From: Desulfolithobacter dissulfuricans
GTDB taxonomy: Bacteria; Desulfobacterota; Desulfobulbia; Desulfobulbales; Desulfobulbaceae
DNA: 64,000 nucleotides
Assembly: GCF_025998535.1 (NCBI RefSeq)
Contig: NZ_AP024233.1
Coordinates: 1,152,217 to 1,216,216 of the forward strand
Reading direction: 5' to 3'
The notes below the pieces were generated by a model. That model was not told where the DNA came from and did no database searches. It worked only from the letters and a program-made list of their open reading frames with translations. Below, in pieces: positions 1 through 64,000 of the stretch. A program made the translations under genes and the position numbers. Numbering within the stretch: the stretch's first letter is position 1; the number at the start of each line of letters is the position of its first letter.

Positions 1-1
1 C

Positions 2-1999
2 CTGTGCGCCAAGGGGTCGGCCGGTGTCGCTCTGGTAAATGATGATGAGCGGCCCAGGCAACCCTTGATCAGAGAAGGCGGGCGTGGAGCCGGACGCTGG
101 CAGAAGGTGAGCTGGCCGACCGCCTATGACTACATCGCCGAGAGGCTGAAAAAGATCAAGGCCGACTATGGTCCCGAGTCGGTGGTACTGTCTTCACGCG
201 GGGGACCATGGCAATCCATGTATAAGACCTTTATCCATGCCTTTGGATCGCCAAATTACACTAACCACGATTGCACCTGTGGTCGTAATACCCACCATGC
301 CAGTCTTTCTCTAAATGGTGTCGGCCGGAAGGGCTTTATCTATGATATAAAAAATGCCAAACATCTGGTCTGTTTCGGGCGCAATTACTTTGCCTCGTTG
401 CAGATAGCTCAGAGTAACCAGGTGCTTGACATGCTGGACAAGGGCGGGCGTCTTACTTATGTCGATGTCCGACAGACCATGACCGGCATCAAGGCAACCC
501 GGTTTTTTCAGGTTCGCCCCGGTACCGACTATGCCCTGACGCTGGGCATGATCCATGAGATCATCAAGCGCGGGCTGTATGACAAGGAATTCATCGACCG
601 GTATGTGAGCGGCTTTGACGAACTGTGCAGCTTCATCGAGGAATACACTCCGGCCTGGGCGGCCAAGGAGTGCGGGGTCAAGGAAAAGGCCATCAAGGAG
701 TTTGTCGACGAGGTGGCCGAAGATATGCCCCGGGTCATCTTTCATCCGGGCTGGAACCTGTCGCGCTACAAGGATTCGTTTTACGCCAGCAGGGCCCTCC
801 ACATCCTCAATGTTCTGATGGGCAATATCGAGATCGAGGGCGGGCTGATCATTCCCAAGGGGGCGGGCGACTGCGGTTTTTCCGGTATTCGCAACCTGGA
901 CTGTCCCAAGCCCGATATCAAGAGGGGCGACGGAGTGGGGTGGAAATACACCCATTTCGACAAAGGCCCCGGCCTGGCTCACCTGTTCTTCGATGCCATG
1001 CGTACCGAAGATCCCTATCCGATCAAGGCCTGGATCGCCATGCGTCATGATCCCTTTGCCTGCATGCCCGATCCCCAGCGCCAGAAACTCTACTTTGACA
1101 ACTGTGATCTCCTGGTCTCCATCGATACCCATTACAGCGAGTTTGGCTGGTATGCCGACGTGATCCTGCCGGAATCCACCTACCTGGAAAGGGATAATCC
1201 CATCTGCCTGCAGAAAGGAACCAAGCCCAGGCTGGCGGTGCGGCGCAAGGCTCTGGAGCCCCGTTTTGACACCAAGCCCGGCTGGGAGATTTTCAGGCAG
1301 TTGGCTGAACGCCTCGATATCGGCGAATACTTTCCCTACAATACCATCGAGGAACTCTACGAGTGGCAGCTTGAGGGAACCGGCTACACCATCGAGGATT
1401 TTGAAGAAAAGGGATTCATTGAGCTCACCGACAAGCCGCTGCCCCTGTATGACCGCGACAAGCTGGACGGGCAGTTCAAGACGCCTTCCGGCAAGATCGA
1501 GATCATCAGCAGTAAACTCGAAGAAGCCGGTCTGCCGTCGCTTAAGCCCTACAAATCGCCCAACAAGCCACCCAAGGGCATGTTCCGGCTGGTCTACGGC
1601 CGTTCGGCGGTTCATACCCACAGCCATACCATCAACAATCCGCTCCTTGAGGAACTGATGCCGGAAAACACCCTGTGGATCAACCACCGGGCAGCGGCCA
1701 AGCTCGGGATCGAGGACGGCGACATGGTCGAGGTAACGGCTCAGAACGCCAGCTACTCAGGCACTGTTCAGGCCCACGTGACCGAGTTTATCCACCCGGA
1801 ATGTGTCTATACCGTGCATGGCTTCGGCCGTCAGGTCCCGCTGCAGAGCCGCGCCTATCATGCGGGTATCAGTGATCAGAAATTGATGGCCGGATTACTG
1901 GATAACTGGGACCGGGCCGGGGGTGCCATCAACCTCTGCGAAGCCCTGGTCTTTGTGAAGAAGAGTAGCCGGAATCCGAAGAGGAGGGTTGAGTTATGA
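2..1999 (+). CDS. Molybdopterin oxidoreductase catalytic subunit (5' truncated)
   Basis: The reading frame is already open at the window edge, so the true start lies upstream; 665 residues are visible. The second visible residue begins CAKG, which fits the last Cys ligand of the N-terminal [4Fe-4S] domain of this superfamily. The catalytic domain follows, with an NHDCTCGRN segment (about visible residues 88-96) where PhsA/PsrA-type enzymes place the Mo-ligating Cys. The C-terminal dinucleotide-binding domain shows a WINHRAAAKLGIEDGD segment. The stop overlaps the start of the FeS subunit (ATGA), so the two are translationally coupled. By family the complex is probably a thiosulfate, polysulfide or related oxidoreductase; the substrate cannot be read from the sequence. 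No membrane anchor gene of NrfD type follows. Confidence 0.9.
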   Translation: MCAKGSAGVALVNDDERPRQPLIREGGRGAGRWQKVSWPTAYDYIAERLKKIKADYGPESVVLSSRGGPWQSMYKTFIHAFGSPNYTNHDCTCGRNTHHASLSLNGVGRKGFIYDIKNAKHLVCFGRNYFASLQIAQSNQVLDMLDKGGRLTYVDVRQTMTGIKATRFFQVRPGTDYALTLGMIHEIIKRGLYDKEFIDRYVSGFDELCSFIEEYTPAWAAKECGVKEKAIKEFVDEVAEDMPRVIFHPGWNLSRYKDSFYASRALHILNVLMGNIEIEGGLIIPKGAGDCGFSGIRNLDCPKPDIKRGDGVGWKYTHFDKGPGLAHLFFDAMRTEDPYPIKAWIAMRHDPFACMPDPQRQKLYFDNCDLLVSIDTHYSEFGWYADVILPESTYLERDNPICLQKGTKPRLAVRRKALEPRFDTKPGWEIFRQLAERLDIGEYFPYNTIEELYEWQLEGTGYTIEDFEEKGFIELTDKPLPLYDRDKLDGQFKTPSGKIEIISSKLEEAGLPSLKPYKSPNKPPKGMFRLVYGRSAVHTHSHTINNPLLEELMPENTLWINHRAAAKLGIEDGDMVEVTAQNASYSGTVQAHVTEFIHPECVYTVHGFGRQVPLQSRAYHAGISDQKLMAGLLDNWDRAGGAINLCEALVFVKKSSRNPKRRVEL

Positions 2000-2448
2000 A
2001 CACATACATGATCTATCTCAACGCCAAGCGTTGTATCGGTTGTCACGGCTGCGAGGTCCACTGCAAGATCAACAAGGAGCTGCCTGTGGGGCCGATTCTC
2101 TGCGAGATCAGCCACGTGCCGCTGAAGTCCGTCAAGGGGGTACCCAAGACCGAGTTTGAATTCAGGTCCTGTTACCACTGTGACGATCCCTTCTGCGTCC
2201 CCATCTGTCCCAAAAATGCCATGATCAAACGGGAGGACGGGATCGTCTATATTGACGAGGAAAAATGTATCGGCTGCATGGCCTGCGCCGGTGCCTGTCC
2301 ATGGACCATTCCCCAGCTCAATCCGGCAACCGGCAAGGCAGTGAAGTGTGATTACTGCAAGGACCGGGTGGACCAGGGGCTGAAACCGGCCTGTGTGACC
2401 AAGTGTACCACCCATGCCCTGCGTTTTGTCCGCCTGCAGGATGTATAA
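1996..2448 (+). CDS. 4Fe-4S ferredoxin-type electron-transfer subunit of molybdopterin oxidoreductase
   Basis: The 150-residue protein has sixteen cysteines in four groups: C13/16/19/23, C59/62/67/71, C91/94/97/101 and C118/121/133/137. This is the four-cubane arrangement of DmsB/PsrB/PhsB electron-transfer subunits. It overlaps the catalytic subunit by four bases and is followed by a rho-independent terminator, so it ends the operon. It should shuttle electrons between the molybdenum subunit and a quinone or soluble partner. No Tat or Sec signal is present, which is normal for a subunit exported with, or kept cytoplasmic beside, its partner. The absence of a third membrane subunit downstream suggests either a soluble complex or an anchor encoded upstream of the window. 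Confidence 0.93.
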   Translation: MNTYMIYLNAKRCIGCHGCEVHCKINKELPVGPILCEISHVPLKSVKGVPKTEFEFRSCYHCDDPFCVPICPKNAMIKREDGIVYIDEEKCIGCMACAGACPWTIPQLNPATGKAVKCDYCKDRVDQGLKPACVTKCTTHALRFVRLQDV

Positions 2449-2485
2449 TGAACAGCGCCGGGCGTGATCCGGGCGCTGACGATCA

Positions 2486-2517
2486 GGGGACAGGTTTCGG
2501 CCTGTCCCTGTTTTTTT
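2486..2517 (+). terminator. Rho-independent terminator of the molybdopterin oxidoreductase operon
   Basis: An 8-bp perfect stem GGGACAGG/CCTGTCCC closes a 6-nt loop (TTTCGG) and is followed by a run of seven T. It lies 38 bases after the FeS gene stop. Confidence 0.9.
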
Positions 2518-2638
2518 GATGGACAGAGATCCCTTGCCGGGATAGGAATGGGCAGGCTGCCATGGAATGACAGCCGGAAACATAGACTGTAAATGTCCGG
2601 TCGCAACCGGGCGGAAACCAGGACAGGACAGGAAAGAA

Positions 2639-3223
2639 ATGGAGCTTTTGTACGGACTGCTTGACTGGTTGTACTATGGGGTCATCGCGCCTTTTTTCCG
2701 ATTTCTCAGCCAGACCCTCACCCTGATTTTCCTGAAACCTCTGGAAATGCTGGGGGTTCCGGTCGGGCTACAGGTCGCCCTCATCGCCGTCCTCACGGCG
2801 GTACTTGCCTTTCGTATCCGTAGCTGGCTGCGGGTGGAAGAGAAGGTCCGGGAATTCAACGAGCGGTTTGCCGAAAAACGAAAGGCCCAGCAGGACCTGC
2901 AGCTGATTTCCGACTGGAAGAGCCGTGATGCCCTGTACCGGGCAACCGACGAGGAGTTGAATCATGAGTACAACACCTTTCTTGCCTATCACTATGCCCG
3001 CTATGTGCTGGTCTACCTGCTGCCTCTCTTTCTGATTCTGGCCTGGCTCAACAACTATTTTTCCGAGCCGTGGCTCATTGCCCGCTTTGGCAAGCCCTTT
3101 GTTATTCTCCTGCCGGATAACCGGCTCGGGGCCCAGGGGCTTTCGGTCACCTTTATCTTCCTCCTGGTCTATGTTGTTTCTCTGATCATCGGTTTCAGAA
3201 TAAAAAAATATCGCAGGTCCTGA
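2639..3223 (+). CDS. Small integral membrane protein, DUF106/EMC3-like architecture
   Basis: The chosen start (MELLYG) has a purine-rich AGGAAAG immediately upstream; an in-frame ATG at 2567 would add 24 residues without hydrophobic character. The 194-residue product has hydrophobic segments at about 40-60, 121-140 and 168-187, and a charged, coiled-coil-prone stretch at about 64-115. TM, cytoplasmic coiled coil, then TM pair resembles the DUF106/EMC3/Get1 membrane-insertase superfamily. This is topology-based inference only; sequence identity to that family could not be tested. The gene stands alone between a terminator upstream and a long gap downstream. Function unknown. Confidence 0.72.
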   Translation: MELLYGLLDWLYYGVIAPFFRFLSQTLTLIFLKPLEMLGVPVGLQVALIAVLTAVLAFRIRSWLRVEEKVREFNERFAEKRKAQQDLQLISDWKSRDALYRATDEELNHEYNTFLAYHYARYVLVYLLPLFLILAWLNNYFSEPWLIARFGKPFVILLPDNRLGAQGLSVTFIFLLVYVVSLIIGFRIKKYRRS

Positions 3224-3349
3224 GCTACTTGCCTGTCCGGCACCTGCCTGCTGGCCGGGAATGGTGGCCCGGCGGGCAGGGAAGAAGTGCTGCTTTGGCA
3301 AAGAAGCTCTTCTGGCTGAAAAAACATGGTTCTGTCCCGGGGCACGGAA

Positions 3350-3381
3350 TTTTGTTTTTTGATTGCCACTGAAATTCAGCC
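3350..3381 (-). repeat. Solo end fragment of the 170-bp palindromic intergenic repeat
   Basis: The 32 bases match, in reverse orientation, the right terminus plus A-rich flank of the elements at 20567-20738 and 33483-33652. One difference from them is in the terminal repeat (GCC for ACC). The rest of the element is absent, so this is a relic or a solo end. Confidence 0.7.
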
Positions 3382-3614
3382 GGAACAAGAACAAGGGATA
3401 TCATCGCCTGGTCTCTGAAAGAGTTGCTCGCAGGAGCGTACCTTTTTGCAACTAAGTTATCTCTCCAGGTAGAGAGAAAAAGCGATGTCAGCTCTCAGAC
3501 CGGTGACAGCTGAGCTTTGGTGGTTATCACATTTTGTTTTGCGTATGGGAAAAAATTCTTCTAAGATAGAGACCAGAGAAAAAAATTCAGACCTAGACGT
3601 CTGCAGGAAACCCT
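3382..3614 (+). other. Gap before the PilZ gene; hairpin-rich leader
   Basis: No convincing gene is seen. The stretch holds two hairpins: GTTGC paired to GCAAC around 3423-3452, and CTCTC-CAGGTA-GAGAG near 3461-3476. A further imperfect AGCT/CTGAG pairing lies near 3488-3518. This could be a structured 5' leader of the PilZ gene. It does not match the c-di-GMP-I (GEMM) riboswitch core as I know it. Confidence 0.3.
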
Positions 3615-4028
3615 ATGCCCCGACAGGCGCCATACATACCCGCATCCGAAGAAAACCGACGCCGGTTTTCCAGGGTTCTGTTCAACCGGACAGCCCGGCT
3701 GTACCTGGGCGGCAGGCGGTACGAGCATGAGAAGATACGCAATCTGAGTATCGGCGGCGTCTTTGTCGAGGGACAGTACAAAGCCAACCCGGGAGAAATC
3801 TGCGAGCTGGAACTGCATGAGAGCGGTCGCCATTCCAGCCTGATCCTGAGATTTACCGCCCGGATTGTCCGGATAATTGACGACGGAGTGGCACTTGAAT
3901 TTATTGATATGGGTCCGGATGCGTACATGTTCCTTCAAACCATGGTCCTCTACTCCTCTGACGATCCATACACCGTTGCCCAGGAGTTTCTCGACGATTT
4001 TCCTGCAGCGCTGCAGGACACCCGCTGA
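3615..4028 (+). CDS. PilZ domain protein
   Basis: The 137-residue protein carries the two PilZ c-di-GMP contact motifs: an Arg-rich RRRFSR at 15-20 (RxxxR) and NLSIGG at 43-48 (D/N-x-S-x-x-G). A beta-barrel-like stretch follows to about 110. It should bind cyclic di-GMP and act as an effector, probably on motility, pili or envelope functions. The start has AGGAAA upstream. It is a single-domain PilZ with a short C-terminal tail. The Mla operon begins 138 bases downstream on the same strand; a functional link is possible but unproven. Confidence 0.88.
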   Translation: MPRQAPYIPASEENRRRFSRVLFNRTARLYLGGRRYEHEKIRNLSIGGVFVEGQYKANPGEICELELHESGRHSSLILRFTARIVRIIDDGVALEFIDMGPDAYMFLQTMVLYSSDDPYTVAQEFLDDFPAALQDTR

Positions 4029-4165
4029 ATCGGCTTCTTTGCCGCAGACCTTTCTTTCCGGATAGTATCCCAACTGAAAAAGGCAGGCATCAGGAGTTAA
4101 CTGTGGTATGCAAGATTGTTTCAGCATGCCCGTAAGTTATTGATCTGTATTTACACTGTATTTAC

Positions 4166-4993
4166 ATGAACCAGGAAAGTAGCACACAGACAGACATCGC
4201 ACCGGTTCTGAAGCCCTTTGCCACCATCGGCGGCCAGGCGCTGTACCTGGTAACCGATATGGGGAAAATGACCATTTTCCTCTTTCTCGCCGTGCTTGGT
4301 CTGCTCAAACGGCCATTTCGTTTCAGCGAGCTGCTCAAGCAGATGTGGTTCATCGGCGCCGGGTCGGTCACGGTGATTTTTTTTACCGCTCTTTCCTCCG
4401 GCATGGTGCTCGGACTGCAGGGATACTATTCTCTGCATAAATTCGGAGCCGAAGGCATGCTTGGTTCAGCGGTCTCGCTGACACTCATCATGGAACTCGG
4501 GCCGGTTCTCACCGCGCTCATGGTCACCGGCCGGGCCGGATCGGCCATGTGTGCGGAGATCGGTATCATGCGTATCTCCGAACAGATCGATGCTCTTGAA
4601 TGCATGGCCGTTGATCCGTTCAGGTATCTGATCTCGCCTAAATTTCTCGCTGCCCTTCTATCTGTCCCCCTGCTGACTGCCATGTTCGACGTGGTAGGCA
4701 TTTTTGGTGGCTACCTGGCCGGGGTCAAGTTGATGGGGGTGAACTCCGGGGCCTTTTTCAGCGGTATGCAGCAGAGCGTGACCAACCATGATATCCGGCT
4801 CGGGGTTATTAAGTCCTTTGTCTTTGCCCTGCTCCTGGTCTGGATCTGTACCGGACGGGGGTATTTTGTCCAACAGATCCGGGGAGCCGGTTTCGGGGCT
4901 GAAAGTGTGAGCAAGGTGACCACTCAGGCAGTGGTGATATCGTCCATCTCGATCCTGGTTTTTGATTATCTGCTGACCGCGATTCTCCTGTAG
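4166..4993 (+). CDS. mlaE: MlaE-family lipid ABC transporter permease
   Basis: The 275-residue integral membrane protein fits the MlaE permease family in length and in the conserved core, with MELGPVLTALMVTGRAGSAM at about 109-128 and a following EIGIMRISEQIDALE stretch. Five or so hydrophobic segments follow an N-terminal amphipathic region. In the Mla pathway it forms the inner-membrane channel with MlaF ATPase and the MlaD MCE ring, moving phospholipids between inner and outer membranes. mlaF starts 63 bases downstream. This is the first gene of a complete mlaEFDAC set. Confidence 0.95.
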   Translation: MNQESSTQTDIAPVLKPFATIGGQALYLVTDMGKMTIFLFLAVLGLLKRPFRFSELLKQMWFIGAGSVTVIFFTALSSGMVLGLQGYYSLHKFGAEGMLGSAVSLTLIMELGPVLTALMVTGRAGSAMCAEIGIMRISEQIDALECMAVDPFRYLISPKFLAALLSVPLLTAMFDVVGIFGGYLAGVKLMGVNSGAFFSGMQQSVTNHDIRLGVIKSFVFALLLVWICTGRGYFVQQIRGAGFGAESVSKVTTQAVVISSISILVFDYLLTAILL

Positions 4994-5056
4994 CTGGATT
5001 GCCGGTCCAGGCTGTATCGCTCCGGATGAGTTCCGGGCTGGTGCTGGGTTTACAAT

Positions 5057-5872
5057 ATGACTGACATACAAAAAAATCATTCCGGTGACCCGGCCATCCG
5101 TTTTGTCGACGTGACCAAGAGTTTTCCTTCACGTCACGGGCGCCACGTGGTGCTCAGCGGGGTCAACTTTCAGGTTCCCCGGGGAAAGACCACGGTCATC
5201 GCCGGCGGCTCGGGGTCGGGCAAGAGTGTGACGCTTAAGCTGATTCTCGGGCTGATGCGTCCGGACAGCGGCCAGATCCTGGTGGAAGGTCAGAATGTAG
5301 CTGCTCTCCGGGGACGGGCCTTGCAGCAGGTTCGCGTCCGTTTCGGGGTGCTTTTCCAGGGGGCGGCCCTGTTTGATTCGCTCACGGTCTTTGAAAACGT
5401 GGCCCTGCCTCTGCGCGAGCGGACCCGGCTTGATGCCGGTGCTATACAGGCCCAGGTGATGAAAACCCTGGAACAGCTGGAGCTTGGTGGCCATGAAAAC
5501 AAGTATCCGGCCCAGCTTTCCGGAGGGATGCGGAAGAGGGTCGGTCTGGCCAGAGCCCTGCAACTTGATCCTGAAATAGTTCTTTTTGATGAGCCGACCA
5601 CAGGTCTCGATCCGGTGATGACCCGGGAGATCTATCAGCTTTTCTACCGTACCCAGCAGGAGATAGGCTACACTGCCATCATTGTCAGTCACGATATCCC
5701 GCGGGTGTTCAGTCTGGCCGATCAGGTGATCCTGCTCTCCCGGGGCGAGATGGATGTGTTTGAAAGCCCCGAGGAAATTCAGTGGTCGGAAAAAGAGTAT
5801 ATCAAGGAGTTCGTGGCCTCGACCATGGGTGAGATCTACGAGAGCAGCCGGGTGGAACAGGGGCGTTTCTGA
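5057..5872 (+). CDS. mlaF: MlaF ABC transporter ATP-binding protein
   Basis: The 271-residue ATPase has Walker A GGSGSGKS at 50-57, the ABC signature LSGGM at 154-158, Walker B ending in VLFDEP at 175-180 and an H-loop His at about 212. The signature reads LSGGMRKR, typical of the Mla subfamily. It energises lipid transport through MlaE. It lies between mlaE and mlaD; a 223-base gap follows before mlaD in which I see no gene. Confidence 0.95.
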   Translation: MTDIQKNHSGDPAIRFVDVTKSFPSRHGRHVVLSGVNFQVPRGKTTVIAGGSGSGKSVTLKLILGLMRPDSGQILVEGQNVAALRGRALQQVRVRFGVLFQGAALFDSLTVFENVALPLRERTRLDAGAIQAQVMKTLEQLELGGHENKYPAQLSGGMRKRVGLARALQLDPEIVLFDEPTTGLDPVMTREIYQLFYRTQQEIGYTAIIVSHDIPRVFSLADQVILLSRGEMDVFESPEEIQWSEKEYIKEFVASTMGEIYESSRVEQGRF

Positions 5873-6095
5873 GACGGGCTCCCCTCGGTGGGGCTTTGCC
5901 GGTATGGTCAGGAGGATGAATGGAAAGGCTCCACTGGCTCAACAGGCTGTCACTGCGACGGTGCCTTCTGTCTTTTTCGTGCCTTACACCTGAATTCCTG
6001 TCATAAGAAACAAGAAAATTATCAACCATCTACGATTTGTTGGGTTGCGGGCAATACCCGGTTTTGGAAAAATAAACGTAAAATAAAGATAAGTT

Positions 6096-6545
6096 ATGAG
6101 CAATTCACGTGTTGAAATAATGGTCGGCATCTTTCTGGTGCTCGGGCTGATGGCCTTTGGCTGGCTTGCCATTCAGTTGGGGGAACTGCCCTGGCTCACC
6201 GGCAGTACAACCTATGTGGTGTATGCGGATTTTGACAACGTATCCGGAGTCAAGCCCGGGGCTGACGTGCAGATAGCCGGGGTGACAGTGGGCACCGTCC
6301 GGGAGCTTGAGCTGACCGATGACGCCCTGGCCCGGGCCGCCATGCAGATAGACAAGACCATCAAAATTCCTGTCGATTCCATGGCCTCGGTCAAATCCCA
6401 GGGGATCATCGGTGACAAGATCATCCAGATTACCCTGGGTGGAGACGAGGAAAATTTAAAGCCAGGCGAGGTGATCAGTGACACCGAGTCGTCTGTTGAT
6501 CTGGAGTCTCTTATCTCTAAATTTGCTTTTGGTCAGGTGAAATAA
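6096..6545 (+). CDS. mlaD: MlaD MCE-domain lipid-binding protein
   Basis: The 149-residue protein has one N-terminal membrane anchor (about 9-28) and an MCE domain (about 39-117) containing the FDNVSGVKPGADV segment typical of the family. MlaD forms a periplasmic hexameric ring on MlaE and passes lipids to MlaC. Length matches single-MCE MlaD proteins. mlaA starts three bases after the stop. It is separated from mlaF by an unusually long gap, so a second transcription start upstream of mlaD is possible. Confidence 0.93.
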   Translation: MSNSRVEIMVGIFLVLGLMAFGWLAIQLGELPWLTGSTTYVVYADFDNVSGVKPGADVQIAGVTVGTVRELELTDDALARAAMQIDKTIKIPVDSMASVKSQGIIGDKIIQITLGGDEENLKPGEVISDTESSVDLESLISKFAFGQVK

Positions 6546-6548
6546 AAA

Positions 6549-7328
6549 ATGAACGCGTATCTTTTACCGGCACGACGGTGGTATCTCCTGGTTGTCCTGG
6601 CCCTGCTGATCCTGGTCCCGAGGGCGGTCCAGGCGGCCAGGGACGAGGCGGTTGATTTTCTAAACGATGATTTCTATGCCGAGGAAGGGGCAGAAACCGA
6701 GGTCCCCGATCCCCTGGAGCCCCTGAACCGGGTCATGTTCACCTTCAACGACAAGGCCTATCTGTGGGTGCTCAAACCGGTGACCACCACCTATGCCGAC
6801 ACGGTACCCTGGGAGATGCGCTGGTGCATTGACAGCTTTTTCAACAACCTGCTGGAGCCGGTCCGTTTTGCCAATGCCCTGCTGCAGCTGCGGCTGGGGG
6901 ATGCCGGTACCATTCTGGGGCGTTTTCTCATCAACTCCACCCTGGGCGTTTTCGGGTTGGCCGATGTGGCGGAGCGGGAATTCGAAATCCCCACCGTGGA
7001 GGCCAGCCTGGGTGAAACCCTCGCCACCTGGGGAATCGGCGACGGCCTCTACCTGGTGGTTCCCTTCTACGGCTCCACCACCCTGCGGGACTTCACCGGC
7101 ACCATGGCTGAAACCTTTGTGACGCCCTATTATCTTCTGGCTGACTCCTGGAGGGAGGAAAGCTTGATCTATGCAGGAAAAAATATTAATAACCTCACGT
7201 TTCATCTGGGTGAATACGAGCAGATGAAAGAACTTTCCTTTGATCCCTACATTGCACTGAGAAATGGTTATTTTCAATACCGTCGTCAGCAGCGGAGCCG
7301 TGCGGAGACCGAGAACAATGGTGAGTAG
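6549..7328 (+). CDS. mlaA: MlaA (VacJ) outer-membrane lipid asymmetry protein
   Basis: The 259-residue protein has a Sec signal peptide (hydrophobic 12-24, likely cleavage after VQA) and the family hallmark DPLEPLNRVMF near residue 55. Downstream segments such as NNLLEPVRFANALLQ are typical of VacJ/MlaA. MlaA extracts misplaced phospholipids from the outer leaflet. Unlike the E. coli lipoprotein there is no lipobox Cys: the signal ends in AQA, not LxxC. The gene overlaps the chosen mlaC start by 11 bases. Confidence 0.92.
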   Translation: MNAYLLPARRWYLLVVLALLILVPRAVQAARDEAVDFLNDDFYAEEGAETEVPDPLEPLNRVMFTFNDKAYLWVLKPVTTTYADTVPWEMRWCIDSFFNNLLEPVRFANALLQLRLGDAGTILGRFLINSTLGVFGLADVAEREFEIPTVEASLGETLATWGIGDGLYLVVPFYGSTTLRDFTGTMAETFVTPYYLLADSWREESLIYAGKNINNLTFHLGEYEQMKELSFDPYIALRNGYFQYRRQQRSRAETENNGE

Positions 7329-8028
7329 AGATACTGATGGTATGGAGGGCGGGCCTGTGGAGGCCGGCCGATCGGGCCGGCAGTGGATCCTCGTTTGGTG
7401 TGCGGCCCTGCTCTTTCTTGCCGGGTCCCTGCTGCCGGCAGCAGTGGTGCGGGCGGCAACTCCGGATCCATCGGCCCAGCTGCGGCCGTTCATAGACAAG
7501 GTGACCCGGATTATCAGCGATGCCAGGGACCGCCAGGACCCCAACTGCAATCTCTGCCAGCGCATCATCGATGTGGCCAGGGAACGGTTCGATTTCCGGG
7601 AGATATCCAAGCGGGTGCTTGGCCGGCAGTGGCGCAAACTCTCCAGGGAGCAGCAGGATGAATTTGTCCAGCTCTTCACCACGCTCCTGCAGTATGCTTA
7701 TGTTGGCAACATCCAGGAGTATTCCGGCCAGAAGATCGAGTTCAGGAAACAGCGGATCAAGGGCAGGCGAGCCGAGGTGCAGACTGTCCTCGTAGACCAG
7801 GAAAAGACCATCCCGGTCTCCTATATCATGATCCTCAAGGGGGATCAGTGGCTGGTGTACGATGTGGTGGTCGAAGGGGTCAGCCTGGTGCGCAACTACA
7901 TGGAGCAGTTCCGCCAGATTCTGCGCAAGGAGAAGTACGACGGTCTGGTCCAGAAGCTGCGTGACAAGATCAAGACTCTGGAGCAGCAGCGTCGGGAACA
8001 GTTTGCCCGCAAGGACAGCGACGGATGA
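7318..8028 (+). CDS. mlaC: MlaC periplasmic phospholipid-binding protein
   Basis: The 236-residue protein carries a signal peptide (hydrophobic LVWCAALLFLAGSLLPAA, about 25-42) and the Tol_Tol_Ttg2/MlaC fold: DFREISKRVLGRQWRKLS, then QLFTTLLQYAYVG and a KDGQWLVYDVVVEGVSL-like end. MlaC ferries phospholipids between MlaA and MlaD. An upstream in-frame start at 7264 lies inside mlaA; 7318 (or 7342) gives a better signal peptide. The C-terminus has an extra charged helix. The stop overlaps the next start (ATGA). Confidence 0.92.
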   Translation: MVSRDTDGMEGGPVEAGRSGRQWILVWCAALLFLAGSLLPAAVVRAATPDPSAQLRPFIDKVTRIISDARDRQDPNCNLCQRIIDVARERFDFREISKRVLGRQWRKLSREQQDEFVQLFTTLLQYAYVGNIQEYSGQKIEFRKQRIKGRRAEVQTVLVDQEKTIPVSYIMILKGDQWLVYDVVVEGVSLVRNYMEQFRQILRKEKYDGLVQKLRDKIKTLEQQRREQFARKDSDG

Positions 8029-8456
8029 ATCCGGAAGATCTGTTTCCCTTCCTGAACCCTGAGGAGGCCGGGATCCTGGTCGGCTTTCTTGAACCTGTGG
8101 AAGTGAAGGCCGGGGAGGACATCTTTGTCGAGGGGCAGCAGGCCCCGTTCATGGTCTTCATTGTCCGGGGCCGGTTGGTGGTAAGGAAGCCGACCGAATT
8201 CCCCGGCAAATACCAGGTGATAGCCGTCCTTGAGGCTGGCAGTTTTGCTGGCGAGGCCGGGATCCTCGACGACTCTGTCCACGGGGCGACTGTTACCGCT
8301 GTCCGAGACTCGGAACTGCTCAGTCTGACCAGGACCTCCTTTGCCACTCTGGCCAGCCACCATCCCGGGCTGGCCATCGACCTGCTGCGTCACCTGCTGG
8401 CAATCGTTCATCTTCGTCTGCAGAAGACATCCCACCGACTTTCCATGGTCCTCTGA
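8025..8456 (+). CDS. Cyclic nucleotide-binding domain protein
   Basis: The 143-residue protein is a single cNMP-binding (CRP-like) beta-roll: EVKAGEDIFVEGQQAPFMVFIVRGRLVV near 26-53, and a phosphate-binding-cassette-like GSFAGEAGILDDS near 74-86. It has no DNA-binding HTH and no kinase domain, so it is probably an allosteric accessory subunit. It is translationally coupled to mlaC by an ATGA overlap, making it the last cistron of the Mla operon. Its linkage to lipid transport is an inference from that overlap. Whether it still binds cAMP or cGMP is uncertain, because the usual Arg of the cassette is not obvious. Confidence 0.85.
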   Translation: MNPEDLFPFLNPEEAGILVGFLEPVEVKAGEDIFVEGQQAPFMVFIVRGRLVVRKPTEFPGKYQVIAVLEAGSFAGEAGILDDSVHGATVTAVRDSELLSLTRTSFATLASHHPGLAIDLLRHLLAIVHLRLQKTSHRLSMVL

Positions 8457-8670
8457 ACAGGATTTTCTGGTTCTCCTGCAGGGAACTGTCCGAGATCCCG
8501 GAGGCCGTCCGCCGGACCTGCTCTCTCCCACCCACCTGATTTGACTGCCTATGCCATTTTCTCTCATTTTATGATGGATCTCTGTAATTTTTTTGTGTAC
8601 ACTACTCGTTTTTGTTGCTAATTATCGTGCCTGTTTCCCGGTACGGTATGGATTCAGGGCAGGGCGACTC

Positions 8671-9183
8671 TTGAAAGTTCCATTTGCTGAAATTGCCGAA
8701 GACGGCACCAAGTACGACATTACGGATGCTTCGTGGTTTCCGGAACAGGATCTTGTCAGGCTGGCTCCGGTCAGCGCCACGCTTCTGCTGGTCCGCAAAG
8801 CCGCGGGCAGGGTGGAGATCCAGGGACATCTTGAAACCACGGTGGAACTTCAGTGCGATCGCTGTCTCAAGCCCTATGGGTTGCGTATCGACACAAGCAT
8901 CGATCTGATCCTCGAATGTCCAGATGAAGAACACTGGAAGCTTCGCGAGGTTGCCTGCAGTGCCGAAGACCTGGACACCGTGGTGCTTCGGGAACCGATA
9001 GCCGATCTTGACGATGTGCTGCGCCAGCAACTCTACCTGGCGCTGCCGTTCAAACAGTTGTGTGCCACCGGATGCAAGGGCTTGTGCAGCCGCTGCGGGG
9101 CAGACCTGAATCAGGGACCCTGTGGTTGTGATCCCGGGGAGAACCTGTCTCCCTTTGCCGTGTTGGCCAAGTTGAAAAAATAA
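8671..9183 (+). CDS. YceD/DUF177 family protein
   Basis: A TTG start at 8671 is preferred: AGGGCAGGG lies just upstream and the product then begins MKVPFAEIAEDG, a typical DUF177 start. An ATG at 8593 would add 26 residues of unlikely sequence. The 170-residue product has paired cysteines LQCDRC in the middle and a Cys-rich C-terminal part (CATGCKGLCSRCG, then CGC), as in YceD proteins. YceD is almost always immediately upstream of rpmF, as here, and is implicated in 23S rRNA accumulation in some bacteria. The gap from 8457 to 8670 shows no other gene. Confidence 0.85.
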   Translation: MKVPFAEIAEDGTKYDITDASWFPEQDLVRLAPVSATLLLVRKAAGRVEIQGHLETTVELQCDRCLKPYGLRIDTSIDLILECPDEEHWKLREVACSAEDLDTVVLREPIADLDDVLRQQLYLALPFKQLCATGCKGLCSRCGADLNQGPCGCDPGENLSPFAVLAKLKK

Positions 9184-9226
9184 CGAAGACAAAGTTGTAC
9201 TATTACTTCCGTCAGGAGGAAAGAAA

Positions 9227-9415
9227 ATGGCGTTACCTAAAAGAAGACATTCCCATTCCCGCACCCGCAAGCGGCGGGCCCATGATTCGCTCAAGGCACC
9301 CAATGTGGTCAACTGCCCCGAGTGCGGTGAGCCGAAGCTGCCGCACAGGCTCTGCGGTGGATGCGGAGTCTACAAGGGAAGAAGCGTTATCCGTCTCGAG
9401 GACGAACTCAGTTAG
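9227..9415 (+). CDS. rpmF: 50S ribosomal protein L32
   Basis: The 62-residue basic protein begins MALPKRRHSHSRTRKRRAHD and has the L32 zinc ribbon: CPEC near residue 30 and CGGC near 43. It is the zinc-binding (C+) paralogue type. The strong RBS AGGAGG is upstream. The yceD-rpmF-plsX-fabH order is conserved across many bacteria and couples ribosome and membrane-lipid synthesis. Confidence 0.97.
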   Translation: MALPKRRHSHSRTRKRRAHDSLKAPNVVNCPECGEPKLPHRLCGGCGVYKGRSVIRLEDELS

Positions 9416-9421
9416 TCTGCC

Positions 9422-10426
9422 GTGCGTATAGCCCTTGATGCCATGGGCGGAGACTGTGGCTCGGAGCTTCTGATCGAGGGAGCCCTGGCCGCAGTTCGTG
9501 ACAACAGGGATTTTGAAGTCGTCTTGCTCGGTCCGAGCGCTGAGCTGGAAAAGCAGGTCGCACTCCTTGCCGATACAACACTGTCCTCCCGGCTCAGCAT
9601 CCAGCACGCATCACAGGTGGTATCCATGCACGAATCTCCGGTGGAGGCCGTGCGCAAGAAAAAGGATTCCACCATCATGGTCGGTTTTGATCTGGTCCGC
9701 CAGGGCAAGGCAGATGCCGTCGTGTCTGCCGGAAATTCCGGCGCCACCCTGGCCGCCGCCGTGCGCAAGCTCGGCCGGCTCAAGGGGGTAGCCCGGCCAG
9801 GCATCGCCAGCCTTTTTCCCACCCTGAAAGAACCGGTGATCCTGATGGACATCGGCGCCAATGTCGACTGCCGGCCTCAGCATCTCTTCCAGTTCGCCAT
9901 CATGGCCGCCTCCTGTTCCCGTCTGCTTCTAGGTATTGAGCGTCCCCGGGTCGGTCTGCTCAGTATCGGTGAGGAGAGCGGGAAGGGCAATGCCCTGGTG
10001 AAAGAGACCCATGTTCTGCTCAGGCAGAGCGGCCTCAACTTCATCGGTAACGTGGAGGGCCGGGATGTGTACCAGGGCGATGTGGATGTGATCGTCTGCG
10101 ATGGTTTTGTCGGTAACATTTCCCTCAAGATAAGCGAAGGACTCGCCGAGGCGGCCATGCAGATGCTCAAGGACGAGATCATGAAGTCCCTGCGCGCCAA
10201 GATCGGCTACCTTCTTATACGCAAGGCCTTTGCCCGGTTCCGCAAGCGGGTGGATTATGCCGAGTACGGCGGTGCGCCGCTCCTTGGTATCGATGGCGTG
10301 GGAATTATCTGCCACGGCAAATCCAATGCCATTGCGATCAAGAACGGTATCGAGGTGGCGGCCGATATGGTCCGGAGTCGGGTCAACGATTCCATACGCT
10401 CTTCTCTTGAAGAGTATGCAACCTGA
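9422..10426 (+). CDS. plsX: Phosphate acyltransferase PlsX
   Basis: The 334-residue protein starts at a GTG six bases after rpmF and opens with RIALDAMGGD, the PlsX signature. Internal motifs include SAGNSGATLA near 100 and DGFVGN near 225. PlsX makes acyl-phosphate from acyl-ACP as the first step of phospholipid synthesis. Length is normal. It lies in the fatty-acid cluster directly ahead of fabH. Confidence 0.96.
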   Translation: MRIALDAMGGDCGSELLIEGALAAVRDNRDFEVVLLGPSAELEKQVALLADTTLSSRLSIQHASQVVSMHESPVEAVRKKKDSTIMVGFDLVRQGKADAVVSAGNSGATLAAAVRKLGRLKGVARPGIASLFPTLKEPVILMDIGANVDCRPQHLFQFAIMAASCSRLLLGIERPRVGLLSIGEESGKGNALVKETHVLLRQSGLNFIGNVEGRDVYQGDVDVIVCDGFVGNISLKISEGLAEAAMQMLKDEIMKSLRAKIGYLLIRKAFARFRKRVDYAEYGGAPLLGIDGVGIICHGKSNAIAIKNGIEVAADMVRSRVNDSIRSSLEEYAT

Positions 10427-10449
10427 AATAGGGAGATATACAACAAATT

Positions 10450-11421
10450 ATGCGAGCCGCAGTCCTGGGAACCGGGTCGTGCCTGCCTGAAAAGGTGCTG
10501 ACCAATACTGACCTTGAAAAGCTGGTGGAAACCTCCGACGAGTGGATCACCACCCGGACCGGTATCAGGACACGGCGTATCGCCGGGCCCGGCGAGGAAA
10601 ATTACAAACTCGCCTCCACCGCTGCCCGCCGGGCTCTGGAGATGGCGAAGGTCACTCCGGAAGAACTTGATCTGGTGGTGGTCGCCACCCTGACCCCGCA
10701 CATGATGATGCCCTCATCGGCCTGTTTCGTCCAGGCAGAAATCGGGGCGGTCAATGCCTTTGCCTATGATCTCAATGCCGCCTGTTCCGGCTTTCTCTAT
10801 GGCCTGGATCTGGTGGACAGCTACATCGCCCGCCGGCCGGACATGAAGATCCTTCTCATTGGCTCTGAGACCCTTTCGGCCCGGGTCAACTGGGAGGATC
10901 GAAACACCTGTATCCTTTTCGGGGACGGGGCCGGTGCCTGTGTCATCACCGGCCGGGAGCAGGGCGGGGTGGTGGCGAGCAGGCTACTTTCCGACGGCCG
11001 GCTCTGGAAACTCCTTTACATGGACAGCCCGGAGAGCAGAAACTCCGCCATCCGTCAGCCGGACCGCAAGGGATGCTATATCCAGATGTCGGGCCGGGAC
11101 GTATTCAAATACGCGGTCCGGGCCATGGAGGATGCTGTCACCGGACTGCTCCTGGAGACCGGCACATCCATTGATCAGGTGGACCTGATGATTCCCCATC
11201 AGGCCAATATCCGCATACTTGGCAAACTCATGGAACGCCTCGGTGTTCCTGATGAAAAGCTCTACATTAACGTAGATAAATATGGTAATACATCGGCAGC
11301 CAGCATACCCATTGCCCTGGATGAAGCGAACCGGCAGGGAATTCTGTCCAGGGGACAGCGTATCCTGCTGTGTTCCTTCGGCGGCGGTTTCACCTGGGGT
11401 GCCCTGTTGATGGACTGGTAA
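10450..11421 (+). CDS. fabH: 3-oxoacyl-ACP synthase III (FabH)
   Basis: The 323-residue ketosynthase has the catalytic triad Cys112 (in AACSGF), His250 (IPHQANIRI) and Asn280 (GNTSAAS). FabH condenses acetyl-CoA or another primer with malonyl-ACP to start fatty-acid synthesis. It follows plsX by 23 bases and precedes an acyl-CoA dehydrogenase, an uncommon neighbour for fabH. Confidence 0.96.
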   Translation: MRAAVLGTGSCLPEKVLTNTDLEKLVETSDEWITTRTGIRTRRIAGPGEENYKLASTAARRALEMAKVTPEELDLVVVATLTPHMMMPSSACFVQAEIGAVNAFAYDLNAACSGFLYGLDLVDSYIARRPDMKILLIGSETLSARVNWEDRNTCILFGDGAGACVITGREQGGVVASRLLSDGRLWKLLYMDSPESRNSAIRQPDRKGCYIQMSGRDVFKYAVRAMEDAVTGLLLETGTSIDQVDLMIPHQANIRILGKLMERLGVPDEKLYINVDKYGNTSAASIPIALDEANRQGILSRGQRILLCSFGGGFTWGALLMDW

Positions 11422-11434
11422 TAAGGAGAACTTT

Positions 11435-12586
11435 GTGGATTATTTTCTGACCGAAGAACAGCAGATGATCCGGGATACGGCCCGGGAAATCGCCAGCGAG
11501 AAGATCATTCCCGTCCGGGCGGAGCTCGACGAGAAAAACGAGTTTCCGACCTCCATTCTCGAGGACATGGCCAAGGCCGATCTGTTCAGTATCTTTATTC
11601 CCGAAGAGTATGGCGGCTTTGGTGGCGGCTGTTTCGAAATTGTCCTGGCCCTGGAAGAGCTGGCCAGGGGCTGTGTCGGCGTGGCGACCAGTTATGCTGC
11701 CAGTGCCCTGGGTATTTTCCCGGTGCTCATCGCTGGCAGTGAGGAAATGAAAAAGAAATATCTGCCCGACGTGGCCGCCGGAACCCGTTGGGCCGCTTTT
11801 GGTCTGACCGAGGCCAATGCCGGCAGCGATGCGGGCGGGGTTCAGACCACCGCCGTGCTGGATGGGGACGAGTGGGTGCTCAACGGCACCAAGCAGTGGA
11901 TCACCAATGGTGGCGAGGCCCACCTCTATACCATCGTTGCCCTGACCGATCCCAGGAAAGGCGCCCGCGGTGCCTCTATCTTTCTGGTCGAGGATGGAGA
12001 TCCAGGGTTTTCGTATGGCAAGAAGGAAGACAAAATGGGCATCCGGGCTTCGGCCACCAGGGAACTCATCCTCAAGGACTGCCGAATCCCCAAGGATCGG
12101 CTGGTGGGCCGCCAGGGCACCGGTTTCATAACGGTTATGAAAACTCTGGACATCTCCCGGCCCGGTATAGCTTCCCTGGGTGTGGGTCTTGGGCAGGCTG
12201 CCCTGGATGAGGCGGTGACCTATGCCAAGCAGCGGGTTCAGTTCGGCAAGCCGATCATCAGCTTCCAGGCCATTTCGCACATGCTGGCTGACATGGCTAT
12301 CCAGGTCGAGGCTGCCCGGGCTCTCGTCTATGCCGCGGCCAGGCACATTGATTCCAATCCGAAGAAGATGAGCAAGGCTTCCTCCATGTGCAAGGTCTTT
12401 GCCACCGATATGGCCATGAAGGTGACCACCGATGCCGTACAGGTCCTGGGCGGATACGGCTACATGAAGGAGTATCCGGTTGAAAAGATGATGCGTGATG
12501 CCAAGATTCTGCAGATCTACGAGGGAACCAATCAGATTCAGCGCAATGTTGTCGGCCAGGAGCTCAATAAGGAATATGCTTCCTGA
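11435..12586 (+). CDS. Acyl-CoA dehydrogenase (short-chain/butyryl-type)
   Basis: The 383-residue flavoprotein starts at GTG with AAGGAG upstream. It has the family motifs FGLTEANAGSDAGG near 125-138 and QWITNGG near 153, with the C-terminal IYEGTNQIQ at 361-369. The Glu in that motif (about 363) is the catalytic base position of short-chain acyl-CoA dehydrogenases. It should oxidise or, in an Etf-linked bifurcating complex, reduce short acyl/enoyl-CoAs. etfB and etfA follow directly, so the three form a dehydrogenase-electron carrier module set inside the fab cluster. Substrate cannot be fixed from sequence. Confidence 0.93.
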   Translation: MDYFLTEEQQMIRDTAREIASEKIIPVRAELDEKNEFPTSILEDMAKADLFSIFIPEEYGGFGGGCFEIVLALEELARGCVGVATSYAASALGIFPVLIAGSEEMKKKYLPDVAAGTRWAAFGLTEANAGSDAGGVQTTAVLDGDEWVLNGTKQWITNGGEAHLYTIVALTDPRKGARGASIFLVEDGDPGFSYGKKEDKMGIRASATRELILKDCRIPKDRLVGRQGTGFITVMKTLDISRPGIASLGVGLGQAALDEAVTYAKQRVQFGKPIISFQAISHMLADMAIQVEAARALVYAAARHIDSNPKKMSKASSMCKVFATDMAMKVTTDAVQVLGGYGYMKEYPVEKMMRDAKILQIYEGTNQIQRNVVGQELNKEYAS

Positions 12587-12624
12587 GATCATCTATCCAT
12601 CCTGAACCAACATAAAAAAGATCC

Positions 12625-13404
12625 ATGAATATTCTTGTCTGCATCAAACAGGTTCCCGATGCCAAAGATGTCCGCCTCGATCCGGAGACCAACACCCTGG
12701 CCCGGGAAGGTGTCTCGTCCATTATGAACCCCTTTGACCGGCATGCGCTGGAAGAGGCGGTCAGTCTCAAGGAACGCCACGGCGGCGAGGTCACGGTGCT
12801 GTCCATGGGCCCGCCCCAGGCCGAGGAAGTCCTGCGGGAGGCCATCTCCTGCGGAGCCGATCACGCTGTCCTGGTCTCGGACCGGGCCTTTGCCGGAGCC
12901 GATACCTGGGCCACCTCCTACACCCTGGCCAGGGCCATCGAGACCTTGGGCAACTTCGATCTGATTCTCTGCGGCAAGCAGGCCATTGACGGGGATACGG
13001 CCCAGGTCGGGCCCGGACTGGCCAGCCGGCTGCAGGTTCCCTATGTTACCTGTGTGCAGAAGACCCGGAGTGTAGATGATGGCAGCATCGTGGTGGAGCG
13101 GATGATGGACGACGGCTACGATGTGGTCCGGCTGCCGCTGCCTGCCCTGCTCACCGTGGTCAAGGATATCAACGAGCCCCGGGTTCCGTCGCTCAAGGGC
13201 AAGATGAAGGCGAAAAAGGCCCGGATAAGGGTGCTGTCGGCAGCTGATATAGGGGCTGAGGAAGGGTGTATCGGCCTGGCCGGTTCACCGACCCAGGTGG
13301 TCAGGGTCTTCTCTCCCGAGCCGCGGGGCGACCGGACTGTGTTCAGCGGTACTCCAGAAGAACAGGTGGAACAACTGGTTGCAGTCCTGCGCTCGGTGCT
13401 GTAA
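12625..13404 (+). CDS. etfB: Electron transfer flavoprotein beta subunit
   Basis: The 259-residue protein opens with MNILVCIKQVPDAKDVRLDP, the standard EtfB start, and carries the family signature around VPYVTCVQKT near 137. A CGKQAIDGDTAQVGP segment near 119 fits the nucleotide-binding loop of the FAD-type (bifurcation-capable) beta subunits. It lies 38 bases after the acyl-CoA dehydrogenase gene and 49 before etfA. Confidence 0.95.
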   Translation: MNILVCIKQVPDAKDVRLDPETNTLAREGVSSIMNPFDRHALEEAVSLKERHGGEVTVLSMGPPQAEEVLREAISCGADHAVLVSDRAFAGADTWATSYTLARAIETLGNFDLILCGKQAIDGDTAQVGPGLASRLQVPYVTCVQKTRSVDDGSIVVERMMDDGYDVVRLPLPALLTVVKDINEPRVPSLKGKMKAKKARIRVLSAADIGAEEGCIGLAGSPTQVVRVFSPEPRGDRTVFSGTPEEQVEQLVAVLRSVL

Positions 13405-13453
13405 CTGGGGCGCCTGGTTTGATTTCTGACTTTTGATTTCCTGATTACCTATT

Positions 13454-14647
13454 ATGCTTATTGTAGATACGGAAAAATGTATAGGTTGCGGCGTCTGTGA
13501 AGAGACCTGCGCCTTTGGCGCCATAACCGTTGAAGACTCCATCGCGGTGGTGGGTGATACCTGTACCCTCTGCGGCAGCTGCGTCGACAACTGCGAGGTG
13601 GAAGCCCTGCATATCGAGGGCGGCGTCAGAAAGGGAGACACGGATCTGGACCAGTGGTCGGGGATCTGGGTCTTTGCCGAGTACCGGCATGGGCAGATCG
13701 CGCCGGTGGCCTATGAACTGCTTGGCATCGGCCGGCAGCTGGCCGATCAGCGGGGCGTGCCCCTGAGTGCGGTTCTTTTTGGTGACCAGGTGCTTGAGCA
13801 CGCGAATCAGCTGATCGCCGCCGGCGCGGATACCGTCTATGTGGTGGATCATCCGGCCCTGGCCGACTATCGTGAAGATGTGTACGGCCGCGTCCTCGAG
13901 GACCTGATTCGGGCCCGTAAACCGGAAGTGGTACTTGCCGGGGCCACGGCCATCGGCCGCTCGGTGATTCCCCAGGTGGCCACGGCCCTGGGCGCAGGCC
14001 TGACCGCGGACTGTACCCAGTTGGCCATTCGCGAGGAAGATGGTATGCTCCTTCAGACACGGCCGGCTTTTGGTGGCAATATCATGGCCACCATTGAATG
14101 CCCCCATTCCCGGCCGCAGATGGCCACTGTCCGTCCCAAGGTCATGGCGCCAGCTCCTGTGGATCCGACCAGGACCGGGGAGGTGGTGGAGGTTGAGGTG
14201 CCGGAGGAACTGCTGCAGTCCCGGGTCGAGGTCCTGGAATGCGTCCAGGAGGAAGGGGAAAATGTCAATATCCAGGAATTTGAAATCCTGGTAGCCGGCG
14301 GTCGTGGCCTGGAGAATGAAAAAGGTTTTGAGCTGATCCAGGCCCTGGCCGAGGAGCTGGGCGGCGGCGTGGCTGCCTCGCGGGCGGCAGTGGATGCCGG
14401 CTGGATAAGCTATCCGCATCAGGTGGGCCAGACCGGCAAGACCGTGTGTCCGAAACTCTACATCGCCTGCGGTATTTCCGGCGCCATCCAGCATGCCGTT
14501 GGCATGCAGTCCGCTGATACCATCGTGGCCATCAACCGGGATGAGAAGGCACCGATTTTCGATTTCGCCACCTACGGCCTGGTGGGAGATCTCTTCGAGA
14601 TCGTCCCGCTGCTGACTGAAAAACTCAGGGAGACAAAGGGACAGTGA
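13454..14647 (+). CDS. etfA: Electron transfer flavoprotein alpha subunit with N-terminal 2[4Fe-4S] ferredoxin domain
   Basis: At 397 residues it is about 65-80 longer than plain EtfA. The extra N-terminus is a ferredoxin domain with C9/12/15/19 and C37/40/43/47. The FAD-binding C-terminal domain shows GISGAIQHAVGMQSADTIVA and NRDEKAPIF. Ferredoxin-fused EtfA is known from CarE of the electron-bifurcating caffeyl-CoA reductase, so a link to ferredoxin or to electron bifurcation is plausible but inferred. The stop overlaps the fabG start (GTGA). Confidence 0.94.
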   Translation: MLIVDTEKCIGCGVCEETCAFGAITVEDSIAVVGDTCTLCGSCVDNCEVEALHIEGGVRKGDTDLDQWSGIWVFAEYRHGQIAPVAYELLGIGRQLADQRGVPLSAVLFGDQVLEHANQLIAAGADTVYVVDHPALADYREDVYGRVLEDLIRARKPEVVLAGATAIGRSVIPQVATALGAGLTADCTQLAIREEDGMLLQTRPAFGGNIMATIECPHSRPQMATVRPKVMAPAPVDPTRTGEVVEVEVPEELLQSRVEVLECVQEEGENVNIQEFEILVAGGRGLENEKGFELIQALAEELGGGVAASRAAVDAGWISYPHQVGQTGKTVCPKLYIACGISGAIQHAVGMQSADTIVAINRDEKAPIFDFATYGLVGDLFEIVPLLTEKLRETKGQ

Positions 14648-15393
14648 CGATTCAGGGAAAAACAGCACTGGTAACCGGGGGCAGCCGCGGTATCGGCCGG
14701 GCTGTCTGCCTGCGGCTTGCCGCCATGGGCGTTGTGGTCGGTATCAATTACGTGGGTAACCGGGAAGCGGCGGAAGAGACTCTGGCCACCATCAAGGATC
14801 TTGGCGGCAGTGGTTTTCTCTGCCAGTTCGACGTTGCGGATGCCAGTGGTGTTCAGGAAAGCTTCAAGCAGATCGGGGCAGAGCATGGGGTGGTGGAAAT
14901 TCTGGTCAACAATGCCGGCATCACCCGGGATGGGCTCATGGCCAGAATGAAGGAAGACGACTGGGACAAGGTCCTGGACACCAACCTCAAGGGCGCCTTT
15001 CTCTGTTCCAAGGCCGCCATGCGCGCGATGATGAAGAACCGCTGGGGCCGGATCATCAATATCTCCTCGGTCATCGGTTTCCTGGGCAATGCCGGCCAGG
15101 TCAACTATGCCTCGGCCAAGGCCGGGCTCGTCGGCCTGACAAAATCCATGGCCCGGGAACTGGCTCCCCGCAGCGTCACGGTCAACTGTGTGGCGCCCGG
15201 CTATATTGTCACCGACATGACCAGCGGTCTGGGCGAGGATATCCAGCAGGCCATCAAGGCCCAGATTCCCCTGGGGACCCTGGGTACGCCTGAGGATGTG
15301 GCTGCGGCTGTTGCCTTTCTGGCCGGAGAGGATGCCGCCTACATGACCGGACAGACGCTGCACGTCAACGGCGGGATGTACATGGGAAATTGA
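14644..15393 (+). CDS. fabG: 3-oxoacyl-ACP reductase FabG
   Basis: The 249-residue short-chain dehydrogenase has the NAD(P)-binding TGGSRGIG at 11-18, NNAG at 89-92, the catalytic Ser at about 142, Tyr155 and Lys159 (YASAK), and the C-terminal family end GQTLHVNGGMYM. The GTG start overlaps etfA. It reduces beta-ketoacyl-ACP in the fatty-acid elongation cycle. acpP and fabF follow. Confidence 0.95.
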   Translation: MTIQGKTALVTGGSRGIGRAVCLRLAAMGVVVGINYVGNREAAEETLATIKDLGGSGFLCQFDVADASGVQESFKQIGAEHGVVEILVNNAGITRDGLMARMKEDDWDKVLDTNLKGAFLCSKAAMRAMMKNRWGRIINISSVIGFLGNAGQVNYASAKAGLVGLTKSMARELAPRSVTVNCVAPGYIVTDMTSGLGEDIQQAIKAQIPLGTLGTPEDVAAAVAFLAGEDAAYMTGQTLHVNGGMYMGN

Positions 15394-15505
15394 TTCATGG
15401 GTCCTGTGCGCGGGACTCATGCTGTAGCCAAGGTGCCGGGTGTCGAAGCCATCGACCCCGGATACTTGAACATACCATCTAAAAAATATTTCAGGAGAAA
15501 AAGCA

Positions 15506-15736
15506 ATGGCAGTTGAAGACAAAATGATCGATATCATCGTTGAGCAGCTCAGTGTAGACCGGGATAAGGTCGTACCCGGTGCCTCCTTTGTCGATGACCT
15601 CGGAGCCGATTCCCTGGATCTGGTTGAGCTGATCATGGCCATGGAAGAAGAATTCGACGTGGAAATTCCCGACGAAGAGGCGGAAAAGATCGCCACGGTT
15701 CAGGATGCCATCGATTATGTCAATAAACTGAAGTAG
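15506..15736 (+). CDS. acpP: Acyl carrier protein
   Basis: The 76-residue acidic protein has the phosphopantetheine attachment Ser36 in [10 protein letters not shown]. The strong RBS AGGAG lies upstream. Standard AcpP length. It sits between fabG and fabF as in most fab clusters. Confidence 0.97.
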
Positions 15737-15753
15737 GACGCGGGACGTATAAG

Positions 15754-16994
15754 GTGAAAAGACGGGTTGTTGTCACCGGGGTGGGACTGGTTACCCCGCT
15801 TGGTACCGGTACGGACAGGACATGGCAGGGGCTTCTCGAGGGCCGGAGCGGAGTGGGACCCATCACCCGATTCGATGCCTCGGACCAGGCTTCGCAGATT
15901 GCCGCCGAGGTCAAGGATTTTACCCCGGATCGGTGGTTTGAAAAGAAACAGGTCAAGAATCTGGATCTGTTTGTCCAGTATGCCGTGGCTGCCGCCGACA
16001 TGGCCATGGAGGACGCCGGCCTGTCTGTGGAGGAAAACGAGGCCGAGCGTTTCGGGGTCATCACCGGGTGTGGCATGGGGGACTGCCCACCATCGAGCAG
16101 TATCACAGTGTCTATCTCAAACGCGGACCGCGCCGGATAACACCGTTTTTCATCCCCAGGGTGATTCCCAATATGCCGTCCGGTCACATCTCCATGCGGT
16201 TTGGCGCCAAGGGGCCCAACATGGCCCTTTCCACCGCCTGTGCCGCCGGAACCCACGCGGTGGGCGAGGCCTTCAGGCATATTGTCTATGGTGACTGCGA
16301 CATGGCCATTACCGGCGGGGCTGAATCGGTTATCTGTCCGCTGGCCGTGGGTGGTTTTTCCTCCATGAAGGCCCTGTCCACCCGCAACGACGACCCGGAG
16401 CATGCATCCCGCCCCTTTGATCGCGACCGGGACGGTTTTATTATTGCCGAGGGTGCCGGAATGCTCGTCCTTGAGGAACTGGAGCATGCCCTGGCCCGGG
16501 GCGCGACCATCTATGCTGAAATGGCCGGGTACGGCCAGACCAGCGATGCCTACCACATCGCCGCTCCTCCAGAGGATGGTGAGGGGGCTGCCCGGTGCAT
16601 GGCCATGGCCCTGCGCGATGCCGGGCTCAATCCCGAGGATGTGGACTACATCAATGCCCACGGCACCTCCACGCCGCTCAATGACCGGTGTGAGACCGCT
16701 GCCATCAAGACCGTGTTTGGCGACCATGCCCGGCAGCTGGCCATCAGCTCCACCAAGTCCATGACCGGCCATATGCTCGGTGGTGCCGGGGGCATCGAGT
16801 CTGTCTTCACCGCCCTGTCCGTCGCGCACGGTCTGGTACCACCCACGGCCAACCTGGAACATCCCGATCCGGCCTGTGATCTCGATTATGTTCCCGGTTC
16901 AGCCAGAGAGATGAAAATCCGGGCCGCCATGTCCAATTCCTTTGGTTTTGGTGGTACCAATGCTGTCATTGTCATGAAACGCTTTGACGGTTGA
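15754..16994 (+). CDS. fabF: 3-oxoacyl-ACP synthase II FabF, interrupted by one frameshift
   Basis: Two overlapping frames together encode one FabF. The first runs to about residue 108 (GVITGCGMG); the second resumes with [11 protein letters not shown] and ends at 16994. The break is at a run of five G (16077-16081). One extra G there restores GGLPTIE and gives 413 residues, the usual FabF length. The second part has the catalytic Cys in STACAAG and the two His motifs ([25 protein letters not shown]). FabF elongates acyl-ACPs and is normally essential, so an assembly homopolymer error is more likely than a pseudogene. rpiB follows by 17 bases. Confidence 0.9.
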
Positions 16995-17011
16995 GAGAGG
17001 GGGAGGAAACG

Positions 17012-17437
17012 GTGAAAATAGCGATCGGCAGTGATCACGGCGGATTTGATTTCAAACAGCTCATCATCGACCGGTTGGAAAAGCTCGGTCAGGACGTGGT
17101 GGACGTGGGCTGTTATTCCAGGGAATCGGTGGATTATCCGGAATTTGCCGACGCCGTGTGTGCCAAGGTTCGCAGTGGCGAATGTGAACGCGGCATCCTG
17201 ATCTGCGGTACCGGCATCGGTATGTCTATTGCCGCCAACAGACACCGGGATATCAGGGCGGCGCTCTGTCACGAGTCCTATACCGCCAGGATGAGCCGGG
17301 AACACAACAACGCCAATGTCCTCTGCCTGGGCGGAAGGGTACTGGGGGTCGAGATAGCCCTTGAGATCGTGACCACATGGGTCCAGACCGAATTCGCCGG
17401 CGGACGGCACCAGCGGCGGCTAGACATGCTTTCATGA
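17012..17437 (+). CDS. rpiB: Ribose 5-phosphate isomerase B
   Basis: A GTG start at 17012 is chosen because GGGGGAGGAAA lies just upstream and the protein then begins [14 protein letters not shown], the RpiB hallmark. The 141-residue product has the active-site region [17 protein letters not shown] near 65-81. It interconverts ribose- and ribulose-5-phosphate. In many bacteria rpiB precedes glyA, as here. Confidence 0.95.
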
Positions 17438-17470
17438 CAGCGGCCAGAGACGCAAGACAGTGAATGTATG

Positions 17471-17512
17471 ACCGGCAGCCCTGGAGACTCGACTGCCGGT
17501 CTTTTGCTTTTA
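17471..17512 (+). terminator. Rho-independent terminator after rpiB
   Basis: Stem ACCGGCAG/CTGCCGGT with a 14-nt loop, followed by CTTTTGCTTTT. It separates the long fab operon from glyA. Confidence 0.75.
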
Positions 17513-17571
17513 AGGAACAGATGATCGATCTGCGGCTCAGGTGAGCGTGGATCGGGCTTAAGGGGAGACAC

Positions 17572-17600
17572 GGACTGGCAGCGGAGAAGAAGACCAGTCC
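17572..17600 (+). promoter_or_regulatory. Hairpin in the glyA leader
   Basis: GGACTGG pairs with CCAGTCC across a 15-nt loop, 28 bases before the glyA start. It may be part of a regulatory leader. It matches no riboswitch I recognise. Confidence 0.25.
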
Positions 17601-17627
17601 TGTCCAAGCAGGATAAGGAAAGATATC

Positions 17628-18880
17628 ATGGCAGACCTGGAACACGTTGATCCTGATGTATACCGATTTATCCAGTATGAGCTGGAACGCCAGACCAATC
17701 AGCTGGAACTGATTGCCTCGGAAAATATTGTCTCCCAGGCTGTGCTTGAGGCCCAGGGATCGATTTTCACCAACAAGTACGCCGAGGGCTACCCCAACCG
17801 GCGTTACTATGGAGGCTGCGATTATGCCGACGAGGTGGAATCCATCGCGGTCCGTCGGGCAAAGGAGATCTTTGACGCGGAATACGCCAATGTCCAGCCC
17901 CATTCCGGCAGCCAGGCCAACATGGCGGTCTACTTTGCCACTCTGAAGCCCGGGGATAAGGTCCTGGGCATGGACCTGGCCCATGGCGGCCATCTCACCC
18001 ACGGGGCCTCGGTCAGTTTTTCCGGCCAGCTGTTCAACTTCATTTCCTACGGGGTTGACCGGGAAACCGAGACCATCAATATGGAAGAGGTGGAGCGTAT
18101 CGCCTTTGAAAACCGGCCCAAAATGATCGTCGCCGGGGCCTCGGCCTATCCCAGGGTGATCGATTTCGAGGGCTTTCGGCGGATCGCCGATCAGATCGGG
18201 CCCTCTTCATGGTGGATATGGCGCACATCGCCGGCCTGGTCGCCGCAGGGGTCCACCCTTCACCGGTTCCCTATGCCGACTTTGTCACCTCCACCACTCA
18301 CAAAACCCTGCGCGGGCCGCGCGGCGGACTCATCCTGGCCCGGGAGAAATATGCCAAGAGTCTGGACAGCAAGATTTTTCCCGGTATCCAGGGCGGTCCC
18401 CTGGTCCACGTGATCGCTGCCAAGGCCGTGGCCTTCAAGGAGGCCATGCATCAGTCCTTCAGGGAATACCAGCAGCAGGTGGTGGTCAATGCCAGGGTCC
18501 TGGCCGACCGGCTGAAGGAGCATGGATTCCGCATCGTTTCCGGGGGCACGGATAACCACCTCCTGCTGGTGGATCTGCAGAACAAGAATATCACCGGCAA
18601 GGAAGCGGAGGAACTGCTTGAGGATGCCGGACTGACCGTCAACAAGAACGCCATTCCCTTTGACACCCAGTCCCGTTTCGTCACCGGTGGCATCCGTATC
18701 GGGACGCCGGCCGTGACCACCCGGGGGCTGAAGGAAAAGGAGATGGTACGGATTGCTGACTGGATCAACCGGGTCATCACCTCTCGTGATGTGGCTGAGC
18801 TGGCCAGGATCCGCCAGGAGGTCCGGGCACTCTGCGATCAGCTGCCCCTCTATCCCGAGATTGACCGGGTTGAAGTGTAG
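17628..18880 (+). CDS. glyA: Serine hydroxymethyltransferase, interrupted by one frameshift
   Basis: Frame one encodes residues 1 to about 190 (to RIADQIG); frame two resumes with [16 protein letters not shown]. The break is at GGG 18198-18200. One extra G restores the conserved [14 protein letters not shown] and gives 417 residues, the length of E. coli GlyA. The second part holds the PLP-binding Lys in [14 protein letters not shown]. The enzyme converts serine and THF to glycine and 5,10-methylene-THF and is normally essential; an assembly error is the likely cause. Confidence 0.9.
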
Positions 18881-18948
18881 GCTGTCCTCCATTACGCTGA
18901 TCCGGATCGGGAGCGGCAGGAACGGTAAGCTACTCAGGTGCAATACCC

Positions 18949-19437
18949 ATGAAATGTCCATACTGCGGTCATCTTGATAACCGGGTTATCGATTCGCGAC
19001 TGAACAAGGATAAGACCATCACCCGGCGCCGCCGGGCCTGTGCCGCCTGCAAGCAGCGTTTCACCACCTATGAACGTATCGAGGTCATGCTGCCCATGCT
19101 GGTGAAAAAAGACGGGCGCCGCGAGCCCTGGGACCGGGGAAAGATCGTTACCGGTCTGGAGAAGGCCTGTGAAAAGAGGCCGGTGAGTATGGCGGATATC
19201 GACCGGTTCGTGGATGCCATCGAAGGCAAGCTCCAGGATGTGGGCGGCAAGGAGATCCCCACCACCACCATCGGCGAATGGGTCATGGAGGCCCTGCCGG
19301 AACTGGACGAAGTGGCCTATGTCCGCTTTGCCTCGGTTTACCGTCAGTTCAAGGACGTGAACGAATTCATGGATGAGCTCAAACATTTTCTCGGCGATCG
19401 AACCACCGGTGACGGAGAGGTGTCTGCTGGCAAGTGA
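18949..19437 (+). CDS. nrdR: Transcriptional repressor NrdR
   Basis: The 162-residue protein has the N-terminal zinc ribbon (C3, C6, C31, C34), followed by RFTTYERIE and the ATP-cone domain. NrdR represses ribonucleotide reductase genes in response to (d)ATP. glyA-nrdR-ribD is a common order. Its stop overlaps the ribD GTG start. Confidence 0.95.
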
Positions 19438-20539
19438 GTATACAGGAAGACGAAATCTTCATGCAGATGGCCCTGGCCGAGGCGGTCCGGGGCTGGGCAG
19501 AACGTCTCCCAATCCCTGTGTCGGGGCCGTGGTGGTGCGCGATGGCGAAGTGGTCGGCCGTGGTTATCACCGCAAAGCCGGCACACCCCACGCCGAGGTG
19601 CATGCCCTGACAGATGCCGGCGAGCGGAGCCGCGGGGCCACCATCTATGTTACCCTGGAGCCGTGTAACCACACCGGACGCACTCCGCCCTGCAGCCGGG
19701 CCATTCTCGAGGCGGGAATCCGCCGGGTGGTGATCGGCATGCTCGATCCCCATGGCCTTGCCGGTGGCGGGGCTGCTTTTCTGGCCTCCCGGGGGCTTGA
19801 GGTGACTACCGGTATCCTGGAGAAGCGCTGCCGGGAGATCAACTATCCCTTTATCAAGCACGTGACTACCGGTCTGCCCTGGGTGGTCATGAAGGCAGCC
19901 ATGAGCCTGGATGGGCGGATAAGCTATCTTCCCGGCGGGGGTGGACGTATCACCGGGCCCGAGGCCGGTCACTCTGTCCACCGGCTGCGCGACCGGTTCG
20001 ATGCCATTTTGATCGGCGCCGCCACCGCCCGGATCGATAATCCCTCCCTGACCACCCGGCTGGAGGGGGCCAAGGGGCGGGATCCCCTCCGGGTGATTCT
20101 GGATTCCAACCTGTCACTCTCCCCGGAGGCTCATCTTTTCAACCTCGACTCCCCGGCTCAGACCTGGATTTTCTGTCGCGCCGAGGCCCCGGCGGAAAAA
20201 GAACAGCGGCTCGCCGAGGCAGGGGCGGTTGTCCACCGGGTGGCCAGCGATGGTGAGGGCCGCCTGGTACCGGAGGAGGTCCTCAAGGTTCTGGGTCGCA
20301 GTGATATCACCTCGGTACTGGTGGAAGGCGGCAGCCGGATCCACGGCTCGTTTCTGGGCCACTCCCTGGTGGACCAGGTCTATCTTTTCATGGCGCCCTT
20401 TTTCATCGGCGACCAGGGAACCCCGCTCCTGCAGGGCTACAGTTTTCCCGCCACCGGTGAACCTCTGCGTCTGCGTGACATGACAGTGGAAAGGGTCGGG
20501 GAGGATGTGCTGATCCAGGGGCTGCTCACCACCGTTTGA
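19434..20539 (+). CDS. ribD: Riboflavin biosynthesis deaminase/reductase RibD, one frameshift
   Basis: A GTG start at 19434 overlaps nrdR (GTGA) and encodes [18 protein letters not shown]. The frame then breaks near GGG 19495-19497. One added G restores [15 protein letters not shown] and yields 368 residues, close to E. coli RibD (367). The deaminase zinc motifs are HAE ([10 protein letters not shown]) and [11 protein letters not shown]; the reductase half begins near residue 147 ([15 protein letters not shown]). It performs two steps of riboflavin synthesis. ribE/ribBA are not in the window. Confidence 0.9.
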
Positions 20540-20566
20540 TCATCTGCAAAAAAACAAAAAACTATG

Positions 20567-20738
20567 TGATTACCACCAATCTTTGGCATTGAAACCGGTG
20601 TCGGGCCTCGCTTGTTTCACGGGACGCCATAAACCCGTCCCTGGGGGCTTGACTGTGGCCATCCAGGCCACAGACACCCGTGCAACAAGCAAGCCCCGAC
20701 ACCTTCATCCATCGAAGGCTGAATTTCAGTGGTAATCA
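20567..20738. repeat. Palindromic intergenic element, copy A (172 bp)
   Basis: Ends are a perfect 10-bp inverted repeat TGATTACCAC/GTGGTAATCA. Inside, 20597-20622 pairs with 20678-20703 (23 of 26 positions). The central loop carries two further hairpins (GGGACG/CGTCCC and CTGTGGCC/GGCCACAG). It lies between convergent ribD and the ParB-like gene. It has no coding capacity. A second full copy is at 33483-33652 and a solo end is at 3350-3381. Confidence 0.9.
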
Positions 20739-20796
20739 GAAAAAACAAAAAAACTACTCTTTCGCCCTGTCTTTCCTCAAAGCCTGCGTCCGGTTC

Positions 20797-21756
20797 TCAC
20801 CCTGCCTGGTCTTCAGCCATTATTTTTCCGATTTTCTTCCAGAAGGTTTCCGCTCCCTGCCTGGTAGTAAAGGCAAACCGCAGCCAGGTGGTTTCATCTT
20901 CAAAGGATGTGGTGTGCTGGACCTCCACGTGGGGCGGCAGGTCAAGACGCTGGCAGAAGGATTTGAACTCACGCTGGGCCTCCACCAGGCGGGGATGGGC
21001 CTGGTTGTGGAGCCAGTCGAGCAGGGAAGAGGCCAGCTGCGGAATGTTGGCCTCCTCTCCCGGCCGTGGCCAGCGGGACAGTATGTCACCAACTGGTACC
21101 CCGTTTCTTCTGGCCAGGTCCACGGCCAGGGTGACAACCCGCTGCTGCTTGGATCCCCCGAGCCTGAGTTCGGTGATGAGTGAAACCAGCGCCATCCGTT
21201 CCTCCGGGGAGAGCTGGAGGAGCTGTCTGACGATCCTCGGGTTGACCAGATTACTGTGGAGGGCGGCCTGGATCGGTTCCTCCAGGGCCAGGCACTGGAG
21301 GAGTTCATCGAGGACATGGGGCCTGGGCTTAAGGCCCAGGAGAGGTAGCAGGGTGACGGCCTCCTCCGGCGCCATCTGGTCCAGGAGTTTGTGGAAGAAG
21401 ATCGCCTGTTCGACCAGGGACAGCGAACTGCCGATCAGGGCGTGGCGCAGGAGGGTGGCAAATATCTGCAGCGGTTCCAGGGCGGGAGAAAGGACAAACC
21501 CGTAAAGATTCTTCGGAGCCGGCCCGGTCTGTAGCAGGGCCAGGATCCGTTTCCGCCCCGAAACAATACGGTACCCTCCCGCTTCCTTTTCCTGGAGCAG
21601 CGGAGGCTGAAGCAGTCCGAACCGGGCAATATCCAGGCACAGCTCCCTGTCCGGATCTCTGAAGTCGGGTAGATTGAGGTTGTAGTGCAGATCGTCGGGA
21701 TCAATGGTCGCCAGGGCGATGTGTCTCAGTTGGGGCCAGGCATGCATGATGGTCAC
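20797..21756 (-). CDS. Solitary ParB/Spo0J-like nuclease-fold protein
   Basis: The 319-residue protein has a ParB N-terminal-type segment, with a YNLNLP strand near 25, ELCLDIARFGLLQPPLL near 38-54 and YRIVSGRKRILAL near 61-73. The last resembles the ParB G-x-R-R box but with GRKR. An alpha-helical central part contains a weak HTH-like region (100-200). No ParA partner or obvious parS site is adjacent, so a role in chromosome partition is doubtful; other ParB-like proteins act as CTP switches or regulators. It faces ribD convergently across repeat copy A and lies downstream of the IHF-like gene on the same strand. Confidence 0.75.
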   Translation of the reverse strand: MTIMHAWPQLRHIALATIDPDDLHYNLNLPDFRDPDRELCLDIARFGLLQPPLLQEKEAGGYRIVSGRKRILALLQTGPAPKNLYGFVLSPALEPLQIFATLLRHALIGSSLSLVEQAIFFHKLLDQMAPEEAVTLLPLLGLKPRPHVLDELLQCLALEEPIQAALHSNLVNPRIVRQLLQLSPEERMALVSLITELRLGGSKQQRVVTLAVDLARRNGVPVGDILSRWPRPGEEANIPQLASSLLDWLHNQAHPRLVEAQREFKSFCQRLDLPPHVEVQHTTSFEDETTWLRFAFTTRQGAETFWKKIGKIMAEDQAG

Positions 21757-21792
21757 TTTCTACCGGTACTTTTCAAAGATGTGTGGGCCGAC

Positions 21793-21826
21793 AAAAGAAA
21801 GGCGGGCACCATGACTGGTGCCCGCC
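21793..21826 (-). terminator. Rho-independent terminator of the IHF/HU gene
   Basis: A 10-bp stem GGCGGGCACC/GGTGCCCGCC with a 6-nt loop. On the minus strand it is followed by TTTCTTTTGT. It ends transcription 25 bases after the HU-family stop codon. Confidence 0.85.
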
Positions 21827-21850
21827 CTGTATTCAGGAACCGGTCAGGCT

Positions 21851-22138
21851 CTACTGGTTGTTGATCTTGGCCCGGAGAATGCCCGAGGGTTTGAAAGTCA
21901 CCACCCGTCTTGCTTCCAGGGTCAACTCATCACCGGTCTGTGGATTTCTGCCGCGCCGGGCTTTCTTGTCTTTGACGTTGAACTTGCCAAATCCGCTCAG
22001 CAGAAGATCCTCACCGTTGATCAGAGCGTTCTTGGATATGGCAAGGAAGGTTTCCACGGATGCCGTGGCCTGGGCCTTGGTCAGGGTCGGATGATTTTTG
22101 TATACCTGCTGGACAAGATCTGCTTTGGTCAGAGTCAT
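21851..22138 (-). CDS. HU/IHF-family DNA-binding protein (IHF alpha-like)
   Basis: The 95-residue basic protein begins MTLTKADLVQQVY, the start typical of IHF alpha. It has the beta-arm region ARRGRNPQTGDELTLEARR with the conserved Pro in the intercalating loop. It bends DNA. If it acts as IHF it would help sigma-54 promoters such as the one at 55034 in this window; that link is an inference. It has its own terminator. Confidence 0.92.
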   Translation of the reverse strand: MTLTKADLVQQVYKNHPTLTKAQATASVETFLAISKNALINGEDLLLSGFGKFNVKDKKARRGRNPQTGDELTLEARRVVTFKPSGILRAKINNQ

Positions 22139-22222
22139 CGTTTAAGCCTCCAGGATGTCGCTTTTGTCTGATGGTGTCCTGTTCCGTGCCTGGTAGAGCT
22201 GCAATCGCCGTTGTCCGTAACT

Positions 22223-23581
<1,359 letters not shown>

Positions 23582-24790
23582 TTATCCAACCACACTGGCC
23601 ATCTTGAAGATGGGCAGGTACATGGCTATGACCAGACCGCCGATCATACCGCCAAGAAAGACCATCATAAACGGTTCAATCATGGCTGTCAGATTTTCCA
23701 CGGCCTGGTCCACTTCTTCGTCGTAGAAAACCGCTATTTTTTCCAGCATGGCGTCCAGGGCGCCAACAGATTCGCCGACATTGATCATTTGTACCACCAT
23801 ATTGGGAAAAACGCCAGTTTCTTCAAGTGGTTCTGCAATTGGTCGTCCCTCGGCGATGGCATCAATGGTCCGAAATACGGCCCGTTCCACGACTTTGTTG
23901 CCAGCGGTTCTGGCCACCACCTGCAGGGCATCGAGGATGGGAACGCCGCTCTGGAGCATGGTGGACAGCGTCCGGGTAAATTTGGCCACCGCGGTTTTAC
24001 GGATGAGCGGGCCGATAATCGGGGCGCGGAGAGCCATTGCATCGATCTTCAGGCGGCCTTTTTCCGTGGCATAGATTTTTTTGACAATAAAGGAAACTGC
24101 GATCATGCCTATGATCAGGTAATGGATATTACCCTTGGCAAAATTACTCAGGTTGACCACCATCTGGGTCGGCGCCGGGAGGGCGGAGCCGAAGTCCTGG
24201 AACATCTTTTCAAAAACCGGCACCACAAAGACCAGGATGACGATGAGGATGATGATGGAGATGCCCAGACAGATGGCGGGGTAGGTCATGGCACCCTTGA
24301 TCTTCTTCTGCAGGGCCATGGATTTTTCCTTGAACGAGGCCAGCCGGGACAGGATGGTGTCGAGGATACCGCCGAGTTCACCGGCCTCGATCATGTTGGT
24401 GTACAGGTTGTCAAACACCTTGGGGTGTTTGCGCATGGCGTCGGCCAGGGTGGTTCCTGTCTCGACGTCCTGCTGGATGCCGGCCAGTACCTTGCGAAAG
24501 GTCGGGTTGCTCTGCTGCCTGGCCAGGATCTGCAGACACTGGACCAGGGGCAGACCGGCATCGATCATGGTGGAGAGCTGCCTGGTGAAGATGACCACGT
24601 CCTTGCCGGTGACCTTGGGCTGGAACAGGGGGATATTTTCAAAGATATCCTTTGGTTTTTCCTTGATCTTGAGGTTCTGGATCCGCAACCGCTTGAGCTG
24701 GGCCCGCGCGGTGGCTTCGTCCGGGGCCTCTATTTCGCCCTTTCGTTTCTCACCGTAACTGTTCTTTCCCTTCCAGACGTAGACAGGCAT
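23582..24790 (-). CDS. pilC: Type IV pilus inner-membrane platform protein PilC (T2SF family)
   Basis: The 402-residue protein opens MPVYVWKGKNSYGEKRKGEIEA and has the two T2SF repeats, each followed by membrane segments (about 170-200, 220-240 and 375-395). LSTMIDAGLPLVQCL near 70 and LSTMLQSGVPILDALQV near 273 are the paired repeat signatures. PilC anchors the assembly ATPases of type IV pili or type II secretion. No pilB, pilT or pilin gene is adjacent. It lies immediately upstream of eno on the same strand. Confidence 0.93.
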   Translation of the reverse strand: MPVYVWKGKNSYGEKRKGEIEAPDEATARAQLKRLRIQNLKIKEKPKDIFENIPLFQPKVTGKDVVIFTRQLSTMIDAGLPLVQCLQILARQQSNPTFRKVLAGIQQDVETGTTLADAMRKHPKVFDNLYTNMIEAGELGGILDTILSRLASFKEKSMALQKKIKGAMTYPAICLGISIIILIVILVFVVPVFEKMFQDFGSALPAPTQMVVNLSNFAKGNIHYLIIGMIAVSFIVKKIYATEKGRLKIDAMALRAPIIGPLIRKTAVAKFTRTLSTMLQSGVPILDALQVVARTAGNKVVERAVFRTIDAIAEGRPIAEPLEETGVFPNMVVQMINVGESVGALDAMLEKIAVFYDEEVDQAVENLTAMIEPFMMVFLGGMIGGLVIAMYLPIFKMASVVG

Positions 24791-24849
24791 AAACTGCTCC
24801 AGAAAGTTTCCGCCCGGGAGTTCTGTGCGGCGAAAACCGATATATTTTG

Positions 24850-24878
24850 TTGACAGAAGAGGGAAATAGCTTTATAGA
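24850..24878 (+). promoter_or_regulatory. Sigma-70 promoter for the PxxKW gene
   Basis: TTGACA (24850-24855) and TATAGA (24873-24878) are separated by exactly 17 bases. The predicted transcript would have a leader of roughly 100 nt before the 24983 start. It also lies just upstream of pilC, which is divergent. Confidence 0.75.
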
Positions 24879-24982
24879 ATGTTCCTTCATTCCGGTGGGC
24901 AAATTCCACAGTATATGATATTGTATGGAAGAAATTTTTCTGATTCAAGAAAAAGGTAATATTTTTTCAGGAGGTTGGCGAT

Positions 24983-25228
24983 ATGCAGGCCAGTGAGGCA
25001 ATAAGATATAGCGAGGGACCGTTTCAGCCGGTCATTGATAAATGTGAAGGTTGTGAGCGTGTTGTTGAGGAAAACGACACAAAATACTGCAGGGTCTATA
25101 TCAAGCCGGAGGCCAAGTGGCGGCTGGGGATCTGCAATTTCGCCACCCACGCCAAACCGGAGATTAAGGTGGTCAAGGTTCGGATCAATCCGCTCAAGGC
25201 GTCCAAGCGCGCATCCCGACGCCGGTAA
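24983..25228 (+). CDS. PxxKW family cysteine-rich protein
   Basis: The 81-residue protein has C21, C24, C36 and C51 and the eponymous P-x-x-K-W at 42-46, followed by LGICNFATH. This small family is, as far as I know, largely restricted to Desulfobacterota. The four Cys could bind zinc or an FeS cluster. The C-terminus is Arg/Lys-rich. AGGAGG lies upstream of the ATG, it has its own sigma-70 promoter and terminator, and it is therefore monocistronic. Function unknown. Confidence 0.9.
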   Translation: MQASEAIRYSEGPFQPVIDKCEGCERVVEENDTKYCRVYIKPEAKWRLGICNFATHAKPEIKVVKVRINPLKASKRASRRR

Positions 25229-25299
25229 GACAGTCTCTGTACTGCTTTATCTCCTCCATCCTTCCACCGGGAAGTTCGGAGTAGATCAGTATCCGCCAA

Positions 25300-25338
25300 G
25301 GGTCCCTGCTGGAGAACCGGCAGGGACCCTGTCTTTTT
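25300..25338 (+). terminator. Rho-independent terminator after the PxxKW gene
   Basis: A perfect 10-bp stem GGGTCCCTGC/GCAGGGACCC with a 10-nt loop, followed by TGTCTTTTT. Confidence 0.88.
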
Positions 25339-25367
25339 CCCGGTTCCGCGGGATTATTTTTGTATCA

Positions 25368-26678
25368 TTATTTTCTTCCCACCCCCGTATACCGGAATCC
25401 CAGGCTGTGCATCTGTTCCGGCTCGTAGACGTTTCTCAGGTCGATGAATACCGGGGAACGCAACAGCTCACGTATCCTTTCCAGATCCAGGGCCCGGTAC
25501 TGGTTCCACTCGGTCATCAGGACTACTCCGTCCGCATCCTCGCAGGCCTCGTAGGCATTGGCCACGTACTCGATCTCTGGTGGTAGATATTTCTTCGCCT
25601 CCTCGATTCCCTTGGGGTCATGGGCTTTTATCCGCGCTCCTTTTTCCAGCAGAGCCGGGAGGATGGTCGCAGCCGGGGCCTCGCGCATGTCATCGGTCTC
25701 AGGCTTGAATGTCAGTCCCAGGACCGCCAGGGTCTTGCCGGCCTCGGAGCCGCCGAGCATGTCCCTGATCTTTTTGACCATCCGGGCCTTCTGGGCGGCG
25801 TTGACCTCCACCGCTGCCTCGACGATCCGCACGCTTTCACCGCATTCCTGGGCAATACGCATCAGGGCCAGGGTGTCCTTGGGAAAGCACGACCCGCCGT
25901 AGCCAGGGCCGGGATGGAGGAATTTGTTGCCGATCCGTCCGTCCATGCCGATACCCTTGGCCAGCGCTGCCACGTCGGCCCCCACTGCCTCGCAGACCGT
26001 GGCCATCTCGTTGATGAAGCTGATCTTGATCGCCAGAAAGGCGTTGGCCGCATACTTGGTCAACTCCGCGGTTTCTATGTCCGTACAGACAATGGGGGTC
26101 TCCCGGAGGTAGAGGGGTTTGTAGATGTCCCGCAGCACCTGCTCGGCCTTTCGGTTCTCCACCCCGATGACCACCCGGTCCGGGCGCATGAAGTCGTTGA
26201 TCGCCGCCCCCTCCCGGAGAAATTCCGGATTGGAGGCCACGTCAAAGGAGGCCACGGGGTTTTCTTCACCGATGATGCGGCTGACCTGACGGGCCGTCCC
26301 CACCGGGACCGTGGATTTGTCAACGATCACCGTGTATCCCTGCAGGTGGGCGGCCAGTTCTCGGGCCGCCGAATAGATATAGGTCAGATCGGCATAGCCG
26401 TCACCCCGCCGGGAGGAGGGGGTGCCAACGGCAATGAAGATGGCCTCGGCCTCCGGCACGGCCTCGGCAAGATCGGTGGTGAAGTGGAGTCTTCCCTCGC
26501 CGACGTTTTTAGCTACTAGTGTGTCGAGACCTGGTTCGTAGATCGGGATCTGGCCATTCTTGAGACTGGCGATCTTTTCCTCGATCTTGTCCACGCAGGT
26601 GACATTGTGGCCGAACTCGGCAAAACAGGTTCCGGTGACAAGACCGACATATCCGGTTCCGATCATGGTGATGTTCAT
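25368..26678 (-). CDS. UDP-glucose 6-dehydrogenase
   Basis: The 436-residue enzyme has the NAD-binding MNITMIGTGYVGLVTG start, the catalytic Cys in GYGGSCFPKDTLAL near 260, and the C-terminal UDP-binding domain (LGLTFKPETDDMREAPA near 315). It oxidises UDP-glucose to UDP-glucuronate for capsule, LPS or exopolysaccharide. It is a single gene with no glycan neighbours here. Length is typical of bacterial Ugd/TuaD. Confidence 0.95.
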   Translation of the reverse strand: MNITMIGTGYVGLVTGTCFAEFGHNVTCVDKIEEKIASLKNGQIPIYEPGLDTLVAKNVGEGRLHFTTDLAEAVPEAEAIFIAVGTPSSRRGDGYADLTYIYSAARELAAHLQGYTVIVDKSTVPVGTARQVSRIIGEENPVASFDVASNPEFLREGAAINDFMRPDRVVIGVENRKAEQVLRDIYKPLYLRETPIVCTDIETAELTKYAANAFLAIKISFINEMATVCEAVGADVAALAKGIGMDGRIGNKFLHPGPGYGGSCFPKDTLALMRIAQECGESVRIVEAAVEVNAAQKARMVKKIRDMLGGSEAGKTLAVLGLTFKPETDDMREAPAATILPALLEKGARIKAHDPKGIEEAKKYLPPEIEYVANAYEACEDADGVVLMTEWNQYRALDLERIRELLRSPVFIDLRNVYEPEQMHSLGFRYTGVGRK

Positions 26679-26713
26679 GTTCTCTTCCTTTTCTTCTGGT
26701 TAGCTTAAGGCCA

Positions 26714-26909
26714 CCTTGAAAAATTGTATTTCGGAGTCTCGCAGGCTCGCTTACCTCGTCCGATCTCTGCGTCCCAGCAGATAAGCGAAGACTTCGAAAT
26801 GAAAAATGCTCACATATGCTTAATATGCTGCGCTTTTCGCTGAACAGTCAAGCTGTCCGGCTAATTTTACTGTTCCTTGATCGTGAACGAACATCCTAAT
26901 TTTTCAAGG
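26714..26909. repeat. 196-bp intergenic element with terminal inverted repeats (MITE-like)
   Basis: Termini are a perfect 12-bp inverted repeat CCTTGAAAAATT/AATTTTTCAAGG. Nested pairings include ATTTCGGAGTCT against AGACTTCGAAAT, and GAACAGT against ACTGTTC. No ORF of note. It lies between ugd and the YggS gene, both on the minus strand. Its left arm contains, on the minus strand, GTAAGCGA...GAGACTCCG, a motif that also occurs in the tandem repeat at 44677-44726. Confidence 0.75.
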
Positions 26910-26964
26910 CACCCTTTTGGGATGGGGAAAGTGTTCCCGGGCATTAGACGATGCCGGAGCCTGG

Positions 26965-27651
26965 TCAGGGTCGGGGCCCGAAGATCGCCGTTCCCACCCG
27001 GACCAGGGTGGCGCCTTCTTCGATGGCCACGGGAAAATCCCGGGACATACCCATGGAGAGCTCCACCCGGCTGTTGTCGGCAAAGAGATCCTTGTCCCTG
27101 AGTTCCCGGGCAAGCTGGCATAGAGACCTGAAAAAAGGTCTGCTTTCCTCGGGATCAGTGGTGTAGGGCGGCATGGTCATCAGGCCGCGCAACCGCAGAG
27201 ACGGCAGGGTGGCGACATCCCTGGCCAACTCTTCGAGGTTTTCGGGCAGTACGCCGGCCTTCTGTGGTTCCCGGCCCACGTTGACCTGGAGCAGGATGTC
27301 CAGGCTGCGGCCCAAGGCTTTGGCATGTCGGTCCAGGGCGCGGGCGATTTTCAGCCGGTCCACGGTTTCCACCATGGTAAAGAGCTCGGCCGCCTGCCTG
27401 GCCTTGTTGCTCTGGAGGTGGCCGATGAAGTGGAAACGGCCCCTGTCGCCCAGCTGTTCTATCTTCTCCCTGGCCTCCTGCAGGTAATTTTCACCAAAGA
27501 GCTCCTGGCCACAGTCCAGGGCTTCAAGTATCCGCTCCAGTCCCTGGCGCTTGGAAACCGCTACCAGGCGCACGGACTGTGGGTCCCGGCCGGCGCGGAC
27601 AGCAGCCTCTTCAATCTGCCTGTATATGGTTTTCAGGTTGTCGCAAATCAT
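26965..27651 (-). CDS. YggS-family pyridoxal phosphate homeostasis protein
   Basis: The 228-residue protein has the PLP-binding Lys34 in LVAVSKRQ, followed by FGENYLQEA near 52, FHFIGHLQSNKAR near 73 and the C-terminal ELSMGMSRDFPVAIEEGATLVRVGTAIFG. This is the YggS/PROSC fold-type III family, which buffers intracellular PLP. It overlaps the upstream TatD gene by four bases, so the two are cotranscribed. Confidence 0.95.
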   Translation of the reverse strand: MICDNLKTIYRQIEEAAVRAGRDPQSVRLVAVSKRQGLERILEALDCGQELFGENYLQEAREKIEQLGDRGRFHFIGHLQSNKARQAAELFTMVETVDRLKIARALDRHAKALGRSLDILLQVNVGREPQKAGVLPENLEELARDVATLPSLRLRGLMTMPPYTTDPEESRPFFRSLCQLARELRDKDLFADNSRVELSMGMSRDFPVAIEEGATLVRVGTAIFGPRP

Positions 27652-28481
27652 GTTTCCCCTCCCGGCAGCGGCAGGTTAAAAAGGTTCCTGGTGTTGGCGC
27701 TGGTCTGCCTGGCGATCTCCTCCAGACTGGTGTCCCGCAGTCTGGCCACCTGCATGGCCGTGTATACAAGCCAACCAGGCTGGTTGCGCTTGCCGCGAAA
27801 GGGCATGGGGGCGAGAAAGGGGCCGTCGGTTTCCAGGATGATCCGTTTCAGATCGGCCCGGGCGGCCACTTCCTGCAGGGCACGGGCGTTCTTGAAAGTG
27901 ACGATGCCCGGGATGGAGATGTAAAAGCCAAGTTCCATAACCTGGCGGGCCAGGGCCAGGTCGCCGGAAAAACAATGCATAACCCCGCCGGCAGGGAAGG
28001 GTGCGGCCTGGCGCAACAAGTGCATGGTATCATCGTGGGCATCCCGGTCATGGATGATCACCGGCAATCGCAGGTTTTTGGCCATGTCCAGCTGATAGCG
28101 GAACTCGCGAAGCTGGACATCCCGGGGGGCATAGTTCCTGGCGTAGTCGAGGCCGATTTCACCGTAACCCACGACCCGGTCGTCCCCGGCCAGCTCTTCC
28201 ATGCGGTGATACCCTTCGGGGCTGGCCGTGGCCGCCCCATGGGGATGGAGACCCACGGTGGCGAACAGGGAGTCATACCGTTTTGCCAGAGCCACGGCCG
28301 CGGCCGAACTCTCATAGTCGATGCCTATGGTGATTATCTGGCGGACGCCGGCCTGCAGGGCCTGGTCAAGAACCTGGTCCAGGTCGTCGCTGTAGGGCGC
28401 CATGTCCAGGTGGCAGTGGGAGTCAATGAGGTAGGTCTCTTCATCCTGATCAAGTTCGGGCGGTTGCTGGGATTTCTGCAT
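27648..28481 (-). CDS. TatD-family metal-dependent hydrolase
   Basis: The 277-residue TIM-barrel hydrolase has the metal-binding DSHCHLD near 20-26, GEIGLDYAR near 110, PVIIHDRDAH near 139, HCFSG near 168 and ETDGPFLAP near 216. TatD/YcfH proteins are 3'-5' DNases or D-aminoacyl-tRNA deacylase-like enzymes. It is coupled to the YggS-type gene. Confidence 0.93.
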   Translation of the reverse strand: MQKSQQPPELDQDEETYLIDSHCHLDMAPYSDDLDQVLDQALQAGVRQIITIGIDYESSAAAVALAKRYDSLFATVGLHPHGAATASPEGYHRMEELAGDDRVVGYGEIGLDYARNYAPRDVQLREFRYQLDMAKNLRLPVIIHDRDAHDDTMHLLRQAAPFPAGGVMHCFSGDLALARQVMELGFYISIPGIVTFKNARALQEVAARADLKRIILETDGPFLAPMPFRGKRNQPGWLVYTAMQVARLRDTSLEEIARQTSANTRNLFNLPLPGGET

Positions 28482-28619
28482 GGGCGGAGTTTTTGGGATA
28501 TCGCTGACCGGGTAATGAATGTTGACAATAATTTCTTTATTTTTTACAACATGATGCTACTGTTGAGCAAGGAAAGACTCATCAAGAAGTTAGAATTTCA
28601 CCAGCCGGAGTCGTGACAT

Positions 28620-29156
28620 ATGGATGGTACAAACATGGAAAACCCTGTGCAGGAAGCCATTTACCGCCGCCGCTCTATCCGGGAGTTCACTGATCAACCA
28701 GTGGTCATGGATTTGCTGCGCCGGATTGTCACCGCCGGTATCTGGGCCCCTTCCGGACTCAACAACCAGCCCTGGCGTTTTGTTCTGGTCTGTGATGAGG
28801 ATGTGCGCCACCGTCTTGCCGCTCTCACCCATTACGCACACATCGTCAAGGCTGCTCCGGCCCTGATCGCCGTGTACCTTGACACAGAAGCCATGTATGA
28901 TCCGGTCAAGGATCATCAGGCTGCCGGCGCCTGCATCCAGAACATGCTGCTCGCGGCCGAGGAACTGGGTCTCGGGGCTGTATGGCTGGGTCAGATCCTC
29001 AAGAACAAGGACCAGGTCAATCAGGTCCTGGAATTGGATGACCGGTACGACCTGATGGCCGTTATCGCCCTTGGCTATCCCAGCCACAGAAACCAGCAGT
29101 CCCGGCGGAAACCGCTCGAGGATTTCATACTCAAAGAGATCGGAGGTACCCAATGA
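28620..29156 (+). CDS. Nitroreductase-family flavoprotein
   Basis: The 178-residue protein has the FMN-binding RRRSIREF near 17-24, PSGLNNQPWRF near 45-55 and a GLGAVWLGQI segment near 119. It is a short (subgroup) nitroreductase; the substrate is unknown. The start at 28635 (MENPVQ) is an alternative. The stop overlaps the following lipoprotein gene by four bases (ATGA). Confidence 0.9.
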   Translation: MDGTNMENPVQEAIYRRRSIREFTDQPVVMDLLRRIVTAGIWAPSGLNNQPWRFVLVCDEDVRHRLAALTHYAHIVKAAPALIAVYLDTEAMYDPVKDHQAAGACIQNMLLAAEELGLGAVWLGQILKNKDQVNQVLELDDRYDLMAVIALGYPSHRNQQSRRKPLEDFILKEIGGTQ

Positions 29157-29650
29157 CCAAGGGAACAAGACGTGTCGCGCTATTGCTTTGTAGTGTTTTG
29201 CTGGTGCTCCTGCTGCAGACCGGCTGCACCACCTTTCAGTACGGTGGCTCATCAGCGGTGGAACCCGGGGACAGCGCATTGCCGCCGGTTTCCGGGTTTG
29301 CCGATGATATCAGCGATATCGTCCTGCCAACCGAGATGGAATGGGACCGGAAAAAGAGCATGACCATCAAGACCGAATCCTTCCGCGGCGGCATATGGCA
29401 TTACGTCGGCAAGGTGGAGGTCATCTCCCTCAAGGACTTCATGATCAAGGCCATGCAGGACAACAAGTGGAAACTGGTGGGTGAGGCCACCTCGGAAAAC
29501 ATCCTCCTGGCCTTCATCAAGCCCAACAAGACCTGCATGATGGTCATCGAGGACAGCACCATGGGGAAAACCCACCTCGCCCTCTATGTGACCATTGACA
29601 AGACGGCAGCCGCCAGCCCGAGTCCCTTTGCCGAAGTTCTGCGGAACTGA
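29153..29650 (+). CDS. Putative lipoprotein
   Basis: The 165-residue protein has an N-terminal signal (hydrophobic 9-21) ending in LQTGC (Cys25), a lipobox with an atypical -3 residue (Gln). A compact domain follows, with KVEVISLKDFMIKAMQDNKWKLVGEA near 84-109. This resembles small DUF lipoproteins of Desulfobacterota, but I do not recognise the family with certainty. It is coupled to the nitroreductase gene and 64 bases before coaBC. Confidence 0.8.
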   Translation: MTKGTRRVALLLCSVLLVLLLQTGCTTFQYGGSSAVEPGDSALPPVSGFADDISDIVLPTEMEWDRKKSMTIKTESFRGGIWHYVGKVEVISLKDFMIKAMQDNKWKLVGEATSENILLAFIKPNKTCMMVIEDSTMGKTHLALYVTIDKTAAASPSPFAEVLRN

Positions 29651-29713
29651 TTTTTCCTTTTTTCTGCTCGACCGGCACCCCTCTCCCCGGGACCGCCGGT
29701 GAAGGGTGACCCC

Positions 29714-30934
29714 ATGCCGAGTGCCCCGTACCCCGTGTTGTCTTCTCTTGCCGGCCGCCGCATTCTTCTGGGCGTGACCGGTTCCATTGCCCTGTACAAA
29801 ACGGCCCAGTGGATCCGCGACCTGGTACGGGAAGAGGCCCGGGTCACCGTGGTCATGACCGCGGCCGCCGCCCGTTTCATCACCCCGCTCACCATGGCGG
29901 CCCTTTCCGGCAGCCGGGTCTATACCGACATGTTCGATGAGGATCCCGGGCAGGCCATGGCCCATATCGATCTGTCGCGGGAACATGACCTGCTCCTCGT
30001 CGCCCCGGCCACAGCCCACACCATCTCCCGGCTGGCCCACGGAATGGCCGACGATCTGCTGTCGACCGCGGTGCTGGCTGCCAAAATTCCGGTGGTGGTC
30101 TGTCCGGCCATGAACAGTGCCATGTTCACTCATCCCGCCACCAGGGAGAATCTCGAGCAACTGCGCCGCTACGGGTACCGGGTGGTGGCACCGGAGTCGG
30201 GGATGCTGGCCTGCGGCGAAGAAGGACCCGGCCGGCTGCCCGGCTGGGACCAGGTACGGGAGATACTGCTGGCCACTCTTTCCTCCCAGGATCTGCAGGG
30301 GCGTCATGTGCTGGTGACGGCCGGGCCCACCCGGGAACCCCTGGATCCGGCCCGTTATCTCAGCAATCGCTCCAGTGGCAGGATGGGCTATGCCCTGGCC
30401 AGGGTCGCCCGCCGCCGCGGCGCTCGGGTAACCCTTGTCTCCGGCCCGGTCTCGCTTGATCCGCCCCCCGGCGTGGAGGTGGTTCCGGTGATGACCGCCC
30501 GGGACATGCGCGCGGCGGTGCGGGAACACAGGGACCAGGCCGACATCATCATCATGGCGGCGGCGGTGGCCGACTTCAGGCCAGTTGGCTGTGCGGATCG
30601 CAAGATCAAGAAGTCCAGGGCGCCGGACACCATTGCCCTGAGCGAAAATCCAGATATTCTCAAGGAACTCGGCCGGGAGCGCCGACCGGAACAGGTGCTG
30701 GTGGGCTTTGCCGCCGAAAGCCACGACCACGAGGCCGAGGGGCGGCGCAAGCTGGCGACCAAGAATCTGGACCTCATCTGTGTCAATGATATCCTGGGCG
30801 AGAAGACCGGGTTTGACGTGGATACCAACCAGGTGCTTCTGATCGATTGGCAAGGGCAGGAGACCCTGCCGCTGCTCTCCAAGGAGGAGACAGCTGTCCG
30901 AATCCTTGACCGGATCCGGGAACTGCTCCCCTGA
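29714..30934 (+). CDS. coaBC: Bifunctional phosphopantothenoylcysteine decarboxylase/synthase
   Basis: The ATG at 29714 has AAGGGTG upstream; a GTG at 29699 is an alternative. The 406-residue protein has the CoaC flavoprotein half (GVTGSIALYKTAQWIRDL at the start, PAMNSAMFTHPAT near 134) and the CoaB half (GPTREPLDPARYLSNRSSGRMG near 203, AAAVADFRP near 285). It makes 4'-phosphopantetheine for CoA and ACP, the cofactor used by the AcpP encoded at 15.5 kb. Confidence 0.95.
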   Translation: MPSAPYPVLSSLAGRRILLGVTGSIALYKTAQWIRDLVREEARVTVVMTAAAARFITPLTMAALSGSRVYTDMFDEDPGQAMAHIDLSREHDLLLVAPATAHTISRLAHGMADDLLSTAVLAAKIPVVVCPAMNSAMFTHPATRENLEQLRRYGYRVVAPESGMLACGEEGPGRLPGWDQVREILLATLSSQDLQGRHVLVTAGPTREPLDPARYLSNRSSGRMGYALARVARRRGARVTLVSGPVSLDPPPGVEVVPVMTARDMRAAVREHRDQADIIIMAAAVADFRPVGCADRKIKKSRAPDTIALSENPDILKELGRERRPEQVLVGFAAESHDHEAEGRRKLATKNLDLICVNDILGEKTGFDVDTNQVLLIDWQGQETLPLLSKEETAVRILDRIRELLP

Positions 30935-30972
30935 GGGCATGGCGGGGTACCGCCGCTCAACGGTGAAAAAAG

Positions 30973-31026
30973 GAAAATCCGTGCCAGTTTCCCCTCTGTT
31001 GCAGGGGTGGTACGGATTTTCGCTTT
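30973..31026. terminator. Bidirectional terminator between coaBC and the Fe-alcohol dehydrogenase
   Basis: GAAAATCCGT pairs with ACGGATTTTC and, with one interruption, continues into CCA/TGG. T-rich tracts follow on both strands (CGCTTTT on plus; CCTTTTTTC on minus), fitting two convergent genes. Confidence 0.75.
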
Positions 31027-31062
31027 TCAGAGCAAAGGGCCAGCTGGTGGTTACCAGGCATG

Positions 31063-32226
31063 TTACATGCCATCCATGGCGTACTCGTAGATCATCATCA
31101 CGTTTTCCAGGGTGGGCTGGCGGGGATTGTTTTCCACCGGTCGGGCCACGGTCAGGGCGATTTTGGCCATCTCTTCGATTCGGTCGTCGGGGATGCCCAG
31201 GTCTGACAGGCTGGCCGGAATGGCCAGGTCCGAGTTGAGCTGGTGCATTTCTTCCACCAGGACGTGGGCCGCGTCGCGAAGTGACATGTTGTTGGTGTCG
31301 CCACCGAGCATTTCAGCCAGCAGGGCATGCTTTTCCAGGTTGCCGATCAGGTTGAACTCGGTCACATAGGGCAGCAGCACCGCATTGGCAAGACCATGGG
31401 GGATGCCGAACATGCCGCCGAGCGGATAGGCCATGGCATGGACCAGTCCGACGCCGGCCATGGCCAGGGCCTTGCCACCCAGCAGGCTGGCCAGCAGCAT
31501 GTTGGAGCGGGCCTCGATGTTCCGACCGTCGGCATAGGCGGTGCGCAGGTTGGTGGCAATCAGCTCGATGGCCTGGAGCGAGTACATTTCAGACACCGGA
31601 TGGGCCTGGACCGAGGTGTAGGCCTCCAGGGCATGGGTCAGGGCGTCGATGCCGGTGGCCGCGGTCACGTGGGGCGGCAGGCTCAGGGTCAGTTCCGGAT
31701 CAAGAACCGCGGCCTCGGGATAGAGGGGATCACCGTTCATGCCGCCCTTGGAACCGGTTTCTTCATTGATAAAGACGGCGGTGAAGGTGACCTCGGCTCC
31801 GGTACCGGCTGAAGTCGGGACCATGATTTTAGGAACCCCTGGTTTTTCTATCTTACCCAGGCCCAGGTAATCCACGGCCCGGCCGCCATTGGTCAGCAGG
31901 ATGGCAATGGCCTTGGCCACGTCCATGGCCGAGCCGCCACCCACGCCGATGACGCAGTCGCAGTTATGCTCCCTGGCAATCTCGGTGCCCCTGTCCGCCA
32001 GGCGCAGGCCCGGTTCGGGGTCGATTTCCGAGTATATGGTATAGGTCATGTTACCTGCCTCCAGGGCCCGGGTGATGTTCGAGTCCAGTCCGGCCTGAAT
32101 CAGGCCGGGATCAAGGACCACCAAGGCATTGGTGCCGCCGAAACCGGCGGCGACCTCGGGCAGACGCTTTATTATGCCGGTACCGAAATGGATCTGGGTC
32201 GGCTGGGTGATGGTAAACGGTTGCAT
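31063..32226 (-). CDS. Iron-containing alcohol dehydrogenase
   Basis: The start at 32226 (MQPFTITQ) is preceded by CAGGAGATACC; an upstream in-frame ATG would add 27 unlikely residues. The 387-residue enzyme has GGGSAMDVAKAIAI near 95-108, TSAGTGAEVTFTAVF near 139, DALTHALEAY near 198 and the metal-binding HAMAYPLGGMFGIPHGLANAVLLP near 265-288 (His ligands). This family uses Fe2+ and NAD(P)H for alcohol/aldehyde interconversion; in sulfate reducers such enzymes oxidise ethanol. Confidence 0.93.
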   Translation of the reverse strand: MQPFTITQPTQIHFGTGIIKRLPEVAAGFGGTNALVVLDPGLIQAGLDSNITRALEAGNMTYTIYSEIDPEPGLRLADRGTEIAREHNCDCVIGVGGGSAMDVAKAIAILLTNGGRAVDYLGLGKIEKPGVPKIMVPTSAGTGAEVTFTAVFINEETGSKGGMNGDPLYPEAAVLDPELTLSLPPHVTAATGIDALTHALEAYTSVQAHPVSEMYSLQAIELIATNLRTAYADGRNIEARSNMLLASLLGGKALAMAGVGLVHAMAYPLGGMFGIPHGLANAVLLPYVTEFNLIGNLEKHALLAEMLGGDTNNMSLRDAAHVLVEEMHQLNSDLAIPASLSDLGIPDDRIEEMAKIALTVARPVENNPRQPTLENVMMIYEYAMDGM

Positions 32227-32385
32227 GGTATCTCCTGAAAAAATGAGTATCGTACTGGTTGTTCCATGGTCACCGGGCCGGCAGTATGGACCGGACGGAG
32301 GATCCATGGTTATATTGAACCCGTACGGCGTTATATATCACCAATCGGTGGACTTGGGAACGGAAAGGGACAGGAAAAAAAGATT

Positions 32386-32922
32386 ATGGAACTGAGTAGG
32401 TCGGAACAGAAGCGGCGAATCAAACAGCTGGAAAAATTTGTCCATGAGCTGGTCCAGCAGCCACCGGGCGTGATCCGGGATCTTCCCTGTGATACGGAGG
32501 TGCGGGATCTCCTCCTGGAGGCGGTCGCCCTGAAAGGCGGGGCCAGGAAGCGGCAGCTCAAGTACATCACCAAGCTGCTTCGTTCCACACCGGTGGAACC
32601 GCTCTACGATTTCATGTCCCGGCGTCGCGGCTCCAAGCTCCGTGAGGACCGGGCCTTCCATGAACTGGAATACATGCGCGACACCCTGCTGAGCGAGGCC
32701 GTGGAGCAGTACCGGTTGCACCGGGAGCAACAGGTGCAGTGGGAAGAGCACTGGGACAGCCAGGCCATCCGGGATATCGAGGCCCAGCTGCCCGGGATCG
32801 ACACCAGGGCCCTTGCCCGGCTGGGCTACCAGTTTGCCCTGACCAGGAATCGCAGGCACAGCCGGGAAGTTTTCCGGCTCCTCCGGGCTGCCCACGAACA
32901 GCTCCAGTTCAAAAAAGGGTAG
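32386..32922 (+). CDS. darP: DarP/YjgA (DUF615) ribosome-associated protein
   Basis: The start at 32386 (MELSRSEQKRR) removes 40 non-conserved upstream residues. The 178-residue helical protein shows LVQQPPGVIRDLPCD near 23-37, GGARKRQLKYITKLLR near 52-67 and a C-terminal RNRRHSREVFRLLR segment, all characteristic of DUF615. YjgA/DarP associates with the 50S subunit in late assembly. The following gene starts 5 bases after its stop. Confidence 0.93.
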   Translation: MELSRSEQKRRIKQLEKFVHELVQQPPGVIRDLPCDTEVRDLLLEAVALKGGARKRQLKYITKLLRSTPVEPLYDFMSRRRGSKLREDRAFHELEYMRDTLLSEAVEQYRLHREQQVQWEEHWDSQAIRDIEAQLPGIDTRALARLGYQFALTRNRRHSREVFRLLRAAHEQLQFKKG

Positions 32923-32926
32923 TAGC

Positions 32927-33379
32927 GTGGAATACAGAACAGGACGTATGGGCCGGGTCTTTTATGTCCGGTTTGATCATGGGGACGATTTGCTGGAGGG
33001 GTTGCGAGGTCTGGTCCTGAAAGAGGAGATCCATTGCGCCTGGTTCGAGCTTTTCGGCGGCCAGCGCCGGGTCGACGTGGTGGTCGGGCCCGAAGAGCCG
33101 GTCATGCCGCCAAATCCGGTGTGGCGCCGGCTGGACAATGTCCGGGAACTGCTCGGGGTGGGGTCTGTTTTCCGGGACAGGGGTGACCCGCTGGTCCATC
33201 TGCACGGCGCCCTGGGGCACCGGGACGAAACCATCACCGGCTGTATCCGGGAAAGGGCCGAGGTCTACCTGGTTGTGGAGGCTGTGGTCTACGAACTGCT
33301 GGACATGGATATCAGTCGGCCGTTTTTTGACGGAGGCGGGTTTCACCGACCCGAATTTGGTCGGGGCGACCGGGACTGA
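32927..33379 (+). CDS. PPC/DUF296 domain protein
   Basis: The GTG start lies five bases after darP. The 150-residue product fits the PCC/DUF296 fold: RFDHGDDLLEGLRGLVLKEEIHCAWFELFG near 15-44 and a metal-binding-like LVHLHGALGHRDETITG near 89-105. Those His residues are typical of the trimeric family. Stand-alone bacterial PPC proteins have no AT-hook and their role is unclear. Operon partner of darP. Confidence 0.85.
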   Translation: MEYRTGRMGRVFYVRFDHGDDLLEGLRGLVLKEEIHCAWFELFGGQRRVDVVVGPEEPVMPPNPVWRRLDNVRELLGVGSVFRDRGDPLVHLHGALGHRDETITGCIRERAEVYLVVEAVVYELLDMDISRPFFDGGGFHRPEFGRGDRD

Positions 33380-33482
33380 CATCACCGTTCCTGCCCGTGA
33401 CCGGTTCTCAGATGTGCGGGGCAACTGGAATCGCCCAGTGACATGTCCCGGACAGGTCGTGTCGCCGGGACAAACAAAAATC

Positions 33483-33652
33483 TGATTACTATCAATCTTT
33501 GGCATTGAAACCGGTGTCGGCCTCACTTGTTTCACGGGACGCCATAAACCCGTCCCTGGGGGCTTGACTGTGGCCATCCAGGCCACAGACACCCGTGAAA
33601 CAAGTGAGGCCGACACCTTCATCCATCGGTGGCTGAATTTCAGTGGTAATCA
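33483..33652. repeat. Palindromic intergenic element, copy B (170 bp)
   Basis: The ends TGATTACTAT and GTGGTAATCA are inverted (8 of 10). The inner arms 33513-33537 and 33593-33617 pair perfectly over 25 bp. The loop sequence appears identical to that of copy A. Between copies the arms differ by a paired A-T to G-C exchange and a paired one-base-pair insertion. It lies between convergent PPC and pycB genes. The 335-base gap from 33380 to 33715 otherwise holds only the adjoining pycB terminator. Confidence 0.9.
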
Positions 33653-33689
33653 CAAACAAAAAAGGCGTGGACACCGGGTGTCCACGCCT
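33652..33689 (-). terminator. Rho-independent terminator of pycB
   Basis: On the minus strand AGGCGTGGACACC pairs with GGTGTCCACGCCT (13 bp, 1-nt centre) and is followed by a T-rich run. The T-run abuts the end of repeat copy B. Confidence 0.88.
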
Positions 33690-33715
33690 GAAAAGTCTCA
33701 GCAAAAAGAGAAGGT

Positions 33716-35623
33716 TTACTCTTCCTCGACCTCGATCTTGACCAGCTTGTCGCCGGGCTGGACGGCCTGGCCCACCTTGACGGATACGGCCACGACCTTG
33801 CCAGCCACTTCGCTGACAATGGGGGTCTGCATCTTCATGGCCTCGAGCACCACAACCTGGTCTCCCGGTTTGACCTCCTGGCCTTCCTCAACATTGACCC
33901 CGCAGACGTTGCCGGCAAACGAGGCCCGGATATCACCCATCTTGGCCAGGGCTACGATCTCATCCTTGCTGATCTTGGGAGTGCTTTCGGTGTTACCCTG
34001 CTTTTCCGGCTCAAAGATGAACACCCGCTGGTGGTGGTCCACGTTGAGATAGATGTTGGTCTCGCCGCTCTCGGTTTGCTGTTCCGGTCCGATCTCGACG
34101 ATGTGCTCCTGGCCGTTATGGTCCCTGAAGACCAGGGTCTCGCCCAGCTGGAAACCACCTTCACGGAAGAAAATGGACGGCGGCAGGACATAGGCCTTGC
34201 CGAAATTTTCCTCGAAGTTGAAGAAATCAACCGCATCGTTGGGATGCTGCAGGTAGGTGACCAGCTGCTGTTCCGTGGGCTCCTTGCCGATGCGCTCGGC
34301 CAGGGTCTTGCGTTCCTGCTCGATATCCATATCCTCGATCTCGTCGATCCCGCCTTCCTCTTCCAGGATCTTTTTCCAGTCCGGGCCAAAAGCTTTTTCA
34401 TAGATCCAGTCGTCGGGCCGGTAGAAGGGAAAGGGACCGTATTTGCCAAGGAGCAGGTTTTTCAGGTCACCCGAGACATTGCCGTACCGTTCGCCCTCCA
34501 GAACATTGGAGACCGCTGTGGTCCAGAGGATCTGCGAACCCGGGGTCACTGACCACCAGTTGCCAAGCTCGATCTGGACCCTGGGCAGCTCCTTGTGGAG
34601 GATATCGGGCATCTTGTCGAGGAAGCCACCCTTGGAGGCCTGTTCCAGACTGGAACCCATGGCACCGCCGGGCAGCTTGTGGATCTGGACAGTGGGCAGG
34701 AAACCTTTGATCTGGGCCTCGAACGGGGCGTAGTACTGCCGCTCGTCGCGAATTACGTCCGAGGTCTCGATGACTGCCTCCTCGTCGATACCGATGGCGG
34801 TCTTGCCGTAATCCTTCAGGGTCTGGATGACGGTGAGGATGGGCGGCGGGCCGTAGAAGCCAGTAAAGGCATGGTCGGACGCATCGACAATGGTGGCCCC
34901 GGCCAGGACCGCGGCGGTGATCCGGCCGATGTCGTTGCCGTCGGTGTTGTGGCCATGGTAGTGGATGGGCAGTTCCGGGTAGGCCTGCTTGATCGCATCC
35001 ACCAGCTCGCCGATCCGTTTCGGAGTTCCCAGGCCGCCATGGTTCTTGATGCAGAGGATGATGTCCTCGCCGGTCACGTCCAGGATCTCGCGGACCTTCT
35101 TGACGTAGAATTCATTGGTATGCTCGGGGCCGGTGGAGAAGCAAATGCAGGGCTCGTTGATTTTGCCGGCCTTGGCCACTTCCTCGAACACCGCCTGCAT
35201 GTTGGGCACGTGGTTCATGAAGTCAAAGGTCCGCCAGACATCGACGTACTTGGCAAACTCCCGCACCGTGAAGCGGATCACGTTCTGGGGATAGGGCCGG
35301 TAGCCGAACAGGTTGACCCCGCGGCACAGGGTCTGGAACATGGTGTCCGGCATGGCTTCCCGCAGCAGTTCCAGTTTGAGAAAGGGATCCACCTGCTTGC
35401 GGAGAATGTCCACGTGCACCGAAGCGCCACCTGTTATCTCCAGGGAAAAGTATCCGGCAGCTTCCCGGGAAGGGGCGGCCAGCAGGTCGGTGTGGAGCAG
35501 GATCCGATTCTTGTAGTCGGACTGGGACATGTCCCTGGCTGTATTGGTGATGTAGTAACCGTCGGCTTTCCGCAGGGCGTCGAGCACGTCAGTGGTGCTC
35601 ATGTGCTTGGTAATTCGTGTCAT
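33716..35623 (-). CDS. pycB: Pyruvate carboxylase subunit B (carboxyltransferase + biotin carrier)
   Basis: The 635-residue protein has a DRE-TIM carboxyltransferase domain (metal-site HYHGHNTDGNDI near 223; KLPGGAMGSSLEQA near 316) and a C-terminal biotinyl domain with EAMKMQT, biotin-Lys about 597. It lacks an N-terminal QDAHQSL segment typical of oxaloacetate decarboxylase and is longer than it. With the biotin carboxylase encoded upstream on the same strand it should form the two-subunit pyruvate carboxylase (pyruvate + bicarbonate to oxaloacetate). An oxaloacetate decarboxylase role is an alternative, but no membrane beta/gamma subunits are present. Confidence 0.88.
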   Translation of the reverse strand: MTRITKHMSTTDVLDALRKADGYYITNTARDMSQSDYKNRILLHTDLLAAPSREAAGYFSLEITGGASVHVDILRKQVDPFLKLELLREAMPDTMFQTLCRGVNLFGYRPYPQNVIRFTVREFAKYVDVWRTFDFMNHVPNMQAVFEEVAKAGKINEPCICFSTGPEHTNEFYVKKVREILDVTGEDIILCIKNHGGLGTPKRIGELVDAIKQAYPELPIHYHGHNTDGNDIGRITAAVLAGATIVDASDHAFTGFYGPPPILTVIQTLKDYGKTAIGIDEEAVIETSDVIRDERQYYAPFEAQIKGFLPTVQIHKLPGGAMGSSLEQASKGGFLDKMPDILHKELPRVQIELGNWWSVTPGSQILWTTAVSNVLEGERYGNVSGDLKNLLLGKYGPFPFYRPDDWIYEKAFGPDWKKILEEEGGIDEIEDMDIEQERKTLAERIGKEPTEQQLVTYLQHPNDAVDFFNFEENFGKAYVLPPSIFFREGGFQLGETLVFRDHNGQEHIVEIGPEQQTESGETNIYLNVDHHQRVFIFEPEKQGNTESTPKISKDEIVALAKMGDIRASFAGNVCGVNVEEGQEVKPGDQVVVLEAMKMQTPIVSEVAGKVVAVSVKVGQAVQPGDKLVKIEVEEE

Positions 35624-35864
35624 ATCGATATCGTCTGTCTGGGCTCTTCCCGGACCTGCAGGAGGTCGGGATATTCATGGTTCAAGGCGCACACAAGGTC
35701 ACCTGCATCAGTGTCAGTCTGGTCAGTTCGCATTCCTGCTGCATGGCCTGCCTGGCAGTATGCATGAAACGGGTCAAACGCGTGGCTCGCAGAGCGTGTC
35801 ATGCCACCCGTACCTACACAGGGTCAGGGTTATGGCATGATCGTTACAGCTGTATCCCGAAGGA

Positions 35865-37307
35865 TCAGGCTGCAAAGGTGTTCTGTTTCTTATGGTGGAT
35901 TTCCGCAATCAGTGCGGCAAGCTTGTTGACCTCGCTTTTCTGTTCCTCGTATTCGAACAGGTGCTGGTGGGTGTCGAGATAAGAGGTGTCAAAGTTTCCG
36001 GCCCGAAAGTCAGGGTCATTGACCAGGTTCAGGTAGAACGGGATCGTGGTCTTGGGGCCGGCAATGACAAAGTTGGTCAGGCATCGCTTGAGCCGGTCCA
36101 CGGTCTCGTTCCACGACCAGCCAAAGACGGTCAGCTTGACCAGCAGAGAGTCGTACACTTCAGGGATGGTGAATCCCTGGTAGCAGAAGCCGTCCAGGCG
36201 GACGCCGTAGCCACCGGGAGAACGGTAAACCGTGACGGTCTTGCCGCCCTCGGGCATGAAGTCGTTGCGCGGGTCTTCGGCATTGATGCGCATCTCGATG
36301 GCATGGCCGCGGAGCATGACGTCATCCTGGTCAAAGAGCAGTTTCTTGCCCATGGCCAGCTTTATCTGAGTCCGGACGATGTCGATGCCGGTGATCATCT
36401 CGGTGACCGTGTGCTCCACCTGCAGCCGGGTGTTAATCTCCATGAAGTAGAACTTGCCGTCTCGGTCAAGCAGAAATTCCACTGTCCCTGCGTTGAAGTA
36501 GTTGGCTGCCTTGGCAGCCTTGACCGCGGTCTGGCAGATATCTTCGGCCTGGTCGTCGGTCAGGTGGAAAGCCGGGGCGATCTCGACCAGTTTCTGGTTC
36601 CGGCGCTGGATGGAGCAGTCCCGGGTACCCAGGTGGACGGTCTTGCCATCGCGGTCGGCGATGATCTGGACCTCCACGTGCTTGGGCTGGACCACCACCT
36701 TTTCCAGGTAGACGGAGTCGTCGTTGAAGGCTGCCTTGGCCTCGGAGCGGGCGATTTCGTACTGCTCACGCAGTTCGGTCTCGTTTTCCACCCTGCGGAT
36801 GCCGCGGCCGCCACCGCCGGCAGTGGCCTTAAGCATTATCGGGTAGCCGTATTTCCGGCCGAACTCAAGGGCTACCTGCAACCCTTCTTCGCCTGGCGGC
36901 AGGATATCGGTTCCCGGGACCATGGGGATGCCGGCCTCGGCCATGATGGAGCGGGCCATGACCTTGTTACCCAGCTTTTCAATCACATCCGATGGCGGAC
37001 CGATGAAGATGATCCCTGCATCCTCGCAGGCCCTGGCGAAATCGGGATTTTCTGCGAGAAAACCGTATCCCGGATGGATGGCAACAGCACCGGTGCGGAT
37101 GGCGGCGTTGATCACCTTGTCAATGTCGAGATAATCGCTGCGTGGTCCATCACCGATCCAGACCGCCTCGTTGGCAATACGGATATGCCGGGAGTCACGG
37201 TCAGGGGTTTCGTAGATGGCAACAGCATCATAGTTCAGTTCCTGGATGGCCCGGATAGTCCGGATAGCGATCTCACCACGATTGGCAACAAGAATTTTTG
37301 TCTTCAA
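35865..37307 (-). CDS. pycA: Pyruvate carboxylase subunit A (biotin carboxylase)
   Basis: The 480-residue ATP-grasp protein opens MKTKILVANRGEIAIRTIRA. It has the glycine-rich KATAGGGGRGIRRV loop near 159-172, FMEINTRLQVEHTVTE near 281 and RINAEDPRN near 330. It carboxylates the biotin of PycB. A 241-base gap separates it from pycB, in which I see no gene. The region upstream (37308-37720) has no convincing promoter. Confidence 0.93.
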   Translation of the reverse strand: MKTKILVANRGEIAIRTIRAIQELNYDAVAIYETPDRDSRHIRIANEAVWIGDGPRSDYLDIDKVINAAIRTGAVAIHPGYGFLAENPDFARACEDAGIIFIGPPSDVIEKLGNKVMARSIMAEAGIPMVPGTDILPPGEEGLQVALEFGRKYGYPIMLKATAGGGGRGIRRVENETELREQYEIARSEAKAAFNDDSVYLEKVVVQPKHVEVQIIADRDGKTVHLGTRDCSIQRRNQKLVEIAPAFHLTDDQAEDICQTAVKAAKAANYFNAGTVEFLLDRDGKFYFMEINTRLQVEHTVTEMITGIDIVRTQIKLAMGKKLLFDQDDVMLRGHAIEMRINAEDPRNDFMPEGGKTVTVYRSPGGYGVRLDGFCYQGFTIPEVYDSLLVKLTVFGWSWNETVDRLKRCLTNFVIAGPKTTIPFYLNLVNDPDFRAGNFDTSYLDTHQHLFEYEEQKSEVNKLAALIAEIHHKKQNTFAA

Positions 37308-37720
37308 GGCCCTACCTGTCTGTTGTTTTCAATGATGGGGCGGCCGGCGACAGTCCACCCCCGATTCGGGGGCGGTATGTCAAGGCGCCCATGGGTTTGC
37401 TGGTTTCGGAATTTGTTCGATGATGGTGTGTTTGCTGCGGGCTTCGGAAGGAATGATGAGCCGCAGGTCATCGATTAAGGAAGAAACTTTAGCAGATTAA
37501 GCGATTTTAATCAAGCAAAACCGACACAGAGTGGGTGAGAGAGAACCGTATATTGGCCCTATTCTTGCGGGGGGGGTACTGGGTTGATGGCGTCCTGCGC
37601 AGGCTGGATATTTGTTCTTGACTATCTGACCGGGAGGTAGACAGGAGAGCGGGCGAACCAGGCGCCCGCCTCCTGTGGAGCAACAACGGCAAAAAGTTGA
37701 GCCAAGCCTCTTTTCATATG
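37308..37720. other. Gap upstream of pycA
   Basis: No gene seen. It contains a hairpin CACCCCCGATTCGGGGGCGG near 37357-37375 and an uninterrupted run of eight G at 37569-37576. That run shows long G-runs are not lost everywhere in this assembly. A TTGACA on the minus strand (37383-37378) lacks a matching -10. Confidence 0.4.
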
Positions 37721-37811
37721 AACCAGCATGGCTGGCCCTGTTTACGATACTGTCCAGCCACAGCAGGCCATGAAAATCATCCTGGCAACACCACGTCCCG
37801 GGACGTTTTTC
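37721..37811. repeat. Second dispersed repeat family, short copy (91 bp)
   Basis: It begins AACCAGCATGGCTGG and ends with a CCTGGCAACACCACG block followed by a 12-bp palindrome CGTCCCGGGACG (37794-37805) and a T-rich tail. The same layout recurs at 44657-44796 with CGCCCCGGGGCG as the palindrome. It lies just downstream of the flavoprotein gene (minus strand). Confidence 0.8.
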
Positions 37812-37823
37812 AGGTGAAGCCGC

Positions 37824-38738
37824 TCAGCCGGCCCTTTTCTGCCTGCGGGCATAGGTGGCGGCCTCCATGCCGGCCACGCACCCCTCGCCCACGGCCTTGG
37901 CCATCTGGTACGGCGGGCCGCAGATGTCGCCGGCGGCGTAGATGCCCGGGATGTTGGTTTCCTGTTTGCGAGTGGTGTCGATGTATTTGAAGAATTCCGA
38001 GTCCAGCATGACGCCGATCTGAGTGGCCAGCTCCAGGGCTCCCTTGGAGCCCAACTCGATGAAGATACCCTCCACTTCCAGTTCCCGGTCGTCTTCCAGG
38101 CGCAGGCCGGTCACCGCATTTTCGCCGAGGATTTCCTTGACCCAGGTCCCTTCGATCACCTCCACCTCGCTGGACTTGAGACGTTCGAGCAGGTCGTCCG
38201 AGGCCCTGAGCTCGCGGGCAATGAGGTACACCTTGTCGGCATAGCCAAGCAGGGTAAGGGCCCCGTCGATGGCCGCGCTGCGGTTGCCGGCCACGGCCAC
38301 GGTGGCGCCGCGGTAGAAGTTGGCATCACAGTCCACGCAGTAGCTGACCCCGCGGCCGGCAAACTCTTTTTCACCGGGAACGCCGAGTTTTTTCTTGGAC
38401 ACGCCCATGCAGAAGATGAGGCTCCGGGTGGTGATGGTCCGGCCACTCTCCAGGTCAAGGGAGAAAAGTTCGCCTTCCTGGCCGATTTTCAATACGTCCT
38501 CGGGCGAGACCTCGGTCCCGAACCGTTTGACCTGGGCCATGCCGGCTTCCAGGAGTTCGCGTCCCTCGTGGACCCCGTCGAGGCAGGCGTAGTTTTCGAT
38601 ATGGGCGTTGTACAGGGCGCTGTTTTCTATCCTGCCAAGCATGAGTACGCTGGTCTTTTTCCGTGACGCGTGGATGGCCGCCTGGATACCAGCCGGGCCT
38701 GCTCCTATTATTACGACATCATATGGATTTTCTGCCAT
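37824..38738 (-). CDS. Thioredoxin-reductase-like NAD(P)/FAD oxidoreductase
   Basis: The 304-residue flavoprotein has the FAD-binding VVIIGAGPAGIQAAIHA at 8-24, the redox pair C134-V-D-C137 in SYCVDCDANF, the second Rossmann region VAVAGNRSAAIDGAL near 150, and IPGIYAAGDICG near 270. The Rossmann glycine motif is altered (GNRSAA rather than GGGxxA), so the nucleotide cofactor may not be NADPH. In anaerobes similar proteins accept ferredoxin or F420H2. No thioredoxin gene is adjacent. Confidence 0.9.
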   Translation of the reverse strand: MAENPYDVVIIGAGPAGIQAAIHASRKKTSVLMLGRIENSALYNAHIENYACLDGVHEGRELLEAGMAQVKRFGTEVSPEDVLKIGQEGELFSLDLESGRTITTRSLIFCMGVSKKKLGVPGEKEFAGRGVSYCVDCDANFYRGATVAVAGNRSAAIDGALTLLGYADKVYLIARELRASDDLLERLKSSEVEVIEGTWVKEILGENAVTGLRLEDDRELEVEGIFIELGSKGALELATQIGVMLDSEFFKYIDTTRKQETNIPGIYAAGDICGPPYQMAKAVGEGCVAGMEAATYARRQKRAG

Positions 38739-38899
38739 ACCTGCACCTCCTTGAAGGTCATGAATCGATCTGTAACTCGCTGTATATCTGCTTTTCCTTG
38801 GGTGGTTGGGTCTCTGATTAAATTTTCACAATGGTATCTACAACATCTCAAGAACAAGGTCGACAGAATTGTGATTTTCAGGTAGACTTCCTTGTTACT

Positions 38900-39172
38900 G
38901 TGAAAAAGAGTGCAGGCGGCGAAAGGACGGGGAATGGCTGCCGAACAAATGCCCCGAAACAGGACCGCAAACCGAACGAGCCGGCGGGCGGATTTCCCGA
39001 GCTCGCGCTTCGCTGCTTTGTCTGCGATGGGCCGGCGGAACTCAGAGGCCGCTGAAGCGGGGCCCGGGTCGTCTGCATGGATTGCGGACAGGAATTTCCG
39101 TCATCGCTTTATGAGGACCAGATCGAGGCATGGAAGGAGCAGATATGCCGCCGTCTCGCCTCGACCAGGTAG
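38900..39172 (+). CDS. Possible zinc-ribbon protein with an in-frame TGA
   Basis: One frame from GTG 38900 to TAG 39170-39172 is open except for TGA at 39053-39055. It encodes two CxxC pairs (CFVC before the TGA and CMDC after it) spaced 16 residues apart, as in a zinc ribbon. A helix-like tail with LYEDQIEAWKEQICRRL follows. Cysteine pairs on both sides in the same frame argue for one gene. The TGA could be a nonsense mutation, a base error (TGG or CGA) or a recoded codon. A 7-bp hairpin (39071-39089) lies 15 bases beyond it. No strong RBS. The rest of the 38739-39258 gap shows nothing else. Low certainty. Confidence 0.4.
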
Positions 39173-39258
39173 CATACAAACGCTAACCTGCAAGGCTGGA
39201 CCAGGTTTGCCAGCCCAACGAAACTATAACACACGATATAATTCAGGGATAGATTCTT

Positions 39259-39951
39259 GTGGATATCTCGATTTGGCACATGATTGCCGGCGCCGGGCTG
39301 ATGGTGAAGCTGGTGATGTTCACCCTGCTGGTTTTTTCGGTGGTTTCCTGGGCGATCATTATCATGAAACAGGTGATGTTTCGCCGCACCACCAGGGAGT
39401 CCGAGGAGTTTCTCGAGCAGTTCTGGGAAAGCAAGACCTTAAGCGATGCCTATGAGTCGGCCAAGGATTTTCCCTTGAGTCCAGAAGCTGCGGTTTTCAT
39501 GTCCGGCTTCAGCGAGCTGAAAAAGATCAGCGCGGTCCGTAACTCGCAGCAGGGCAGTGAAACTCTGGAGATGCAGCTTGCCACCATGGATAATCTCAAA
39601 AGGGCCGTTCGCAAGGCCCACCTCATCGAGATGGATCGGCTCGGTCGATCCCTGTCCTTCCTGGCCACCACCGGCTCCGCCACTCCGTTCATCGGTCTGT
39701 TCGGAACGGTATGGGGCATCATGACTTCCTTCAAGGATATCGGCATGCGAGGTTCCGCCTCCCTGGCGGTGGTGGCGCCGGGTATCTCCGAGGCCCTGGT
39801 CGCCACCGCGGCCGGTCTGGCCGTTGCCATCCCGGCGGTGATCTATTATAATTTCTATTCCGGCAAGTTGGCTGATTTCGATTCAGATATCGAGAATTTT
39901 TCAACGGATTTTCTTAATCTGATCGAACGTGATTTTCTGACCCGCAGTTGA
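39259..39951 (+). CDS. tolQ: TolQ/ExbB proton-channel protein
   Basis: The 230-residue membrane protein starts at GTG. It has a first TM segment at about 16-37 and the conserved pair near 135-205: TGSATPFIGLFGTVWGIM and EALVATAAGLAVAIPAVIYYN. With TolR it forms the motor that uses the proton-motive force to energise TolA and outer-membrane constriction. First gene of tolQRAB-cpoB. Confidence 0.95.
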   Translation: MDISIWHMIAGAGLMVKLVMFTLLVFSVVSWAIIIMKQVMFRRTTRESEEFLEQFWESKTLSDAYESAKDFPLSPEAAVFMSGFSELKKISAVRNSQQGSETLEMQLATMDNLKRAVRKAHLIEMDRLGRSLSFLATTGSATPFIGLFGTVWGIMTSFKDIGMRGSASLAVVAPGISEALVATAAGLAVAIPAVIYYNFYSGKLADFDSDIENFSTDFLNLIERDFLTRS

Positions 39952-39978
39952 GCGAAGAGGAGAGACCGAGGACGCATA

Positions 39979-40398
39979 ATGGGAGCCATGGGAGGAAGAA
40001 ACTGCAGGGGGTTGATGGCTGAAATCAACGTGACGCCGCTGGTCGACGTCATGCTGGTGCTGCTCATCATCTTCATGGTGACCGCACCCATGATGACCCA
40101 GGGTATCGAGGTTGACCTGCCTCAGACAACCAACAAATCCCTGCGCCAGGAGGAGGAACCCCTGCTGGTCTCCATCAACAGCAAGGGAGAGATCTTTCTT
40201 GGCAAGGTCAAGGTGACCGCGGCCCTGCTGCGTCAGCAGCTTGGCGCCATGCCTCCTGAAGCACGCAAGCGGCCTATCTATCTCCGGGCCGACCGGCAGG
40301 TTCCCTACGGACAGGTGGTTGCCATCATGGATGACATAAAGCAGGCGGGATTCACCCGGCTCGGTATGGTAACGCAACCGGCAATCAGGAAGCAGTAG
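39979..40398 (+). CDS. tolR: TolR/ExbD family protein
   Basis: The 139-residue protein has one TM segment (about 20-38) starting with EINVTPLVDVMLVLLIIFMV. The Asp in PLVDV is the conserved proton-path residue. A periplasmic domain follows (RPIYLRADRQVPYGQVV near 95). Stator partner of TolQ. tolA follows within about 10 bases. Confidence 0.95.
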   Translation: MGAMGGRNCRGLMAEINVTPLVDVMLVLLIIFMVTAPMMTQGIEVDLPQTTNKSLRQEEEPLLVSINSKGEIFLGKVKVTAALLRQQLGAMPPEARKRPIYLRADRQVPYGQVVAIMDDIKQAGFTRLGMVTQPAIRKQ

Positions 40399-40408
40399 AT
40401 CCGGACCC

Positions 40409-41323
40409 TTGGACGGCGCATCCTACAGTGACATGGAGTTCCACCACCGCGCCAGGGGTGACGACCGCAGCTGGTTGTGGGCGATCAACCTGGCGGTGGG
40501 TTTGCACATTGTTATCTTCGGACTGGGCATGCTGGTGCCCTCGATGCTGGACCGTCGGCCCCTGCTCGACGAGGTGGTGACCGTGGACCTGGTTTCTCTG
40601 CCCGAGCCGGCACAACCATCTGCACCGGCGCCACCGGCCCCGGCCAGAAGTACGGCGGCGCCAGAGGTCAATCGGCAGAAAACGGCCCCGGAAACACCCC
40701 AGGTATCGGTGGCCCCGGCTCCTGAACCGGAGACCCGGGTCGCGCCGGCGGCTCCGGTGTCCCTGAAACCGCTCAAACGCAAGATCAGAAGGGCCCGCGA
40801 CACCCGGCTGGCCGAGGAAAAGGAGCGTCAGGCCCGGGAGAGACGCCAGCGGGAACTGGCCCGCCAGCGTGCCTTGGCCCAGGCCCGAGAGGAACAGCGC
40901 CGTGCCGACGAACTGGCCCGCCAGGCCAGGGAGGAACTGGCGGCCGTGATCCGGGAGTCCACCGCCCTGGAATCCAGGCCTGCGGCTCCGGTCGCCAGGG
41001 CCACGGGGAACAGGCAGCTTACATCGCTGGTGCTCAAGCAGTATCTTTCCGCCCTGTATGAACGGGTACACAGCCTCTGGGTCCTGCCAGCCATGCGCCA
41101 GTGGGACAGCAGTCTCGAGACCGTGGTGGTGCTGACCATCCGGCGGGACGGTTCTGTTATCAAATCCTTTGTCGAGCGGAAATCAAAGGATCCCTTTTTC
41201 GATCAGTTTGTACTTAAAACCATAGCGCAGGCGTCTCCGTTTCCTCCGTTTCCCAGGCTTCTGAGTGAGAATACCATCGAGATCGGGCTCAGGTTCAGAC
41301 CGGGTGAACTGAAGGTGAACTGA
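40409..41323 (+). CDS. tolA: TolA/TonB-type energy-transducing protein
   Basis: The 304-residue protein has one N-terminal TM (about 27-46), a Pro/Ala-rich stretch, a long charged Arg/Glu/Ala helix (about 118-190) and a TonB_C-like domain (about 215-300, VVLTIRRDGSVIKSFVERKS). This is TolA architecture: it spans the periplasm to link TolQR with the outer membrane. The assigned TTG start gives MDGASYSD; an ATG at 40433 (MEFHHRAR) is an alternative. Confidence 0.9.
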   Translation: MDGASYSDMEFHHRARGDDRSWLWAINLAVGLHIVIFGLGMLVPSMLDRRPLLDEVVTVDLVSLPEPAQPSAPAPPAPARSTAAPEVNRQKTAPETPQVSVAPAPEPETRVAPAAPVSLKPLKRKIRRARDTRLAEEKERQARERRQRELARQRALAQAREEQRRADELARQAREELAAVIRESTALESRPAAPVARATGNRQLTSLVLKQYLSALYERVHSLWVLPAMRQWDSSLETVVVLTIRRDGSVIKSFVERKSKDPFFDQFVLKTIAQASPFPPFPRLLSENTIEIGLRFRPGELKVN

Positions 41324-41382
41324 GGGAGCCCCTGGCAAAGCAACCTCTGACAGAAGCTGTTTTTTTACTTCAGATATATGAT

Positions 41383-42687
41383 GTGAACATGTCCGTTACG
41401 AGGATGATACATACTGCAGCCGGCCTGTGGCTTCTTCTGCTCCTGGTGCTGGCAGGACCGGTCAGGGCGGAACGCATCTATCTCGACATCACCGCCTCGG
41501 ACCTGCGCAAGGTGGTGGTCGCCATCCCGGCCTTTGTCCGTCTCGACCGGGAAGGGGTGGTGGAACAAAGGGGTCGCGAGATGGCGGATCTGCTGTCCCG
41601 GGGGCTGGAATTCCACGGTTTTGTCAAGGTTCTGGATCCGGACCGCTACGACGAGCGCCAGGATGCGGACTGGAAAGATCTCGGAGTGGATTATGTGATC
41701 GCCGGGCGTTATGAACCCAGTGGCGAGGGACTGCTTGTCGAAGCAAGGCTTCTTGACGTAGCGGAAAACAAGATGCTCACCGGTCGCCGGTATCGGGGCG
41801 CTGCGGCCCAGCAGGATGACATGGTGCTGCGGCTCTGCGACGCCCTGGTGGAGGAGTTCACCGGCGAACCCGGCATCAGCCGGACCTCCATTGCCTTTGT
41901 CTCCGACGCCACCGGGCGCAAGGAAGTTTACGTGGCCGATGTCCTGGGACGAAAGATACGGCAGATCACCCGCCACCGGCACCTGACGGTCTCGCCCCGT
42001 TTTTCTCCCGACGGCCGCTATCTGGCCTACACTTCCTACCACCGCGGTAACCAGAATCTCTATATCACCGACCTGCGCCAGGACAAGGTCACCCGGGCCA
42101 TTTCCCGACGCAAGGGTATGAACCTGGCACCGGCGTTTGCGCCGGACGGCAGAACCATGGTGGTGACTCTGAGCAAGGATGGTAGTCCGGACCTGTACCT
42201 GATGACCGTTCAGGGCAAGATACTCAAGCGGCTCACCGCCCGGACCGGGATCAATGTCTCGCCATCCTTCTCGCCCGACGGGCGGCATCTGGCCTTTGTT
42301 TCGGACCGCAGCGGCCGGCCGCAGATCTACATCATGGACATTAAAACCAGGCGGACCAGGCGGCTCACCTTCGACGGGGTTGAAAACAGCGAACCGGCCT
42401 GGTCACCCAAGGGTGATCTGATTGCCTATACCTCCATCAAGGATGGTCGGTACCATATCTTTACCATCTCGCCCGAGGGCAGCGAGCCTCCGACCCAGGT
42501 CACGTCCGGTCCAGGAGATTTCGAATCGCCCTCCTGGTCGCCGGATGGCAAGCAGATCGCCTTTTCCCGCAAACTGGACGGGCGGTCGCGGATATGGGCC
42601 GTGTTCAAGAACGGCCAGGGAATGCGGCCGTTGTTTGAGCTCAAAGGCAACCAGTCCTATCCCCAGTGGTCCAGTCGTCCCAAATGA
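41383..42687 (+). CDS. tolB: TolB translocation protein
   Basis: The 434-residue periplasmic protein has a signal peptide (hydrophobic LWLLLLLVLAGPVRA, about 15-29), an N-terminal alpha/beta domain, and a beta-propeller of repeated FSPDGRxLAFxS blades (at least five, from about 205). TolB docks to Pal and to TolA. Start GTG 41383 or ATG 41389. Confidence 0.95.
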   Translation: MNMSVTRMIHTAAGLWLLLLLVLAGPVRAERIYLDITASDLRKVVVAIPAFVRLDREGVVEQRGREMADLLSRGLEFHGFVKVLDPDRYDERQDADWKDLGVDYVIAGRYEPSGEGLLVEARLLDVAENKMLTGRRYRGAAAQQDDMVLRLCDALVEEFTGEPGISRTSIAFVSDATGRKEVYVADVLGRKIRQITRHRHLTVSPRFSPDGRYLAYTSYHRGNQNLYITDLRQDKVTRAISRRKGMNLAPAFAPDGRTMVVTLSKDGSPDLYLMTVQGKILKRLTARTGINVSPSFSPDGRHLAFVSDRSGRPQIYIMDIKTRRTRRLTFDGVENSEPAWSPKGDLIAYTSIKDGRYHIFTISPEGSEPPTQVTSGPGDFESPSWSPDGKQIAFSRKLDGRSRIWAVFKNGQGMRPLFELKGNQSYPQWSSRPK

Positions 42688-42758
42688 GCATCGTAACCAG
42701 TCATGAGATACTGAACCTGCACGGTTCAGGACATAATTGATACCCGAGAGAGGCCCTG

Positions 42759-43799
42759 ATGAAAAAAATACGTTCTCTGGCTGTTGCCGGCAGCTGTCTG
42801 TTTCTGCTCTGTCAATGTGCGTCCCAGGATGAGATCCGGGATCTGAGTTATCAGATCCGGGTGGTCAACCAAAAGGTGGAGGAGGTCAAGAGCTCCACCG
42901 TCAACCAGTTGCGAAAACGCCAGGCCAGCTCTGTCAGCCGTCTTGACGAGGTGAGCGAAGAGGTTCTGCAGCTCAAGTCCCAGCTGGAAGAAAACGCCCA
43001 CCTGGCCACCAGGTTTCGGGAGCAGACCAAGGAAGATATTGCCTCTATCCAGGGGATGATCGGGCAGCTGCGGACGGAAAACAGCGACCGGGCGGCCCAG
43101 TTGGAAGCGCGGCTCGACCAGATTGAGGCCCGGGTAAATCAGCTTGCCGCAAGCCTTGAGCAGATGCGCAAGGCCCGGATCCAGGCCGCGGAGGAGCGGG
43201 CCCGCGAGGCCGCCAGGCGGGCCGAGGAGGCCAGGAAACGGACAGTGGTGGCTGCCTCGGCCGGTACGGACGGGAGCAGTTTTGTCCGGATCCTGGCCGA
43301 TCGCAGAAAGCGCAAGGTTGGCAGTGACCAGGTGGTGGTAGCCCAGCCGGCAGCCGCACCGCAGCAGAAAAAAACTCCGGCGGTGCAGAAGACCAGTCGG
43401 CCAGAAACCGCGGTAACCACCCAGCCGGCCCCGGCCGGGGATCTCTTCAGCCAGGGCATGGCTGAGTTCAAGGCCGGCAAGTACAAGGATGCCTACCGGA
43501 TTTTTGAGCAGGTGCTGGCTGAAAATCCCAGTGGCAAAAAGGCTGCCAGGACCCTTTTTTACATGGCAGAGTGCCTGTTCGCCCAGGGCGAGTATGATCT
43601 GGCGATCCTCGATTACCAGAAGGTGATTTCCAATCATGCCCGGGATCCACATACTCCCACGGCACTTCTGAAACAGGGCATCTCCTTTGAGAAACTGACC
43701 GATAACGAAACCGCCAAGATCATCTATAAAAAACTGATCAAGGACTATCCCGACACTCCTGAGGCTGAAAAGGCCCGTAAACGGCTGGAGAAGCTGTAG
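42759..43799 (+). CDS. cpoB: CpoB/YbgF tol-pal system protein
   Basis: The 346-residue protein has a lipoprotein-like signal ending LLCQC (Cys about 21), a coiled-coil N-terminal region (about 25-150), an Ala/Lys/Pro-rich linker and three tetratricopeptide-like repeats at the C-terminus (AEFKAGKYKDAYRIFEQVL near 235; AECLFAQGEYDLAILDYQKV near 271; then FEKLTDNETAKIIYKKLI). It coordinates Tol with peptidoglycan synthesis. pal, normally between tolB and this gene, is absent here. Confidence 0.9.
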   Translation: MKKIRSLAVAGSCLFLLCQCASQDEIRDLSYQIRVVNQKVEEVKSSTVNQLRKRQASSVSRLDEVSEEVLQLKSQLEENAHLATRFREQTKEDIASIQGMIGQLRTENSDRAAQLEARLDQIEARVNQLAASLEQMRKARIQAAEERAREAARRAEEARKRTVVAASAGTDGSSFVRILADRRKRKVGSDQVVVAQPAAAPQQKKTPAVQKTSRPETAVTTQPAPAGDLFSQGMAEFKAGKYKDAYRIFEQVLAENPSGKKAARTLFYMAECLFAQGEYDLAILDYQKVISNHARDPHTPTALLKQGISFEKLTDNETAKIIYKKLIKDYPDTPEAEKARKRLEKL

Positions 43800-43830
43800 G
43801 ATAGCCTTCGGCAGCACGGAGCGTGCGGGT

Positions 43831-44622
43831 ATGGTACAAAAGACAGACCGCTCTTTGGCCGGAAAAATACGCTTTGATGAACTCCTGGTTGCGCGGGGCC
43901 TGGCCACGGACCTGGACGAGGCCCGGCGACTGATCGGAGCGGGACAGGTGGTGATACGGGACGGGAGGTCTGGTCTCAAGGCCGGAAGCATGGTGCCCCA
44001 GAATCTCGGGCTGGGCCTCAGGGAACGCCGCCGTTTTGTCAGCCGTGGCGGGGAAAAGCTGGAAAGCGGTCTGGAGGGACTCGGGGTGGATGTGCGCTCT
44101 CTTGTCTGTGCCGATATCGGCTGTTCCACCGGTGGGTTTACCGACTGTCTTCTGCAGCGTGGCGCGGCCAGGGTGTATGCCGTTGATGTGGGTTACGGGG
44201 TGCTTGACTGGAAGTTGCGCCAGGATCCCCGGGTGGTGGTCCTGGAACGCACCAACGCCCGGTTTCTCAGCCGGCAGCAGATTCCAGAGCCGCTGGATTT
44301 TGCGGTCCTCGATGCGTCGTTTATCTCCCTGGAGCTGCTGCTGGAGCCACTTGGCAATCTTTTCGGGGAAGTGGTGCGGATCATGGCCCTGGTCAAGCCG
44401 CAGTTCGAGCTGCCCCGCGACCAGGTGGCCAGCGGTGGGGTAATCCGTGACCCGGCGCTGCACAGGCAGGCCCTGGATAAGGTCCTGCACTGTGGTCAAA
44501 GGCTGGGGCTGTCCTGTCAGGGCATTGTCGCCTCGGCGATCACCGGGGCCAGGGGCAACCAGGAATTTCTGATGTACCTGACTTCGGAACGGAGTTCAGC
44601 GGACGACGTTTCCTCCGGCTGA
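43831..44622 (+). CDS. tlyA: TlyA-family S4-domain RNA methyltransferase
   Basis: The 263-residue protein has an N-terminal S4 RNA-binding domain (RFDELLVARGLATDLDEARRLI near 14-35), RRFVSRGGEKLESGL near 67, and an FtsJ-like methyltransferase domain with the SAM motif ADIGCSTGGFTDCLL near 94-108 and the ALVKPQFE catalytic region near 190. TlyA-type enzymes 2'-O-methylate rRNA or act as hemolysin-like proteins. Confidence 0.93.
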   Translation: MVQKTDRSLAGKIRFDELLVARGLATDLDEARRLIGAGQVVIRDGRSGLKAGSMVPQNLGLGLRERRRFVSRGGEKLESGLEGLGVDVRSLVCADIGCSTGGFTDCLLQRGAARVYAVDVGYGVLDWKLRQDPRVVVLERTNARFLSRQQIPEPLDFAVLDASFISLELLLEPLGNLFGEVVRIMALVKPQFELPRDQVASGGVIRDPALHRQALDKVLHCGQRLGLSCQGIVASAITGARGNQEFLMYLTSERSSADDVSSG

Positions 44623-44656
44623 GCCGGTCCGGAGGAGGAGAATCAGTCTACAGATA

Positions 44657-44796
44657 AACCAGCATGGCTGGACCAGGTAAGCGACCGAAGGGAGACTCCG
44701 GGTAAGCGACCGAAGGGAGACTCCGGGTTTCAGCACTGTCAGTCATAACAACCCATGAAAATCACCCTGGCAACACCACGCCCCGGGGCGATTTTC
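44657..44796. repeat. Second dispersed repeat family, long copy (140 bp)
   Basis: Same ends as the 37721-37811 copy, but interrupted by a 50-bp tandem repeat. The palindrome is CGCCCCGGGGCG (44779-44790) instead of CGTCCCGGGACG; both palindromes are perfect, so the two substitutions are compensatory. GAAAATC upstream of the palindrome pairs with GATTTTC after it. The rest of the 44623-44936 gap shows nothing else. Confidence 0.8.
44677..44726. repeat. 25-bp tandem duplication inside the repeat
   Basis: Two exact head-to-tail copies of a 25-bp unit that begins GTAAGCGA and ends GAGACTCCGG. The ends match GTAAGCGA...GAGACTCCG in the element at 26714-26909, read on the other strand. Confidence 0.9.
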
Positions 44797-44936
44797 TGAT
44801 AAACGATCATGTCCAGGGACCTGGGCATACCAACAAGGGAAAATCAGGGCGGGAACTGCCCGGGATGCCTGCATCCGGCAGGCGCCAGTCCGGGATTTTG
44901 ATTCCGACTGCTGATTTTCCGATACAGGAGAATCCG

Positions 44937-45395
44937 ATGAAGTTGAAACTACAGCATGGTCTTTTTGTGATTGTTGCCTGTGCGGTGCTGCTTGGCTTTG
45001 CCGCCGGTTCTGCCCTGGCTGCCGAGTATGTCAGCGTGGTCAAGGACGGGGTCAACATGCGTTCCGGTCCGGATACCAAGTATGAGGTTCTCTACGAGCT
45101 TCCGGCCGGCTATCCTCTCAAGGTGCTTGGGCGGAAGGGCAAGTGGCTCAAGGTGGTGGATTTCGAGGGCTCCAAGGGCTGGATCTACTCCTCCCTGGTG
45201 GACAAGACACCCCATGTGATCGTCACGGTGAAGACCGAGGCCAATGTCCGCTCCGGTCCGGGGACCAAGTATAAGAAAATCGGCTCGGTGGCCCGGGAGG
45301 TCATCTTGAAGAAGGTCGACCAGAAGGGAGACTGGGTCAAGGTGTCCCATCCGCAGCTGACCGGCTGGATACATAAAAAACTCATCTGGCCCTGA
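44937..45395 (+). CDS. Secreted double SH3b-domain protein
   Basis: The ATG at 44937 has AGGAG upstream; an earlier ATG at 44865 would precede the signal peptide. The 152-residue protein has a signal peptide (cleavage after ALA near 27) and two SH3b repeats with the NMRSGPDTKYEVL and NVRSGPGTKYKKI hallmarks at about 37 and 101. It is a probable periplasmic peptidoglycan- or envelope-binding protein. Confidence 0.92.
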   Translation: MKLKLQHGLFVIVACAVLLGFAAGSALAAEYVSVVKDGVNMRSGPDTKYEVLYELPAGYPLKVLGRKGKWLKVVDFEGSKGWIYSSLVDKTPHVIVTVKTEANVRSGPGTKYKKIGSVAREVILKKVDQKGDWVKVSHPQLTGWIHKKLIWP

Positions 45396-45418
45396 TCAGG
45401 GCCGTACCCTTCCCAACC

Positions 45419-45454
45419 CGGCGTCCACCGGCCATCAGCAGGCTTGTGGACGCC
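45419..45454. terminator. Hairpin between convergent SH3b and helicase genes
   Basis: GGCGTCCAC/GTGGACGCC stem with an 18-nt loop. No T-run follows, so it may be a weak or rho-assisted terminator. Confidence 0.35.
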
Positions 45455-45471
45455 GCTCGTGGAGCGGTCGG

Positions 45472-48400
45472 TCACGGGGTCTGCGGGCCTTCCACGAGCC
45501 GGTGGATCGTATTTTCGAACCGTACCGGCAGCCGCACGACCTGGCCGGCCTTGTTTCGAAACAGCAGGTAGCGCTGCCTGAGTCCGAACAGGAACAGCTC
45601 CCTGGTGATCTCCACATCCTTCTGACAGTACCTGGTCAGGATATCCATTCTGCCCTGCCTGAACCATTCGAGGGCCTGCAGTCCATTGCCGCTCTTCTGT
45701 ATTCCCAGGGTGTTTTCCGCCAGTCGGTCCAGGCTGAGGCGGTAGCCGAGCTGGGCGGATATCTCTTCCAGGATGTCAAACGATGGCAGGGTGGAGAGCT
45801 TCCTGGAGGTGTAGTAGGAGAGCACCCGGTTGTCAAAACGTTTGTTGTTGAACCCGACCACCATATCGAGGGAAAAGAGGTGGTCGAGGAGCTCATCGAT
45901 CCGTTCCTCGGTAAAATGGAGGCAACGATCCTTCCGACTGTCATAGAGCACGGCCACCGAAATACGCATCAGGTGGGCCCGGTGCCATCCGCCCACCTCC
46001 TGGGCCGAGAGCTGGGTCTCCACGTCGAAGACACCCCAGCGCTCCGGCAGGATTTTTTGTATTTTTTGTATATCTTGTGTGTTTTGTGTATCTGGTCCCT
46101 TTTTCTCCGGTCGGTGGTGGCCTGAGGAGACGGCTGGCCGGTCGTTTGTTGCCGAGGCGATCTCCATGGTTCGTAAAGGCCGGGAGGGTGTCTTCGGTCG
46201 CCTGGTCCGTTGTTTATCCTTCCGTCCCGGACCCAGGAGCAGGTTCAGGAGATGGAGGCAGGCGTGCTTGTCGATGGGCCGGTTGCCGGAACCGCACTTG
46301 GGAGAATGGACACAGGAGGGGCAGCCCCGGTCACAACCGCAGCCGCTGACCGTTTTGCGGGTCTGTTCCAGCAGGGTCTGGATACCGGAGAATCCCTTTT
46401 CGGTCAGTCCGATGCCACCGGCATGGCCGTCATAGATGAAGACGGCCGGTCCACCTGCCTGCTCATGGAAGGGATGGGAAATACCGCCGATATCGTTGCG
46501 GTCACAGAGGACCATCAGCGGCATGATACCTATGACCGCATGTTCCAGGGCATGGATGCCGCCCATGAAGTGCATCTGCTGTTTTTCCAGCCGATGCTGT
46601 ATCCAGGTCGGAATATCGATCCACAGTCCCCTGGTTTCAAAGATCTGCGGTGGCAGATCCAGGGGAAAGCGGCCGATCATCTTCTGGGAGCCGACCAGAT
46701 ACTTGGCGTAGCCGGTGATGGTTTCCGTTACCCGGAGGATACCATAATGAACCCTGGTGGCGCCGCAGTTTACGGTGGCCAGGGTCTCAAGGATTTCGGT
46801 GACCTTGGTGGTCATGGGCCGGGTAAAGTAGGGGACCGATACCGGCCTGACCAGGACCTCTCGCCCTTCCAGATCCAGGCTGTCCACGTGCCAGGTCCTG
46901 GCCATGTGCAGATAGATGGCGCCGGGATGGCACTCCTTGACGGCCCGCAACCCGTCCACCTCCCCCAGCAGTTCGCGGTTGTCCCGCCTGAAAATATGGA
47001 ACCGGGCGCCGCTGCCCCGCAGGTCCACCTGCCGCTGGGGGTATTTTCTGGCTGCAAACCAGGTGGTCCCGTCGGCAGACTGCAGAAGCGCTCCCTGACC
47101 GGTGAGTTTGTCGAGCAGGCCGGGAAATCGTTTAGGATCAAGGTGGGGATCATCGGCCGTCAGGGGCAACTCGGCAGCGGCGCAGACCAGATGCTGTTCG
47201 GCAATGATACGGTTGTCCGGGTTAAGGGTGACCGGCTCCACTTCGCGCTGGAAAAAATCATCGGGATGGCGCATGAAGTGCTGGTCCAGGGCATCTTCGT
47301 GGCCGATGAGAACGACCAGGGACTCCTGTCCTGCCCGGCCCACCCGGCCGGCCCTCTGCCAGGTGGCCATCATGGAGCCGGGATAGCCCACCAGGATGCA
47401 GATATCCAGGTTGCCGATATCGATCCCCAGTTCCAGGGCCGAGGTGGAAATCACCCCAGAAGCTCTCCGCTGGCCAGTTTTTCTTCTATGGCCCGGCGGT
47501 CTTCGGGGAGAAAGCCGGCCCGGTAGGAGGCGATTTTCCCTTCCTGCCGGCGTCCCTTCAGCCGCCGGGTGGACCACATGGTGATCAGTTCGGTCATCTT
47601 GCGGGACTGGGTGTAGACAATGGTGCGCAGGTTGCGGTGCAGGGCCGCGTCCAGGAGCATGGTTCCACAGCCGGCGGCCGAATCCTGCGGCTGCAGGAGA
47701 ATGACATGCCGGGCACCCTGCGGCGCTCCGGAGCGGGTCACTACCCGCACCTGCCGGCCCAGCAGGTTGCGGCCAAGCTCTGTCGGGTTGCCCACCGTGG
47801 CAGAGGAGAGAACAAAGACCGGATCCGCGCCGTAAAGGTGGCAGATGCGCTGCAGTCGCCTAAGCACCCAGGCCATGTGCGAGCCGAAGACTCCCCGGTA
47901 GGTATGGACCTCGTCGATGATCACATGGGTGAGGTTGGCAAAGAGATGTCCCCATATCTCGTGGTAGGCGAGCAGGGAGAGATGGAGCATGTCCGGGTTG
48001 GTGATCAGGATGGCGGGCAGTGATTCCCTGATTTTTTTGCGCTGGTACGCGGTGGTGTCACCGTCGTAGATACTGCTCAGGATGCGGGGGAACGCTGGCT
48101 GACCGGACAGCAGCTCTCCCATGGCGGTGATGGCCCGGGCCTGGTCCTGAGCCAGGGCCTTGAGCGGAAAGAGATAGAGTGCCCTGGCCTGTGGATTTTC
48201 CAGGAGGGTGGCAAAGACCGGCAGGTTGTATATCAGGCTCTTGCCGCTGGCCGTGGGGGTGGAGATCAGGACATCATCTCCCTGCTGGATCAACTCGATG
48301 GCCTCGGCCTGGTGCGAGTAGAGAGCAGAGATGCCCATGGCCTCCAGCAGGTCGGTCAGGCCCCCGGGGAAAACCCTGGCGTTCTTCGCGGTCCTGGCGT

Positions 48401-48503
48401 CGATGGCTGGAAAAGTTCTGCAGGCCACGACCTGGGGACCAAACCGGTCCGAGTTTTTCAGGGCGGTAATATATTCTCCCACCGGAGATGGTTTTTCAGG
48501 CAC
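45472..48503 (-). CDS. DEAD/DEAH-box helicase fused to a DEDDy-type exonuclease (MrfA-MrfB-like), one frameshift
   Basis: Two frames overlap at a CCCC run (plus 47454-47457, G-run on the coding strand). One added base restores GELLGVISTSALELGIDIG and a 1010-residue protein. Order: SF2 helicase with Walker A TPTASGKS 82-89 and DEVH 197-200; helicase C-terminal lobe (ELGIDIG, QRAGRVGRAG); a Cys-rich metal motif C722/724/728/731/737; a low-complexity linker to about 822; then an RNase H-like exonuclease with D827, E829, D891, Y959 and D963. The helicase part resembles B. subtilis YprA (MrfA) and the nuclease YprB (MrfB), encoded there by adjacent genes and linked to mitomycin-damage repair. Confidence 0.87.
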
Positions 48504-48682
48504 TGGAATTATCTTTTACGTTTTATGTTTTGCGTTTTAAATGTTAAGTTCACAGTTCGTCCTTAAATTCCTGCACGGGAGCGCAGCCCGTGGCGAAACA
48601 AACCCCTGTGAATAAGGGGGTCGGTGTCTGCGTACCTGTTCACCGGACAAGAGATAACCAAACACGTTGAAATCGCTGTATC

Positions 48683-50400
48683 ATGCTGACTGTAGCCACC
48701 CTCGGACCTGAACACTGCCACGCCTGGCAGGCCGCCAAGATGTATGCCCCCGGTGCCGCGATACGGCTCTATCCCCATACCACCGGGCTGATCGAAGCCT
48801 TTGCCGCCGGCGAGGTGCAATTGGCCATCGTGCCCATCTATAATACCAGGGAAGGGGAGAACAAACAGTATTTCCGTCTGTTTGAAAAAATAAGAGATGG
48901 CTACTGGATCGACAATATCCTCCTGTCGGCCCACCTGTCGCTGGGCGTTTTCGATCCGGCCATCTCCAAGGAGGATCTGCAGGTGCTGGTGGGCAAGCGG
49001 CCCGTTCTCAGCCAGAGCGAGGAGTATATCACCAGCAACTTCCCCGACATCACCCTGATGAGTGTCACCGACCTGGACCAGACCATCCATGAAATCCGCG
49101 AGCTGGGCCTGCCGGCCCGCGGGTCATCGATACCGAGGAGATGCTCGTCGCCCGGGGGCTGCATATTCTCGAACGGGAAGTGGCACCCCATAACAGAACC
49201 AGATACGCGGTGCTGGGGCCGGAGTTGGCTGTGCCCACCGGTTATGACGCCACCGCCTTTATCACCCGGCCCCTGGAAGACCGGCTCGGCATGCTGGTGG
49301 ATATCCTGGGCGAGTTTTCCCGGCGCGGGATCAATATCCTTGACATGCGGGCTGAAAACGACGTCAAGACCCAGAAACTGCAGATTTATATCGAGGCCGA
49401 AGGGCATATCCAGGACCCGGTGATGGCCGATGCCATTGCCCATGTGGAAAACCGGGTGATCCAGGTGCCGGGTGCCATCCGCCTGCTCGGTTCTTTCCCC
49501 CGGCTGGACATGCGGGTGAAATACATCCGTTCGTTTGGCTTCATCGGCACCGGCGACATGAGTAAATGGTTTGCGGACCGGTTGCAGCATGAGGGATACG
49601 AGGTGCTTCTGAGCGGCCGTTCCACTACCCTGCGGCCCGAGGAGATGATCGACCAGGTGGACGTGGTGGTGGTCTGCGTACCCATCTCCGCCACCGTGGA
49701 AACCATCCGCCGGTACGGGCCGCGTATCCAGGACGGCAAGGCGCTCATCCTGCTGGCCGGAGAGTCGGAGACCACCCTGGATGCCGCCCTCGAGGTGACC
49801 GGGCCCGGGGTCGAGGTCATGCTGGTGCATAATCTCTGGGGTCCGCAGACCGCGACCATGAAGGACAAGAACGCCATCGTCGTCCGTACGCCGCGCAGTG
49901 GACGGCTGTGCACCGAATTCGAGGCCTTTCTCTACAAGCATGGGGCCGATATCTTCCACGATTCGCCCAGTAAGCACGATCTGCTCATGGGTGTTGGCCA
50001 GAAGCTGCCCACCGTCATCTCGGTTGCCCTGGCCATGACCCTGGAAGCCAACGGGATAACCAGCGAGGATATCGCCAGTCATTGTACGCTGACCTCGCTT
50101 TATCCCATTCTGGCCATGGCCAGGGTCCACTCGCAGAATCCGCGAACCTATGCGGAGATCATGTCCACCAGTGGGGCGAGCCGCAAGATTGTCCATGATT
50201 TTCTCGACAATCTCGCCCGGGTCTCGGTCATGGCGGATCAGGCCAGGATCAGCGAGCTGTGCAGACTCATCGACCACAACTCCGACTATCTCACGCCGGA
50301 GTTCCTCCAGGCCCGCATGGCCCAGGCCAAGGCCGTGGACCAGGTGCTTGGCCGGATGGTCCAGGGCGCCGGGGTCCGGTTGCCTGAGGCGGACAGCTGA
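48683..50400 (+). CDS. Prephenate dehydratase-ACT-prephenate dehydrogenase fusion, one frameshift
   Basis: Frame one runs to about residue 147 (LPARG); frame two resumes with VIDTEEMLVARG. The break is at GGG 49121-49123; one added G gives 572 residues. Part one resembles prephenate dehydratase (TVATLGPE start, AIVPIYNTREGENK near 52), with the TRF-type motif as NRTRYAVLGPE near 172. An ACT domain (FITRPLEDRLGMLVDIL near 195) follows, then TyrA-type dehydrogenase with GFIGTGDMSKWFADRL near 288 and VHNLWGPQT (catalytic His) near 388. It could make both phenylpyruvate and 4-hydroxyphenylpyruvate, or the dehydratase part may be a regulatory relic. Confidence 0.83.
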
Positions 50401-50476
50401 AAGCCATCCCGGGGTTCAGGGGAATTGCGGGTACGGAGGACTGAAATACAGGCGTGTCTTGCGCAGCGGCGATCGT

Positions 50477-50599
50477 ATGGAGTTGACCCGGCGGGCTGAA
50501 ATGAGTACCATCATCCGCCGTGAGGAGATCCCGGCCAGGTTCGTGACCGGGAGACCATCGATGGTCTTTCCTGCAAAACAGGTCCGTATCGTGTGGTAA
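50477..50599 (+). CDS. Possible small protein (40 aa)
   Basis: ATG 50477 to TAA 50597-50599. A basic, Arg-rich small ORF in the gap after the prephenate fusion. No clear Shine-Dalgarno. It ends seven bases before the better-supported small membrane protein. Low confidence. Confidence 0.3.
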   Translation: MELTRRAEMSTIIRREEIPARFVTGRPSMVFPAKQVRIVW

Positions 50600-50605
50600 G
50601 GACGA

Positions 50606-50722
50606 GTGAAACGAGATAATAAAAAGAAATTTTCCCCCAATACATTTCTGATCATTCTTTTCATTGGCTGGTGTCTGTTTCTCTTTGCCCGCTCCATGGG
50701 GAGCGGCGGAGGACCGAGCTGA
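50606..50722 (+). CDS. Small single-pass membrane protein (38 aa)
   Basis: GTG 50606 with AAGGA four to five bases upstream; stop TGA 50720-50722. The product has a basic N-terminus (MKRDNKKKFSPN), one strongly hydrophobic helix (about 13-28, FLIILFIGWCLFLFA) and a short Gly-rich tail. Topology suggests N-in. Not recognised. The rest of the 50401-50810 gap holds an inverted repeat GTTCCAC/GTGGAAC near 50737-50756 before the zinc-ribbon gene. Confidence 0.5.
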   Translation: MKRDNKKKFSPNTFLIILFIGWCLFLFARSMGSGGGPS

Positions 50723-50810
50723 CAACCCTTTCCTGTTCCACAGGATAGTGGAACCAACTGTGCACTGCCTCTAAAGGATACTGTCAGATAAATAAAGGAG
50801 ACACGAGGTC

Positions 50811-51464
50811 ATGCTGGAACTTGCACTGAAATTTCTTGAGGAAAAACATACCTGCCCCCATTGCAACGAGGAACTCACCCTCTGCCATGCGCCGCCTATC
50901 CATGTCGGCGACGGCCTGGGTTGGGGTTCCGAGTACCTGTTTATCTGCCTGAACAACGACTGCCCCCTGTTTGTCAACGGCTGGGAGTATATCGAGACCC
51001 AGTTCGGCCATTCGGGTTCCTATCGGTTCATGCGCATACCCAATTCCGATGAGAGCTACAACATGATGGTGGGCGGCAAGGACGCTTTTACCGGCTCCGT
51101 GGTCGATATCGAGGCCCTCAAGCGGCAGAATGTCCGGTACCAGAAGGAGAAGGAGGCCACCGCCGCCCTGGACACCTGCGTGGCGGAGAAGAATCTCGAG
51201 CCGGTTCTCTACCTTCTGCTGGACAATGCGGCCACCCTCAGTGTCCGCAAACGGGCCGCGGAACTGCTGGCGCCGATCAACGATCTGGCCTGTATCGAAC
51301 CGCTGCGTAACCACAAATTCTCCAATTCCCATCTGGAGCAGGCGATCAATATGGCCATCACCGCGATCCTCAAAGCCCATTACCTGAAGGAATGTCCCTA
51401 CTGCGCCGAGCTGATCAAGGAGCGGGCCAAGTACTGTAAACACTGCCACAAGGATCTGGATTGA
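50811..51464 (+). CDS. Zinc-ribbon protein
   Basis: The 217-residue protein has an N-terminal ribbon (C15/C18 with C46/C51), a helical HEAT-like middle (about 115-190, EPVLYLLLDNAATLSVRKRAAELLAPIND), and a C-terminal ribbon C195/C198/C209/C212 (CPYC...CKHC). It has the look of a cytosolic adaptor. The family name is unknown to me. Confidence 0.82.
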   Translation: MLELALKFLEEKHTCPHCNEELTLCHAPPIHVGDGLGWGSEYLFICLNNDCPLFVNGWEYIETQFGHSGSYRFMRIPNSDESYNMMVGGKDAFTGSVVDIEALKRQNVRYQKEKEATAALDTCVAEKNLEPVLYLLLDNAATLSVRKRAAELLAPINDLACIEPLRNHKFSNSHLEQAINMAITAILKAHYLKECPYCAELIKERAKYCKHCHKDLD

Positions 51465-51480
51465 TCGGATCGTTTTCTAC

Positions 51481-51509
51481 TTGCCAAAGCTTTTTCTTAC
51501 GGGTATAAG
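51481..51509 (+). promoter_or_regulatory. Sigma-70 promoter for tRNA-His
   Basis: TTGCCA (51481-51486), 17-base spacer, TATAAG (51504-51509). It lies 13 bases before the tRNA 5' end. Confidence 0.75.
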
Positions 51510-51521
51510 AGCGGAGCACAT

Positions 51522-51599
51522 GGTGAGCGTAGCTCAGTTGGTTAGAGCACTTGGTTGTGGCCCAAGAGGCCGTGGGTTCGAGTCCCATCGCTCACCCCA
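51522..51599 (+). tRNA. tRNA-His (anticodon GTG), CCA encoded
   Basis: The acceptor stem GTGAGCG/CGCTCAC pairs perfectly and has the His-specific extra G at -1 opposite C73. The D arm GCTC...GAGC, the anticodon loop TTGTGGC within CTTGG/CCAAG, and the T arm GTGGG-TTCGAGT-CCCAT are all intact. CCA is encoded in the genome. A promoter is upstream and a terminator follows. Confidence 0.98.
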
Positions 51600-51610
51600 C
51601 AAAGAATGAA

Positions 51611-51650
51611 AAAGGTGCTGCAGTCCAAAGCGACGGCAGCACCTTTTTTG
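51611..51650 (+). terminator. Terminator after tRNA-His
   Basis: AAGGTGCTGC pairs with GCAGCACCTT across a 14-nt loop; the stem runs into six T. It also separates the tRNA from the convergent sigma-54 regulator. Confidence 0.85.
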
Positions 51651-51797
51651 GTTTCAAGGTCCGGCGGTGCGCCCGGCAGCGGATTTTGCCACCGGGATGG
51701 TTTTGTCGGTCTGCCAGGCCCGGCCCGGCTGTCAGCCTTCCTCCTTCTTCTTTTTCTGCCCGGTGGCGTTGTCGATATCAATGCCCTGGTTCTGGTA

Positions 51798-51891
51798 TTT
51801 TTTCAGTTTGCGCCACAGCGATACCCGGTCAATGCCAAGAATGATTTTTTCAGTTTGCGCCACAGCGATACCCGGTCAATGCCAAGAATGG
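51798..51891. repeat. 47-bp tandem duplication at the 3' end of the sigma-54 regulator
   Basis: Two copies (51798-51844 and 51845-51891) differ only at the last base. The unit encodes the recognition-helix end of the Fis domain ([15 protein letters not shown]). Its length is not a multiple of three, so the C-terminus after the duplicated part is out of frame. Without it the tail would be roughly [16 protein letters not shown] plus a few Lys/Glu. Confidence 0.92.
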
Positions 51892-53213
51892 CGGCCGCCC
51901 GTGTCTTGTTGCCGTCCACCGAGCGGAGTACATCAAGGATGTAGCGCCGTTCATTCTCCTCCAGGGTCAGGCAGGGCACTGCCTCCGCAGTGGCCGGGAC
52001 GGATGTCTCGCAGGAGTGGATCGGAGAGACGGTGATCGTTCCCGGACTGCTGATCTCGCGCGGCAGGTGGTAGATTTTTATCTCCGGTTCGTTGCACATG
52101 GCCAGCGAGCGCTCGATGATATTTTCCAGTTCGCGCACATTGCCCGGGTAGTCATGGTCCTGGAGGGCTGCCATGGCCTCGGGTGAGATGGATTTGATAT
52201 GATCGTCCGGGCCCGGGTACTTGGCAAGAAAATGGTGCACCAGCAGGGGGATGTCGTCCTTGCGCTCGCGCAGCGGCGGGATATGGAGGGAGACAACGTT
52301 GAGCCGGTAGAAGAGATCCTGGCGGAAACGTCCTGCCATGGCTTCCTCCTGCAGGTTGCGATTGGTGGCGGCCAGAATCCGGATATCCACCGGGATCTCA
52401 CGCGTTCCCCAACCCGGATAATCTTGCGTTCCTGGAGCACCCGCAGCAGTTTCACCTGCATGGTCATGGGCATCTCGCCTATTTCATCAAAGAGCACCAC
52501 CCCGCCATTGGCTGATTCCAGCAACCCCTTGCGCCACTTGGAGGCACCGGTGAAGGCCTCCTTCTCGTGGCCGAAAAGCTCGTTGAGCATCAGCTCTTCG
52601 GTGAGTGCCCCGCAGTTGATGGGCAGGAACCGGTTGTTGGCCCGCGGACTCAGCTCATAGATTGTCCGGGCAACAAGCTCCTTGCCAGTGCCGGTGTCGC
52701 CGGTTATCAGCACATTGCAGTCCATCTGGGCCACCTGGGCGATATCGTCCTTGAGCCGCAAAATGGCGTGGTTCTGGCCGATGAACTGGGTTATGCCTTC
52801 CTTGGCAGTTATCTGACGACGCAGGTTGAGGACCTCGCGGCGGAGCAGGGTTTTCTCCAGGGCCCTGGAGACCAGGTCGCGTAACTTGTCTATGTTGAAG
52901 GGTTTGGGCAGGTAATAAAAGGCTCCCTTGTTCATGGCCTCCACCGCCGAGTGGACGGTGGCATAGCCGGTGATGATGATAACCTCGGCGTCGGGGCCAT
53001 GTCCTTGACAGCGGTCATCACCTGCAACCCGTCCACCTCTGCCATCTTCATGTCGGTGATAACCAGATCGAAACGGTGGGCCTGCAGCTTCTGCAGCGCC
53101 TCTTCGCCGCTGACCGCCTTCTGGACGAAATAGCCATCTTTTTCCAGTACATGGGAGATGTTTTCCCGGTTCACCAGGTCGTCATCGACCACCAGGATGT
53201 GTATGTCAGTCAT
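51803..53213 (-). CDS. Sigma-54-dependent response regulator, two frameshifts
   Basis: Three overlapping frames rebuild one NtrC-type protein of about 470 residues when one base is added at each of two C/G runs (plus 52993-52996 and 52407-52410). Receiver: VVDDD 8-12, phospho-Asp54 in VITDMKM. The AAA+ domain has Walker [17 protein letters not shown] (sigma-54 contact loop; Glu where Gly is usual) and [10 protein letters not shown]. The C-terminal Fis-type HTH is [20 protein letters not shown]. The start at 53213 precedes [12 protein letters not shown]. The adjacent kinase at 53313-54728 is its likely partner. The C-terminus is altered by the 47-bp duplication. Confidence 0.88.
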
Positions 53214-53312
53214 GGGATGGGGATATCCTGAAGGTAGGGTTTGCCGGTTCACGGAACGTTTGGCCTGTCCGGGACCTGAGTACTTGTCCGCACCAGGGGT
53301 AACGGTATGGTT

Positions 53313-54728
53313 TCATGAGCTCACCTCCTGTTCCGGCAGGGGCAGGGTGATGAGGAACAAGGTTCCCAGGCCCATTTCGCTCTCTACTGAGATCGAGCCG
53401 CCGTGTTTGTTGATGATGCCATAGACTACCGCCAGGCCCAGGCCAGAGCCTTCTCCTTCGTTCTTTGTGGTGAAAAAGGGATCGAATATCCGTCCAAGAT
53501 CTGCGGGATCTATCCCGCAGCCGGTGTCGCGCACCCGAAGGACGACCCGGTGTCGCTCCGGCTGACTGGCGGCTGAAAAGGAGATGGTACCCGGGCCTTC
53601 GCCAATGGCCTGGACACCGTTTAAAAGCAGGTTCAAGATAACCTCGGTCATCTTGTGGCGATCCAGGCGCAGGGTAATATCCTCCGGAATGGCAATCTCC
53701 ACCTGGACCGTTTCGGGAATCTCATTGGCCGCCAGCTTCACTGCCTGCTCTACCACGTCGGCCAGGGCGACCAGGCGGGGGAAAAATTCATGATCCCTGG
53801 AGAAATCGAGCAGGCTGGAAACGATCCTGCCGGCCCGCATGGCCTCATTGTGGATAGTTTCCAGCATCTGCGAGGTTATCTCCGGATCTCCGCTCTCCAG
53901 CTCGGCCAGACCGATCTGGCTGGAGGTGGCGATATTGTTGAGCGGATTGTTGAGCTGATGGGCCGCGCCGGCGGCCAGGGTGCCCAGGGAAGAGAGCTTG
54001 TGGGACTCAATGAGTCGTTTCTGATCTTCTTCCAGTTCCCGGACCATGTGGTTGAAGGCCTTGAAGACGGTCTGGGTCTCGTCATCGCCCCGCTGATCCG
54101 TGACAATGGGCCGGAAGGTGCCACGGGCAATGTCAAGGGCGGCCTGTTCCAGTTTTTTGAGCGGCTGAAAGACCCCGCGCCAGATGGAAAGAGAGATCAG
54201 GATAGAGATCATCGCTGACAGGGCCACGATGATGAGCAGCCGCTGTTTGAAGCGCTCCACCATGGCCCGCTGCCTGGCCTGGCATTGCAGGAGCAGTTGA
54301 CGGCCAAAGGTCTGCAGCTGGTCTCCGATGCGACCGATATCCCTGGTCAGTGGCTCCGGCCAGGCCTGCACTTCCGTGGTTGCGGCCAGTTCATCCATGA
54401 GCTGGCCGTATCTGGCCAGTTCTTCGAGCTGGGTTTTCCTGGAAAGTTCAAGGTCGCGGGTTAGCGGCAGCTTTTCCATCTTCAGGCCCAGTTGTCTGAT
54501 CAGTTCCCGGTTTTTTTTCAGGGCGTGTTCACTGTGGTATAGAAGATAGTTTTCTTCGGTTTGTCGCAGCAGTTCCACCAGCACGTTGAGGCGACTGTAG
54601 AGCTCCATGTTTTCCAGCCCGGTATTGAACTGTCTGAAATCCCTGAACGGCACCACGCAGAGGATCCCCAGGATCAGGAAATGGGTGACACAGCTCAATA
54701 TAAGCTTGCTTCGCTGGTTGATACGCAT
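53313..54728 (-). CDS. Membrane sensor histidine kinase
   Basis: The 471-residue kinase has two TM segments (about 9-27 and 163-185) flanking a helical periplasmic domain, a HAMP domain (about 188-240), H-box AAGAAHQLNNPLN near 258-270 and ATP boxes N (LNLLLNGVQAIGEG), G1 (DTGCGID), F (FDPFFTTK) and G2 (GSGLGLAVVYG). It diverges from the regulated promoter region and is followed by the sigma-54 regulator, so the two form a typical pair. Confidence 0.93.
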   Translation of the reverse strand: MRINQRSKLILSCVTHFLILGILCVVPFRDFRQFNTGLENMELYSRLNVLVELLRQTEENYLLYHSEHALKKNRELIRQLGLKMEKLPLTRDLELSRKTQLEELARYGQLMDELAATTEVQAWPEPLTRDIGRIGDQLQTFGRQLLLQCQARQRAMVERFKQRLLIIVALSAMISILISLSIWRGVFQPLKKLEQAALDIARGTFRPIVTDQRGDDETQTVFKAFNHMVRELEEDQKRLIESHKLSSLGTLAAGAAHQLNNPLNNIATSSQIGLAELESGDPEITSQMLETIHNEAMRAGRIVSSLLDFSRDHEFFPRLVALADVVEQAVKLAANEIPETVQVEIAIPEDITLRLDRHKMTEVILNLLLNGVQAIGEGPGTISFSAASQPERHRVVLRVRDTGCGIDPADLGRIFDPFFTTKNEGEGSGLGLAVVYGIINKHGGSISVESEMGLGTLFLITLPLPEQEVSS

Positions 54729-54801
54729 GGTTAAAGCTGTATGCTCCCGGGTGGCATGGTTGGAAGAAATGGTCGGAATGCAGTGTGCCCTGTGTCATAT
54801 C

Positions 54802-54939
54802 GCAACATGTTGCTAATTGCAACACTTCTCTTGCCCGGGTGGCTTCGCGGCAGACCAGAGGTCATCTATCTGCTCATCCTTGTTGCAAATGTTGCACTTT
54901 GTATCACTCTAATGGCTGATTGCGTTTCAAAGTGCAACA
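54802..54939. promoter_or_regulatory. Cluster of TGTTGC/GCAACA inverted repeats (putative enhancer sites)
   Basis: TGTTGC 54808-54813 and GCAACA 54819-54824 form an inverted repeat with a 5-base spacer; GCAACATGTTGC (54802-54813) is itself palindromic. TGTTGCACTTTG (54890-54901) is matched by CAAAGTGCAACA (54928-54939), a perfect 12-bp inverted repeat. Another TGTTGCA is at 54881. They lie 95 to 230 bases upstream of the -24/-12 promoter, the usual distance for sigma-54 activator sites. Confidence 0.65.
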
Positions 54940-55033
54940 AAAAAGTGCATTTTAATTGAATGGATGCATCTGTATTTTTGTTGTTATCAGATAACATGTT
55001 GAAATTTAATATAAATATATTTTTTGTTCATCC

Positions 55034-55049
55034 TGGCACGAACAGTGCT
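55034..55049 (+). promoter_or_regulatory. Sigma-54 (-24/-12) promoter
   Basis: TGGCAC-GAACA-GTGCT has the invariant GG and GC at a 10-base interval, as RpoN promoters require; the -12 box reads GTGCT rather than TTGCA. It lies 91 bases before the USP-like gene and drives the plus-strand locus. The sigma-54 regulator is encoded next door. Confidence 0.75.
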
Positions 55050-55139
55050 ATTAAGAAGAGGGTGACAAACAACGTCCTGGGATGATGGGATATTTCCAGG
55101 TGCGCTCCTGAACTTTATCTCTGCTGAAAAGAACCAGCG

Positions 55140-55595
55140 ATGGCTGCACAAAGTGATGTTCCGAAAATTCTTGTTGTCGGCGGAAAGACATTCTCCGACT
55201 CACTGACAGCCTATGCGCTCAAAATGGCACAGAAGCTTGATCTGGAAATCATTGCCCTGAATGTGGATGAAGACATTCTCGATCTTTCCGCTGACGAGCA
55301 GGCTGCTGCCAGGGAGGCCTTTTTCGAGGCAGCCGAGCAGAGTGCGGCTGATCTGGCGGAAAAGGCAGAGTCCATGGATATCAAGTTTACCTCGATGGTG
55401 GTGGTCAACAGGATTCAAACCACCATCGAGAAGATTTTGAATCAGGAGCTCGGGGTACGCTACATCCTGTCGGAACCGGCACCCGACAGATCAGAGCACC
55501 ACCGTGATCGGGTACAGAATCCCGTTCTTCAGCTGGTGGGTCCGGAAACCCACCATATTGATCCGGTCTCTGTCAGAGACGAAGGAGAGAAGTGA
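55140..55595 (+). CDS. Universal stress protein-like
   Basis: The 151-residue protein has a UspA-like beginning (KILVVGGKTFSDSLTAYALKMAQKLDLEIIALNVDED near 9-45) and a helix-strand middle. The end (GPETHHIDPVSVRDEG) does not match the usual Usp ATP loop G-x2-G-x9-GS. It is the first gene behind the sigma-54 promoter. Confidence 0.75.
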   Translation: MAAQSDVPKILVVGGKTFSDSLTAYALKMAQKLDLEIIALNVDEDILDLSADEQAAAREAFFEAAEQSAADLAEKAESMDIKFTSMVVVNRIQTTIEKILNQELGVRYILSEPAPDRSEHHRDRVQNPVLQLVGPETHHIDPVSVRDEGEK

Positions 55596-55716
55596 GGGTG
55601 CATGCAGCCCTGGAGGCTGAGCTCACCGGTTTGTTATCTGTGATCCGGGGGAGAGTCCAGGGGATATGCCAGGCCAGGTTAACTGAGATTTTGCAATACA
55701 AAGGAGAGGTACAAAA

Positions 55717-56943
55717 ATGGCTATCATAACAATTTTCAGTGCAGATTTTTGCAGGGAAGACGAGGTGGTACAGGAACTGGTCACCAAAACCAGCTTCCGC
55801 CTCAAGACCACGGACGAGATCGTTGCCGAGGCGGCGGTTCTCGCCAAAATGGAAGAGAGCAAGGTGCGTCGGGCCCTCACCCTGAAGACCTCGGTCTTTG
55901 AGAAGTTTACCCACGAGAAGCAGCACGCCCTGGCCTATATCAAGCTTGTTCTCTCGAAGATTCTCATGGTATCCGCCGGACGCGATCTCATTCTCACCGG
56001 GTATGCAAGCCAGATGATTCCCCGGGAGATAACCCATTTTTTCCGAGTCGGGCTGATCGCCGATAAGGAGTACCGCATCAAGGTCGCGCAGGAAAAGCAG
56101 GGCGGTTCCGTCCGGGATGCGGAGAAGCTGATCAAGAAACTCGATGAGGAGCGGGCCCTGTGGCTGAAAAAGTACTGCGGCATCGAAAAACCTTTTGATC
56201 CGGCCGATTATGATCTGATCATCCCCATGAACAAGGAAACCGTGACCGAAGCCGCTTCCCTGATCATCGGCCATCTCGATGACGAGATCTTTAGGCCCAC
56301 CGCCAGTTCCGAACAGGCGGTGGAGGACTTCAATCTCCAGGCAAAGGTCGAGGTCGCCCTGGCCAGGAAGGGTCATGGCGTTCAGGTCCAGGTGATCAAC
56401 GGCAAAGTGATCCTGACAATCAACAAGAATGTCAGCCGGCTCAACCGGCTCAAGGAAGAACTCAAAACCATCGCCCAGCAGGTGGAGGGCGTGGAATCGG
56501 TGGAAGTGGTTCTGGGTAAGGACTTCCATCAGACCGATGTCTACCGCAAGCATGATTTCAACATGCCATCAAGGGTTCTCCTGGTGGATGACGAGCAGGA
56601 GTTCGTCGAGACCCTCTCTGAGCGTCTTGCCCTCAGGAACATGGGCTCGGCCGTGGTCCATGACGGTGAGTCCGCCTTGAGCCTGATCGAACAGGATAAG
56701 CCCGAGGTAATGGTCCTGGATCTGAAGATGCCCGGGGTCGATGGTATCGAGGTCCTGGAAAAGGTCAAGAAGACCAATCCCGAGATCCAGGTGATCATCC
56801 TCACCGGTCACGGCTCCGAGGAGGACCGGAAGAAATGTATGGAGCTTGGGGCCTTTGCCTATCTCAGGAAACCCGTTGACATCAAAGCGCTGAGCAAGGT
56901 GATCAAGGAGGCCCACGAAAAGGCCCAGGCTGTGGCCAAATAG
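55717..56943 (+). CDS. Cytidylate kinase-like / BON / receiver fusion protein
   Basis: The 408-residue protein starts MAIITIFSADFCREDEVV in a cytidylate-kinase-like fold, but without the glycine-rich P-loop. A BON-like domain follows (about 208-268, QVQVINGKVILTINKNV, VEGVESVEVVLG). A receiver ends the protein (about 287-408) with DD 291-292, phospho-Asp335 in VLDLKMPG and Lys385 in LRKP. It likely relays a nucleotide or membrane signal to phosphotransfer. Partners are the histidine kinases that follow. The fusion order is unusual. Confidence 0.8.
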   Translation: MAIITIFSADFCREDEVVQELVTKTSFRLKTTDEIVAEAAVLAKMEESKVRRALTLKTSVFEKFTHEKQHALAYIKLVLSKILMVSAGRDLILTGYASQMIPREITHFFRVGLIADKEYRIKVAQEKQGGSVRDAEKLIKKLDEERALWLKKYCGIEKPFDPADYDLIIPMNKETVTEAASLIIGHLDDEIFRPTASSEQAVEDFNLQAKVEVALARKGHGVQVQVINGKVILTINKNVSRLNRLKEELKTIAQQVEGVESVEVVLGKDFHQTDVYRKHDFNMPSRVLLVDDEQEFVETLSERLALRNMGSAVVHDGESALSLIEQDKPEVMVLDLKMPGVDGIEVLEKVKKTNPEIQVIILTGHGSEEDRKKCMELGAFAYLRKPVDIKALSKVIKEAHEKAQAVAK

Positions 56944-56964
56944 AGTCCCGGGTTAGCGGCGGAA

Positions 56965-58698
56965 ATGTCCCTCATCGAGTACATAAAACCTGAGTTCTGG
57001 AACCACCGGGAGCGGGTTGCCGGCAAATCCGGCGAACAGTATATCTTTCGTCGCAAATGGCAGTTACTGGTGGCGGTGGTGACACCGCTGATCCTTATCC
57101 CGGTGCTGCTTGCCACCGGGTATTTCTATCATTTCAGCCGTAACCGCGCCCTGATGCAGATCGAGGAGGAAACCGCCGTTCTGGCTAAGAACGCCTCCAT
57201 CGATATCGAACTGTTCATCAAGCAGTACAAGTCGACGCTGCGGTTCCTCGCCCTGATGTACGGGGTGAAGAATCTCAGCGATCCAGAGGTCATGACCACC
57301 GTGTTTGGCAACCTGAAGAAAACATGTGGCGGCTTCCTGGGTCTGGACATGTACGATCTTGAGGGGAACCTGATGGCCTGTGTCGGGCACGAGGAGCCCT
57401 GCAATACCAAGGGATCCATGCGGTGGCTCGATGAGGTTCGCGCGCGGGGGCTTCTGATCGGCGTCACCTTGCTCAATCCGGAACAGATGCCCCATGTGTT
57501 CATCGCGATCAAGGTGTATGGCCAGGATGGCACACCGTATATCCTCCGGGGAATACTCGACAACCTGGTACTCAACGATCTGTTGTCCCAGATCCGCCTC
57601 GATGAGATACAGGACGTCTTCCTGGCCACTTCTTCGGGCAGGTTGATTTCCCCGTCCAAGTACTGTGGCGAGCCTGGAGAGTACGCCTGCCTGCCACTGG
57701 AGAAGGATCTTCCCGCCGCCACCCTGATGGAGAATCTGCCCTCCTATGGCGGGATGGGCGAGACCGTGTTTGTCGGCGCCGCCCGGGTAGATGGAACCGA
57801 CATCATATTAGGACTGATTGTGCCCGAGGATGTGGTGGAGCGGCTCATGGCCACCACCAGGCATCTGATCTTCACGGTACTGATTCCCTCGGTCTTCGGT
57901 TTGGTGGTGGTGGCCTTCTGTCTGGTCACGTACGTGGTTCAGGGCCTGTACCGGGCCGATCTGCGGCGGCGTGAATACCTGCAGCAGGTGGAACGAAACG
58001 ACAAGCTGGCTTCCATCGGCCGGCTGGCTGCAGGGGTGGCCCATGAGATCAACAATCCGCTGGCTATCATCAATGAAAAGGCCGGTCTGCTCAAGGACAT
58101 GTTCACCTATACGGATACCTATGAGGGGGATGAGCGGCTGCTCAGTACGGTGGATTCCATCATCAGGGCAGTGGAACGGGCCGGGTCCATCACCCACAGG
58201 CTGCTTGGCTTTGCCCGCAAGATCGAGGTCTCAGTGGAACGGATCAATGTGGAGCACCTGATCCGTGAGACCCTGGGCTTTCTCAGAAAAGAGGCCGAGT
58301 ACAAGAACATCCGCATCAATGTCGATGTGGCTGAAAATGTGCCCGACATCGTGACCGACCGCGGCAAACTGCAGCAGATTATCCTCAATCTGGTCAACAA
58401 CGCCTTTGCCGCCATGGAAGACGGCGGCCAGCTTGATGTCATTGTCCGCCGTCTTCCAGGCCAGAAAGCCATCTCCATTGCGGTCCGTGACAATGGGTGC
58501 GGCATCTCGGAAGAGAACCTGAAACTGATTTTCGAACCGTTCTTCTCCACCAGGACCAAGAGTGGTGGAACCGGCCTTGGTCTTGCCATCACCTACGGGC
58601 TCATCCGTGATCTGCACGGTACCCTGGAAGTGGAAAGCCAGGTCGGGGTCGGGACTACCTTTACCATCACCCTGCCCTTCAAAATAAAGAAAACATAG
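56965..58698 (+). CDS. Cache-type sensor histidine kinase
   Basis: The 577-residue kinase has TM1 (about 33-55), a large extracytoplasmic cache-like sensor (about 60-295), TM2 (about 301-325), the H-box AAGVAHEINNPLAI (His about 360) and ATP boxes N (LVNNAFAAMEDGG), G1 (DNGCGIS), F (FEPFFSTR) and G2 (GTGLGLAITYGL). It starts 21 bases after the receiver protein and 8 bases before the next receiver. Confidence 0.93.
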   Translation: MSLIEYIKPEFWNHRERVAGKSGEQYIFRRKWQLLVAVVTPLILIPVLLATGYFYHFSRNRALMQIEEETAVLAKNASIDIELFIKQYKSTLRFLALMYGVKNLSDPEVMTTVFGNLKKTCGGFLGLDMYDLEGNLMACVGHEEPCNTKGSMRWLDEVRARGLLIGVTLLNPEQMPHVFIAIKVYGQDGTPYILRGILDNLVLNDLLSQIRLDEIQDVFLATSSGRLISPSKYCGEPGEYACLPLEKDLPAATLMENLPSYGGMGETVFVGAARVDGTDIILGLIVPEDVVERLMATTRHLIFTVLIPSVFGLVVVAFCLVTYVVQGLYRADLRRREYLQQVERNDKLASIGRLAAGVAHEINNPLAIINEKAGLLKDMFTYTDTYEGDERLLSTVDSIIRAVERAGSITHRLLGFARKIEVSVERINVEHLIRETLGFLRKEAEYKNIRINVDVAENVPDIVTDRGKLQQIILNLVNNAFAAMEDGGQLDVIVRRLPGQKAISIAVRDNGCGISEENLKLIFEPFFSTRTKSGGTGLGLAITYGLIRDLHGTLEVESQVGVGTTFTITLPFKIKKT

Positions 58699-58706
58699 GT
58701 GGAACC

Positions 58707-59066
58707 ATGCAGGTCTTGCTCGTTGACGATGAAAAGGAACTTATCTCCACCCTGGCGGAACGGCTGTCGTTTCGTGGGATAGAGGCTGACTGGGTAACCA
58801 GTGGGGAGGAAGCCCTGAAGAAGATAAAGGAGAAGAACTACGATATAGCGGTGCTGGATATCAAGATGCCGGGGCTCAGCGGTATTGATCTGGGCAGGAA
58901 AATTCGTGATATCAAGCCGGACCTCAAGGTGATTTTCGTCACCGGCCACGGCTCGGCCGCTGATTTCGAGGCCGGCACGGCCCAGAGCGGCAGGGATTTC
59001 TACCTGGCAAAACCCATCAACATCGACCTGTTGATCGAAAAGATGCACGAAGCGCTTAAGCAGTAA
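58707..59066 (+). CDS. Stand-alone receiver (response regulator)
   Basis: The 119-residue CheY-like protein has D7/D8, phospho-Asp51 in VLDIKMPG, the Thr/Ser switch in VTGHG near 77 and Lys near 101 in LAKP. No output domain, so it acts as a phosphorelay or diffusible regulator between the surrounding kinases. Confidence 0.92.
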   Translation: MQVLLVDDEKELISTLAERLSFRGIEADWVTSGEEALKKIKEKNYDIAVLDIKMPGLSGIDLGRKIRDIKPDLKVIFVTGHGSAADFEAGTAQSGRDFYLAKPINIDLLIEKMHEALKQ

Positions 59067-59074
59067 CGGGCACC

Positions 59075-59722
59075 ATGGAAACAAACTGGCAACTACTTGG
59101 TCCGGAAGGTCTGGCATTTTTTGGCAAAATTACCGCTTCCCTGTCCCATGAGATGAAGAACGCTCTGGCAATCATCAACGAAAACAGTGGGTTGCTCGAG
59201 GATTACATGCTCATGGCCGAAAGCGGCATGGAGGTCGATCCCGAGCGGCTCTCCGAGCTTGCCGCCCGGATAGGTCGACAGGTGGAACGGGCCGATGGGC
59301 TGGTCAACCGGCTCAATGCCTTTGCTCACAGTGTGGATCATCCGGTCCAGGAGGTGGATCTTGACCAGCTGCTCAAGCTGGCTGCCTCGCTGTCGCACCG
59401 GATCCTTTCGGGATATGGGGTCGAGGTGGAGATCACCTCGGCAGAGACTCTCCAGGCGACGACCTCACCTTTTCTCCTGCTCAACCTTGTCTGTAACTGT
59501 CTTTTTGCCTGGGGCTCGGTCTCCGCTCCGGGAACGGTCCTCGGACTGCGCTGCACCGGGAGCGGTGAGGAGGGCAGGGCGGCGATCCAGCTCAGAGGAG
59601 TGTTTGCCAGGCCCGCAGCCTTTCCCGGTCCGGCGGAGCAGGCCCTGCTCGACGCCCTGGAGGCCTGCCTGGAAGATGATCCCGAAGGTGAAGGCATCCT
59701 GATCCTGCTGCCCGGGAAGTAA
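59075..59722 (+). CDS. Histidine kinase-like protein lacking clear ATP boxes
   Basis: The 215-residue protein has a DHp-like helix pair with ASLSHEMKNALAIINENSG (His25) followed by a C-terminal domain. Clear G1/G2 glycine boxes of a HATPase domain are missing. It may be a phosphotransfer protein (Hpt-like DHp dimer) or a degraded kinase; the cached LLNLVCNCLFAW could be a relic N-box (LN-LVxNA). It lies eight bases after the receiver. Confidence 0.75.
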   Translation: METNWQLLGPEGLAFFGKITASLSHEMKNALAIINENSGLLEDYMLMAESGMEVDPERLSELAARIGRQVERADGLVNRLNAFAHSVDHPVQEVDLDQLLKLAASLSHRILSGYGVEVEITSAETLQATTSPFLLLNLVCNCLFAWGSVSAPGTVLGLRCTGSGEEGRAAIQLRGVFARPAAFPGPAEQALLDALEACLEDDPEGEGILILLPGK

Positions 59723-59877
59723 GGAGGGCGGATAGCGCTGGTCGTCAATACCTGGCACCGGACGCTGAGCCGCTTCCCTGGAGAGAATCGGGCAACAGAA
59801 GACAAAAAACCTGGACTGGCTCCAGGATTATTGACGTTTTTTTTGTTCAGAATGTACCAATAAAGAGGAGGAGCACA

Positions 59878-61857
59878 ATGGAAAAATGGAAACACCGATT
59901 ATCACTGGCTTTTGCTGTGGTCATGGGGTGTCTGCTTGTGACCTGTTCGGCGGCCTGGGCCGCCGAGGCCGCGGCCAGTGCAGATACCATCGTCTTTACG
60001 CCCAAGATGGGCGTTGTCATGGGCGCCCTGGGCCTGGCCATCCTGTTGTTCATTTTTGAGTGGGTCCGGGTGGATGTGGTGGGCATCATCATGATGGTCA
60101 TATTGCCCATCCTCGGCGTCGTGAGTCCCAAGGAGGCCATCAGCGGTCTGTCCAGTAATGCCGTGGTTTCTATCATCGCCGTTATCATTATCGGTGCCGG
60201 TCTGGACAAGACCGGGTGCATGAATGTTCTGGCCCGCAATATCTTAAAGATAGCCGGCCGTTCCGAGAGTCGGATCATGACCCTGATCGCCGGTACCGTG
60301 GCCTTCATATCAAGCTTCATGCAGAATATCGGCGCCGCCGCCCTGTTCATGCCCGCCGCCATTCGTATCGGTCGTCAGACAGGCATCCCGGTCTCCCGTA
60401 TTCTCATGCCCATGGGGTTCTGCGCCATCATCGGTGGTACCATCACCCTGGTCGGTGCCAGCCCGACGATCCTGCTCAACGATCTGATCGAGCAGGCCAA
60501 CAGCCTTGGTTTTCTGCCGGAACGGGTGGAGCCGTTGGGCCTGTTCACCCAGACCCCCATCGGTCTTGCCCTGGTAGCCAGCGCCATCCTGTATTTTATC
60601 TTCCTGGGTCGCTTCATTCTGCCGGCCAAGTCTGATGGTGCCGGCGGGGAAGGCAGCCTGGTACCGGATTCCATCGCCGATACCTACCACATGATTGACA
60701 CCCTGTACGAACTGGAGGTTCCTGAAGATTTCAGTGATCCACGGACTCTGCAGGAGATGAAGATTCGCGAAGACTATCACATCAACATCATTGCCCTCTA
60801 CCACGCCCGGCGGAAGAGCAAGAGCCTGGCCCCGCGCAAGACCGAGCGCCTCGAGCCTGGGGACGTCTTTGCGGTCATAGCCCGCTCAAAGGACTCTGTC
60901 CTGCGGTTTGCCAAGGACTTCGGGATCAAGTTCAAGGGAGACCTGGACGTCTTTGGCGAGGATCTCTCCCCCAACAACGCCGGCATGATGGAAGGTATCA
61001 TCACCGAACGCTCCGAGCTGGTCGGCAAGACCCTCTCCGAGGTTCACTTCAAGGAGGCGTTCGAGGTGAATCCCATCACCATCTGCAGTGGTGGCTACTG
61101 CCTCTTTGGCGACATCTCCGAGCACCGGCTGAAAGTTGGTGACGCCATTCTGATGTTTGGTCCCTGGTCGGTTTTCCACTGGCTCAAGCAGAAAAACACC
61201 TTTGTCTTCACCACCGAGGTCAAGGGTGAACTGATGCGCGAGGACAAGGCAAAAACCGCCGTATTCTGGCTCATCGTCGCCCTGAGCATGGTTCTTGGCT
61301 ACAAACCGTTCATGGCCATGCTCGGTTTTCCGGACATGAAAATGTCACTGTCGGTCTGTCTGCTCACCGGTGCTCTCGGTATGATCCTGACCAAGGTCAT
61401 GACCGTGGACGAGGCGTATGAATCCGTAGACTGGATGACGGTTTTTCTCCTCGGCGGTCTGATTCCCCTGGGTCTGGCCTTCCAGAAAACCGGTGCGGCT
61501 GAGTTCATCGCCACCACCATCATGAATGCCATCGGCTCGGTGCCGACGATTATCTTCCTGCTGGTGGTCGGCCTGCTTACGTCCTTTTTTACCCTGGTGG
61601 TTTCCAATGTGGGAGCCACGGTTCTGCTGGTACCCCTGTGTATGTCCATGGCGGTCAAGGCAGGTGCAGATCCCCGGGTCACGGCCATGGTTGTGGCCAT
61701 TGCGGCATCCAACACCTTTGTCCTGCCGACCCATCAGGTCAATGCCCTGATCATGCGTCCCGGCGGATATAGAACAGTTGATTACGCCAAGGCAGGCGCC
61801 GGCATGACCATCCTCTTTCTGGTCGTGCTGCTCGCCATGCTTTATCTGTTCTATTAA
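59878..61857 (+). CDS. SLC13-family permease with central TrkA-C-type domains
   Basis: The 659-residue transporter has a signal-like N-terminus, an SLC13/DASS core with two transport halves (about 40-230 and 460-655; paired motif segments VVSIIAVIIIGAGLDKTG and FLLGGLIPLGLAFQKTGA) and, between them, two TrkA-C-like domains (about 250-430, LEPGDVFAVIARSKDS). RCK/TrkA-C insertions are known in SLC13-type sulfate/sodium transporters. RBS GAGGAG. Substrate not determinable; sulfate or dicarboxylate is an inference. Confidence 0.88.
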   Translation: MEKWKHRLSLAFAVVMGCLLVTCSAAWAAEAAASADTIVFTPKMGVVMGALGLAILLFIFEWVRVDVVGIIMMVILPILGVVSPKEAISGLSSNAVVSIIAVIIIGAGLDKTGCMNVLARNILKIAGRSESRIMTLIAGTVAFISSFMQNIGAAALFMPAAIRIGRQTGIPVSRILMPMGFCAIIGGTITLVGASPTILLNDLIEQANSLGFLPERVEPLGLFTQTPIGLALVASAILYFIFLGRFILPAKSDGAGGEGSLVPDSIADTYHMIDTLYELEVPEDFSDPRTLQEMKIREDYHINIIALYHARRKSKSLAPRKTERLEPGDVFAVIARSKDSVLRFAKDFGIKFKGDLDVFGEDLSPNNAGMMEGIITERSELVGKTLSEVHFKEAFEVNPITICSGGYCLFGDISEHRLKVGDAILMFGPWSVFHWLKQKNTFVFTTEVKGELMREDKAKTAVFWLIVALSMVLGYKPFMAMLGFPDMKMSLSVCLLTGALGMILTKVMTVDEAYESVDWMTVFLLGGLIPLGLAFQKTGAAEFIATTIMNAIGSVPTIIFLLVVGLLTSFFTLVVSNVGATVLLVPLCMSMAVKAGADPRVTAMVVAIAASNTFVLPTHQVNALIMRPGGYRTVDYAKAGAGMTILFLVVLLAMLYLFY

Positions 61858-61872
61858 TCGAGTCACAAGCAT

Positions 61873-61905
61873 CGGACAGGGCGGGTTTATCTTTCGCCCT
61901 GTCCG
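61873..61905 (+). promoter_or_regulatory. Perfect hairpin between the two permease genes
   Basis: An 11-bp stem CGGACAGGGCG/CGCCCTGTCCG with an 11-nt loop. No T-run follows. It may attenuate or stabilise the mRNA between the two transporters. Confidence 0.5.
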
Positions 61906-61932
61906 GCAGGTTTCGAAGGAGAAGACAAGATC

Positions 61933-63726
61933 ATGCACACGTCACGAGTACAACCAACTCTTTCCATCCGGGCGCTGTTCTGGCTGCTGACCATCTTGTA
62001 TGTGTTTTGCAGTGCGCCTGTTTCTGCCAGTGGGGTTGCAGCAACGCACCAGAGTGCGGACAACGGCCCCACCGGTCAGCTTTCGGTCTTCGGAAAGATC
62101 GTCAATCCCCATGGGGCCGGCGTCGGCGATGCCGAGGTGACGGTCTTCCTCAACGGTCAGGAACTTGTTCCACCGGCAGGCGGTCATGGTGGTCACGGTC
62201 CGGCCATGATCAAAACCGAATCCGACGGTTCCTTCCAGGCCGTATTTCATGTCCCCCAGGCAGACATTGAAACAGCCATCATCGAGGTGGAAGCCTACAA
62301 GCCCAGTTACAGCAGGGAAAAGATCAAGATTGACGGGGCCGAGATCAGCCGCGGGGATGCCGGCACCAGTGTCCGGGTCGACGTGGAGGTCAAGCGGAGC
62401 CAGGGCCCGGCCTTCTGGATCGCCACGATTGTCTTTGTCCTTGCCTATATCCTGATCTCGTTCGAACTGCTGCACCGCACCCTGGCCGCCATGCTCGGGG
62501 CCTCGGTCATGCTGGTGATCAGCTACACTGTCGGTACCTTTAATCCTGAGTACCATATTCTGTCCTATGAGAGCGCCATCAGAGCCATTGACATGAATGT
62601 GATCTTCTTGCTCATGGGTATGATGATCATTGTCGGTATCCTCAAGCATACCGGTGTGTTCCAGTGGTGCGCCTACAAGTGTTACCAGCTGGCCCGCGGC
62701 AACGTGATGATGCTGGCGGTGATCCTGATGTCGTTCACCGCCGTATCCTCCGCCTTTCTCGACAATGTCACCACCATGCTGCTGCTGACTCCGGTCTCCA
62801 TTGAGATCGCCCTGTCGCTTGGTATTTCGCCCCTGGCCCTGCTGATCCCCGAGATCCTCGCCTCAAATGTCGGTGGTACGGCAACCTTGATCGGTGATCC
62901 GCCCAATATCATGATCGGTTCCTACGCTGCCCTGACCTTCACCGATTTCGTCAAGAACCTGGCCCCGGTCTGCGTGGTCAGCATGGTGGTTCTCTTTGGC
63001 TACACCAGGATGGTCTATGGCGGACAGTACAAGAAAGCCCATGTGACAGATATCCAGGCCTTTATCGCCAAGCTGCGGGAAGAGTACCAGATCACCGATG
63101 CCAACCTGCTCTCGGTGGGGCTGATCGTTATGGGTATTGTGGTGGGCATGTTCCTCACCCACGGCGTCCTCCACATGGAGGTGTCTATCGCCGCCCTGTT
63201 CGGAGCGGCCCTGCTCTTCACCTATGGCATGGTGACCAAGAAGATCGATCTCCTGGAGCTGATCGAAAAGGATATCGAGTGGACCACCCTGCTCTTTTTC
63301 ATGTTCCTCTTCATTCTGGTGGGGGCGGTGGAGGAAACCGGACTGCTCGATATCGTTGCCGACTGGGTTCTCAACCTGTCCCACGGTAACCTGACCACCT
63401 CCATTATCCTCATCCTCTGGGTGTCGGCCATCATGAGCGCCTTTGTCGACAACATACCCTTTACCGCCACCATGCTGCCCATTGTCGCCTACCTGACCCA
63501 GGTCATTCCCGGGGCGGAGAGCGGCGTGCTCTGGTGGGCACTGGCCTTTGGCGCCTGTTTCGGTGGTAACGGAACCATGATCGGCGCCAGTGCCAACGTG
63601 GTGACCATCGGTATTGCCGAATCGGCCGGGTATCCGATGAAGTTTATCGGTTTCATGAAGGTGGCGTTTCCCTATATGATTGTCAGTGTGGCCATTGCCA
63701 ATGTATGGCTCTTGCTGGCTTACTAG
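61933..63726 (+). CDS. SLC13/ArsB-NhaD-type permease with an N-terminal extracytoplasmic Ig-like domain
   Basis: The 597-residue protein has a signal peptide (about 10-33), then a beta-sandwich (about 48-150: SVFGKIVNPHGAGVGDAEVTVFLNG, with a His/Gly loop near 86) resembling a carboxypeptidase-regulatory/CnaB-like domain. A 10-12 TM core follows with SSAFLDNVTTMLLLTPV near 271, GDPPNIMIGS near 320, and SAFVDNIPFTATMLP and NGTMIGASANVV near 500 and 545. These repeats are ArsB/NhaD-like. Possible Na+/H+ antiport or anion transport. The paired motifs (DNVTT, DNIPF) mark the ion-transporter superfamily. Confidence 0.88.
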   Translation: MHTSRVQPTLSIRALFWLLTILYVFCSAPVSASGVAATHQSADNGPTGQLSVFGKIVNPHGAGVGDAEVTVFLNGQELVPPAGGHGGHGPAMIKTESDGSFQAVFHVPQADIETAIIEVEAYKPSYSREKIKIDGAEISRGDAGTSVRVDVEVKRSQGPAFWIATIVFVLAYILISFELLHRTLAAMLGASVMLVISYTVGTFNPEYHILSYESAIRAIDMNVIFLLMGMMIIVGILKHTGVFQWCAYKCYQLARGNVMMLAVILMSFTAVSSAFLDNVTTMLLLTPVSIEIALSLGISPLALLIPEILASNVGGTATLIGDPPNIMIGSYAALTFTDFVKNLAPVCVVSMVVLFGYTRMVYGGQYKKAHVTDIQAFIAKLREEYQITDANLLSVGLIVMGIVVGMFLTHGVLHMEVSIAALFGAALLFTYGMVTKKIDLLELIEKDIEWTTLLFFMFLFILVGAVEETGLLDIVADWVLNLSHGNLTTSIILILWVSAIMSAFVDNIPFTATMLPIVAYLTQVIPGAESGVLWWALAFGACFGGNGTMIGASANVVTIGIAESAGYPMKFIGFMKVAFPYMIVSVAIANVWLLLAY

Positions 63727-63744
63727 CAGATGAGGAGTTGTGAT

Positions 63745-64000
63745 ATGAGTACAGTTAACAAGGCGTTAACCCGGTTTTTACTCCCTCTGGACGTGGAGGG
63801 CGCCCATGCCCGGCCGGTGGCCCTTATGCGGTGCCTGGCCGAGACCCTGAAACAGCGTATTGAAAAAATAACCCTTCTCCATGTCATGGCTGGTCGCTAT
63901 CTCAGTCAGCACATGGCCAATGTGGATTTCCGGACCACCCAGATCATTTCTTCGGACAGATTCCAGGAACTGCGTCAGACCTACATAGACAAGGAGATTC
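63745..64000 (+). CDS. Universal stress protein (3' end beyond window)
   Basis: ATG 63745 with GAGGAG upstream; 85 residues visible. The pattern RFLLPLDVEGAH...VALMRCLAETLKQRIEKITLLHVMAG is UspA-like. The gene is cut by the window edge. It ends the visible locus as a second Usp after the two permeases. Confidence 0.85.
   Translation, partial: MSTVNKALTRFLLPLDVEGAHARPVALMRCLAETLKQRIEKITLLHVMAGRYLSQHMANVDFRTTQIISSDRFQELRQTYIDKEI

Follow-up and report, generated by a model that had tools for sequence, protein, structure and literature searches.

A MITE-like element of Desulfolithobacter dissulfuricans carries a conserved fold with paired GGA loops, a candidate CsrA/RsmA double site

Introduction

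What are the two look-alike palindromic elements that lie between genes of Desulfolithobacter dissulfuricans, and what might their folded interior do? Both lie in a 64,000-nucleotide stretch of this genome (the window, i.e., the whole piece of DNA analyzed), and a first-pass annotation had offered a MITE, a REP-like element, or a structured RNA or terminator as possible identities. Here, we describe the two copies, their family in this genome (positions with the prefix C1), and the fold that they share with elements of other genera.

Results

Two elements with paired arms in the window

Copies A and B both have terminal repeats and paired inner arms, as the first-pass annotation had observed. 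The outer repeats enclose a module in which a long stem (P1) surrounds a junction with two hairpins (P2 and P3). The features in the window are as follows.

20567 to 20738, minus strand: copy A, whole element, from repeats and arms, fold, and covariance model; the putative functional fold is read on the minus strand
20597 to 20623, unstranded: copy A, first arm of the P1 stem, partner 20677 to 20703
20677 to 20703, unstranded: copy A, second arm of the P1 stem, partner 20597 to 20623
20626 to 20648, minus strand: copy A, P2 hairpin, minus-strand loop AGGGAC
20653 to 20673, minus strand: copy A, P3 hairpin, minus-strand loop UGGAU
33483 to 33652, minus strand: copy B, whole element, from repeats and arms, fold, and covariance model
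33513 to 33538, unstranded: copy B, first arm of the P1 stem, partner 33592 to 33617; the intron target of other copies lies here
33592 to 33617, unstranded: copy B, second arm of the P1 stem, partner 33513 to 33538
33541 to 33563, minus strand: copy B, P2 hairpin with UUUAU bulge, minus-strand loop AGGGAC
33568 to 33588, minus strand: copy B, P3 hairpin, minus-strand loop UGGAU
33471 to 33480, unstranded: copy B, left target duplication, CAAACAAAAA
33653 to 33662, unstranded: copy B, right target duplication, CAAACAAAAA
3360 to 3529, unstranded: a further MITE whose terminal repeat is related but whose interior differs, with AAACAAAAT at either side (by eye)

The outer repeat of copy A matches at 10 of 10 positions and its inner arms at 89% over 27 nt, and no direct repeat of at least 7 bp flanks this copy. 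Copy B has inner arms that match at 26 of 26 positions and an outer repeat that matches at 8 of 10 (TGATTACTAT versus GTGGTAATCA). RNA folding gave z-scores of -10.1 for copy B and -7.2 for copy A, with 0 of 200 shuffles equally stable. A covariance model built from 45 sequences, with the window genome, Desulfopila, and L214 left out, scored copy A at 89.7 bits and copy B at 97 bits, both on the minus strand, and the next-best matches in the window reached 11.8 and 10.3 bits. At the gathering score, Rfam gave no match to the element in the 64-kb window, where a tRNA gene (51523 to 51596) was the only match.

The differences between the two copies had been read as compensatory. The A-T to G-C change and the inserted base pair are present; however, three other positions in the arm type of copy A are uncompensated (C.C, C.A, and T.C). 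The A/B pair alone is thus a weak test of covariation, and the case for a maintained fold has to be carried by the comparison across genera.

Both copies had also been placed between convergent genes. This is the case for copy A, whose neighbors are a RibD-like gene (plus strand) and an open reading frame (ORF) without a Pfam match (minus strand). Copy B lies between DarP (plus strand) and an oxaloacetate decarboxylase-like gene (minus strand), a convergent setting only if a 115-amino-acid ORF beside it (33138 to 33485, without a Pfam match) is ignored. The setting is not exclusive genome-wide, as the 66 copies described below comprise 25 in convergent, 13 in divergent, 11 in co-directional, and 17 in opposed contexts; contexts here and in other genomes follow a crude longest-ORF rule rather than annotation. 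As for a reported solo end, the sole other place in the window that matched the end patterns (up to 3 mismatches) was the element at 3360 to 3529, which has both ends and a different interior and so does not qualify as a solo end of the family; this check rests in part on the 100 end-like places listed among 146 in the genome. A copy similar to this third element lies, for example, at C1:456659-456823.

The outer unit is a dispersed, MITE-like transposon

A count in the genome sequence analyzed, which the first-pass annotation had called for, revealed a large family of 66 two-ended copies, found by pairing left and right ends. A DNA search returned 98 candidates, of which 40 were scored and were all near full length with 92 to 100% identity, and pattern searches allowing up to 3 mismatches found 61 cores, 54 left ends, and 79 right ends, with 0 matches to reversed-pattern controls. 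The 66 copies consist of 53 short copies (alignment A1), 1 short copy with an inverted interior (left out of A1), 9 with a 2.0-kb insert, and 3 of only 61 nt. One of the nine copies with the insert also has an inverted interior. In two loci (L205 and L211), the interior hairpin module is inverted relative to the terminal repeats. The three 61-nt copies (L208, L209, and L220, the last at C1:1078697-1078757) lack the interior, have flanking direct repeats, and share one junction with TCGG microhomology.

The element is about 173 bp long, and its terminal repeats are TGATTACCAC-type ends. Perfect flanking direct repeats of at least 7 bp surround 50 of the 66 copies (at least 9 bp in 48), compared to a mean of 2.1 and a maximum of 5 copies when flanks were swapped. 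The target duplication is typically 9 to 10 bp and A/T-rich, and the 9 nt to the left of the element have an A+T fraction of 0.89. Because flanking repeats occur in 50 of 66 copies when about 2 were expected, the outer unit is very probably a MITE-like nonautonomous transposon. The MITE reading of the first-pass annotation is supported by these duplications together with the terminal repeats, the tens of copies, and the rarity of the core pattern, which 55 of 56 other genomes in the same family and order lack. Since the core pattern was found in just one of those 56 genomes, in a single occurrence, the element was probably acquired and then amplified in D. dissulfuricans.

Like other MITEs, the element is short, has no gene, and combines terminal inverted repeats, target duplications, and many copies; it differs in carrying a module that is conserved across genera as a strand-specific fold. 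We also considered whether the inner module moves independently in this genome and rejected this, as 60 of 61 cores sit in two-ended copies and the last core has a right end. Searches of plasmids, phages, and Escherichia coli genomes gave no match to the element at an E value of 0.01. Among titles and abstract openings of the open-licence literature on repeats, CsrA decoys, and nested introns, we found no description of the MITE family, and exact strings of the element sequence did not occur in any of 5.39 million open-licence papers.

The search for a matching transposase terminus, another check proposed earlier, covered 146 end-like places in this genome, a number that includes the element's own family and some MITEs with other interiors. 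Among the 100 places listed, no transposase with the element's terminus was identified; the only transposase genes were of the IS110 family and appear to be nested in other MITEs. Elements of 1.83 to 1.86 kb were weighed as an autonomous partner and set aside because their gene is of the IS110 family, apparently lies inside another MITE, and is missing from a 400-bp version of the element (C1:3583730-3584129). Two such elements, L230 and L231 (C1:3170840-3172703 and C1:3202734-3204562), carry identical IS110-family transposase proteins between MITE-type ends. An IS110-family element thus apparently uses MITEs as landing sites. In Desulfopila, the end search gave 230 end-like places (control, 1; 100 of the 230 were listed), and the copies there have an outer repeat in common with the D. 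dissulfuricans element.

The module is conserved across genera

We then compared the module itself among genomes. Scanning species genomes with the core pattern gave at least 120 stretches; of the 80 loci listed, 4 are from Desulfopila, and the remainder bear names that we take to be those of Gammaproteobacteria. A relaxed pattern was applied to 16 genomes chosen because they carry the module and found 59, 51, 104, 4, 14, 3, 2, 25, 9, 19, 47, 10, 11, 11, 5, and 40 places, the 104 being in Methylotuvimicrobium buryatense 5G; controls in the same 16 genomes gave 0.

The P1 arms of 77 loci from different genera are on average only 37% identical to each other. Even so, the complementarity of an arm to its own partner averaged 20.3 (range, 6 to 30) versus 7.7 for swapped arms, although a few swaps between related arms score as high as 25; in some analyses of these loci, the 9 of 77 with a P1 score below 14 were dropped. 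For covariation, we used an alignment (A2) for which instances qualified only if their P3 was of ordinary length with a stem of 5 or more Watson-Crick pairs, and from which near-identical arms were dropped. This kept 48 of 110 instances, after which L139 was left out and a window copy added. Pairing in P3 is therefore partly selected in this test, whereas pairing in P1 is not. RNAalifold predicted 37 pairs in the 48 aligned elements, 31 of them with two-sided changes. With a structure that we defined ourselves, 89.8% of 1,811 cells pair, compared to 59.6% in shuffled and at most 43.1% in slid alignments; 587 cells have two-sided changes versus 192 in shuffled alignments; and the covariation score is 0.736 versus 0.192 (shuffled) and at most 0.172 (slid). 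Counting the pairs that show at least one two-sided change (32 of 38) is by itself no evidence, since 35 of 500 shuffles do as well; the other covariation measures carry the case. Collectively, these data leave almost no doubt that the fold of the module is conserved. The maintained fold proposed from A and B is upheld, far more by the other genera than by the two copies.

In 53 copies of the D. dissulfuricans family, which were collected with the end patterns and the core alike, changes seen in a single copy number 9 in the 50 columns of the P2/P3 core, 19 in the 55 columns of P1, and 34 in the 65 outer columns; the core has fewer than the rest (9 in 50 versus 53 in 120 columns, p = 0.008).

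Outside this genome, direct repeats of at least 8 bp flank the module in 10 of 109 instances (2.8% by swapping), and three of the ten are in Desulfopila. The modules at L109 and L268 are flanked by other inverted repeats and by direct repeats of 9 to 10 bp, which suggests that they were captured by different MITEs. Extra sequence interrupts P3 at nine loci (L068, L085, L110, L115, L117, L132, L133, L139, and L292), and several of these have, by eye, GGA hairpins on the opposite strand. The Xanthomonas locus L292 contains two elements in opposite orientation, one of which is cut by the end of the locus.

When the Rfam thresholds were lowered, the matches obtained on the element in copy B and in eight carrier loci stayed far short of gathering scores, and we found no description of the fold in the open-licence literature. 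This is a structured element with strong covariation and 2 to 104 copies in each of 16 carrier genomes, yet it has no Rfam match at the gathering score in the window.

The fold is probably read on the minus strand

At least 8 nt from the core, and with the 8 of 110 instances that had a P1 score below 12 dropped, the P1 arms of the remaining 102 elements read on the minus strand have 116 G.U, 14 A.C, 86 purine-purine, and 25 pyrimidine-pyrimidine mismatches. In 36 nonredundant arms, the corresponding counts are 34, 9, 36, and 6, and per element, G.U exceeded A.C in 19 cases and A.C exceeded G.U in 4, with 13 ties (p = 0.0026). The minus strand also folds more stably in 87 of 110 instances. Because the P1 mismatches read as G.U on this strand (116 versus 14 A.C), the minus strand is quite likely the one that functions as a single-strand fold, opposite to the strand considered earlier. 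A strand-specific mutation bias is another conceivable source of the G.U excess.

Whether this strand acts as RNA or DNA is a separate matter. We favor RNA over single-stranded DNA, as a probable rather than a firm assignment; the structured RNA suggested by the first-pass annotation is borne out as a strand-specific fold. No sigma-70-like promoter was found in or beside copies A and B. Flanking genes do not favor transcription of the GGA strand in D. dissulfuricans (11 co-directional versus 17 opposed, p = 0.34). In other genomes, where 93 of 110 instances were classified as 37 convergent, 11 divergent, 14 co-directional, 30 opposed, and 1 undetermined, the excess of opposed over co-directional genes (p = 0.02) runs opposite to a 3'-untranslated-region model.

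Paired GGA loops resemble a CsrA/RsmA double site

Of 110 instances, 90 have a P3 hairpin, and their stems are of 51 different kinds; several of the other 20 have inserts in P3. P3 lay outside both search patterns. On the minus strand, 88 of the 90 loops contain GGA, and on the plus strand none does; 61 of the 90 are C-ANGGAN-G hexaloops, and 22 have CNGGA rather than ANGGA. The P2 stem is Watson-Crick paired in 106 of 110 instances (CCC/GGG in 88, TAC/GTA in 10, TCC/GGA in 6, and CTC/GAG in 2). Its letters were limited to YCC/GGD in the core pattern and free in the relaxed pattern, the source of most TAC/GTA and CTC/GAG types. The GGA of P2 was forced by the search patterns; the letter before it was free in the relaxed pattern and takes all four bases. 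The P2 bulge is UUUAY. From P3 to P2, the two GGA motifs are spaced by 20 to 21 nt in 85 of 98 cases. A third GGA hairpin beside P1 in the D. dissulfuricans copies is not conserved. CsrA is encoded here as well as by each of the 16 other carriers, a test of little power given that Gammaproteobacteria commonly have such genes. The orientation of neighboring genes lends CsrA binding no support.

Pairs of GGA loops have served as the signature of CsrA binding in other RNAs, among them the TwoAYGGAY RNA, for which binding was predicted on this basis (PMC4333381). GGA in 88 of 90 P3 loops and the 20- to 21-nt spacing to the GGA of P2 give the module the shape of a CsrA double site. By analogy, a CsrA/RsmA double site is the function that fits the module best, and we would give it about an even chance. 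In the mechanism that we propose, a MITE-like element of about 173 bp would, with the help of a transposase, insert into A/T-rich sites and duplicate about 9 bp of the target. Its cargo would be the conserved fold, acting as a single strand on the minus strand; in the minus-strand RNA, one CsrA/RsmA dimer would clamp both GGA loops, that of P3 and that of P2, and dispersed copies, where transcribed, could serve CsrA as binding sites in cis or titrate it as sponges in trans. The transposition footprint, the conservation of fold and loops, the strand preference, and the spacing are computed quantities. We infer two further steps, namely a role of the strand as RNA and its binding by CsrA. A MITE whose minus-strand RNA cargo is clamped by CsrA/RsmA is the best explanation as a whole, and we regard it as roughly a coin toss.

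Other explanations of the fold

The main rival to the CsrA/RsmA double site is a function in single-stranded DNA. The minus strand would fold during replication or transfer and be recognized by a recombinase or transposase, with the GGA loops as landmarks, a recognition of the folded strand that is likened to that of integron attC sites and REP hairpins. G.T pairs in DNA would yield the same strand preference, every one of the 16 carriers examined has the module in multiple copies, and neighboring genes show no preference for transcribing the GGA strand. However, the duplications of the D. dissulfuricans copies lie at the outer ends, which argues that the copies were moved by those ends and not by the module, and the copies show no significant bias relative to the direction of replication (40 of 66, p = 0.11); we consider this reading unlikely.

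Templated correction of imperfect palindromes alone could keep the P1 arms matched, and the element might then be a purely selfish palindrome whose arms are matched by template switching and not by selection. Some single copies indeed have matching changes on both arms (e.g., C1:2092616 and C1:3017124), and several arms in other genera are perfect over at least 26 bp (e.g., L064, L067, and L082). The strand-specific mismatch spectrum, the nearly invariant GGA of the P3 loops, and the matched changes in the 3-bp P2 stem would all go unexplained, making this an improbable account.

We regard as still more improbable a bidirectional transcription terminator that sits between convergent genes and spread as a MITE. 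The A/T-rich target can place T runs beside a long hairpin, and convergent sites are the commonest context class. A terminator scan, which covered copies A and B, found no strong match on either, however: the one terminator-like match at B adjoins the element, and the weak match at A (3 G-C pairs) is at about the level of shuffles. Nor would a terminator need conserved GGA loops, a bulge, or a junction, and the earlier terminator suggestion is not sustained.

A group IIC intron inserts into the P1 arm

The 2.0-kb insert is a group II intron of 2,025 to 2,026 nt, of which the genome sequence analyzed has 12 two-ended copies (e.g., L201 to L207, L210, and L240 to L243), one with a split reading frame. 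Nine of the 12 lie inside the element at one point of a P1 arm, after GGTGTCG[AG]CCTC or a one-base variant, and the other three lie elsewhere, after similar or weaker matches to the target. The intron encodes a group II reverse transcriptase/maturase (TIGR04416, 397 bits; Pfam RVT_1 and GIIM) whose best match among solved structures is the GsI-IIC enzyme, and domain V of the intron matches Rfam. The intron contains GAGGTC, presumably its EBS1, which is complementary to the GACCTC of the target. GACCTC occurs in 8 of 9 interrupted copies and in 21 of 53 free copies (p = 0.009); the script read 50 of the 53. The P1 arm is the main site of this group IIC intron, which thus uses a MITE as its landing site. 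The idea that the element is kept because the intron needs it would fit this preference for one position and for GACCTC, but it is hardly credible, since the arm sequences differ in the other carriers (37% alike on average) and the intron profits from the element rather than the reverse.

The genome also has 35 further matches to other group II reverse transcriptase types, which are 38 to 40% identical, with one fragment at 48%. In all, the 3.6-Mb genome has 49 group II reverse transcriptase matches, intron fragments included.

Discussion

Comparison with known systems sets the element apart in several respects. REP elements are 20 to 40 bp long. Like REP/BIME repeats, the element is palindromic, intergenic, and present in many copies; it differs in its size of about 173 bp, target duplications, and branched fold, and the REP-like identity proposed in the first-pass annotation is not supported, since size and footprint differ. 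The CsrA/RsmA-binding RNAs CsrB and RsmX/Y/Z likewise have paired GGA motifs in hairpin loops (the signature as given in PMC4333381). Each of them is one small-RNA gene, whereas the element consists of dispersed mobile copies with a three-way junction in a long variable stem and a putative binder. The TwoAYGGAY RNA (Rfam RF01731) has, as its name says, two hairpins with AYGGAY-type loops; cmscan gave no match to RF01731 in the window at the gathering score, on copy B at an E value of up to 10, or in eight carrier loci at an E value of up to 1.

RsmU of Xanthomonas campestris is an RsmA-binding RNA with GGA motifs (PMC7694677), and we considered it as a family member. It was rejected because no element lies beside comEA in 25 Xanthomonas loci, obtained from 25 of 26 genomes; the comEA stop codon was not located, and the result rests on absent core and model matches. 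In these loci, four element matches lie more than 1 kb from the comEA match, and two matches to the model are weak (13.1 and 11.9 bits).

Taking the CsrA/RsmA double site as the working interpretation, we tentatively propose, as a possibility with odds somewhat against it, a widespread family of mobile, scattered CsrA/RsmA decoys in which each copy would be a minimal clamp for one CsrA dimer. Such decoys would be carried by MITEs at least in D. dissulfuricans and Desulfopila and would have spread among Gammaproteobacteria, their copy number tuning a global regulator. If CsrA binds, transposition would set the dose of that regulator's decoys, and if the decoy reading is true, the family may include unrecognized RNA antagonists of RsmA, for example, in Xanthomonas and Stenotrophomonas.
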